From Odontesthes bonariensis (lineage: Eukaryota > Chordata > Actinopteri > Atheriniformes > Atherinopsidae), in NCBI RefSeq assembly GCF_027942865.1, contig NC_134515.1:24512227-24576226 (forward strand): a DNA stretch of 64,000 nucleotides. The letters are read 5' to 3'. Positions 1-64,000 of the stretch are shown in pieces. A model generated the notes under the pieces. It saw nothing but the letters and a program-made list of their open reading frames with translations, was not told the origin of the DNA and did no database searches. Every line of letters starts with the position of its first letter. Positions within the stretch are counted from its first letter, which is position 1. The position numbers were made by a program, and so were the translations under genes.

Positions 1-1042
1 TGTCATGTGTCAGAAACATGATTTACATATTTAACTAAACTGCCTGCTTCCAACTATGCAACACAGATGTCTGCTGAGGAGGCGCATCAGATGAGTATTA
101 TGCTGTCAGTCTGCACAGGTCCAGAGATAATGATGGTGTCAAAACTAGTCTTAATATAGAGCTGATGGTACAATAAAATGGCATTCGTACAAAAATTTTT
201 TTTCAAATTATGTCTGTGAATGGCTTATCTAACTAGTTAAGAGAAAAGCTTTTGGTGAGGATCCAATTTGGTTGGTCCATTGTAGCATTGTCCATTTGAA
301 TTTTTCCCCAATTTGAACTTTTTTGTTACTATCTGACAAGCAAAGATCTAAGAAAACCAGAGCCAAAGTACTAGTCATACGTTTGGGCATGCCTACCTGT
401 TCACTATAAAAGAAAAGATGCATCCACATTTTTGACACATGCTGTAGCTCCTATCACTTTAGGTGCTGTACCGCAAGAACTGACGACAAGCACAGGATCT
501 ATCAAAGCTCCTACTGCACAGTAGCTACTTTCACAGCACGCGAGACACCGTCAGCCAAGTAATTGTACGGTGATTGGTCCAAACAATGTAAGCAAACACT
601 GATTGATTGCAGCACTGGCATCCCGCGTTAGAAGATCCTTATGTAAACATCAGTATAACATTGCCCATGTAAATATCAACCCTACAAAATTAAACTAAAC
701 AAAGACCAGGCTTCATTGAGCCCATATGCAACGGAGGAGCTATACAAGATTCTCACTTGTCTATCTACTGCCTCTCAACTTTTATGCCACTTCAGCATCT
801 CTATCGATGATGTGAATGATGAGGATGTAATACATATTGGTTCTCAGGAGAGTTCACCACTTCTCCGTTCTCCACAGAGTTCCCATAACAGCACTTCTTT
901 ATAAATCACACACACACAAATCTCAACGGGTAGTTTGAAAAAAAAATAAATAAATAATAAAAAAAAAAAAACTGTTAAACAAGGGTATAAGAACAACAAA
1001 GAAAATTGATCTAGAATTACTAATACTGTAACCGACACTTAC
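1..1042. other. Left-edge intron sequence of ift122
   Basis: This stretch lies downstream of the last ift122 exon in the window and reads as intron on the minus strand. I found no further ift122 exon here. A plus-strand open frame of 62 codons at 716-904 has protein-like composition but no recognisable domain. An A-rich tract lies at about 938-971. Otherwise I see nothing assignable. Confidence 0.5.
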
Positions 1043-13471
<12,429 letters not shown>

Positions 13472-13990
13472 TTCCACCGTTTAATTGCATAAACGATCAC
13501 AAGAAGTTCTTCTTCTGTTTCTTCTATTAATCAACAGGTTGTTGTTGCTCCTTCTCCTGTTGTCATGGCTCATTCGCATTGCGCAGACTCGGATCTGCAC
13601 GCTACTTCCTGCTTTGCTTACAAAAGGCACTCTTGTTGCGCCCATTCTTGTGCTGAAGTTAGAAAGCAATCGAGAAGACAGCGTACGGGAACCGAGCACC
13701 ACACCAGAGTATGAAGCTGACCAATATTCATGTGCTTTGCTGCTAATTTAGTTAACGTCTGTTGCTCTGTAATACCTATTTAATGTGATGATACTTTCCG
13801 ACTGATACTGTTAACTTGTGTGTGCGTGCGTGCGTGTGTGTGTCTGTGTTGCTGTATTATTCCAGAAAAGATGACACTGAACAGGATTGGCAGCTGATAT
13901 GGCGATGAGCTTCATCACTCCACCACGACCCGGCTAAACACTGTCATCTGTCAAAACACAGTAATTCTCACCAGCTTCACTTTATTCAAT
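13472..13990. promoter_or_regulatory. Shared divergent promoter region of ift122 and mbd4
   Basis: Only 519 bp separate the ift122 start codon (minus, 13471) from the mbd4 start codon (plus, 13991). The same head-to-head arrangement is known for human IFT122 and MBD4, so this is very likely a bidirectional promoter with both 5' UTRs. A GT/CGTG-rich tract lies at about 13817-13850. No TATA box is obvious. Exact transcription starts cannot be placed from sequence alone. Confidence 0.7.
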
Positions 13991-16486
13991 ATGGAGCTGG
14001 AGAGGACTGAAGACATGGATGACCTAAGCTGTAATCTTGAAAAGTGCGTCTCTTCCTCAATACCCCCTGGATGGATTAGAGAGGTGAGGCAGCGAAAAGC
14101 AGGGAAGACAGCAGGGAAATTGGATGTCTACATAATAAGGTGCCTCTGTGTTTTCTAAATAATTCTTTGTCCAAATTATTACTGCATGAAGTGCATCACA
14201 GATGCAGCTAGGTCAATGTCTAAAGGATTTTTCTCTCGTTTCAGTCCCAGAGGGCAGAAGTTCCGGTCAAGAGCCTCCCTGCATGCTTTCCTCTTACAAA
14301 GTGGAGAAGGGAAGTTGGATATAGGCCTTTTTGATTTCACCACGTCCAAAGATGAGTTCACTACCTCACAAACACCCTCTTTAAGAGAAAAGCAGAGGAG
14401 ACGAAAGAAAAAGCAGGCAAATGGAGAGCAGGAGCAAATGGATGAAAAGCTGAATCCTCCCCCAAATAAATCTCAAAGAGCCTCTTCCTCCCACAGAAGT
14501 CCCCCTAAAGACCGGAAAGTAGAGGCTGCAGAAGATAGTCGCTCTATTAATAGTGCTGTTACACGTGTACCAGAGGTTTGTGAGGACGAAACAAATGAGG
14601 CTGCAAAGGGCTGCTCAGAGACTGCACCTTCAGTCTTAGAGAAGGATGTGAAAGTGCAGAAGAGCCCTCAGAGGGTGGGGCTACTGAGAGAGAAGCTGCT
14701 CAGGTTGGCTCCTTCCAATAATCATCAAAACACCTTGTTTTTTCACAAGAGTGAACAGACACACTCACAGCCTTCTGTACCAACTCTGAATGTTGAAGCC
14801 GCCACTGAGACCGAGAACGAAGACGAGACAGTGCCAGACACAGATGGCACGCAGGTTCACAGCGACGTCGGCGGTGTATCTAATTCTGAAGTGGAGGCTG
14901 ATGCTGACCGTCCTCGAGATGAGAAAGAGGAGGTGTTGTTACCCAACATCTCTAATGGAAGCTGCACACCTGTAAGAGATTCCCAGAATAGTAAGTGCGA
15001 TCTACACAGCTCCGGAAAGTTTTTAATTTCAAGTCTTTATTTTATTTTGATCTGTGCCCATCGTGTGTACGTACTATAATCCCTACAGTTTCAGGTAACC
15101 TTTACTTTCTTCAGCTATATATACATTTACGTCTCTAATAAATCAAATAGATGAACTTATACATAAGGGCACATAGGTAAGTCTGATATTGTAATATCTC
15201 CTTTACTGATTTCCAAAGTGAAGATGTGTTTTCAGTGACATTTGTGGATCTATCCACTTGTCCGAGAGAATGATTATGGAAATAACTACCAAGCCAAGTT
15301 TCATTAAACTGACCACTTTCTGGTTAAGGTTTGCTCTCTGACTGAACTTCCAGGTTGTAGGATGTTTTAGGACAGACGTGATTTTGTCAAATTGGACATG
15401 ACTTTGCTCTCCTCGTCGTTCGTTCGTTTTATTGTTGTCTTCTAGGAAATTCCTTACATACGTTTCATATATACAAATGTTTCCTGTTCTCTTACAGAGT
15501 CCAAGAGCTTGGAAGACAAACGAAAGACAAGCCCCTATTTCAATGGGAAAACACACAGAGATGGTAAAGTCTGATGAGTGTATTTGATTCAAGAAGCTTG
15601 TGGAGACATCGCTGCACATCAGCATTTATGAGATGACATGTGCGTGGTTTTAGTGACATGTCAACTGTCTACGCTCAGGACTCAGCCCACCCAGGAGAAA
15701 AGCCTTCAAGAAATGGACGCCCCCTCGATCTCCCTTCAACCTTGTACAGGAGACCCTTTTCCATGACCCCTGGAAGCTCCTCGTGGCCACAATTTTTCTG
15801 AATAAGACAAGTGGTAGGATCCGCATGGTGCGCATTAACGAGCACTGAAATCTCAAATCTTTCATTTCATTTCACTTCTTCTTCTTCTTTTTTTTTTTTG
15901 GTCATCACAGGTAAGATGGCCATTCCAGTGCTGTGGCAGTTCTTTGAGCGTTACCCATCTGCAGAGGTGACCCGGGAGGCCAACTGGAAGCCCATGTCTG
16001 AACTTATGAAGCCACTTGGACTGTACGAGCTTCGAGCCAAAACACTCATCCGCTTGTCAGGTAAACGTGCTGTTGATGGATTACTGCACTCACTTCTGTC
16101 TGCTAGGCACTTATTATAATACATGTTATCAAGGCTTTGATGTATGTGGCTTTAGAGACAAATCAGTGGAAAGAGAAAACCTCGTGTTCCATTTGCTCCC
16201 TTTTAGATGAATATCTAACTAAACAGTGGCGTTACCCTATCGAGTTACATGGCATTGGCAAGTATGGCAACGACTCCTATAGGATCTTCTGTGTTGGAGA
16301 GTGGAGACAGGTGAATGTAATCTCGGCTGTTTCACTTTTAACGGATCCAGTTTGTTTTGCAGTTTTAATTGAATCCAAATCTGACATTTCATCGGTATCT
16401 TTATGCCAAAGGTGACGCCTGAGGACCACATGTTAAACAAATATCACACCTGGCTGTGGGAAAACCACGAGGCACTGCGCATCTGA
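13991..16486 (+). CDS. mbd4: Methyl-CpG-binding domain protein 4, DNA glycosylase (7 exons, 474 aa)
   Basis: MBD4 excises thymine or uracil opposite guanine at deaminated methyl-CpG sites in the nucleus. Exons: 13991-14139, 14245-14990, 15498-15563, 15679-15813, 15911-16060, 16207-16310, 16412-16486, phases consistent. The N-terminal MBD is at residues ~23-85 ([15 protein letters not shown], then [19 protein letters not shown] across the first intron). A long low-complexity linker is encoded mostly by exon 2. The C-terminal HhH glycosylase is at ~325-474, with [20 protein letters not shown], the helix-hairpin-helix [15 protein letters not shown] and the catalytic aspartate in [19 protein letters not shown] (about D455, matching human D560). 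Human MBD4 is 580 residues; the shorter linker explains the difference. Exon 2 has an alternative read-through past 14990 that ends quickly. Divergent neighbour: ift122. Confidence 0.96.
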
Positions 16487-16673
16487 AGTATGAGAAACTG
16501 CAACGAAGATATGACCATGTAGCATGCAAGAAAATCTGTATATCACATAAACATTGTAGTTATCTGATGACCGCGTGTTGGCATAAACTTCCAGTTTTAA
16601 CCTTGAATTCTTTAAGATTATGCTGTAATAATCCAAAGATTAGCCCCTCTTCAAAAAGTTTTACTTCATGTTG

Positions 16674-16679
16674 AATAAA
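16674..16679 (+). terminator. mbd4 polyadenylation signal
   Basis: AATAAA lies 188 bases after the mbd4 stop codon, giving a short 3' UTR of about 200 nt. No other AATAAA precedes it after the stop codon. Confidence 0.7.
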
Positions 16680-17216
16680 AAGTTTTAACTATCTCCAAAG
16701 TTGAAATGATTCACGAGAGCACATTTCTGTCATTCTGCTGCTTGTTTTTGTCCTGTATCATTCCAAGTTGACATCTGCAAACATCCCATGTCTGTATCTG
16801 GTCTTTCCATTGTCATAGGCTAATACTCCTTCTTTTTGAAGGCAGTTATGCCTCCAGCACAGCAGTTTTCTTTTCTTGTGGGGGGTAACCTGATTCCCAA
16901 GGCAACTGTTGCCACCGCAAAGCCCTCAGTGAATGCACTGGCACGCTGGGGTTTAATCTGTAACTAGTGCTTCTACAGTCATTTGACATAATTACATTTT
17001 GATTTGATTTAATGCAGAGAGGGTTGCAGCTTTTAGATGAAGTTTTGCTAGAGTTAACACTTTGGAGAGTTTGAGCACAGACAAAGACTGGAATTGGGAG
17101 TTCAAACAGAAAAGCGGGAACAACAAGATGAGACTACGTAAGAAAGGAGATATTTGTTCATTTACATCTTTACAGTCTTTATATGCATGTGCCGTAATCG
17201 TGTTCATGTTTTTGTT

Positions 17217-18346
17217 ATGGCAGCAGCCATCGCTTCCACACCCATTTGCATCCCTCCTGACACAACTCCTGTCCGGGAGAGTCACTGCCAGCTGGTCACT
17301 CCCATGATATTTCCCATCATTTCAGACTCTGCCCGTCTGTGGACAAGCACCCAGGTGAGCAGCAATTTCCTGATTGTCAGCCTCTGTGTCGTGGGAATGT
17401 GACGTTCGCCTTGCTGTCAGACAAAAAAAAGGAAAGAAAAAAAAAAGTCTAATTCACAAATCTGCTTCTTGAAGAGGATCCCAAGATTGAACCCTTTGCA
17501 CCCCCCTTTGGTTCCTAAACGCACCGTCAGCCTGGAGACACCAGCTGTTCACCATCACAACCACCAGAGGACACTGATCATGCAGAGAAGAGAGCATTTC
17601 AGGTAGAAGCTCTCAACTATCTGTGGATGATTTTTGTAGAGAGTTGCTTAGAGAATCACTAGAGCCATTTGTGCCTTTGCTTTTAAGAACTCAGATCAAA
17701 GTGACTGACTCGAAGTTGATGTGTCAGGTGTCATCAGGTGTGGCGAAAACCCTTTTATGGAACCACTGGTGAGAGGGAAGAGTACAGGTAAAAACACACA
17801 ACATCGCCACCTGCTGTGATGAGTCTTTTTATATCACAGCTTTGTAGCTGCTTTTTCTTTTTTTCTTTTCCTTTTATCCTCGCAGGAAGGAGTTGCGAGA
17901 GCAGTTAAAAGGGCAGATGGAGGAAAAGTGTGCAGCACTCAAGCTGCAGGTGGCTGGTAAAGCGAGGGAAGCAGAGGATCTCAAAGCAGTGGTCTGTCTT
18001 TCCCTGTCCAGTGAAAGAGAGCAGAGGATCCAGCACAGCAAAGCGATGACGGCCTACAGAGACGAGAACAAGAGGGTACAATCCCACACAAAGATTACGC
18101 GTCCATTACCGATTTATGCTTTTTGTGTTCAGTTGTGTCCGGAAAAAAGCTTCCTGATGCATGCTCTCAGGTTACAACGGGAAGTGTCTGAGGTTTTTAC
18201 TTCTTATCGCCATTGGATGTGTTTTATGTGCATAGCTAATGGAGCAGAGCTGGAGGGACAGAGCACTAACACGTTCCCAGGAGGCCACGAGGGAGAGAAA
18301 GCTGCTTCGCCTCAACCCCATCAACTGGAGTGGTACTCTCAAATAG
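17217..18346 (+). CDS. Uncharacterised small coiled-coil protein (4 exons, 188 aa)
   Basis: I do not recognise this gene by name. Exons 17217-17354, 17475-17602, 17886-18075 and 18236-18346 join with GT..AG introns and continuous phase to one 188-residue frame starting MAAAIASTPICIPPDTTPVR. Residues ~1-88 are proline- and histidine-rich. Residues ~89-175 are highly charged and predicted helical/coiled coil (RKELREQLKGQMEEKCAALK, then YRDENKRLMEQSWRDRALTR). The end is LNPINWSGTLK. No signal peptide, membrane span or EF-hand is visible. It follows mbd4 on the same strand, the place occupied by EFCAB12 in human; with no EF-hand seen here, that identity is only a possibility. A ciliary or microtubule-associated role is a guess from the short charged-helix design. 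A possible alternative exon start further upstream cannot be excluded. Confidence 0.7.
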
Positions 18347-18951
18347 CTGGAAACTTTTAACCTCATTGTAGCACTTAGGTATACATAAGTCTCACATGAA
18401 AACAAGATGCAACATTTAGTTAAGCCCAGCAGTATTTATACCTATGCTGAAACTCGATTTATAGTCCTTTTTCTTTTCTTTACCAATCGCCTCCGCTGGG
18501 TTGCAAATTTCATAAGTTATTGTCAGTTGTTGTAACATGTAAGGTTGTCTGTAATGTCCAACAACATGACCAGAATTAACCAGCCAAAAGTGGAAATGGC
18601 CAACATGTATGTATACTTTTGCACTTGGAATATTCTTTGCAAAAACATAAACTGTTAAAAGTTATTATCAAACACGATGGCTTACCATCATCTGTGCCCT
18701 TGGGAAATTTTGATTTCTGATTTTGACGAAAAAAACTATTTAAAATTCCAACCAGAAGTCTGATTTCCTGCTTTAAAACCATTTCCTTTTGACATCATTC
18801 CCCAGAATTTGCCACTCATAACAATGTTTTTTTTGTTTTTTTTCTTGGGTTTTACAAAACATGAAAACAGTATCTTTTGGGCATTTTTATACTCTTTTCC
18901 TTTGTTTTAGGTGAACTATATGTATAGCCACTGTTTGTTTAAAAGCTGCAG

Positions 18952-18957
18952 AATAAA
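18952..18957 (+). terminator. Polyadenylation signal of the coiled-coil gene
   Basis: AATAAA about 600 nt after the stop at 18346, in AT-rich 3' UTR-like sequence. From here to about 19.3 kb is the intergenic gap to creld1, convergent on the other strand. Confidence 0.5.
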
Positions 18958-19304
18958 ACTAAAGGGGGAGTTGTTGGTTCTTCCTCTTTTTTCCCCACTC
19001 AAATGAGCAGACGTAGAAAACGACATGTTTCTGGTTTTCAGTTTCTTTTTTTGAGAGAGACGCATTGACCTGCTGCACTGGATGTGAGAAACACATTCAT
19101 AATGACAGGGGGAACCAAATTGGACTTTTACTGAATATATAGTTTAAGAATGCTGAAGCGCTTCCATTCTGGTGCACTTCCCTCACCATCAGAGTTCTCT
19201 GAACGCCCCCCCCCCACACACACACACAAGCCAAGCCGTTTTCCATGATCCCATCTATGCAAAAAGCAGTTGGAGTTAATCTAAATGACAAAAAAAAGAA
19301 CGTA

Positions 19305-20458
19305 TTTATTTATTTATTTTTTCAATTGTAAAGCAAACCTCTGACATGAGTCATGACCTTGTGGATGATATTCTACACAAGGAAAATGAAAGATGGACAG
19401 GTAGGTGATATTCGAGTGGCTCGCTAACATGATGCTAATTTTCCTGTAAGAATTACAGTTGAACGCTCGCATTGACACACATAAACAAAAGGATATCAAC
19501 ATAAATAGCATAAACACTTAAAAAATAAATATAAATATTGCTTTTAAAAAAAAAAAAAAAAAGGCAACAAAAGATAGATTGCATCATCCAGATGAGAGCT
19601 GGTATTAATCTTAGCACATTCCCCCCTCAAATGCTCATTCAGCATGAATAACAGTGTTTAAAGATAAATCTTCCATGCCAAAGTAAACAAATTAAAACAG
19701 TGCAGTACCTTCAGTTTTACATATTAAGATCATGCATAATTACTAACAATAAACGTTCATGTGGGAGGAGGTAAAAAAGTCATTCTGTGAAAATAAATAA
19801 TCATCAATAATGGAAACATCCCAGAGTTGTACAAGTGATCTGTTGGGGAGTGGATTTGGTTAGCTTTTTTTTGTTTTTCTTCATTTAACCCCATGCCCAC
19901 GGCTATAAACTGAAGTGCTGCAGTAATCTGACAGACGAAATGTATGCGTCATTCCAACTATGAAAACAAAAAGCTGCTTCACAGCACTAAGAAGGTGGAA
20001 AAACATGGATGGACATGATGACTGGAGGTTTTCACTGTGCGGAAGAAAACGGCTATAGTTAAGGAACAGAGGTCAGATGAGACATCCAAATGCATAATAA
20101 ATTTTAACAATCAGTTGTAGGATTTATGTCACCCTCGTTCCCAACAAAGTTGAGGTAGGGGTTCTAGTTCAGTTCCTTTGTATCAGTGCAGTGTTGCTTT
20201 GATAGTCCTCTAAAAGATTTGCGGTTTTAGAGCCTTCAAGTCCTAACTGGTTCCTGCATCATCCTGTTCATAGACAAAATAATGAAACCAAGCCCTTTTA
20301 GGTAACTCCTCAATCATAAGTAAATCCCTGAAAGGCTAGCATTGTGAGGACAGTTTTTTTATTTTTTTGTCAGCAGTTGAGTCGACCTCTATTTAACTGG
20401 CTGGTATTCCAAGTTCCTTTTATGTCAGCCTTTATGTCCAATAGTGAGTCCGTACAAA
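19305..20458 (-). other. creld1 3' UTR and poly(A) signals
   Basis: Downstream of the creld1 stop (20459) there is about 1.15 kb of AT-rich non-coding sequence, ending in three overlapping minus-strand AATAAA hexamers (19305-19318). This is the probable 3' UTR. I see no separate gene in it. Confidence 0.5.
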
Positions 20459-23400
20459 CTAGTGTCCCTTTAGAAATCCATCCAGCATGTAGTCTCCTTT
20501 CTCTGTCAGCCAGTATCCAGCCATAGCAGCCACTCCTCCAATGAAAATGGCTGTGAAGACCATGTCACCCTTAGCAGCGAGCGTAGCTAGGGCGCAGATG
20601 ACAACGCCGAAGAACATCTGCTGCAGAACGAGGACCTCATCATCAGTCATGTCATCAAAGAGACCCTTCTCAGGACCAGCTGGGGGGGAGGAAAAAAAAC
20701 AAAAAAAAAAACAGTTGACACTAAATCTACATTTAAACTGTACGCAGGTTATATCTTTCAATGAATGGTCATTTGGAAAGGATTGGATTTGTGTGTCCTG
20801 ACATCACCAACAGTCAGTTACCGGTAACTACATAGCTGACGCATCGTTTAAACTTGGTTTGAACTTATCATGCTTTATGTAAATACAAACAACAACAAAA
20901 AATAAATAAATCGAAGCACAGTCATTATCAGACAGCACTGAGGTTATCAAACAGACAGCCATTTTTACAAAATGATGGCACTGTAACTGAGCTAAAAGGA
21001 TGTTTTTTGTTAAAACCGTTTCCCTTTGGCCAACTGAACAGACCGAAAAGACGAGGCACCGCACAGCATCAGTGTTTGCACAAAGTTCACGAGCCAGCGT
21101 TACAGTGGCAGCGGTGTGGTTGATTAGAGCAGTGTGCTAAAACATTTAGGCTCTTTCCCACAAACACACGTCAGTTCTGCTCTGTGACCACCTCCATCGC
21201 TGCATAAGAGGCGAATCAGCAGTGCGTCAACTTAAGACGACAAATTCTGCCTCTGCACTGACCAACAGGATGTCGGCACAAAACAAAGCCACATCAGCGC
21301 TGCCTTTAAAGGGCAATATGAAAACGGCTGGTGAGCGCTGGTCAACATCTTGTCCGAAAGGGACACATTTCAGTAACCAGTCAAGATTATTTCTGTTGCC
21401 TCATTACAGAAAAGTTAGCGAAATGAAAAATATATGAGAGGAAAGAGAGTAGGAGAGAAGCAAACTGTCAACTGTTAGCGGAATGCAAATAACACAGTTT
21501 TAATGACGATAGTACTAAATATTTTAAATAAACCGAGAGACGAGCATCGTAGTTCAGGTCACTACTGCTACCTACCAGGAGGCTTATTCTCAACACAGAT
21601 GCTGTCTCTTCTAATGAATCCTTCAGCACAGTCACAGTGGAAGGAGCCCTCCTCATTGATGCAGGCCTCATTGAGTCCTGGGCAAGCTATTGCACGTTCA
21701 CTGCATTCATCTACATCTGCATGATGAGGCAAATAATATAATTAAAATGGCATCAGAGGAAGGTTCAAATTACAAAGAGATTAAGTAGCTAAGCAGTATT
21801 TACTCACCACGACACTTGGCCCCCTTCAGTCTGTAGCCACGTGCACATTTCTTACAGCGGGCAGGACCACTGCCCATGCAGCCCACACATGCCTGGTCAC
21901 AGCCTGCATACCAAAGCGCAAAAGTCAACAGAATAAGCATGGAATGCAAATCACGTGCTCCACACTGTGGAAAATAATCTGTTTGTTGTAAACTACAGCT
22001 AATACAAGCTTAACCACACAGGGTCTAGCTTCTCGTGGTTGAAGACTTGATGTTTCGTGTACGATACAGAAAAATACACCGAATGTTGCGTTTTTTGGAC
22101 TGAATTCAAATAAAAACTCCTTCCTAGATTTTTACGAGAACAAACCACAAATGCATACAAGCCCTCATAGTTTGTGATGAGAACCACATATAATCTTATT
22201 AAGTCACAGCTATATAGAGGCAGTTTTAAGTGGTAGCGTCACTTAAAACTTTCCCTGATGATGCTAAACAGATGGCTCAAAGACATGTGTGCTGCTCATT
22301 CTATGAACTTTATTGACAATTTCAACATCTTTTGGGGACGCAGGCACCTCTTTAAGGCAGATGGATTTCACCTTAACAAGTCATGAGTTCAGTTGCTAAG
22401 CTCCAACATTTTTTACTCTCTGCGTCACACACCAGCAGCCCCTATCAAGGACGAGACAGGACAAAACGATCCAAAACGACAGATAGGACAATGCTCTGGT
22501 GAGGGCGCCAAGACAAAGAACCTGCAAAGTCATCATCCTCATCCCAAGATAAGGAGTCTTCACCAGCCCCAACAGCCCAACAAGTGGAGTCTTCACCAGC
22601 CCCAGCAGTCCAACAGGCGGAGTCTCTCCCAGCCCCAGTGGGAAACCCCCAGCCTTCGCCCCCCCCCCGTACCCCACCCAGCCCCCAGCACTCTCCACTC
22701 ACTCACTCACTTCTGGATTTCCCGGACAGGATGAAGAGCTTTCTCAATATTGCAATACAATTGACACCACGCCAAAATCCCATATTCTTCCCCCCTAACA
22801 TCCCACCTCATCCAGCCCCTCCCATTCCACCACGTCCATCACGTTGGAAACAACCCTCAAACCAAAGTCACCAAGCCCCCCCACCTCCTCTGAATCATCA
22901 TATCTGTGAGTCTGACTGATATGTGCCGGGTCCAGGCTGTAATACTGATATCAAGAATGCTCTTCCCCAGATAAAGTCAGGGCCCTATGGAGTTCAGACA
23001 GCCTTTTCAATCCCTGTGATGATAGGAAACAGAAAAGTGGTCAAACTGGTGAGAAATAAAAAAGGTTCAGTTAAATCTACCAATCTATTGAATATAGTGT
23101 GTCAACCCCGAAACGCACCAGTATCACCTGTTGTCTCCACGAGATTAGCCCTACTCAATATCAGATCACTAGCCAACAAATCCCTCTTAGTAAATGACAT
23201 GATCATGACCTATAATCTGGACTTTTTATTTCTTAGTGAAACATGGCTGACTGAATGTAGCTGTGATACCATTCTCAATGAGGCAGCACCAACAAATTTC
23301 AGTTTTATCAATAAGTGTCAAAGTGGTAAGAAGGGCGGGGGAGTTGCCGCCATTTTTAAAATCAGTCTTTCAGTGCAAAGAAATTTTACTTGGTGATTTT

Positions 23401-26400
23401 AGCTCTTTTGAATATCTCTGTTTTTTAGTAAAGGGGGATCCAAAAGTTATCTTCCTAATCATTTATAGACCACCAAGATACCCAGGAACTTTCTTTGATG
23501 AGTTTGCTGAACTGCTGTCAGTTATCTGCACTGACTATAACTTCTTTATCATAACTGGGGATTTTAACATTCACATGGACAATAACATGGACACTAATGC
23601 CAAAGAACTCTGCTCTCTACTTGACACTTTTGGCCTCCTTCAACATGTGAATGGACCCACACATACTCGAGGCCATACACTGGATCTGGTTATCTCTAAA
23701 GGTGTTGACATTTCTTCTGTTGATATCAAGGACTTGGCGCTCTCTGATCATTTCTGTGTGTTCTCTGACTTACAGTTAACTCCAAACATTCAGTTAACCC
23801 GTGTGTCTGTTAGAAAAAGGTACATAAATGAGAATACCAGTGCTAAGTTTATGGAAGTTATAGCTATGTCATCAACTGCGAGTGCAGAGACAGTTGATGA
23901 ACTCTTAGATAACTTTAACTTGAAACTCTCAAATGTCATGGATACTGTTGCACCTGTTAAAAATAAGATGATCTTGAGCGGAAAGCGAACACCATGGAGG
24001 AACACTATTATGGTAAAGGCCTTGAAAACAGAATGCAGGAAAGCAGAGCGTAAATGGTGAAAAACTAAACTTCAAATTCACCATGACCTCTACAAACAAA
24101 GTCTTTGTAATTTTAACCACGGGTTACTCCGGGCTAGACAGCAACACTTATCTGAAATGATAAATAAGAACATCAACAACACTCGTGCTCTGTTTGCTAT
24201 GGTTAACAAGCTGACAACCCCCCCAAAACAGATAGTTTCAGAACTCTGTTCCACAGAAAAATGCAATGAATTTGCTTGTTTTTTCAATGAAAAAAAAAAA
24301 TCAAATCTATAAGGCTAAATATCAACATAAATGAGCAAAATAATAAAAATGACGCAATCCTTAAAACCACCTAGGAATCAATCAACTATGATGTCAGAAT
24401 TCAATACAGTTGACCAAAAAACCATAGAAGAAACAGTCCAGCATCTTAAACCATCGACATCCTGTCTTGACACAATGCCATCTGACTTCTTTAAAACTAT
24501 TGTAAGCTCTGTCCAAACAGATTTGCAGCAAATAATAAACTGCTCACTTCAATCAGGCACGTTTCCTAAACCCTTAAAAGTAGCTGCCATCAAGCCACTC
24601 CTAAAAAAAAAAAAAAAAGAGAACATTGGATGCTTCCATTTTAACCAACTACAGACCCATCTCAAATCTTCCTTTTATAGCCAAGATTGTTGAGAAAGTG
24701 GTTTTTAAATCAACTCAGTAACTTCTTGAACTCCAGTGGACTCCTTGACAAATTTCAGTCAGGCTTCCAACCTCACCACAGTACAGAAACGGCTCTTATT
24801 AAAGTGTTAAATGACATAAGGTTGAACACTGATTCAGGCAAGGTGTCAGTTCTGGTATTGTTGGATCTCAGTGCTGCATTTGACACTGTGGATCACAGTA
24901 TACTGCTGAACAGGTTGGAAACCTGGGCAGGACTCAGCGGGATAGTCCTAGAATGGTTCAGGTCCTACTTGGAGGAGCGGAGTTATTTTGTGACTATTGG
25001 AAGTAATCAATCTGATCGAGTGGCTATGACATGTGGAGTTCCTCAGGGGTCAGTTCTTGGACCCCTTCTGTTCACTCTATACATGCTGCCTCTGGGTCAA
25101 ATTCTGAACAACTCTAAAGTCAACTACCACAGCTATGCAGATGACACACAGATATATCTCGCACTGTCTCCAGATGACTGCAGTCCTATAGAGTCATTGT
25201 GCGACTGCTTAGAGCAAGTCAAAAAGGGGATGAACCAAAATTTCCTTCAGTTAAATCAAGAAAAAACTGAGGTCATTGTGTTTGGCAACAAAGAGAAGAG
25301 GTTTGCTGTCAGTAAACATCTTGAGTCACTGTCTCTAGAAACTAAAGACCAAGTCCGGAACCTCGGCGTGCTGATAGACTCAGACCTGACCTTCAACAAT
25401 CATATCAAATCAGTCACCAAATCAGCCTTTTCTCAACTTAAGAACATATCCAGAATTAAGAGTTTCATGTCCCAAACAGATCAGGAGAAGCTGATTCATG
25501 CTTTCATCTCCAGCAGACTTGACTACTGTAACGGTCTTCTGACTGGACTCCCCCAAAAGAGTCTCAAACAGCTGCAGCTCATTCAGAACGCTGCAGCCCG
25601 AGATTTAACCAGAACAAAGAGATCACATTACATCACCCCAGTTCTCAAGTCTTTACATTGGCTCCCGGTCAGATACAGAATAGATTTTAAAGTTCTGCTA
25701 CTCGTCTATAAATCACAGAATGGTTTAGGTCCAGAATACATGAATGACATGCTAGCTAAGTATAAACCCAGTAGAGCTCTGAGATCTGCTGACTCAGGTC
25801 AGATAGTGGAGCCCAGAGTTCAAACTAGACACGGTGAAGCAGCTTTTAGCTGTTATGCTGCACACAACTGGAACAAACTACCAGCAGAACTGAAATCAGC
25901 CCCAACTGTAAGCACTTTTAAATCCAGGTTAAAAACATTTCTCTTTCGGTGTGCTTATGGTTGAGTTTATATCTTTCTTTTTCCCATCTTCTTTGATTGC
26001 TTTTAACTGTGTTTTTAATTTTTATTCTATTTATTTATTTTTTCTTTAAATTGCTGCTTTATGCTGTTCTTTTAAATGCCTTGTCTTTATGTAAAGCACA
26101 TTGAGTTGCCTGTGGTATGAAATGCGCTATATAAATAAAGATGCCTTGCCTTACATGCATCGATTACATAAAATCCACAAATCATCAAAAAGTGGCAGAA
26201 TCATTTGGACTGACAAAGTACAGTACATGTAAAACAGGAACTGTACCAGGGAGCGTACCTCTGCATTCATACGATCCATCCGTGTTGTGACAGTAGGTGT
26301 TGGAGGCACAACGAGCCAGCTCTGTGCCGCACTCATCGATGTCTACAAGGCATAAATGGGAGGTCAACATCCATCCGCAGCTTGGCCCGGAATCAATGAG

Positions 26401-29400
26401 ATGTTACCAAATGACCTCTAAAGCCTCACTCACCTACGCACTTGTTGTCATGAAGGATCCAGCCGGGTTTGCAGTCGAGGCATTTATAGTCCTGTGGCCC
26501 TGAGCATTTCTTACACGAGTGGAAACAGGCTAAAATGGATGAGAGCCATAAGTACAGGGAGAGGGTCAGTTTTAGATGAGTGCAAACAGGAAGAAAAATA
26601 CAGGCAGACAGCTGCGCGAGGGTGAGGCACCTGCACATGCTCCTATGCTGTCATTGGAGCTCTTCTCTCTGTAGTAGCCATCCGCACAGCTCTGGCACAG
26701 ATGGCCCGAGTATCCCGGATCACAGACGCACTCTCCATCTCCGAGGCGAGTACCCTCCCCCTCGCATCGGCCCAGACCTCCACACACACCTCCAGGTCCA
26801 GATGGACACTCTACATTGGACAAACATGCAAGTCTCTAAGCCAGAGCTTTGAAATGATGCGTTTTACATTTGAACGCATTCCCACCTTTGCAGGCGGGTC
26901 CAAAGCGTCCGGGCGGACAGCAGAGTCTCAGCTCCTCTATGCACAGCCATTCAAACAGGTCCGGTGCCTCTTGCTGCCTATAAAACAAGCACAGCATACT
27001 GGTCATGGACGAACAAGATCACACAGCTGCAGTCAACACGTTCCTAATTTTAGTTTAAGGGTTATTTACAAGTTGAAAATAAGTAATCCAAATATAAGAC
27101 AGACTACTTATACCCCCTGTCTATCTTCTAAATCCATTCTGAAACAGCAACTTGTGGAGATTTAATGCTTTTACCTGTGGAACCACCACGTCTCCACTTG
27201 GTCCTCTATCTGCTCCAGCAGTCCGTTACATTCAAAATCTGTTTTCTCACAAGCAGCCTCTACTATTTCTAGAAGCCGAGTCTCACTGAAACAATACGAC
27301 AAGAAGAAGAAAAGTAAGATTTTAGTCAAATAACAGAACACACGTTGACCTATGCCACCAAAGATGACATAGCCTCTCTCTTGGCCACCATTCTCTTTAT
27401 TTAAAATAAACTATCCTACGTCATCATTCACTGTTATGGCCCTGGATGGAGTAATTATGGCGATTTACCCCCCCCCCCTTTTTTTTTTCTAAATGCAAAG
27501 TTGGTGCTTCAGTGCCAGACGAGGACTGGCTTCCTCAACTTTTCTGCCCGCCTCCTTAAAGAGCCAATAGCCTTCTGCACCAACCGCTGGCTCACAGCTC
27601 TTGTTTAAAACGCTCCTGGGGTCCGTTTCACGTAGCAGGTTCAACCAACTCTGAGTCTATTCCTGATCTCTGAGTTGATCTACTCTGAGATAGAAAACCC
27701 TGAGTTTTCGGTTCCAGAAACGCTGATTTGAGTGAGGTTAATCAACTCTGAGTAAGTTCACCTTGAGTTTAGCGCGTACACCACAACTTTAAAAAGCCAG
27801 CATCAACGGAGCCCCGATTCGACGAGTCACCTTGGCAACGGGGAAGAGGAGGGGCTACGTTTTTCACCAACCTCGAATTGGAAATCTTAATGCGCTCATA
27901 CGGCGAGTTTCAATACGTTTTTAGACATAAGTGCAACACCGTTGCAGCAGCAAAAGTGTAAGTTTAAATGTAGTCCTTTGCAATCACAATAATATTACAG
28001 GGAAACTGCTTGAATGGTAGCCCATTCATTTATTTCATTTAGGTGCAATCCCGCAGGGGAGAAGCGCACTTGGCAGCAGTTTAAGATGAAATATAAAAAT
28101 ATTGTTCAAACAGGTGAGACCTCGGCATGGAGGTACCTCATTTTGATCATGTTTTACACTGTAAAATAAATATTAAGTGGCTATTTGACTGTGCAGTTAT
28201 TTTATTCCCAACATAATGCTGTTTTCACACACATAAACTATGTCTTCTCATCTATATCATCCATCCATCCATTATCTATACACCGCTGAATCCGTCAGTC
28301 GGGTCGCGGGGGGGCTGGAGCCTATCCCAGCGGTCAATGGGCAAGAGGCGGGGTACACCCTGGACAGGCCGCCAGTCCATCACAGGGCCACACAGAGACA
28401 AACGAGACAAACAACCATACACACTCACAGTCACTCAGAAGGACAATTTAGAGTCATCATCTATATCATGTTCTGTTAAATAATTAAGCCTATTTAAACT
28501 AACACAGATTTCTACTGAGCCAACAGAAAGAAGGCAGATGCCCATAAAACGGGTGGTGGCCACCACCCGAGGGAAGTGGCTGAGGGAATCCACCCCCAAG
28601 ACACGAGTGCCTTTATAAAATATAATAGGCCTATATATGTCTTTTTTAAGCCTATTCATACAAATATTTATTTGTCTTTTATGTCTTTTTTTTTCTTTTG
28701 TCCTGTGGAGGGGGACGTGGTGCATCAGGTGCAGAGGAGAGGTGGAGAGGTGGGAAGAGCTCGGAGGACGGTGGGAGGGGAGATGATTGGCACACCTGTA
28801 CATCGTCGGCTAATCATTCTCCCCTTTATCAGTAGCGTGCTGGTCCAGGCGGGAGAGAGGGGATGAGAGATCGAGGACGGAGCCAAGAGAACGGAGAAGC
28901 AGAAGACGAGCAGAGCAGGAGAGCGGGTGCTCGTCTTACCGTTGGGCTGAGAACCTCGATCAAGAGAGAAACGAATAAAAATCATTGCAAACCAGACAAC
29001 GGGCTCTGCGTGTGTGTTGGGTGAACCCACGGTGGCAAACAGACGTGTCACACTGGCGCCCAACTGATCCCGACACAGGATGTCAGAGCCGGAACAGCCC
29101 GTGCACGCATTGGCAGGAATGCTCACAGAACTCGCCAGGATGGGCCAGGACCAAGCCGCCGCGAGCAGACAACACCTGTCAGCGCTGCACACGCAGGCGG
29201 AGAAGCAGACGCGGCTGCTGGAGGCGATGTTGGCTCGAGCAGGGGCAGGCACACCGGGCCCCTCACTCGCAGGAATGACTGTGCACAGGATGACAGCTGA
29301 GGATGACGCACAGTCATTCCTGGACATGTTCGAGGCAACAGCAACGGCGTGTGGCTGGCCCGCGGCGGAGTGGGCGGTGCGGCTGCTGCCGCTGCTGTCA

Positions 29401-32400
29401 GGGGAGGCGCAGACGGCGGCGCTCTGCCTGCCAGCCTCCAGCCGAGGGCGGTACCGGGACGTGAGGCGGGCTGTCCTGGACCGCCTCGGCTTCTCCAGGG
29501 AGGACCACCGGCGGAGGTTCCGGGAGATAAAGCTGGGGCCCAACGACCGCCCGTTCGTTTTCGCCCAACAGCTGAAAGACGCTGCAACCAGGTGGCTGCA
29601 GCCAGGGGGGTCGGCGGGGGAGGAGCTGATGCTGGAGACGGAGGTCCTGGAGCAGTTCACAGAGGGGCTCCCGAGCGACACCTCGGCCTGGGTGCGGTGC
29701 CATCGCCCGGCGGACCTGGCGACGGCCATCACGCTGGTGGAGGACCACCTGGCCGTCCACTCCCGTAACCAGGCGCCGGTGGTTCGGCCAGAGCCTTTTA
29801 CCCGTCCCACACCGGCACCCCGCAGGAGACCTCCACAGCCACCCGGACCACCGTTCAGCACAGCCACCCGACCCACCCCGCTTCCCCGGTCTAACCAGCC
29901 TTCTCCTTTTCTCCCGCCACAGGGCCAGCGCGCTGCAGACACTGTCCTCAGCCCACAGACGGTCCCTCAAGCGGCAGTGCAGGAGTGCTGGAAGTGCGGA
30001 CGACCCGGGCACTTTCGCCGGGAGTGTCCGCTCATGGAGGTCGGTCAGGTGATCCGGGTCGTCGGCCCTGCAGCACCCTCCGCCGGTCCGGGAGGGACGT
30101 ACAGCGTTCCGGTAAGGATTCAGGGGGGTACACATCAGGCGATGGTGGACTCAGGCTGCATGCAGTCCATGGTTCACCAGAATCTGATTCGGCCCGGGGC
30201 TTTGATGGAGGCGAGCTGGGTGGATATTAAGTGTGTGCATGGGGATATTCACAGATACCCTGTTGCGTCAGTGGAAATTCGATATAAGGGGAAAAAGCAT
30301 AGAGTGAAGGCTGCGGTTAGCTCCCGCCTGGCGCACCCTCTTATTCTGGGTACTGATTGGCCGGGGTTTGATAAGCTAGTGGGGCAGTGTGTGGGGGTGC
30401 GCTCACGACCAACAGGAGTAGTGGATATGTGCGCTGTGCTCAGCGGTGACGCGAGGTTGTCCGACGCTGCAGACGGGGAGGGGGAGCCGGCGGCGCCTCC
30501 ACAGGAGGCTCCGCAGGTTCCCGTGTTTGACTCCATGGAAGATTTTCCACTTGAACAGTCTCGTGATGATACTCTACGCTTTGCCTTTGACCAAGTGATA
30601 CGAATTGATGGTCAGATGGTGCGCCCTGACGCAGCGGTATCATATCCACACTTTTCATTACGGAGGGACAGGTTATACCGAGTGAGTCGTGACACTCAGA
30701 CTGAAGAGATAATTACCCAGTTGCTGGTACCAAAAAGCCGCCGGGAAATGGTTTTCCAGGCGGCTCACTACAACCCGATGGCTGGGCATATGGGGTACGA
30801 AAAAACACTGAACCGGGTAATGGCCCGTTTCTATTGGCCTGGCATTAGAGCGGACGTTCGCCGCTGGTGTGGGTCCTGCGCTGAATGCCAGTTGGTTAAC
30901 CAACCGGCCATCCCGAGAGCGCCGTTGCGCCCGTTACCACTGATCGAGGTCCCGTTTGAACGGATCGGGATGGACCTCATCGGGCCATTTCACCGGAGCA
31001 CACGTGGATACCGATTTGTGTTAATCCTGGTGGATTACGCAACTCGATATCCAGAGGCAGTGCCGCTGCGCACCATCTCCGCAAAGAGTGTGGCGCAAGC
31101 GCTGTTTCAGCTTATCTCCCGAGTCGGGATCCCGAAAGAGATCCTGACTGACCAAGGCACCCAGTTTATGTCACGAACACTGAGGGAACTTTACGGATTA
31201 TTGGGCATCAAGTCTATTCGTACCAGTGTTTATCACCCGCAAACTGACGGCCTCGTCGAGCACCTGAATAAGACTTTGAAGTCCATGGTCCGTAAGTTTG
31301 TGCACGATGATAAGCCAAATTGGGATAAGTGGCTAGATCCTCTGCTGTTTGCAGTGCGCGAGGTTCCCCAGGCCTCCACGGAATTTTCTCCCTTTGAACT
31401 GCTGTTTGGCAGGAAACCACGCGGGGTTTTGGACCTGGTAAAAGAAAGCTGGGAGGAAGGTCCGAGCCCCAGTAAAAATGAAGTTCAGTACGTCCTGGAC
31501 CTGAGAGCAAAACTCCACACACTGGGTCAGTTATCACGTGAGAATTTGCTCCGGGCCCAGGAACGTCAGCAGCGGCTGTACAACAGAGGATCTAGGCTGA
31601 GACAATTTACACCGGGAGATAAAGTGCTTGTATTACTCCCATCTCATAACTCTAAATTACTCGCCAAGTGGCAAGGGCCCTTTGTGGTCACACGGCAAGT
31701 GGGTGACGTTGACTATGAGCTTGTGCGATCTGACAGGGGAGGTGCGACACAGATTTACCACCTCAACCTCCTTAAAGCATGGAGGGAGGCAGAGCCTGTT
31801 TCACTGGTGACGACAATTGCAGAGAGAGATGAGTTGGGGCCTGAGGTGCCAAAATCGACCAATCCCGCCTCGCTCCTTTGTGAGAACCACCTCTCTCCGT
31901 CACAGAAAGCAGATGTAGCCAAGTTGCAGCAGCGGTACGCTGATGTGTTTTCCCCCCTGCCAGGACGCACAAGCCTTATTCAACACCACGTGGAGACTCA
32001 CCCGGGTGTGACAGTGCGTTCACGACCCTATCGGTTGCCTGAACACAAAAGAAAAGTAGTTCAGGCAGAATTGAAGGCCATGTTGGAAATGGGTGTGATA
32101 GAAGAGTCCCACAGCGCCTGGTGTAGTCCCATTGTTCTTGTAGTCAAGAAGGATGGGTCTATTCGGTTCTGTGTGGACTATCGCAAGGTGAATGACGTTT
32201 CACAGTTTGACGCCTATCCTATGCCCCGGGTCGACGAGCTCCTGGATCGCCTTGGCACAGCTCGATTTTTTACGACGCTGGATTTGACCAAGGGGTACTG
32301 GCAGATTCCCCTATCTCCAGAGTCCAAGGAAAAATCGGCCTTCTCCACTCCGTACGGTTTGTACCAATTTGTTACACTTCCGTTCGGGTTGTTCGGGGCC

Positions 32401-35400
32401 CCAGCCACGTTCCAACGCCTCATGGACCGGGTGCTGCGGCCGCACGTTGCATATGCTGCCGCCTACCTGGATGACGTGATCATCCACAGCAACAGCTGGG
32501 CGGAGCATGTGCGGCAGGTGGCCGCGGTGCTCGAGTCACTGAGGCAGGCGGGGCTCACAGCCAACCCGAAGAAGTGTGCAGTTGGACGGAGGGAGGTACG
32601 GTATCTGGGGTACCACTTGGGCGGCGGGCAGGTGCGTCCGCAGGTTGACAAGACAGCAGCGATTACAGCCTGCCCAAGGCCTAAGACAAAAAAGGAGGTG
32701 AGGCGGTTTCTGGGGCTGGCCGGTTACTACCGGCGTTTTATTCCCAACTTCGCCGAGCTGACCAGCCCCTTGACCGACCTCACCCGAAAGGGTGCCTCAG
32801 ATCCGGTCCAGTGGACGGAGCTGTGCCAGGTGTCGCTTGAGAGGGTAAAACAGACCCTCTGTGGGGAGCCTCTTCTTCACACTCCTAATTTCTCTCTCCC
32901 GTTTACTCTGCAGACTGATGCATCGAACAGAGGGCTGGGGGCCGTTCTGTCCCAGCAGGTGCGGGGTGTCGACCGCCCAGTGCTCTACATCAGCAGGAAA
33001 CTGTCCGAGAGGGAGGCCAGGTACAGCACCGTGGAGAAGGAGTGCCTGGCCATCCGGTGGGCGGTCGATGCTCTGCGGTACTACCTGTTGGGACGTCCAT
33101 TCACCCTCTGTTCGGACCATGCTCCCCTCCAGTGGCTCCACCGCATGAAAGATACGAATGGCCGGATCACCCGATGGTATCTGGCCATGCAGCCTTTCAA
33201 ATTTAAGGTGGTCCATAGGCCGGGGACGCAGATGGTCGTGGCCGACTTCCTTTCCCGCTCCCACAAGGAGGGGGGGGGGGGAGTAGGTTAGGCCGGACAG
33301 CTCCCCGGCCTAAGTCGGGCGGTGGAGGTATGTGGAGGGGGGCGTGGTGCATCAGGTGCAGAGGAGAGGTGGAGAGGTGGGAAGAGCTCGGAGGACGGTG
33401 GGAGGGGAGATGATTGGCACACCTGTACATCGTCGGCTAATCATTCTCCCCTTTATCAGTAGCGTGCTGGTCCAGGCGGGAGAGAGGGGATGAGAGATCG
33501 AGGACGGAGCCAAGAGAACGGAGAAGCAGAAGACGAGCAGAGCAGGAGAGCGGGTGCTCGTCTTACCGTTGGGCTGAGAACCTCGATCAAGAGAGAAACG
33601 AATAAAAATCATTGCAAACCAGACAACGGGCTCTGCGTGTGTGTTGGGTGAACCCACGGTGGCAAACAGACGTGTCACATGTCCCAACACATTCTGATGG
33701 TGCCGCTCAAAAAGATAATTGTCTGTCAATGCAAAAATCTATGCGCGGTCTGATAACCATCTCCGACGAATATTTATTTCTCTGCGCAATAATGCTGCAC
33801 CTTCATCCACGGATCGTTGTCAAAGGGATATGTTCGTGAAAAAAGTTGCCTCCTACTGTGCCTAATGGACTTCTAGAAGTAGAAGAACTCGCTCTGCTGA
33901 ATGAATGAATGAGGAAATCAAATGGCGTGTGTGGCTGAAAGAGGGCAGAGACAGAAAGAAACTCAAGGTTTCTTGAATAAAACCTGGTCCCGACCAGGTT
34001 AGGTTCAGAGAGTCTGTTACTCCGGTAACTGACCGTGAGGTTAAGTTACCTCTCTTTGTGAAACAGGCTAGAGTTACCCCTCTTTCTCGGGGTTGAGTTA
34101 CCTCCCTTTGTGAAACGGAAAACTCAGGGTTTCCCTCATTTCAGGGTTAACCTACTCAGAGTTTTCACTAAACCTGCTACGTGAAACGGACCTCTGGAAA
34201 CCTTCCTTTGGTGGCAGCTGTGGCTCTGAGATCAGCGTGCCCTCGGCTCACATTTGGTTTCGACATCTTGTTGTTGATTCTGTGAGCTGGCGTACTCAAA
34301 GCTCAAACTACTTCCTCGTGTTTGTTGTATTTTGGTTCAGTTGGAGACTATGAGGTGTTTTTGACAGTTCTTTTCCTAAGTGATTAGTTAGTCACTCAAG
34401 ATGTTAAGTCAGAGTCCTTTATATTTTAATTTGAGTAGCACCTCCCACCCCCAAGTTCCATTTATTCCAGTTATGTCCCCTGTTGATTTTTTTTTCCAGA
34501 ACAAACCTCCTATTACTCCACTTTAACATCTCTGCATCTTTTATGTTACTTCCTGCTGTCCCTTGCAGAGCTGGGTCGTAACATTTGAACGTAAAAAAAA
34601 AAACCTTTGAAAGGGTATTCAAAGCTGAATCACATTCTTCAGGATGACTAATAATACAAATTTAACAAAAATAAATAAATAAATAAATAAATAAAGAGAG
34701 CAGAAACAGTCCAATAATCACATTACTCGACTGGTAGGTGCATCTTTAAAGCACACCACGTCCTACCTCCGAGCATACTTGGCCAGCTTCTCCTCTTCCC
34801 ATGCAGTGTTGCCTCCTCCAAAGTTCTTGTTGGCTGTTCTCTCCAAGCCCTACAGAAGAGGGAATTTTAGAGGCCATATGTATGAAAAGAAAAGGTAAAA
34901 AAAATTTTTTTTTTAAAACGCTGCTCAAAATAGGAAAACTGATGGTTGACCAATTTAAATGCAGTACCTTAATAAAATTCTCTGTGAGTTTTCGGCAGGT
35001 CTGGCATGGCGCTGTCTGGACTTTCATCACAGAAAGCTCAGAGAGAAGAACCAGCGCAGGCAGGGAAGGCCAGGCCCACCACATGGTCCTTAGGATGACA
35101 AGAAGACGGATGGATACAAACACATTTAGAGGTGCAAAGGAACTAAATGCATTCATTTGATCCCTTTACGCATCTACTGTTTTGAAGTTTTAGTTTTCGC
35201 TTGGGCATTTCCATATTGCAGTTTCTACTCAGATAAAATTATTAGACTCCAGCAACTGATTACTTTTAAGATGAAAATGTAAACAACGTGCTCCAGACGT
35301 CTGACAAAAAGCCGTGTTTGGTCGGGGTCACATATCAGATGTAGCGTATGTGACGGGAAATGATTAACTTCTAACATGGATTTGCAAGATTTAAGGACCT

Positions 35401-36197
35401 GAATACTACTTCCATCCCTGCAGTTAATTTATGCCAAAAATATGATCCTCACAGCAAGCATTTAATACACTTCAGCTTTCAGAAAAGCATTAGATCTCTA
35501 GGTTTCTTCATCGACTTTGACCTGAATCAACATTCCATCAATAATGTGAAGAAAGAAAATCCCAAGCTGTGTTAAATTTATATAAAGTATAAAGTAGTAT
35601 TTAGTATAGTTATATTTAGTATAAAGTTTGAAAGACTTTAAATAACCAGTTTTGGGGTAAACCACTCTCTCAGCTTATACTTCCTGTCTGCTTCTTTTTA
35701 AATCAACTGTACCAAAAAAAAAAAAAAAAATTAAATAAAAATTAAAAATCTACTACCACAGACAATAATAATAAAAATAATAACAACAATCAACAACAAT
35801 TATTGGGTAGGAGAGGCGATCGTCCGCTACTTTGGAATTATTTAGCTAGCACATCCATGTAGGTGTTTTGTCTGATTCCTGTCCTAAAACGAGTTTCAGT
35901 GAATTTCGGGTTAAATTCATAACGTGTGCAATGGGCTTAGCTAAACACAACTCTCAAGTGACGGGTTTCCACATTTTGTTTATCCACGACCCACTGGTGT
36001 TGTCAGAAAAGAGGACAGACACCCTGCTCAGCCTGGTTGTGGTGCTTTAGCTCAGCGTTAGCTTAGCTCAGCATCAGCACCACTAACAATTAGCCGGCTA
36101 GCAGCTGGCTAAGGTCAGCTAGCTGTTAGCTTTAGCCGACGTTGTCTAGAAAGTCTTCTCACCTGTCCGATACATCTTTCGTTGACTTTGGTGCCAT
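20459..36197 (-). CDS. creld1: Cysteine-rich with EGF-like domains 1 (11 exons, 419 aa)
   Basis: CRELD1 is an ER/cell-surface membrane protein linked to heart-valve development and calcineurin/NFAT signalling. Exons: 36163-36197, 34968-35088, 34767-34849, 27175-27285, 26886-26977, 26631-26810, 26434-26529, 26259-26342, 21808-21903, 21576-21716, 20459-20679. A hydrophobic leader (WWAWPSLPALVLLSELSVMK) is followed by the CRELD WE domain (NFGGGNTAWEEEKLAKY, ETWWFHRQQEAPDLFEWLC), a laminin/EGF-like module (CVCDPGYSGHLCQSCADGYY), two furin-like repeats, two calcium-binding EGF modules (DIDECGTELARCASNTYC; DVDECSERAIACPGLNEAC) and two C-terminal membrane spans (MFFGVVICALATLAA; VFTAIFIGGVAAMAGYWL). 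The ATG at 36197 is in frame through the first intron and gives 419 aa (human 420); the internal Met at 35084 would give 406 aa. Introns hold an L2 LINE and a nested Harbinger/LTR insertion. Confidence 0.95.
22225..26155 (+). mobile_element. L2-type non-LTR retrotransposon (LINE), 5'-truncated and frame-broken
   Basis: The insertion sits in the creld1 intron between exons 26259-26342 and 21808-21903, antisense to the gene. It starts inside ORF1: LNRWLKDMCAAHSMNFIDNF followed by FWGRRHLFKADGFHLNKS, the C-terminal end of the esterase-like ORF1 domain seen in L2/CR1 elements. A proline-rich spacer, an AP endonuclease and a reverse transcriptase follow. The 3' end carries GTAAAGCACATTGAGTTGCC and ATGAAATGCGCTATATAAAT with short terminal repeats (GCCTTGCCTT), typical of L2 tails. 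Several frameshifts and stops make it non-autonomous. Confidence 0.9.
23130..25964 (+). pseudogene. L2 ORF2 (endonuclease plus reverse transcriptase), broken
   Basis: The endonuclease part reads LALLNIRSLANKSLLVNDM and FLFLSETWLTE (frame ending 23396), then shifts frame to IIYRPPRYPG, FFIITGDFNIH and LALSDHFCVF. That frame ends at an in-frame stop at 24058-24060. A third segment (24331-24693) carries the pre-RT region and shifts again within the A-run near 24605-24620. The last and longest frame (24687-25964) holds the RT core: FQSGFQPHHSTETALIKVL, LLDLSAAFDTVDHSILLNRL, GVPQGSVLGPLLFTLYM and the catalytic YADDTQIYLAL, ending FKSRLKTFLFRCAYG. RT motifs look intact but the protein cannot be made as one piece. 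Confidence 0.88.
27793..28620 (+). pseudogene. Myb/SANT-like DNA-binding ORF of the Harbinger element, three exons, degraded
   Basis: Exon 1 (to 27957) reads TEPRFDESP then TFFTNLELEILMRSYGEFQY and VFRHKCNTVAAAK. Exon 2 (28043-28113) reads CNPAGEKRTWQQFKMKYKNI. Exon 3 (from 28520) reads ANRKKADAHKTGGGHHPRE. GT..AG borders keep the frame. This is the tri-helical Myb/SANT-like domain that accompanies Harbinger transposases in fish. A stretch expected between NTVAAAK and CNP seems to be missing, no start codon is obvious, and a 0.2-kb repeat lies in the second intron. Non-functional by inference. Confidence 0.7.
28255..28455. repeat. Common teleost interspersed repeat
   Basis: Contains GGTCGCGGGGGGGCTGGAGC, CTATCCCAGC, GGGGTACACCCTGGACAGGC and GGACAATTTAGAGTCA blocks, which I recognise as a very abundant teleost repeat. 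About 200 bp, inside an intron of the Myb-like ORF. Family not assigned here. Confidence 0.6.
28704..29052 (+). repeat. 5' long terminal repeat
   Basis: 349 bp, TG...CA ends. Contains an AATAAA (28974-28979) that could serve as the polyadenylation signal in the 3' copy. Nearly identical to the copy at 33331-33679. Confidence 0.95.
29054..29071 (+). other. Primer-binding site
   Basis: TGGCGCCCAAC starts two bases after the 5' LTR end. A TGGCGCCC start matches the complement of the 3' end of tRNA-Lys-type primers. Matching is strong only for the first 11 bases, so the exact tRNA is inferred. Confidence 0.6.
29080..33291 (+). CDS. Gag-pol polyprotein (1403 aa), order gag-PR-INT-RT-RNase H
   Basis: One unbroken frame. 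Gag occupies residues ~1-330 with a CCHC zinc knuckle at 303 (CWKCGRPGHFRREC). The aspartic protease carries D-S-G near residue 357 (MVDSGCMQSMV). The integrase comes next: zinc-binding HHCC from H563 (HYNPMAGHMGYEK ... CGSCAEC), then catalytic D632 (MDLIGPF), D691 (LTDQGTQF) and E727 (GLVEHLNKT), spacing D-58-D-35-E, then a GPY/F-type module (WQGPFVVTRQVGDVDYEL). Only after this do the reverse transcriptase (FCVDYRKVNDVSQFDAYPMP; YLDD at 1129-1132) and RNase H (TDASNRGLGAVL, D1280; STVEKECLAIRWAV; SDHAPLQWL) follow. All catalytic residues are present, so it may still be active. No envelope gene is seen. Confidence 0.93.
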   Translation: MSEPEQPVHALAGMLTELARMGQDQAAASRQHLSALHTQAEKQTRLLEAMLARAGAGTPGPSLAGMTVHRMTAEDDAQSFLDMFEATATACGWPAAEWAVRLLPLLSGEAQTAALCLPASSRGRYRDVRRAVLDRLGFSREDHRRRFREIKLGPNDRPFVFAQQLKDAATRWLQPGGSAGEELMLETEVLEQFTEGLPSDTSAWVRCHRPADLATAITLVEDHLAVHSRNQAPVVRPEPFTRPTPAPRRRPPQPPGPPFSTATRPTPLPRSNQPSPFLPPQGQRAADTVLSPQTVPQAAVQECWKCGRPGHFRRECPLMEVGQVIRVVGPAAPSAGPGGTYSVPVRIQGGTHQAMVDSGCMQSMVHQNLIRPGALMEASWVDIKCVHGDIHRYPVASVEIRYKGKKHRVKAAVSSRLAHPLILGTDWPGFDKLVGQCVGVRSRPTGVVDMCAVLSGDARLSDAADGEGEPAAPPQEAPQVPVFDSMEDFPLEQSRDDTLRFAFDQVIRIDGQMVRPDAAVSYPHFSLRRDRLYRVSRDTQTEEIITQLLVPKSRREMVFQAAHYNPMAGHMGYEKTLNRVMARFYWPGIRADVRRWCGSCAECQLVNQPAIPRAPLRPLPLIEVPFERIGMDLIGPFHRSTRGYRFVLILVDYATRYPEAVPLRTISAKSVAQALFQLISRVGIPKEILTDQGTQFMSRTLRELYGLLGIKSIRTSVYHPQTDGLVEHLNKTLKSMVRKFVHDDKPNWDKWLDPLLFAVREVPQASTEFSPFELLFGRKPRGVLDLVKESWEEGPSPSKNEVQYVLDLRAKLHTLGQLSRENLLRAQERQQRLYNRGSRLRQFTPGDKVLVLLPSHNSKLLAKWQGPFVVTRQVGDVDYELVRSDRGGATQIYHLNLLKAWREAEPVSLVTTIAERDELGPEVPKSTNPASLLCENHLSPSQKADVAKLQQRYADVFSPLPGRTSLIQHHVETHPGVTVRSRPYRLPEHKRKVVQAELKAMLEMGVIEESHSAWCSPIVLVVKKDGSIRFCVDYRKVNDVSQFDAYPMPRVDELLDRLGTARFFTTLDLTKGYWQIPLSPESKEKSAFSTPYGLYQFVTLPFGLFGAPATFQRLMDRVLRPHVAYAAAYLDDVIIHSNSWAEHVRQVAAVLESLRQAGLTANPKKCAVGRREVRYLGYHLGGGQVRPQVDKTAAITACPRPKTKKEVRRFLGLAGYYRRFIPNFAELTSPLTDLTRKGASDPVQWTELCQVSLERVKQTLCGEPLLHTPNFSLPFTLQTDASNRGLGAVLSQQVRGVDRPVLYISRKLSEREARYSTVEKECLAIRWAVDALRYYLLGRPFTLCSDHAPLQWLHRMKDTNGRITRWYLAMQPFKFKVVHRPGTQMVVADFLSRSHKEGGGGVG
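33331..33679 (+). repeat. 3' long terminal repeat
   Basis: 349 bp copy of the 5' LTR. Upstream, a purine-rich GGCGGTGGAGGTA directly precedes the LTR and may be the polypurine primer. A longer G-run lies at about 33268-33281 inside the last codons of pol. Confidence 0.95.
33681..33815 (-). pseudogene. HARBI1-type transposase, N-terminal remnant
   Basis: The minus strand reads EGAALLRREINIRRRWLSD, a stop codon, then IFALTDNYLFERHHQNVLG. This matches the conserved N-terminal pattern of Harbinger transposases (an LRRE..R stretch followed by L-S/T-D-x-Y-L-x-E-R-[YH]). The frame is cut at the 3' LTR border, so the LTR element landed inside this gene. The remaining catalytic part was not recognised on the far side of the insertion. 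Confidence 0.55.
34665..34696. repeat. (AAAT)n microsatellite
   Basis: Seven or so AAAT units in the creld1 intron between the Harbinger element and exon 34767-34849. Confidence 0.85.
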
Positions 36198-36862
36198 TGC
36201 CCTTTTACCGATATTTAAGTTTATGCACCAACTAAATATTCTTTACAACATTAACTCTGAAATTAGCATAACGCATCGCTTTTATTGCACACACTGGTCT
36301 TACCTTGTTAGAAAACAACCTCGACTGCTGCACCACCGATGATTGTCTGCTTCACACTCACAAGACACCGGGCATAACTTCACATTTTTGGGCGGCCACT
36401 TTTAACGCTTCCAGTTATAGCACAGCCTTGCTAGCTAACGTCGGCAGGGCTCATAGAGGCTAGTGCGTTGTTGGGCTGCAGTGGCTCGGATCAAATACGA
36501 TCGGTAGGGATGGATGAATGATCAGCTTCCAGTTCCTTCTACGTTTTCCACACAGCAGCTGCCACGCAGGAAAACGGCACCGCCCAAAACCGCCGTGATT
36601 TAATTAATCAACCAATCACTCAACATCCAGCTCGACGCAGGTTGCTGTGATGTCATCCGCTGAATACAGACCCATATTCAAAATTTTGGATGATGAAAAG
36701 CTCTTAAGTTTAATTTTACACTCCAACGCGAGGCAGAAACATGTCAGTTAGATAATTAAATAAATGAATAATCCAGGATGTGTACATTTTTTTTTCTATT
36801 TTTTTTTCTGCAAAAACAAGAGCAGTAATCGTTTTGTCAAACAAGCTGGTCACCAATAATGC

Positions 36863-36868
36863 TTTATT
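36863..36868 (-). terminator. il17rc polyadenylation signal
   Basis: Minus-strand AATAAA about 640 nt past the il17rc stop at 37501. It leaves only about 0.7 kb to the first creld1 exon, so the two genes are tightly packed in tandem. Confidence 0.6.
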
Positions 36869-37500
36869 CAATATTAATTCAACACAAAACGGTATAAAAC
36901 CAACTCGCTAAGAACAAAGCAGTGGAATATAGTCACATTTACCTTCTGTGTATACAGTAAACAATGGAATTCACAAACCAAACATTTCAGGGCTCTAAAT
37001 GTGCAATATGAATACTATGTACAGGTAAAGGTATTTTAACACACACAGTGGCATTTAGGACAGCCACAAGGTAGGCATCAAATTTAAGAAGCGTTGTCAC
37101 TGAGATACTCTTTCTGCATTTTAATAGCTTAAGTCAGGCTGCTTTTAAACGTCCTCTACTTGGGCTTTGCTTTGGAACAGGACACTAAGATCTGCCATCT
37201 ATAGTCTTCAGTTTAATCTTCTTGAGATGCTGAATTCTTTTCATTTCTTTGGAGTTTAAGCTGTATTGAGCTGGTTTAAATAGCAAAAAACAGCAGCTTG
37301 ATTTTTTTTTTTTCCGTTAAAAATATGTATACCCTTCTATTTCAGTATCTGCTACACTACAGATTATTTCACCGGCATTTCACAAAGCTGCCAAACTGAC
37401 TGGTGTTCTTTTGAACATCTCCTTCTGCATCACTTGAGGTACTTTTATGTCATTACTGGCTGCTCATCCCAAAACTGAGCTTCAACGTTTTCTCCAACTG

Positions 37501-40500
37501 TCAGACCCATTCCATTTCACTGTCCTTAGGGTCGGTGTCAGGGCTGGATGGGGGCGTAAGAAGACATGGCTGTAAGGGCACAGTTTCCCCAGAGTCTTCC
37601 ACTCCCACACCAACACAACCCTGTGACACTCCAGCAAGTCGTAATACATTTGTCCCTGCTGTGAACCCCGACAGTCTTTGGGCCAGAGTGCGGGATGCCA
37701 TCCTGAGCCCCCCCGTCCTTTTCCTTCTGGCTGATGCTGAAGCCATTTGCTTAGCTCCAGCTAGTTCAGTCAGAAATCCCAGACTCTGAGATGGAAGGCT
37801 GTAGACATGAAGGCCGCGGAAAAGTTGTGGCAGTGGTCTGAAACTACCTGGAGGCTCCGGTGGGAGTGATTCAAACTGCACCAGCATAAACCGCTCACCG
37901 GCACGGCCTTGTAAATAGTCTGCTAGAATACAGCTCAGAGAGGCACCAAAAACATCCAAATGGCGAGAAGAGGCAGGGCAGCTTCCTCCTGTCCCCTTGT
38001 CCTCCTCCACATCCCTGTTCTTCTCTCTGGGGGCATACCTCTCGCAGCTCTGAGCTCCCCATTCTTCGGCCCTGGTCCAGGTGGCCTGCGTTAGGACTAG
38101 CACTACCTTGCCCCCCTGCCTTTGCAGTTGGTCCAGTCGGGAGTGGAGCCATGGCACAGGGCCCAGCATGCCGAGCTCAGCCTGGCTCCACAGGTCCAGG
38201 GACACAGTGAAACCCAGGGCCTGGAGAGATGAGCCCAGGTGACACAGCAACTCAGGCAGATGCTGGTCATCATCATCAGGCGGGTAAAGCAGCACCACAT
38301 GACCACCACCCAGAGCAACTGAAAGAGAGGGTAAAATACTGACTGAGGTCGTTATAATCAAATACAACGTGAATACTGAATTAAATATTTTCTAACATGT
38401 TGTATCTCATATTTGAAAAAAGGTAGCCATGTATGCTAGTAGCCCTATTTTCAACAGGCAGATAAGGGCCTGGCCAAAAAAAAAAAAAAAAGGTCCATAA
38501 ATCTTCTATTTATGGGAGGTAGAGCTGGATGTGTTTTAAGTTTTTTCAGACCCATGTCTGAAAATGATGTATTACGCTCCCCATCACAATTTCACAATTT
38601 GAGCCAGATGAATTATTACGTTGTCATCTTGGAATATGCCTGTGCCACAAGGGGAAATAATCTATTGATGTTAAAACATTGTCATTCAGTGGATTGGGCT
38701 AGTCAGATGACCTCATTGTTTGGGCACATAATGTTGCCAAACTTAGACCTGACCAACTGAAGCAACCGAAATGATTAGTTTAGTTAAAGGCATGGTTGGT
38801 AATCCTGTTCAGAAACACATTTTGTAATACTGGGTGAAATGGTCCGTCTGTCCTGAGAGAAATCTATACAAGATGTATTTAGAAAAAGGGACGAAAATAA
38901 TCAGACCTCTGTGGCAGCTGCAGGACTGAGAAAAAGCTGACCAATCCGAGATCAGCGTCCCGCTGATCTCGGATTGGAGCGCCTACAAAAACCAATCAGA
39001 TGCCTCTGCTTTCTGCCTACGCCCCCCTCTGTCGGCTCCCTGCTCCATGTGCGCATGCGGTTCTACCGGCTTTGGATGAAGCACTGACGGAATGGGGAGG
39101 GGGGGGTGGAGCTTAGAGGAGGGGACACTTTCGAATCTTGCTAGCTCTCTTGCTAGCTCTCTAGGATTACCTACCATAGCTTTAAATCAAAGTGATGACT
39201 ACTTTTTTTTTCAGACAGGCAGTGTATAAGGTTGTTGTAGAAGCTGAGTGAACATTTCATCCCAAAGGTGTTGGAGTAGCAATAAAGCTCTTCTATTTAC
39301 TCCATGTGTAGCTGGAGATTTTTACCTCTTCAGAGTATGAGGGTGGTATTATCTAATTGTCTGGTTTGCACCAGTAGTATATTTGTCGTGTCACTCCTTT
39401 AATCTCTTAAGGCCCGAGCTCTTGTTTGATATTATTTTTTTATTTCTCTTTGCTTTTTGGGCTTACTGGACCCTCAAGTATAAAAAGTACACATCTGTAT
39501 GTACGTCTGACATCGCTAGATGGGAGTGTAAGTGTCCACAGACGTGGCCATAAGGCCCCAGTTAAGCAGAATCAACTACTGTGGCAATTTAACCCAAAAT
39601 GCGGACCCGAGGTCCTAAGAGGTTTTTTTTCCTTTTACGAAGTACAAATCTGTGTTATAAACCATGTTAAGGAGTTTTGGAAAATAGTGTTTGGTCTCTG
39701 AAATTTCCTCGTACCTTTCACGTCGTCTTCTTTCAGCCATCTCCAAACGTAGCCTGGATGGAGCACACAGCTTATATTCAGATGTTTTCTTTAGATTGCA
39801 ATCATCAAATAATCAAAGGCCAAAACAAGAAAAAGCTGACCTTTTAGGACACCTTGTATGAAATAGGCTCCAAATACAGCCAAACACATCAGTGGCAGTC
39901 CGATGAGGAGCGGCAGGATCCATCTCACTCGAGACCCTGGAAAAAAATGTGCAGATTTTTATGAAGCATGTCAAAAGGTTTCAGAGATAGTGATGTTATT
40001 AAAAACTGGCAAAAAGAGCAGTGAACCATGTGTCATTTTCCCCATAAGAATGAAAAATAGTGACTGTTTTCAGATTTGATGACTTATCAGATATCCCAAA
40101 TCTAATGTGGATTCGTTAATAGTCTTACTGGCAAACGGACAGTGGGGCTCCAAGTATGACTCCATCCCTTTTATCTTCATCTAAAGAATTGAAACAGCAT
40201 TAATGTCACTGTACTCTGTACTGCAGGAAGTACAAAGCAATTACAATGACATATCTGATAGAATATTTTCACATTTATTAGGCAGCAATACAAATCTTAC
40301 CTGAACACAAAGCAGAGGATGGGATGATACGTTGAACTCTCCTGTTTGCTGAAAAATAAAAAACCAAGTTAAAAAAAATATCAATCAATAGCATCAATAA
40401 AGAAAATCAGGATGAGTCATAAAACCTTCCCACAGAGTTGAGACTGAACATAAAACTTTGGCCATTTGAGACATCATTATCATTTTAACTGAATGGGTTG

Positions 40501-43500
40501 ACCAATTTTATTTGGCAAAATAAGGAAAATAAAGGAAAATTCCAGTATTCTAAATGATTAACAAGGACAAAAGTGTTCGGAACACTCATCAATAACCCTG
40601 TAGTAAGATTAAAGGCGACCTCGAAACATATCAACGTATCCACATCACCAGGAATCTTTGAAGTTGTCGGACAACCTGACATCCTGAGTCTGTCAGCAAC
40701 AAAAGAAAGTGCTTTCACTGTGACGGGAATGATGCAATCTGTGATTAAACTGTAGCTGTTTTAGTTGATTGACTCCACACCTTCAGGCCCCTATCAGTCA
40801 TTCTGACAATGCGAAAATAAGCCCAAGATTGAGAAAATGGCAGAAATGTGCTTCAACCCAAAAAGGCTAGCACCCTGTGCGCCCTGGATCTACACCGTCG
40901 TTACCCAGTGCCCGTTGTGTGTCGCAATCCAGCGAGCTTGTAGGTTTTGTCTGGAGCCTGTCACTTCTTCACACTGGCCCCCTGCCATGTCCTTCTTGCA
41001 CAGCCACACCTCCGCTTCCAGTCTACAAGGAGATGTCGCGTTCCATTTCAAACCCGTCCCACCATCCCTCATCCTTGACTCCACCAAACTCACAGACACG
41101 TTGTGCCGCATTCTTTCGAGGGCATCTAGACAAAAACAAACAAAAATAATTGCTATGCTACACATCAGTTAAATCATTTGCCAAGTACTGTAACTGATCT
41201 TGATCTGATATTGATCAGTAGCAACGCCCCTTACCTTGTTGATCTGTAAAAGGGCAATAGTTTCCTCTCCTGTCGCTCCCCTTCCACCATACCTGGAAAC
41301 CAAGTTGTTGTCTTTCTTTAATTCAGTTTTATTTGAAACAAGTTTATTAATCTGTTATTTTCTAAGTTAACATTACAGATACCTGGAAGCACAGGCATGG
41401 TGCAACAAAGTCTAATGAGATAAGTATTTCCCTCTTGCCTTTGGGCTGCACAGATGAGACAGAGATTACACAAATTTATACAAACAAAAATAAATCAGAT
41501 TTTGCTTTTAAGCTCGAACACTGAACAGCGTAGCACTGACTGACCCATGGAAGAACTTTTCGGGGTATTTCATTCCAAACCATCTGCAAAAAGAGCTCTT
41601 CTTGTTTGGAATCTGTGTTTTCTAGCTGCAGCCGCACCACATTTCTCTCATGTTCAGTCACTGCTTGGAGTCTGGGAACTGAGATGGGCACATGTCAGTC
41701 ATCGTGAAAAACAACCGAGCTTCATCAATCTTGCAGAGAACACGAAAAGATTTTTGAACGTGTTGGCAACATGTCATTTGCAGATACGCTATGGAGTGAC
41801 ACTTTGTGGCAGAAAGTGTAAATACACACATGAACTTAAATCTCTTACCAGCACATTCTTTTACATTCCTCCCGATCTTGGTGGAGCAGACTGAAAGAAC
41901 GAGGAAAGATGCTCAGTTACCCTGCAGTTTTCTAGTTTTCCTCAGATTACAACACTTGAACTCACCTTCCTCGAGAGCGGGAATTGTGATATTTTGGACG
42001 TCGTGCGTTTCCTTTGAATCTGTGACCACCACGACAGTAATGCCAAAATCTACTTGTTCCGTCAACAGTAGCTGCATTTCAAGGAAATAAAAACAAAAAC
42101 CTTTTGTATTTAAACCACTGACAGACAGTAATCATATTGAAAACTCTTTAGATATGCAATAGGCGCGCCCAATCTACATGCTCTCAGCCTCTGGTGCTGG
42201 GCAATCCCTGTGAGCTCGAAAGAGGAAGTAACACAGGAGACACGAAGTCATAAACAAACCCCTGTTGTTGTTTGTTGGATTGAGCTCAGTTAGGACATTA
42301 CACTATAAGTGACATGGGCCAGTGCTTTCTGGTCCCCGTGGTAACTCCAGCAGATATCTCCACAACACATGGACATTTTTGATACAGTGTGAGAGCTGCT
42401 TTTTTCTTCACATTCTGTTGATGATTTCAGTTCATTGTGAACATTTTTAAACTTCAAAGTCTCCTGCACCTTTGATAAGACGTTTCTGTGTGATTTTTTT
42501 TGTTTCCTCTAGCCAATTCCCGGTTAGATCAGTTAGCATTGACTGAGTCAGTGAATAAGGCATTAAACAGGAATGTAGAGAGACCAGCGGTAAAGGGCAC
42601 ATTCCAATCTTTTGCAACCAGCCACAGCAGACAAATGCTTGTGGTGAAGCATCACAATTCATTTTGTTGTCATTTTGTTGGTTAGAAGCCAACGATTTTT
42701 TTTCTTTTCCTAAAGTTTCACATTCATGACTAAGAAGAACTACCTCCCCAGTTTCGGTGTAGAGGAATAGAAGCGGAACATGGATGAAATCAAATAAAGG
42801 GCAATGACGATAAGCAAAATGTTTGTGCTACCTTTCATTTCTTTATATGCTGACTGGAATTTATTTTTTATTTTTTGTAAATGCAGTGACATATTGAAAC
42901 GTGCAAATATAAATGGAAATACAGTGTATAAAGCAAAACCAGAGTTTTTACAATTAAAACAAGCTAGAAAGTCAATACTTAGTACGACCATCTTTATTCT
43001 TCAACACAGCCGGAACCCTCTCAGACAAGCTCTGCAATTTATTTAAGTAGACTTCAGGAATAGTTCTCCAGGCTTCTTGAAGGACATCCCAAAGCTCTTC
43101 TTTGAATGTCGGCTGCCTTTTGTTCCGTTCTCTGTCAAGATGATCCCACACTGCTTCAATAATGTTGAGGTCCAGGCTCTGGGGAGGATTCATCCTTCTG
43201 TTGCCACTGATTTTCAGTCCACTTCTTGTGTCAATTGGCACACCTCAGTCTTTTCTCCCTGTTTCTCTTCCTTAAGAACGGCTTCTTGACAGCCACCCTT
43301 CTATGAAGGCCATTTGTAATGAGGCTTCTATGAACAGTAGATGGATGAACTGAACAAATTTTTGCTGCAATATATATATATATACTTTCAAATACTTCTC
43401 GTCTACTGTAGACTTTTTTTCTTTCAGGCCTGCCACTAATTGCATCCTCCGCTTTTCGATTTTCCTCAAATGTTTTAAGTATGCACTGTACATCAAATGG

Positions 43501-44887
43501 ATAAATATCAAGTTTCCAGCTAATAGCCTTTTGGGAATCACATTGTTGCTGCAAAAATGCTATTTTCTGTCTGTCAAACTGTGTTATCTTTGGCATTTTT
43601 CATAGATGAAAAACTAAAGAAATGGGAACAAATGTGTCTTTGTGACAGGCTGCTATTAACAAAGTGTCTGAAGATAAAAATTTAAAATTTGATAAGTTGT
43701 TTGTTACGTGTAGAAACAACACTGGTTCATCCCTTGACTTAGGATCCTCTCTTATATTTCAGTGTTTCATAGGTCAGTGTTAAGTGGCTTAACTAACAAA
43801 AAAAGACATTCCTCTGAAAATGGTCAGGAACAGCAACCAACGTCCAAAGAAATATTTCAAAAGACCATCAGAAAGCCTGGAGAACTATTTGACCAGACAA
43901 GACCACCACAGACAAGTGTACCAGAGAATCTGTCACACTAGGAGCATAATGTAAAGAAATGAGGGGTAGATCAAGACTTTTGCTTCACACGTGTGTCAAC
44001 AGAAGGAGACTTGATTAATCAATCAAAAGAAAATCTAAATAAGATACTTCCTTCCTATAAGCCCAAAATGACCTGATTACCTCACCTTATGTGAAGACTG
44101 GTTGGACGTCTGGTTTGAACTAGGATTTCCTGGTTTAAAATGGACCGCCTTGCAAATATCAATGATACCCGGATAGGAGAGACACACTTTCACCAGAGCT
44201 GCAACAAAGAGAACAAGCAGAAAAGTCTATTTAAATAATTACAATGGAAAAGTATAAAGAAACAACATTTTGGAGAACAGGGTTTAACCAAATTGTTCCA
44301 TTCCTATGAAGGCACTAACTTTCCACTTCCCTCCAGTGCTCCATTTCATTTCATACCTTCCTCATCACTGTCATCACCTGACTCCTCAGAATCAGTCTTT
44401 GCTGAACCCACGTCTACAAAACAATGCAAAATGCTGTCTGTAATTACCACATTAGAAGAAATAAGGCTTTAAAACCACAACGCCACAAGACAAACAGAAA
44501 AGAATGGAGGAAACAATCACTCTAAGTGGCCTAGTGAAATGAAAAGAATATCAGCACAAAGAAAATAAATAAACAATAACAGTATAGATGAGAAATATTA
44601 CAGTTGAAAAACGTAAAAAAAAAAAATATTATAAAAAATTCTGCTTCATCACCCTACCCAACAAAATCAAAGACAAGACGGAAAGAAAATCTACCTTGGA
44701 GAGTGATATTGATTTGCAGGCATGGTTTAAAGTCTTGTGGGGCTGAGCGGCAGAGAACAACACTGAGCTGCACCCGAGTGACATCCACAGAGCCGTATGG
44801 ATCAGACAACGCAGCAGTGAACTGAGCTGTGAAAACAAACGGTTTCTGCTTAATATAAAATGAGGGCATGGAAACTTGTTATTATGA

Positions 44888-44921
<34 letters not shown>

Positions 44922-46379
44922 CACTGATAAGATCACTACCTGAGCTCACATGGCAGTCAGTGAAACCCTGACAAGAAAAACAACATGTCATTTGGATGAG
45001 AAGTTGAAGTAACACACCCTAAAATACCTTATCGAATAAAAATCTCATTGAGTAAGATTTTTATTTATTTATCTTTTAAACATGATCATGAACTGTTGTC
45101 CAAATAAGGAAAAGCTGACTTCAGTCAAATTTTAACTGCCCTTTATAAAGCTGTACACACACAATGGGCTCCAAAAGTCTAATGTAAATGTAAATCATCG
45201 TCCGAGGTGTCCATTTTCATTCCAATTTTCCATGAAAGATTTTCAGTGTGGTCTTTACCCTCTGGGTCCCAGCTACACTATTCAAGATTCAGTGCAGAAA
45301 GCAAACAGAATGATCCCCAAAGATAAAAGATGAGTGGTTATAGTAAGGTGCAGTGCCAGCAGGCCACGTTAACATGATACAGAATCATTGCGAGACGTGG
45401 GAAAAGGTCACAGAGTCCACTAAAACCGTACGTGAATATGTTATATTCAGAGTCTTGGGATAAATAAATTTGCTCTTAAAAACACAAAACCCATTCTTGG
45501 ACCAAATTAACCAAAGCCACCGAGTCAGATCTGATCCAGTATCACATCCTTTGGGGGACGTAAATGTCAACAAATGAAGCTCAAATTCAAAACATGGGAT
45601 TTCTCTGATGGAACTTCACCTCGACGTGTAATTTACTCTTACTGTGACTAAACTGATGGTAACAATGATGAAGAAACTCCACTTTGGCCGTACAAGAACA
45701 GTAACCTCTGCTTAACATTTGTTAAATGATACCATCCATGCCTCCAAAAGGACCATAAAGCACTATAACACCTTTTAAAAACAAGGGTGGATGGACTGTA
45801 TTTACATAGCGTTTTTTTCTAGCCTAACTGACCACTCAAACCACAATCCCCCACACGCACACACACACTGCTCTTCTTAGTCTGTAAAGTATCACAGGCT
45901 ACTTGGTGCTTTTCCCTTTATTATTAATACATTGATGGAAACTTTCTCCTGAGCTACAGCCGTCCAAATCTTAACATCCCACACGGCTACAAAAGTGTGT
46001 GTGTTTCTTGCATCCATAAATTTTGCTTAAATTACGTCTTCTTTGACTTCGCTGCATGCCTTGTTTTAATGGTTCTTTTTTTGAAGGATTTCAGTGTCTT
46101 TGCATCCTCTTGTGGGTGCTGGGGTTGTGCTTTGCTTGTTTGTCTGATTTCTTAAAAGGCCTAGAGACATCAATAACTGTGCAATCTTTTAAAAACAAAA
46201 GGAAGAAGAGAACAGAGACCTCTGCTAGAGAAATCTAGCACAGGACCGAGTGTTTTTATAGACTTCCTTTGGTTCATTTGCTTCTCTGAAGTCTGGAAAT
46301 GGAGCAGCGGAGTAAGGTGTCCTGCTCAGGCTCAATAGTAAATAAGTAATGGACATTAAACTCTGATCTCTCGCTCTCT

Positions 46380-46452
<73 letters not shown>

Positions 46453-46864
46453 TGTGAGAGAGAGATGTGTTGTCTCTCCTAAAACACCCAAAAGTGAAAC
46501 CTGAACATTACATGGTGTAACATTTGGCTAGATTATTCATGGATATCCATAAGGACCATTAGTAAAAGCAAGGTACCAACAATATAAAGTAAAGCCATTT
46601 CATTTCATTTCTATGGTTTATGTTCTGTTCAAAAGTTACACTGAAATAGTGGAAAGCTCTGTGACATAATCGCGTGTCTTTGAACAGTTCTTATGAGGCA
46701 TGAGGCAGAAATATGAGGCACTTTTGTTTTACCTCGCTGCAGACGAGTTCAGATGTGTCTTGGTCAAAGATTTCCAGCGCGCCTGCCGAAAAGAACAGCA
46801 AACGACACAGTAGCGACAACAGCAGAGGCACAGCATGTAGTCCCCTTTGGTAAGAGAGAGACAT
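37501..46864 (-). CDS. il17rc: Interleukin-17 receptor C (16 exons, 712 aa)
   Basis: IL17RC pairs with IL17RA to bind IL-17A/F at the cell surface and signals through its SEFIR domain and Act1. Exons: 46733-46864, 44940-44967, 44695-44826, 44357-44413, 44086-44198, 41966-42071, 41849-41890, 41545-41678, 41383-41445, 41235-41292, 40905-41125, 40301-40348, 40129-40180, 39841-39936, 39715-39753, 37501-38318; phases join throughout. A signal peptide (LLLSLLCRLLFFSAGALE) leads the extracellular region. The membrane span is at ~400-425 (WILPLLIGLPLMCLAVFGAY). SEFIR (~447-610) shows VVLLYPPDDDDQHL, SLDLWSQAELGMLGPVPWLH and FGASLSCILADYLQGRAGER, close to human IL17RC. An upstream in-frame Met (46960) would add 32 residues; 46864 gives the better signal peptide. 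Position next to creld1 and il17re fits the human order. Confidence 0.93.
38784..39185. mobile_element. MITE with TTAA ends and an internal perfect hairpin
   Basis: The ends TTAAAGGCATGGTTGGTAAT (38784-38803) and the inverse of 39164-39185 (TTAAAGCTATGGTAGGTAAT) form imperfect inverted repeats flanked by TTAA, suggesting a TTAA-targeting family (piggyBac or Kolobok type). It is about 400 bp and non-coding. It contains a 17-bp perfect palindrome at 38941-38977. It lies in the last il17rc intron. Confidence 0.6.
38941..38977. repeat. Perfect 17-bp inverted repeat with 3-nt loop
   Basis: CCAATCCGAGATCAGCG, loop TCC, then the exact inverse complement. It would form a strong hairpin in DNA or in an intronic transcript. 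Confidence 0.9.
42972..43596 (-). pseudogene. Tc1-like transposase, internally deleted
   Basis: The N-terminal part (43596 down) shows paired helix-turn-helix modules (KITQFDRQKIAFLQQQCDS; ICSVHPSTVHRSLITNGLHR). The frame then jumps to the C-terminal end (43241-42972) with NPPQSLDLNIIEAVWDHLDR, the degenerate SPDLNPIE-W motif, and a Tc1-style tail (SERVPAVLKNKDGRTKY). The catalytic D-D region between them is missing, so it is dead. It lies in the il17rc intron between exons 44086-44198 and 41966-42071. Confidence 0.85.
43800..43990. repeat. Probable Tc1-family flanking fragment
   Basis: Carries AGAAAGCCTGGAGAACTATT and TTACATTATG/CAAAAGTCTT-like blocks (the latter on the minus strand) that occur in the same teleost Tc1-like family as the 42972-43596 copy. 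It may be the terminal region of that copy or a second fragment. Confidence 0.4.
44889..44920. repeat. (AAT)n microsatellite
   Basis: About ten ATA/AAT units in an il17rc intron, 20 bp from exon 44940-44967. Confidence 0.95.
46383..46450. repeat. (GT)n microsatellite
   Basis: About 33 GT units followed by GA-rich sequence in il17rc intron 1. Overlapping poly-TH open frames are artefacts. Confidence 0.97.
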
Positions 46865-47334
46865 TTTTTGGAGGGAGTGCGCCTTTGCGCCCACCACAGA
46901 TAAAAATCCTCTGGGGCGCAAGTCTCCGGCTCCAGCGCTACACTTCTTTCCCCGGAGCACAGCCGGACGGCGAAATGACTATGAAGGCAAACACGAACAT
47001 GGCCACGACGGGATCAACAGTAACCTCCTCCCGTTGACACTCCAGCGCTTTTTATCCCACTCCTTTCCCGGTGATTGACAGCTGGGGGGAATGGGCGTGT
47101 GGTTGCTCCACCTGCTCAAGTGAGATGGAAGAAATTTGGCACAAGCGCAACCAGCTTCTGACAAGTGGGTGGATCATTCAACCAGATCCATACTTTAAAA
47201 ATGTCGTCATGTGACAGTTCTAAAAGAAAAAAATAATTTGGTCCTCACCAGATCTTAAAACAAGATGGCCTTACAAGCTCAGATGAATTACAAAAACATG
47301 GCATATCACACCGCGTCATTAGAATAGAATAGAA

Positions 47335-47375
47335 AAATACTTTATTCATCCCCCAATGGGGGAAATTCAAATAAA
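47335..47375. repeat. Short teleost retroelement-tail fragment
   Basis: AATACTTTATTCATCCCCCAATGGGGGAAATTC, a block common at one end of teleost retroelement-derived repeats. A related block is at 12060. Confidence 0.45.
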
Positions 47376-47616
47376 ATCTTATGAGAGTCATGTGTAGAGT
47401 CATTATGCATTAAAACAGAAACTAAACCCAAATAAAGAAACGTGAAAAACAAAGTACAGGTTTCAACAGCTTATAGCCATCATTTGCAGCAACAGCTTCT
47501 GTATGATGTTACCATACATGTTATCAGACAACTGAGGAGGAATTTTGGTCCACTCATCCATATAATGTCGCTACTGTTCATTGAACCCTGTGCGCATGCG
47601 TGAACACACAGCCCTC

Positions 47617-49320
47617 TTAACCCTTTGATGCGCAACATATCAATTTATTTTATGATTGAATATTTCAAGTATTCTTTAAATATCTTGTTTTTGATTACCA
47701 ATTATCATTATTTTCATTTTTACTTTCATACTTTATTAGCAAAAGTAGTTTTTATATTACTACATCGAATTTACACACATGGGTCAAAAATGACCCATTC
47801 ATCCAAGTGTGACATAAAATGAAGTAACTTAATACTATTTAACTTGTTTCAAGTAGTTACTTTAGCAGTGAGTGGGGCCAAACACTTATTTAGTATTTGC
47901 AACATGTTTGTCATTTTTTCCACACACACATACTGTCAGGTTTTTGGGGTGGCAAAGCAGGTGGACCCGAATGCAGACACCGCAGGCTGAGGGAGTTTGA
48001 ACAAAGCATCTTTAATATAACCAAAAAGGGTTATAGGCAAGGTCCAAAAACAGAAAATGGATGAAAAAGGCAAATAGGGAAAACATGACTATGACTATGA
48101 CTATGATGACTACAAGACAAACACAACTACCAGACTAAGACCAGAACAGCTAGACTTACTTTGGAAGACTAATGACGCAAAACAAAAAAAAAACAACTTA
48201 AATACAAAGGGGAAGAAGAACAGGTGAAGAGAGGAAGGAGAAGCTCAGGTGAGGGGAATGAGCAGAACATGGATTGGTGGGGAAAACACTAGCAGGCAGG
48301 GATGAACAAACAATACAACAAGACAGAGGTGTGAGCAATCAAAAACGAGCAGGAAAAAGACAAAGACAGTAAGTAAATATGGAACAGAACACAAGAGGAC
48401 AACCACTACAAAAATAAAACAGGAACTAAATAACAGAACCAGGACAGGAAATAACAGAACCATGATAACAGATAACACAGCTATTGAACAGAGCTGTAAA
48501 CTGGAAAACAAAATAAAATACCACTTAACATATAACTAGTGCACAAATTGCATCTCAATATTTACATCCCTCGCAGATGACCACTAAATGTTTGTGCTCC
48601 TTGCACACAGGCCTGGTGCACTGGGAACACCAGCTGACTAAAATAGAATATGTCAACAGCCAGCTAATAATAATTATTTGTAACTTTCTGACAAGTAATG
48701 TACTCACTCTCAAGGTAACCTAAACCTAATCATCATATTATGTAATGTAATGTTATCTTTCACTACTGTCATCAAATAATCTCTAAAGTAATATTAGAAC
48801 AATTGAAAAACAATAGTTACTGTACTTAGATGTGTGATGGGAGCTGTGCTGAGCTGTGAAATGGTAAATGCATGTGGGTCCTGTCTGACCCATGTGTGTA
48901 AACTTGATGTAGAAATACAAAAGCTGTGCTTCTTCATAAAGTAAGAGAGGAAAATAAAAATAAAGATTTGTGTTGAACTAAAACAAGATATGTACTGCAT
49001 ACTTGGAATAGAAAATGATTAATGATTAATTTATTTCAGAGATATATCATAGAAACACTCAGCCAAACATGAAGTAACATAGAAAATGAATGCGGGTCGT
49101 TTTTGACCCATGTTGTGCATCAGAGGGGTATTGATACAAAAAGGGGTTTTATTAAAAAAGTAAGAAGGGAAAAAATAAAATAAGGATGCATGATGATTAA
49201 AAACAAGTTAACTGAGGAAGATCTTGAATATTGAATGATTAAGTTAATTTATTGCAAAGATATGGAAAATGAAAACTCTGCCAGGTCACTTTTGACCCCT
49301 ATTGCGCATCAAAGGGTTAA
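47617..49320. mobile_element. piggyBac-like non-autonomous element (TTAA target)
   Basis: Both ends are TTAA followed by a 15-bp perfect inverted repeat: CCCTTTGATGCGCAA (47621-47635) and TTGCGCATCAAAGGG (49302-49316). TTAA duplication and CCC/GGG termini are the hallmarks of piggyBac. Subterminal motifs such as GGGTCAAAAATGACCC (47781-47796) recur. No transposase is visible. Another repeat (47936-48530) is nested inside. Confidence 0.8.
47936..48530. repeat. Repeat nested in the piggyBac-like element
   Basis: Starts CTGTCAGGTTTTTGGGGTGGC and reads GTGGACCCGAATGCAGACAC ... GGGAGTTTGAACAAAGCATC, and ends in A-rich repeats of the form AACAGAACCAGGACAGGAAA. This layout is familiar from many teleost introns. 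It includes a short (GACTAT)n run near 48088-48110. Class not determined. Confidence 0.5.
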
Positions 49321-49426
49321 GGGCCAACCACAGGGACTTCAACTGGACCTTTTCAACACCTTGATTTTTTTTTTGTGTGTGTTTTGGATCACCAGTTTGA
49401 GTTTGGTTCTGGTTGGGCTGTTGTTT

Positions 49427-49714
49427 TTAAAGAAAGGAAGCTTTCTGGCAACCCTCCAAAACAAGCCATACTTGTTCAGTTTGTTTTCTAACCGCACTTT
49501 GGTAACCTTTCACATAGAACATGCTGGCTGAGGCCTGTAAAGTGTCAGATGCAGCTCTTGGGGTTTTTGTCAGTTTCTCTGAACATCGTACAGTTGACCT
49601 TGGGGTGAACTTGTTGGGATGTCCACTTCTGGGAAGATTAGCAAATGTCTTGAATGTTCTCCACTTCTGTGGGCTACAGTCTTTCTCACTATAGAATGTC
49701 AGAGTCCAAATCAT
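49427..49714 (-). pseudogene. Tc1-like transposase, helix-turn-helix fragment
   Basis: The minus-strand frame contains WRTFKTFANLPRSGHPNKFT followed by a degenerate KLTKTPRAASDTLQASAS, matching the second DNA-binding helix-turn-helix of Tc1-family transposases (LPRSGRP-type AT-hook-like motif). No catalytic domain follows. A relic. Confidence 0.65.
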
Positions 49715-50162
49715 TTGGAAATGGTTTTAAAACTCTTGTGTACCTGAATCCTCCTAATTCCAAGAAGCACTGAGTGTGTACTTGTTTGTGTTTTTGTGAG
49801 GACCAGGCTGCTTTTAATTGTGGTGGCGTCTGGTCAAACTCCATTTTGCCGTGAATAGCGGTGCCGTGAAGTGTATAAAATATGACATCGTTTCCAAAAG
49901 GCAGGTAATAAAAGATGACACCATTTTTGAGGAAAGATTGTTTACATTTTCAGCTTTAACAATTTAAAATAACAGGAAAGAAAAAGTGTTTGAGGCCAAA
50001 GTCTGTAACTCAATCCGAGACACTCCCTTTGTCAACTCACTTGTCAACACAGTTTAGAGTTTTTCATTAGTTCTATAGGGGAATCTTTATTCTTCTCAGT
50101 GTGTCTATTAGTTCAGTGTATATCTGTGCGTGTCGGCCACAAACTGCTCTTTAAAAGTCTGT

Positions 50163-51329
50163 TCAGAGTTTGGTTACTGTGAGGACAATGGCATCCATTG
50201 TGCATTTCCATTCGTGCTTAGGATCATTACCTCGCTGTAGAGACAAACAAATTGTTAAAGGTTAAAGGGGATCTTCTCATAAAATTCTTAATACAATTCA
50301 AAGCCTGCTTTTACTCACTGCAGCCAGGTTTCACATCATTCCATATTAACGCAAGTTCACTTAAATGTCCCCCAACCCGCATGACCATTCCTCGAAGGTC
50401 GTATTTGTGCAGCCGCACATCTGCAGAGTCTGTTAAATCTTCCTGAAGGTTTCTCACAGTCAAAAGCAGGGTTTGGATTTGTCTTTTATACAATCCTGGA
50501 CTATAATCGGATAAGCTGCCATTTCTTGACGACATCATGCATCGGGGAAACGTGTAAACACTTTTCCTTTTTTTGCCTTCATGGACAGTCATTGTGTTCA
50601 TTTTCAGAGGGCTCTGCAACCGCTTGATGTATTCACAAAGGTTTGAAAGTAGTTTCGTCTGGCCCTTTCTAACTAACAAACAAACAAACAAGCTCATTCT
50701 GCAGTCTAAGATCTCAGTAAAGATGGCCGCACCTTACATCTTTTATAGTATCTAAACTTTTGCATACATTCTTTATCACTCCAGATCAAGCTATACAAAA
50801 CAAAAATTATACTCATGTAACTTTGACAGCTGTCCAGATTACATAACTGCACAGAATACTGCACAGATCTGAGTCTGAATGGAGCCTTTGGTGGTTTGGC
50901 TGTGATAGTTGACTTTCAGATGGAGACTGCTGGTTTATGGTTGCAGCCTCAAGCTAGCATTTAATCATTAATCTCCAACCGAGTGGATAAGTCAGTTAAA
51001 ACCAGCTTATTGCGTTCTTTCTTATCTAGCACACAGAGACACCTGCGCTGCTTGGTGCAATCATAAAAATGCAAAATCATACCGGTTCCTCGATGTACTA
51101 CGCTGTTTCCATGACAAATAACATGCCAAAGGACCATGCTCTCGGTCTCTATAGTTTGGGACCCAGTTATGAGGCTTTTCATATGTGACCGAGGGGAGCC
51201 AATCGTCACCAACGCTCGGAATTCAACTGATCCTATATCATCAAAGTTAAATAGCAAAGATTGTTTAATCAGTGTTAATGTCTTCCAGTGTGACTCAGCT
51301 TCAGAAACTGATTTCAACTCAAAGTACAA
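50163..51329 (-). CDS. Candidate unidentified gene between il17rc and il17re
   Basis: I do not recognise this. Two long minus-strand frames look protein-like: 50961-51329 (about 122 codons, contains ALVTIGSPRSHMKSLITGSQ and MVLWHVICHGNSVVHRGTG) and 50319-50697 (about 126 codons, contains RQIQTLLLTVRNLQEDLTDS and YDLRGMVMRVGGHLSELALI). The second ends at a good GTGAGT donor (50318) and continues in phase into a possible last exon 50163-50230 (NDPKHEWKCTMDAIVLTVTK, then a stop). Whether the first frame belongs to the same transcript is unclear; no splice pair was fixed. The helical leucine-rich stretch suggests a small secreted or cytosolic protein. Alternatively these are decayed pieces of a retrocopy or other insertion. 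Confidence 0.35.
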
Positions 51330-51446
51330 AAAGCTTGTACATTATAGACTGTATAATGACAGAATTAGCGGTGATATAGAAGAGCATTTGCTCCTGTAAA
51401 TGTCACGTTAACAACATTAAGGACGCATTTCTTTATCAAAAGTACT

Positions 51447-51452
51447 TTTATT
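51447..51452 (-). terminator. Probable il17re polyadenylation signal
   Basis: Minus-strand AATAAA about 840 nt past the il17re stop (52295). The sequence between is AT-rich and without open frames, consistent with a 3' UTR. Confidence 0.45.
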
Positions 51453-52294
51453 CTCCATTCACACTCATAATGCCAGCGATGTTAGGCTAATACCTACACA
51501 CTGTTTTATTGAAGCAACTAAATCAAACCGTGGAGAGCTTAGCAAATATTGCCCAAAGAGGCCCAACTGTACAACGTGAAATTGCTTTGCATAAATTCTA
51601 CCGTTGAGTTTTACTGAATCCCTGAAGTAAAAATGGGAAGGACGAGGGAAAGCACCACAGTTGTGGTTTTCTTCTCCTAATCTTCTGAGATTTTTGAAGT
51701 AGCAACTGGCCTTGAAATATTTGAATAATACTGACTTTCACCGTTTATCCTCTAAATTGCTTATGATTACAGCATTTAAGTTTGCTCATGAGGAAAAAAC
51801 AAAAAAAAAATCTATACTTCAAATTTAAAATACAGTAGGTATGTGGAGGTAGAATATAAAGCAACAGGCCTCAACACACCTCATCTTTTTGCATGCTGGA
51901 CCCAAATGAGGGGTCTCCCTCATGCAAATGGGCACGCTTCTGTTAGCTGATGCCGTGCAATTTGTCACCTGTGCTGTCACAGCATTTTAAAACATTAAAT
52001 GTATGCACAAAGAAAGTGAGGTATAATTTGCAAGAAGATTTTCATACTGGTTAGCATATTTACAAAGATAAGACAGGTGTTTGCTATGGCTTCAGTCATA
52101 AAGGAGCCTCTGTTTGAGGCTAAATGCAGGAGACTGGTCAGTGTTTACATCTTCTCAATATGCAAATCAGGTGGTGGTAAGTAATGAATAGTTACTAACA
52201 GGCGAGCAGCACCCGCTCAACAGTTGAACAACAGCTCCCATGTCTCGAGGATCAAGTTCCAGCAGAACAAAAGTCTGGTACGTGAAACTTGAGA

Positions 52295-55200
52295 TTAAAG
52301 CTTCTCTGTTCTCCACGATGACCTCGGAAGAAGCTCTTGCTCCTGTGCGCTTCGCAGCCTGGTAGCCGGTGAAAACTTGTGTCTGCTCTGTGTCTGATCT
52401 GATGTCATTGTCGCTGATGATGCGACACTTAGTCCTTCCCCTTTATGTCCTTGCATGTGAGGTAGCAGTGTTTGCAGTCTTTGAGCAAGCTGACGTGCCA
52501 GCCATATAGACAGCACTTTAGAAAGGAGTCTGGGCCAGCAGTGGCCACTGAACTCACCAGTTTTTGGTCCTTTGCTCACCTCTCCCAGCTCCTGAATTAA
52601 ACCACTCAAATCCTGCGGTAAACAGTACCGAGGGACACCTCTGAGGACCTTTGGGATGTCCCTGTTGTGGCAAAGGCCGTGGAAATAGACGATGGCAACT
52701 CCTTGAGCTTTGCAGTCCTGCAGCACCCCCTCTAAAGAGGTCAGGGCAGCCACAAATACCAGTTCTATCACTGTTGAAGGCTCCTTCTTCGAGTGCCTGT
52801 CTTCATCATCCCAAAATTCAGTAAAAGCTTTCTCTTTTTTGCATTTTCCCAGTTTTCTTCCACTCAGTTTTAAATCCTCGTCCGCGTCTACTCTAATTTT
52901 CTCATGTGTCATGCTTGCTTTCCTGCAATCTTCCTTTTTGCTCTCATTCTTACCAATGTTTGCCCTCTCCTGCCTCCACTTAAGGTAAGTCCTCTTGGCT
53001 TCAGGACTCCAAACAATCAGCACTTTTCCTTGTGCCTTACGGACAGCTTCCCACTGACCGTACAGCCAGGGAAGTGGACCCAGATCAGCCACGCCAGGCC
53101 CGCTCCCAGCAAGCCTTTGTGAGCTCTGAGCCCACAGAGCTGTGTGCACCGTGGCACCGAGCTCCTCCTGAAGCAGTGAGGCCAAGGCACACACAGCAGA
53201 GACATGGGTCGAATCCTCCGATGAACACACCAGGAGCAATGGCTTCTGGATAATCAGCCAGCCTACACATGTGGGAGATGACAAGAGGACAAGGAGTGTT
53301 GGCTGACGAGGACACGCAAAGGCAATGATTGTAAAATAAAACCTTTATGCATAAGGGAAGACAAGCTTACCCGCACCTCCATTCTTGGTGACACGGTGGA
53401 TGAAAAATCCAAATAACACAACAACGGTCAGAAATAGCAAAGCTGCTGCTGCATACACCCCCCATCTGTGATGTGCGTCTGTATAAACACAGAAAGCAGC
53501 GGGTTCATTTACTTTGTGGGAGCTGAATGTCCGCTCATGCATTAACTGGCGTGCAGTCTGGCACAGTCAGAGCTCATGTGTGTATCTTGTATAGACTTAC
53601 AGTCCGGGCACAGAATTCTCCTTCCATGAAGAGCAGGATGTGACTGCCACACCTGCAGAGAGGATGATTGACAGAGTGAGAGCAGAGAAAATGTCACGCA
53701 CCCGGACCAGATATACATAGTCAACCATGCAAAACGTTACCTGTACACATGGCTTCTCAGTAAGACTGTAAACGGGCACATTTATCCTTTTTTCAGAGGT
53801 ATTTCTCTCCTGTAAAATGGATTAAAGGAGTCACACACATTCCTGGTTGCAATTTTCTTCTAGCAATCTTGCAGAACTTCAAATATCTTTTTAGACAAAT
53901 GCAAATTTATCAATTTCATATAATTAGATGGTTTGAATAGCCGTTGAGTCATAAAAAAAAGCACAAGTAAAAGAAATGTACAGAGTGAAATAAAGACACA
54001 ATCGTATAATGCACCACTGATAAAATGTACTGGCACCCTTCACTAATATTTGTTGAAAGAAACTTTGATTTAATAATGACAACCTCCAACTACTTCTTGT
54101 AGCGATCTAGAAACTATTTAGTGAAGTTTGTAGAAGTTCTATTTGGCAGATTTTGGCTCTCTCTTGTGGGGCCTACACGAGGACTCTTTACTGGGCAATA
54201 AAAACACTCCTTTCCTTTTTTTTTCTGCTGATGGATGTGTGGATGTGCTGATCATATTGAGTCTTGCTGAGAAACACCCAAACCACAACCCTTTCTCTTT
54301 CCAATACTGCTATAGATTTTGCTGAAATATCCTCCGATTGACAATTTCTTTGACATTTGCACTGTTTAACATGTACAAGATGCAGCCCAGTAGTCCCACA
54401 GCATAATATAACCTCTGACATGATTTACTGTGGAAAGGTTTTTTTTTTTTTTTTTTTTTCATCATTTGGTCACATAGAAACAAACTGATGCACTGCATTC
54501 CCACAGAGGTTAACTTTGGTGACCTCTGTGCATGTGACCATGAGACTGCAGCTCTCATGGTCACTGGCTCAGTCAGGGCGAGTCCTGGCAGCTCACTGCT
54601 TGCACCTGGCCACACAACCAGCACAGTACTGATGGCTGATTTAGCAAGTTATATGTATGTACCTCATTAAAGTAAAAATAAAAATAAAAAAACTCTGTAC
54701 ATGTTAAAAAGGTTTAAAAAGAAATTGCTGAGGGGGACATTTAAGATATTTTGCAATTGCCTTTTGAATTGTTATAGTTTTTCATAATAATTGTTCTGAT
54801 CGGTGAATTGAGTTCATGTGAAAACTGAAATTAGGTAAAGATGAGTCTTGTTTGTTTCTTTCTGAGGAATACATTTCAGTTCACTGAGAGGGTGCTAATA
54901 ACAATTTTCCCAATTCATTTTCCCCCATTGAATACACAAATTATTCATGTTGTTTTCGATAATTTAATAAAACTACTTTTAAATCACACAAACTTGGTTA
55001 ATTTGCACCGATTGTTTTGTGCCTAACATCTATACTAACCACTGTTACAGAGTGGACTGTCCCCATAGGTGTGCATCCCTTCTCAGTGAGGACACAGAGC
55101 TGAGTGGAGAACTTTGCTGGGGAAGAAGATGTGAGAAACACCGATATGCTTTGTCTTCCTGGTCCAATATATGTCTCCCATGGAGACATAACTGAGGGAC

Positions 55201-58200
55201 AAAGAGAGAGGATGTCAAGAGGGGGTGGGGGGTACATAGCAGCAAACTGAGACAGATCGCAGCTTGTGCGTTAATGAAATCATTTCTTGTTTTCACTCAC
55301 TATCCTGGAAGAGGCAAGAGATATTACAGCTGCCTTGTGTAGAAAACTGTAAAAAAAAGGGAAAACAAACATGTGAATCTGCAAATGAAGAGAAGGTAAT
55401 TGGACAGATCTCACTGCAAGCGCATCCAGCTGATTCTCACCTGCACACACATCTGAGGGTGTTTGTCCACCGCAGATGTGTTAAATATCTGTTAAAAGGA
55501 CACAGTGGGTGTTCAACAAAACCACATTGATTTTTTTTTTTTTTTTTTTTAAAAGAAATCCATCTGCAGTTTTTGAATTTTTTCTTTTTTGTTTACCAGG
55601 GTTGGTCCATCTCTCTTGTCCAGGGTGGAGTCGAACACAGGTATGCAGAGGTGTTCGTGCTGCTTCCAGCAGAGGGAGGCAGAGATGTTCAGTTGGCTGT
55701 TCGGACACTTGGAGGTCCACGTCACGTTCGACTTGAACACTTTAACCGTAGAAGCACGCAGAACATCTCCGACATCTGTTGAATAGATGCACTTTACAAC
55801 ATCGTCACGCTGGACCGCAGTTCTTGCCTTTCTTGCCATGCAAATGTTTTATTTTATGTGCTGCAGCTTAGGGATATACATTTCTGAAACATCCTCCACC
55901 ATACCAGCAAGCCTTGTTTGACATGTTGAGAAACACACATATTTACACATAACAGATCAACGCCGCTCTCATATCTCTCAGAGAAGCTGGAGTCAGGAGT
56001 CTCTTAGCTCAGCTGTTAAATAACAGTGATGACTGCAGGGGGAGTTCACGAAAACTCAATATGTAATAATGTTTTTAACTTTAGCAGACTTATTATTCAT
56101 CTGTCTCCAAAAAGATCTGTGCAGCGTGGAGATATGAACAAGATTTATGATCCAGTTGGTCTAAAGAGGTGCGGCCACCTACTGATAAGAAAGTGTAGGT
56201 TTTAAATGTTACCTCCATCCTCATCTTGCCTGTTTTTGGCACAATGTTGCCTTCTTTGTTGGTGCAAGTTCTTATGGACAAAGGATACATGCCATAAACA
56301 AATGCAAATGCCATTGGTTTTTCTAGACCTGAGGTCAGTAAAGGTGGGTGTGGGGTTGATAATCCGCTGCTAACCATTTTATGTACGTAAAACTACAGTA
56401 GAACAAGCTGATAGAGACTTCCAAGTTGCTTGGAAGTAATATTAATGAGCAGACCTATGAGGTTTACATGGGAGTTAATCATTTGTACCTGCTTGTGTTA
56501 GCAGGTTAACTAAACTGAGCTAATTACACCTGCTGGTTGCTTCATATTTACTTAACCGATATGACAAGGCTGTTGATCTTCTCATCTAAATCTTTGCAAG
56601 TAAAAGAATAAGAGTCTTCCTCAAAGTGTCAAACTATCCTTTTACCTTTACATGCGTGTCAAATACAGAGGTATTATTGAGTTGAGTATATGTTACCTGA
56701 GCTTCTAAAAAAAGGCATTGAAACGTATGCTTTCTTGTCACAATGGTCAAGTTTTTTCCATTCGCTGCTTAGGTTTCACTTTCAGAGCTCAGTCCCAGCT
56801 CTGGTTATGACAGAGCTTTGTTATGATTGGCCAGCATGGCGACCAGCATGCGGTATTCACGTGAGAATTAAAGAGTTTGGTTATGGTTCTGTTCTGTGGA
56901 TTTGTTTGAAGTTTATTGTTAATTTGTGCAATAAAAAAGTTTAATTGAAATAAACAAATGTAAAAGTGGTTTTGTCACAGAATAAATGCAAAGAATTAGG
57001 CAATCATAAGGTCTCTCATAAAAACACTGAAAGCAAAAGGGTTTTTTTTGCAAAGTTAAGGTAAAATATAGGCTACAAAAGATCCTAAATAAAGAGTCGT
57101 TTGGGAGTCGAAAGAGCCGGCTCTTCTTTGGGAGCCGAGTCAAAAGAGCCGGCTCTCGGAAAAGAGCCGAACTTCCCATCACTAGAGTGCATGTCTGCAA
57201 TTCGTGTTGAAGCATAAATGTAGTTTTGCTGCAGTCATTCTCCTTCATACGGGGCATTCAAAGTTACAAATGCAAACAGCTTGTCCTCATTTTCAGGATT
57301 TCTTGCATCAGTTCTTAAAAAAAAGCCCATTTGCAGTGGCTTCATTGTATACACAGCAGAAAAGGCCGTGCGTGGTCTTCCAACAACGACTCTAGTAGGC
57401 TACTGTAGCCTGTGGACGTGACATAAAACCTCCTGTAGTTTGAAGAAAGGTCAATCAAAAGCTAACTACAATTAATTAACCCGATCAAGATGATTCACGT
57501 ACAAAATGGACTTAAGAGACAATACTTGAAAGATAAGGCACAGCTTCCGGCTCACTGGAAATGATTCAACAAAATTAGGTGGGACTGAAGAACCTACATG
57601 TTTTTGGGATAAAGTTTTACTGAACTGGATTGTTGGGACCCTTGTCAGTTAAAAAAGATCATTTTTGTAAGGAGAATATTGCTGGACTGCCAGGACACTT
57701 AAGTCAGACTTAACAGATGAGTTGCCACAATGTTAATATCTTTGTTTTGTGGCATGAGCACCCACTTATCCACAGCCAAGTTCTGTAGAAAACAGCTGAC
57801 GGGCCACTGAGGGAATTTTAAGAGGTCGAAGAATGTAAAAACCTGCTTCACTGCTGATTGAGTTCGACTTTACTTCATGTAAGATCCTGGCTGCGCTCTC
57901 TTTCATACAATCTTTTAGCTTTAACTAGAAACGAGAAACAAGATTGCACACCATTACAAATGCTGTCAATGAACAACAAGCCCTGTGGAAGCAGCGCGAC
58001 TCCTTCAAGGCCCGTTTTTACACCATAAAGCTGTAGAACCAGTTAAAAAGGGCCGCGATTAGAATACATTCATCTTATTGTATTTCACCGCATCGATGCA
58101 AAGCTTGGGTTACTGAACTTTCCCGCGAGGCCTGGAATGTGCAACGCCCTTAATCCCGACAACACCCATACTCCTGCGTATCACGAGTGATATTGTGCTC

Positions 58201-58312
58201 AATATCAAAAAGAGCTAAGAAAGAACTGGACGGTACAGTAAGCGACAATATTGTAAGTAATATATCTGAGGAGTCAGCTTGAGCAGGGTTTGTGTTTTCT
58301 AGTCGTAAGATC

Positions 58313-58353
<41 letters not shown>

Positions 58354-60515
58354 AAAAACCTCTGGTTGGCATTTCGCAATAGCAACACTGACTTATCAGC
58401 TGCAAAGCATCTGTGGTTTTACCCAGTTATGAAGAGTAATGACAGTGAATCGTGTGTCACACTCACCTACGAAGCTTCCATTTTGAAATGGGCACTTTTT
58501 ATGTCGCCTCGCGTCTCGATAGTTGTAAAACACCTGCCGGTGAAGACATGACAAGTTAATTCGGAAGAAAAACACAAAACAATGAGTGACGGCCAAGAAC
58601 GTCACCGTTTTTTGTTTTTTTTAAAGCCAACACTGAGCTCACCTCTACGCACACGCAGGGCAGCAGGTAGGGGATTTGGAAAAGAGCCGACTGAGACTGG
58701 AATGTGAAAAACACAAGTATATGTCAGAAAGAAATAAAAATCCAATCTTACTGCTTATTCTTCTATAAAAGGGTAGAAGAATATGCCTGGAATACTCACA
58801 ATAAGTTGAGGGGGATCCGTCTCTTTGCAGTGCCAGTCTGTGATTTCATAACACCACCGGGCTTTCACTTTGTCTCCAGACTCCACAGAGACGGAGATGG
58901 TTTTAGACGACTTATTCACAGACAGACTGTAGTCAGGTCGGGGTTCTAAGTCATGGCCGACAGGTAAATATGCAGAGACAAGTGAAGAGGAGAAGGAGAA
59001 GAAGCCTCGATAAATTATTTAAGAAACAAACACATCTCAGCTAAGCCACAAAGAATCCCTTTCTCTTCATCCCTTTGAAGCTGCGCAAAGGAGTTCCATT
59101 CTGACGCAAACGATTAATGTGAGGGTTACAATGTTTACTTCAATTTACTTTGATGAGTCATTTAAAGTTTTTTGAGTCACATCGCTTTGTGGCCTTCAAT
59201 CTGAAGCCAAACGGACGGAAAGGATGTCAGATGTTGTGCGGAAACATTTTAGGGGAAGTTGCGCTTCCCTCATCTTTAAAGTTAAGATTTTGTGACGAAC
59301 CAACTCCACGGTGCGCCGACGTTACCGAGGCAACCGGTGGGTTATTTTTCCGTTCCTTTGTCTGTCTGCGATAAGAGCGTCACACCGGATTGGCACGTTG
59401 CCTCTGTCCTATGCAGGCTGCTCCCGCAGTTACCAATAAAAAGAAAGGAGAGGAAACGCCAGAGGAAAGAAATTCAAAATACTCCACCTGGCACTGTGTA
59501 TGTGACACTGCAGTTTGTTGAATTTGTGCTGTACGTAGCAGAAAATTCACGATTTGCTTCAGCCCAGGAACAATTATATACCAACTCCCACTGAAAAACA
59601 AAAACAAGCACACTTTCCGTGTCAGTTATTGCCAAAAAAAAACCTCCTCAATGGCTCCTAAGCTCACAAAAAAAGGTAAATCTTCTTACCGAAGTCAAAT
59701 TGTTATGCCTGTGACACTTAGAAAGAACTTCATTGGGAGCCTTGTGACCCTGGAAGGCAGGAAAAGATGAAAACATATCTGTTAACACCATGCATTTGAC
59801 ACATGATGATGATGTCTGACGTTCAGAGAAAGAAAAAAAACAAAAACCTTTTTTCTCTTTTCTCTCAGGGTTGGCCTGAAGATAATTTTTTCGGATAGGT
59901 TAGGGTCCGAAAGAAATTCGATCTTCGGGGACTGAGAAAAGTCTGGAAGAAAGAGGTGTAACAAACTTTTTTTGGACAATTGTGCGACAACACGATGGAA
60001 TTGCGAGCTCTAGTTAGAAAACATACCATCAGCCTTCATCCAGACATGCAGAGTGATGCACTCAGAGTACCGTAGGCGAGGGTCTTTAGACGGGACTGAG
60101 GACAGTGTTATGGGGCACTGTCCCCCAACAGGACCTGTCCACAGAGAGAAGAGCCTTAGTGTAGCAGGTGGAACATGCGGCCTCCACATGTAGTCGCTGT
60201 GCTGATGAGGCAGGACTTTTAACATGAGCAAAATGATGGAAAAATAGAACTTACCATTATTTACCGGCTAAAGTAAGGACAAGAAAGACAACACAAGCGT
60301 TATGGATTTTTCTTGGTTTTCAACAGAAAGAAAAAGGCTGCCTGTGGCTAACTATAATATCCTGGCACAATCTGGTCAAACGAGCTTCATAAATTTTACA
60401 TTTTAACTGAACTAATTACTGTTGGCGTTGAACTCACCCGGCACGTTCTTCGACGCTCCAGCGGCAGCCGGCACTCTGCTGAGGTGAGAAGCACCAACGC
60501 GGCGAGAAAACGCAT
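52295..60515 (-). CDS. il17re: Interleukin-17 receptor E (17 exons, 781 aa)
   Basis: IL17RE is the IL-17C receptor chain in mammals, acting with IL17RA at epithelia. Exons: 60438-60515, 60255-60267, 60027-60134, 59848-59942, 59690-59749, 59488-59590, 58800-58945, 58643-58696, 58467-58533, 55597-55775, 55441-55488, 55301-55346, 55040-55191, 53741-53809, 53601-53652, 53371-53478, 52295-53262; phases join throughout. The signal peptide is MRFLAALVLLTSAECRLPL. The ectodomain is cysteine- and N-glycosylation-rich (RPDYSLSVNKSSKTISVSVE). The membrane span is at ~430-452 (AAAALLFLTVVVLFGFFIHR). SEFIR, from ~465, has LLLVCSSEDS, LGPLPWLYGQWEAVRKAQGK and YFHGLCHNRDIPKVLRGVPR; these fit human IL17RE better than RC. 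A 66-residue charged insert splits SEFIR. Human IL17RE is about 667 residues, the difference being largely this insert. Confidence 0.92.
54020..54660. other. il17re intron with probable decayed interspersed repeat
   Basis: AT-rich sequence with a TACTGGCACCCTTCACTAAT block and a 22-bp T run (54439-54460). Open frames here are short and lack domains. I see no exon between 53809 and 55040. Confidence 0.3.
57060..57186. repeat. hAT-type terminal fragment
   Basis: Contains repeated AAGAGCCGGCTCT/GGGAGCCGA motifs and ends AAAAGAGCCGAACTTCCCATCACTA. The reverse reading TAGTGATGGGAAGTTCGGCT is a terminus I associate with fish hAT non-autonomous elements. No partner terminus was found nearby. It lies in the long il17re intron 55776-58466. 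Confidence 0.55.
58317..58346. repeat. Poly(A) tract
   Basis: About 30 consecutive A residues with a second short run after it, in an il17re intron. It may mark the tail of an old retroinsertion, but no body is recognisable upstream. Confidence 0.8.
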
Positions 60516-63314
60516 TTCAAACATGTAAAACTCATTGAAAAGGGCGAAATAACCTCACCACTTAGCGCAACGTTTGTTCACAGAAGAAGTGTTTGCGCTC
60601 GTCAGAGCCGCTGACTGTACGAGCCGCTGTGTTTTTGGGTTTTTTTCGCCACCCCCGACACTGCCCACATTTCCCAGGATCGCGGTGAGGCGGTTGTTTA
60701 AAATGAAGCCTCGTTCTTCCTCGCGAATACTCACAGACACCACAGCAGCGTTCAAAACCGTCACAGACAGGGCAAAACCGAGAACCGTGACTCCAAGTGA
60801 CATGGTTTTACTTCCCGGAACCGTCGTTGTAACGTTGTAAAGTTACACTTTCTTCCTCTCTCCTTCTTTCTTCTTCTTTCGTCTTGTTCTTAGTGTGTCT
60901 TTTTTGTTGTTGTAGACCACCAAAATAAATAGAAGAAACTCCTATTAAATATGAACAGGCCACCTAAAGAGTGGCTGGTGCAACTTAAAGGTCCTATGGC
61001 ATGAAAATAAATGGAGGCTTTTATATATTTTTATAGGCTTTAGTGGTCCCCTAATACTGTATCTGAGTTGTTTCCCCCAAAATTCTGCGTTGGTGCAGAA
61101 TTACAGCCAGTCCCAAAAATGAGTTTTCCTTAGGATCCTCAGAATGAGCTGTTTAGGGCCTGCAGCTTTAAGGTTAAAAAAAAAAAAAACAACAACATCC
61201 AAATCAGTTGTAAAAGTATAGCCCTACCATGAACATGAGTATTGTGACAAACATACCCGTCAAAGGGATTTTGGAAACAGGAACATGAGGATGTGATTCA
61301 CAAAGTCATTAAATGGATCCAAGAACATGTCCAACTCCCCAGCTTACCCACAATCCATTTTTGACTTTGGGCAAGGGTGAAAGGTACAATGGTAGAACAG
61401 AACAGGAATCCTCTAAAATTCCAACTTCGTAGGTAAAAGACAAAGATACTGTATTCCAAGCTTTTTTGGGGAGGGGTTAGATGATGGGGATGTGGCTGTG
61501 ACGGTTGGAGCCAATATCTGAAACAGGATTTCCGTAGGAAAAAAAAAAAAAAAAAAAAAAGATTTGGCTTGCAGTCACTTTCTGTGTCAGGTGTACTCTG
61601 CTGAAACCACAGCCTCATGTTTATCAGTGGCTTCCACAGAAGTCGAGCATTGCAAAGGAAACCCAACGTCTTTGCTGAGAGGGGTGGTTATCTCAGCTGC
61701 ATGTGCAAAAAAAACAACAACAGAGTTTGTGGTGTGTGGGTGCTCATTTTGGGTGGGGGATCTTTATCAATTCTGGAACCAGTGATCAAAAACTGATTTC
61801 GGATGAAGGCGCATTTACATGAGATTAATTTGTCAGCACAGTCACCTCAGCCCATAGTGTGGCTTAAATGGGTACACTTTCAGATAAAGCTCCCAGGTGT
61901 TGATAATGAAAACTGATAACACCGCGGCCAACATCCTGATGTTTTTCACCTCGTGGCATGTCACACTTACAGCCACACCGATTTAAGATACACGTGTGGC
62001 GTTATTTTTCTTTTGTAAAAGCTGTTTGACAAGTTGCTTTGCATGTTGTGAAATCGAGCTAAGGGCAGGTAACCTTCACAGCCACTAGGCTTTATGATAG
62101 ATGACAGCAACTGTCAGGTGAACCCTTTTGAGAGTGCTTTGAACTCGGTAAACAAGAGTTGAGGGTGAACTGCAACTCCGTTTTGTTTTGCACTGCCACT
62201 ACTTTTCTCAGGTACAACGGAGAGAGCTTCCGAGTTAAGCAGAGTGCCATCAAAACGAAAAGGCTTAAAAGGCTGCAAAGAAGAACAGACCCAGGGCACA
62301 AAAAAAAAAATGGCGAGAAACCCGACCGTCAGGAAAACATTGACAGACAACAGTGACTACAACACGACCCAGGATTTAAAAAAAAAATCATTTTTCTTTT
62401 TTATTAAACTTGGTTTTGTTTCTGTTTTTTTTTAATGCAATCTGTATATATAAAAGTTCTAAAGCCATCAGCCTGAAACTAACACAGACAGTGAGGCAAT
62501 CGTGTTTCAGTTTAGTCCTCATTATTGACCGACTAGTGGCCCGTGTGACAGGTATATGTTAACAAAGGCATTAAAAAACAAAAACAGGAGACAGACAAAA
62601 AAACACACCGCACAACAACATCTTGTGCAGTCGGAGTGATTTAGAAGTAGTCCATGATTAAACAATTGCGTGGATCTTGTTAACAAGAAGTCATTGGAAT
62701 AAATTACAGTAACGTTGGTTTGCCCACATTCAGGCTGCAACAGTCTTTCTTTGTGCTCCTCTGACAAAAGATTAGACACTAGCACCAGGCCTTTCTTTTT
62801 TTTTTTCTTCCTTTTGGAGAGAGGGGGTGTGTGAAGATGTGCTGGTGAGGTGGCGTTTCACAGCCATGTCTACAGTGTGTGCATTTACCATACCACACAT
62901 GCATTTCCCTGTTCAAATGTACGATGACACGTGTGACTGTGTAAGCAGGACAGGGCGAGGCAGACTTGTGTATGCATCATGGTCTAATGCTATGCTCATT
63001 TTTTTTTTGGAGTCAGTATAACATTACCTCATTTTATCTTATTAAACATATATCGACCACATACAAAGGACTATTTCGATTCATGATTCCGAACATAGCA
63101 TATCGTCCACCGTTATTATCAATATCACCTTTTTTCAATTTACTTAAATACAATATTTTACACATCAGATTAAATAGGGCTTAGGGTGCATGAGCGTGCG
63201 AATCTTGGGGCCTAAGTAGTAGCTGCTTTTTCTCACTGGCACTGTTTTCTTTGCGATCCTGGACACGTACCAAGGACCAGGATATGGTTTCGGTGCGCAC
63301 ACGTGTGTTTGTGT
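60516..63314. other. Intergenic region between il17re and brpf1, including the brpf1 3' UTR
   Basis: 60735-60803 encodes a short hydrophobic frame followed by a consensus GTGAGT donor, perhaps a 5' non-coding exon of il17re. 60985-61190 looks like a fragment of a teleost repeat (GTCCTATGGCATGAAAATAA, GGTCCCCTAATACTGTAT). A 20-bp poly(A) lies at 61541-61560. The part from about 62400 (minus AATAAA near 62400-62405) to 63314 is probably the brpf1 3' UTR. No other gene is seen. Confidence 0.45.
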
Positions 63315-63498
63315 TCAGTCACTGTCACTGGTTTCGCTGCTGGGGTCTCCCTGCACTTTGCTGCGGTGCTGCATGGCGCGGTGATAGGCCACCTGCACAG
63401 ATTTGCGAATGTTGGATTTCCTCCCCTCCAGCATCTTCTCCTTGTCCAGCTCCTGGTCCACGCCGAGCGGCACCAGCTTCGAGCGCGGCAGCCACTGC
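63315..63498 (-). CDS. brpf1: Bromodomain and PHD finger-containing protein 1, last coding exon
   Basis: BRPF1 is the scaffold of the MOZ/MORF (KAT6A/B) histone acetyltransferase complex. This exon follows a pyrimidine-rich acceptor (CACACAG) and encodes the end of the C-terminal PWWP domain ([20 protein letters not shown]) and the tail [20 protein letters not shown], finishing SSETSDSD and a TGA at 63315-63317. This is almost identical to the end of human BRPF1 as I recall it. The rest of the gene lies right of the window on the minus strand. In human, BRPF1 is likewise upstream of IL17RE in the same orientation. Confidence 0.88.
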
Positions 63499-64000
63499 CT
63501 GTGTGCGCACAAACACACTCGGTTGTTACCGACGTAATATTTCCAACCAAAAGGTAGAATGCATGTAATTTGCCTTTAAATTTTGAAGCAAAACACCAAA
63601 GTCAACAAAGGCATATCAGGCAGTACGTGGAAAAATGAATCAATACTTTGCTAAAGTGTAATAAAAGCTTCTCTGAAGGCACAGCAGGCCCATTGTTTCC
63701 TGTTGCATATAGCACTCCTGATTCCTGTACCCAGTGTTATCAGATCAAACTTCTGATAACCTCTTTAGGGGAGCATGAAGAATACAATAAGCACTTGCTG
63801 TTGGCATCAAGTTTCTCACACTCCTCCCCCCCTCCCCTTCAGAGTTAGCAAACTTTGAGCAATAATTCACACGCAGTACATGATGACCTAAAACACTAGG
63901 TGTTCTTTCCACCCTCTTCAATTCTCAAAAACCACATCTGCCCTATTTCTGCTAAATGTTCTGTCATCTTGCACTTCAGCACTTCAGGGCTGCAGTTGTC

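Follow-up and report, generated by a model that had tools for sequence, protein, structure and literature searches.

A probable Gmr1-type LTR retrotransposon of Odontesthes bonariensis codes for its integrase ahead of the reverse transcriptase

The cod element Gmr1 was reportedly described by Goodwin and Poulter in 2002. In Ty1/copia elements, the integrase precedes the reverse transcriptase (RT). Excerpts of the literature give this order for Ty1/copia (PMC8220671) and, for the Gmr1 group, an integrase upstream of the RT in a pol of the Ty3 class (PMC8220671, PMC3587641); in such excerpts, Gmr1-clade elements are published from fish, frogs, a tunicate, crustaceans and an annelid. The SCAN domain has been tied to Gmr1 in excerpts (PMC4592553, PMC3424704, PMC4131045), and papers among these derive it from a Gmr1-like Gag. 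The Gmr elements of tetraodontiform fish, given in excerpt as 6058-6465 nt long with a fused Gag-Pol of 1506-1634 aa (PMC11117352), are longer than the element reported here (4976 nt, 1403 aa). An integrase-first order was thus known from the Gmr1 group before, and the present element is a well-formed example of this known kind; the published views stay intact, and nothing here overturns any of them.

In the window, a stretch of 64,000 nt of contig NC_134515.1 of O. bonariensis, a complete LTR retrotransposon occupies positions 28704-33679 (Table 1), exactly the interval assigned to it in a preliminary description of the sequence. The two LTRs differ by a single mismatch at LTR position 12. 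As in Ty3-class LTR retrotransposons, the LTRs run from TG to CA, a primer site follows the 5' LTR and the target duplication is short. The two copies of the 5-bp duplication TGTCC are identical, and a 5-bp duplication was observed at all five insertions examined (the window element, the C25 and C21 LTR pairs, and the single LTRs L003 and L004). The primer-binding site TGGCGCCCAAC, which would resemble the complement of a tRNA-Lys 3' end, lies within 30 nt after the 5' LTR that are identical in two other copies, and GGTGGAGG was found before the 3' LTR in another copy too. No envelope gene, as a retrovirus or another env-bearing element would have, was found between pol and the 3' LTR, which are 39 nt apart. 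The target duplication, the primer-binding site and the SCAN domain did not figure in the preliminary description.

Table 1. Features of the element, in window coordinates.
Feature	Position	Strand	Evidence
Left target-site duplication, TGTCC	28699..28703	.	sequence
5' LTR, 349 nt, TGTGGA...GTCACA	28704..29052	+	LTR comparison
Primer-binding site TGGCGCCCAAC, 1 nt past 5' LTR	29054..29064	+	sequence
gag-pol frame, single, open, 1403 aa	29080..33291	+	ORF list
SCAN-type capsid C-terminal domain of Gag, residues 141-227	29500..29760	+	Pfam PF02023, E 4e-15
CCHC zinc knuckle of Gag, residues 302-317	29983..30030	+	Pfam PF00098, E 1e-6
Aspartic protease, DSG at residue 357	30106..30360	+	gag-asp_proteas E 1.6e-5, below curated cut-off; motif
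Integrase: linker from about residue 487, HHCC zinc domain, DD35E core, p58-C / GPY-F-type C-terminus	30538..31776	+	Pfam PF17921, PF00665, PF22938
Reverse transcriptase (YLDD at 1129) and RNase H	31924..33261	+	Pfam PF00078, PF17919, PF17917
Weak candidate polypurine tract GGTGGAGG, shortly before 3' LTR	33321..33328	+	sequence
3' LTR, 349 nt	33331..33679	+	LTR comparison
Right target-site duplication, TGTCC	33680..33684	.	sequence

The frame codes, in this order, for Gag (SCAN-type capsid domain and CCHC knuckle), protease, integrase, RT and RNase H. When it was scanned as four pieces against Pfam profiles, with matches taken at E 0.001, it gave successively SCAN and zf-CCHC, gag-asp_proteas and Asp_protease_2, Integrase_H2C2, rve and Integrase_p58_C, and finally RVT_1, RT_RNaseH_2 and RT_RNaseH. 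Chance matches are excluded by the E-values of RVT_1, RT_RNaseH and Integrase_H2C2 (6e-33, 2e-36 and 1e-21, respectively), and both protease profiles scored below the Pfam curated cut-offs (25.9 vs. 28.2 bits for gag-asp_proteas, 20.8 vs. 24.3 bits for Asp_protease_2). The SCAN region also matched SCAN-type chains of the PDB, the top one being 3lhr (Zinc finger protein 24, E 3e-9), and the CCHC block starts at residue 304 by motif reading. The preliminary description had read protease, integrase, RT and RNase H in one pol frame, and both the profile order and the motif positions agree with it: DSG at 357, D632 (in MDLIGPF), D691 (in LTDQGTQF), E727 (in GLVEHLNKT), YLDD at 1129 and D1280 (in TDAS, 1279) were located where it had placed them. 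The HHCC motif, given there from residue 563, belongs to a block that extends from AAHYNPMAGH (561) to CGSCAEC (597-603), KWQGPF stands at residue 863, and the integrase C-terminus, proposed there as a GPY/F module, is of the p58-C / GPY-F type. The spacing of D691 and E727 is therefore D-x35-E; further RT motifs are FCVDYRKVND (1030) and YPMPRVDELL (1046), and ADFLSR lies close to the frame end. An integrase placed after the RT by the scan, named beforehand as evidence against this reading, did not appear.

The best named solved relative of the RT/RNase H piece is the Ty3-G Gag-Pol chain 7q5b (residues 560-1009, E 1e-91), and the integrase piece matched residues 1072-1443 of the same chain (E 4e-31); the RT/RNase H piece also matched 4ol8 (E 4e-92), which we take to be the Ty3 enzyme. 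Judged from these matches, the integrase and RT/RNase H are homologous to those of yeast Ty3, but in 7q5b the RT comes before the integrase and in the window element the two blocks are reversed. The likeness to Ty1/copia consists in the integrase lying ahead of the RT, whereas the RT and RNase H match RVT_1, RT_RNaseH and RT_RNaseH_2, and RVT_2, presumably the model of copia-type RTs, gave no match in the frame at E 0.001. For this reason membership of Ty1/copia was rejected. Profiles and solved structures support a Ty3-class RT/RNase H rather than a Ty1/copia one, which is what the preliminary description had argued in proposing a Ty3-class element with a rearranged pol. By these matches, the other result named beforehand as counter-evidence, an RT of Ty1/copia, did not appear either.

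Among the 41 LTR matches listed in the genome, nine pairs were spaced by 4615-4634 nt. In eight of these nine, an integrase match free of stops lies between the LTRs, within an open frame that is 1406 aa or longer. These copy numbers are lower bounds, since 40 of 373 LTR candidates and 150 of 2402 integrase candidates were scored. Of the 30 loci retained after the genome integrase search, 18 showed the integrase-first order. Another integrase-first lineage (L038/L039), divergent from that of the window element and likewise equipped with SCAN, is present in the same genome, and standard-order elements occur alongside both lineages.

In database proteins, the order was scored by the best BLASTP matches of the window integrase (IN) and RT pieces in each listed protein. 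Among the best 120 of 2840 relatives of the window element, 107 carried both domains (106 IN-RT, and P0065, a tandem of two such units, IN-RT-IN-RT) and 13 were without one of them; given these 107 proteins, the integrase-first order is no accident of this one locus. The order was IN-RT in 120/120 relatives of the L038/L039 lineage (best 120 of 3898) and RT-IN in 120/120 relatives of L029, a standard-order locus of this genome (best 120 of 7427). Proteins with the IN-RT order come from named fish, turtles and amphibians, and by these matches the arrangement is common among the listed vertebrate relatives of both integrase-first lineages. The nearest protein among the matches listed, Centropristis striata P0001, has the same order, with 93% identical integrase and 94% identical RT/RNase H; it differs in its length of 1083 aa, neither SCAN nor a knuckle is among its listed domains, and its annotation reads just uncharacterized.

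The coverage filter was passed by 241 rows (240 proteins and the window element). The trees comprised 50 rows, namely 43 hand-picked proteins, the window element and six loci, with no named Gmr1, Ty1 or retroviral references. The picks P0125, P0181, P0186, P0234 and P0295 failed the filter; the last, from Gadus morhua, was counted for order and left out of the trees for coverage. The two integrase-first lineages were joined in the RT tree with an SH-aLRT of 98 and, weakly, in the IN tree with an SH-aLRT of 81. Long branches meet in both trees. The RT data rejected the placement of either integrase-first lineage alone with the standard-order loci L010/L011 (p 0.003 and 0.004), and the IN data did not reject the same placements (p 0.10 and 0.18).

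The window element thus shares with the Gmr1 group an integrase upstream of the RT in pol, RT and RNase H of the Ty3 class (by Pfam and PDB sequence matches) and a SCAN-type capsid domain in Gag. Because of the integrase-first order, the SCAN-type Gag and the grouping with another integrase-first SCAN lineage, the assignment is supported, and the element is probably Gmr1-type on the basis of order, Gag and RT grouping. The preliminary description had invoked a Gmr1 group of deuterostomes; the Gmr1 order stood, but the limit to deuterostomes did not, as the excerpted literature includes crustacean and annelid elements.

We are highly confident that this is a recently inserted, structurally complete Gmr1-type element of the Ty3 class. 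Its history would most likely comprise one old move of its own integrase block, together with the linker, from behind the RNase H. It is unlikely that the integrase-first order arose more than once in Ty3-class elements, separately in the window and L038/L039 lineages, or that a different lineage supplied the integrase. A capture, by which a Ty3-class RT/RNase H element would have become a chimera, could draw on the modest IN-tree support for the joint clade and the unrejected alternatives; however, the best IN and RT trees share four identical groups and the same integrase-first join, and, by eye, the stretch before HHCC looks like the linker that joins RNase H to integrase in standard-order proteins, so that we hold a chimera to be improbable. 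We give a similarly low probability to independent acquisition of the order by the two lineages: they are distant (IN 37% identical, RT about 42%) and the same position can arise twice, which is compatible with their joint clade, but they have a SCAN-type Gag in common, are joined in both trees, firmly in that of RT, and show no standard-order relatives among the matches listed (best 120 of 2840 and best 120 of 3898). Nested or recombined elements, or a misassembly, mimicking the order were rejected as having a negligible probability: nothing was found in their favour, the single frame is uninterrupted, the LTRs that flank it match and are bounded by a target duplication, and the order recurs in other copies and in database proteins of other species.

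A Gmr1-type element of this structure would copy itself via RNA. Transcription would start from the 5' LTR and translation would yield one Gag-Pol polyprotein, whose SCAN-type capsid and zinc knuckle would serve particle assembly and which the element's own protease would cleave. A tRNA would prime reverse transcription by the Ty3-class RT/RNase H, and the DD35E integrase, coded between protease and RT, would insert the copy, making the 5-bp target duplications.

Within the Gmr1 group, the window element is apparently a young and clean representative, and its SCAN-type Gag is relevant to how the SCAN domain of vertebrates originated. As two integrase-first lineages and standard-order Ty3-class elements coexist in it, this genome is reasonably well suited to studying how the integrase moved, and how many times.

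Elsewhere in the window, the search for a solved-structure relative of the frame at 14186-15076 gave no match. Antisense frames of 405, 245, 155 and 154 aa overlap the element and are taken for putative chance products of a G+C-rich coding stretch.

The segment at 28704-33679 is a single complete LTR retrotransposon. Its LTRs start with TGTGGA, end with GTCACA and differ from each other at 1 position in 349 nt, a difference too small to date the insertion firmly, and a perfect 5-bp duplication (TGTCC) is present on both flanks of the element. A candidate primer-binding site, TGGCGCCCAAC, lies 1 nt 3' of the 5' LTR and, as we assume, resembles that for tRNA-Lys. Only 39 nt separate the end of the single open frame from the 3' LTR, which leaves no space for an envelope gene. 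An antisense frame spanning the 5' LTR and Gag is likely a chance product of G+C-rich coding DNA.

Coordinates of the element and of other features in the window
Feature	Position	Strand	Length
5' LTR	28704-29052		349 nt
Single open frame	29080-33291		1403 aa
3' LTR	33331-33679		349 nt
Antisense frame	28725-29942	-	405 aa
Open frame upstream of the element	14186-15079	+	297 aa
Non-LTR retrotransposon remains	23263-25964	+	
SEFIR frame, first	37501-38367	-	
SEFIR frame, second	52295-53284	-	

The Pfam scan of the frame, run on four pieces, gave first SCAN (E 4e-15) followed by a CCHC knuckle, then a weak aspartic protease match (E 1.6e-5, under the curated cut-off; the DSG motif is present), then Integrase_H2C2, rve and Integrase_p58_C, and last RVT_1, RT_RNaseH_2 and RT_RNaseH. 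No copia-type reverse transcriptase (RT) profile was found among the matches of the four pieces. When compared with solved structures, the integrase (IN) piece aligned to residues 1072-1443 of 7q5b and the RT/RNase H piece to residues 560-1009, so that the two blocks are swapped with respect to this Ty3-G Gag-Pol chain. Both results bear out the preliminary description, which had put integrase before RT and whose motif positions are correct in the frame. Its interpretation as a Ty3-class element with a Gmr1-type order is upheld by the RVT_1 and RT_RNaseH matches and by the 7q5b alignment.

In the passages that deal with them, Gmr1 elements are described as usually having the integrase upstream of RT, like copia, with cod and a tunicate named as hosts; an annelid family is placed in the Gmr1 clade, which concerns the clade and not the domain order (PMC8220671). 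The copia-like integrase order has been remarked elsewhere (PMC2774666), and one source mentions a gilt-head bream element with Gmr1 structure and four crustacean elements related to the clade, by kinship and not by a joined IN-RT sequence (PMC3587641). About 200 Gmr1-like copies are mentioned for Silurana, and SCAN for more than 50% of Gmr elements only (PMC4131045); the vertebrate SCAN domain has been linked or traced to Gmr1-like Gag (PMC4592553, PMC3424704). Tetraodontiform Gmr elements are described by their fused Gag-Pol, not by domain order, and Gmr1 in these fishes is suggested as possibly active (PMC11117352). The window element is a good new example of this already described kind and will not surprise specialists. 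The founding paper of Gmr1 is reportedly that of Goodwin and Poulter in 2002.

The integrase piece matched 2840 proteins in a database search; the IN/RT order, judged by best BLASTP hits, was counted in the best 120. Both domains were recognisable in 107 of these, IN preceded RT in 106, and one domain alone, either IN or RT, was seen in 13; one listed protein, P0065, has two IN-RT units in tandem. Judging from these proteins, the integrase-first order of the window element is no one-off. The named rows among the best 120 belong to ray-finned fish (including sturgeon and gar), coelacanth, turtles, frogs and a salamander, and many others are nameless; the closest among the matches listed is a Centropristis striata protein (93% identity in integrase and 94% in RT/RNase H). 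Going by these closest proteins, the host is probably a percomorph fish.

The assembly (945 Mb, 187 contigs) was searched with the LTR; 40 of 373 candidates were scored and the 41 matches listed were sorted by eye. Among them were at least nine LTR pairs spaced 4615-4634 nt, three more pairs at spacings of 3803, 4216 and 8557, and 16 LTRs with no listed partner. Both LTRs were 96-100% identical to the window 5' LTR in seven of the nine pairs; the identity was 84-87% and 82% in the remaining two, which therefore belong to related subfamilies. Eight of the nine enclose an Integrase_H2C2 match (genome scan, 150 of 2402 candidates scored) in an open frame of at least 1406 aa. Target duplications of 5 bp were found at all five insertions whose flanks were read, including two single LTRs, L003 (ACAAC) and L004 (GTGAG), which are therefore solo LTRs. 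Since these duplications are present and the LTRs of the pairs on contigs C25 and C21 are identical (0 differences in 351), the copies look young. A 47-nt LTR fragment at G000:C21:36241865-36241911 (+) has a full-length LTR of the opposite strand (-) 2 nt away.

Beyond the target duplications, which are observed directly, we infer the working of the element from Ty3-class elements. A single polyprotein would be produced, assembled by Gag and cleaved by the element's own protease; reverse transcription would be tRNA-primed, release of the integrase would in this order need cuts at both its ends, and the integrase would insert the new copy with a 5-bp stagger.

Thirty loci kept from the Integrase_H2C2 scan were compared: eight have the standard RT-IN order (L010, L011, L028-L033), 18 are IN-RT and four have IN alone (L009, L018, L021, L036). 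Sixteen IN-RT loci are close kin of the window family; the other two, L037 and L038, match that family at 37% identity in IN and at roughly 42% in RT, and L038 also has a SCAN domain. Together with L039, a 3.3-kb locus that overlaps and extends L038, they form a second integrase-first lineage of this genome, divergent from the first. The listed relatives of L039 are IN-RT in 120 of 120 cases, some with part of the integrase alone, and include the Gadus morhua protein P0295; all 120 relatives listed for L029 are RT-IN.

IN and RT trees were built from 50 rows picked by hand. The window and L039 lineages are joined in the RT tree (SH-aLRT 98), and long branches meet in both trees. Grouping either integrase-first lineage alone with the standard-order L010/L011 was rejected for RT (p 0.003 and 0.004). 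The results fit best with a single, old relocation of the integrase block, with IN and RT probably inherited together. That a foreign integrase was captured, instead of the element's own being moved, would be compatible with the integrase constraint tests, which failed to reject the same placements with L010/L011 (p 0.10 and 0.18), but the integrase tree joins the same two lineages as the RT tree (SH-aLRT 81), and we regard capture as very improbable. Two parallel relocations in one clade, in the window lineage and in the L039 lineage, are compatible with both trees but likewise seem very improbable. As for the single old relocation, the residues N-terminal of HHCC look by eye like the linker between RNase H and integrase in standard-order proteins, so this linker may well have moved along with the integrase.

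Elsewhere in the window, the start of the 297-aa frame recalls what we take to be the methyl-CpG-binding domain of MBD4; at E 0.001 neither Pfam nor PDB yielded a match to this frame. The non-LTR retrotransposon remains carry Exo_endo_phos_2 in one frame and RVT_1 in another. The two frames with SEFIR domains, both of which the LTR element lies outside, are probably exons of neighbouring genes, presumably IL-17-receptor-like.
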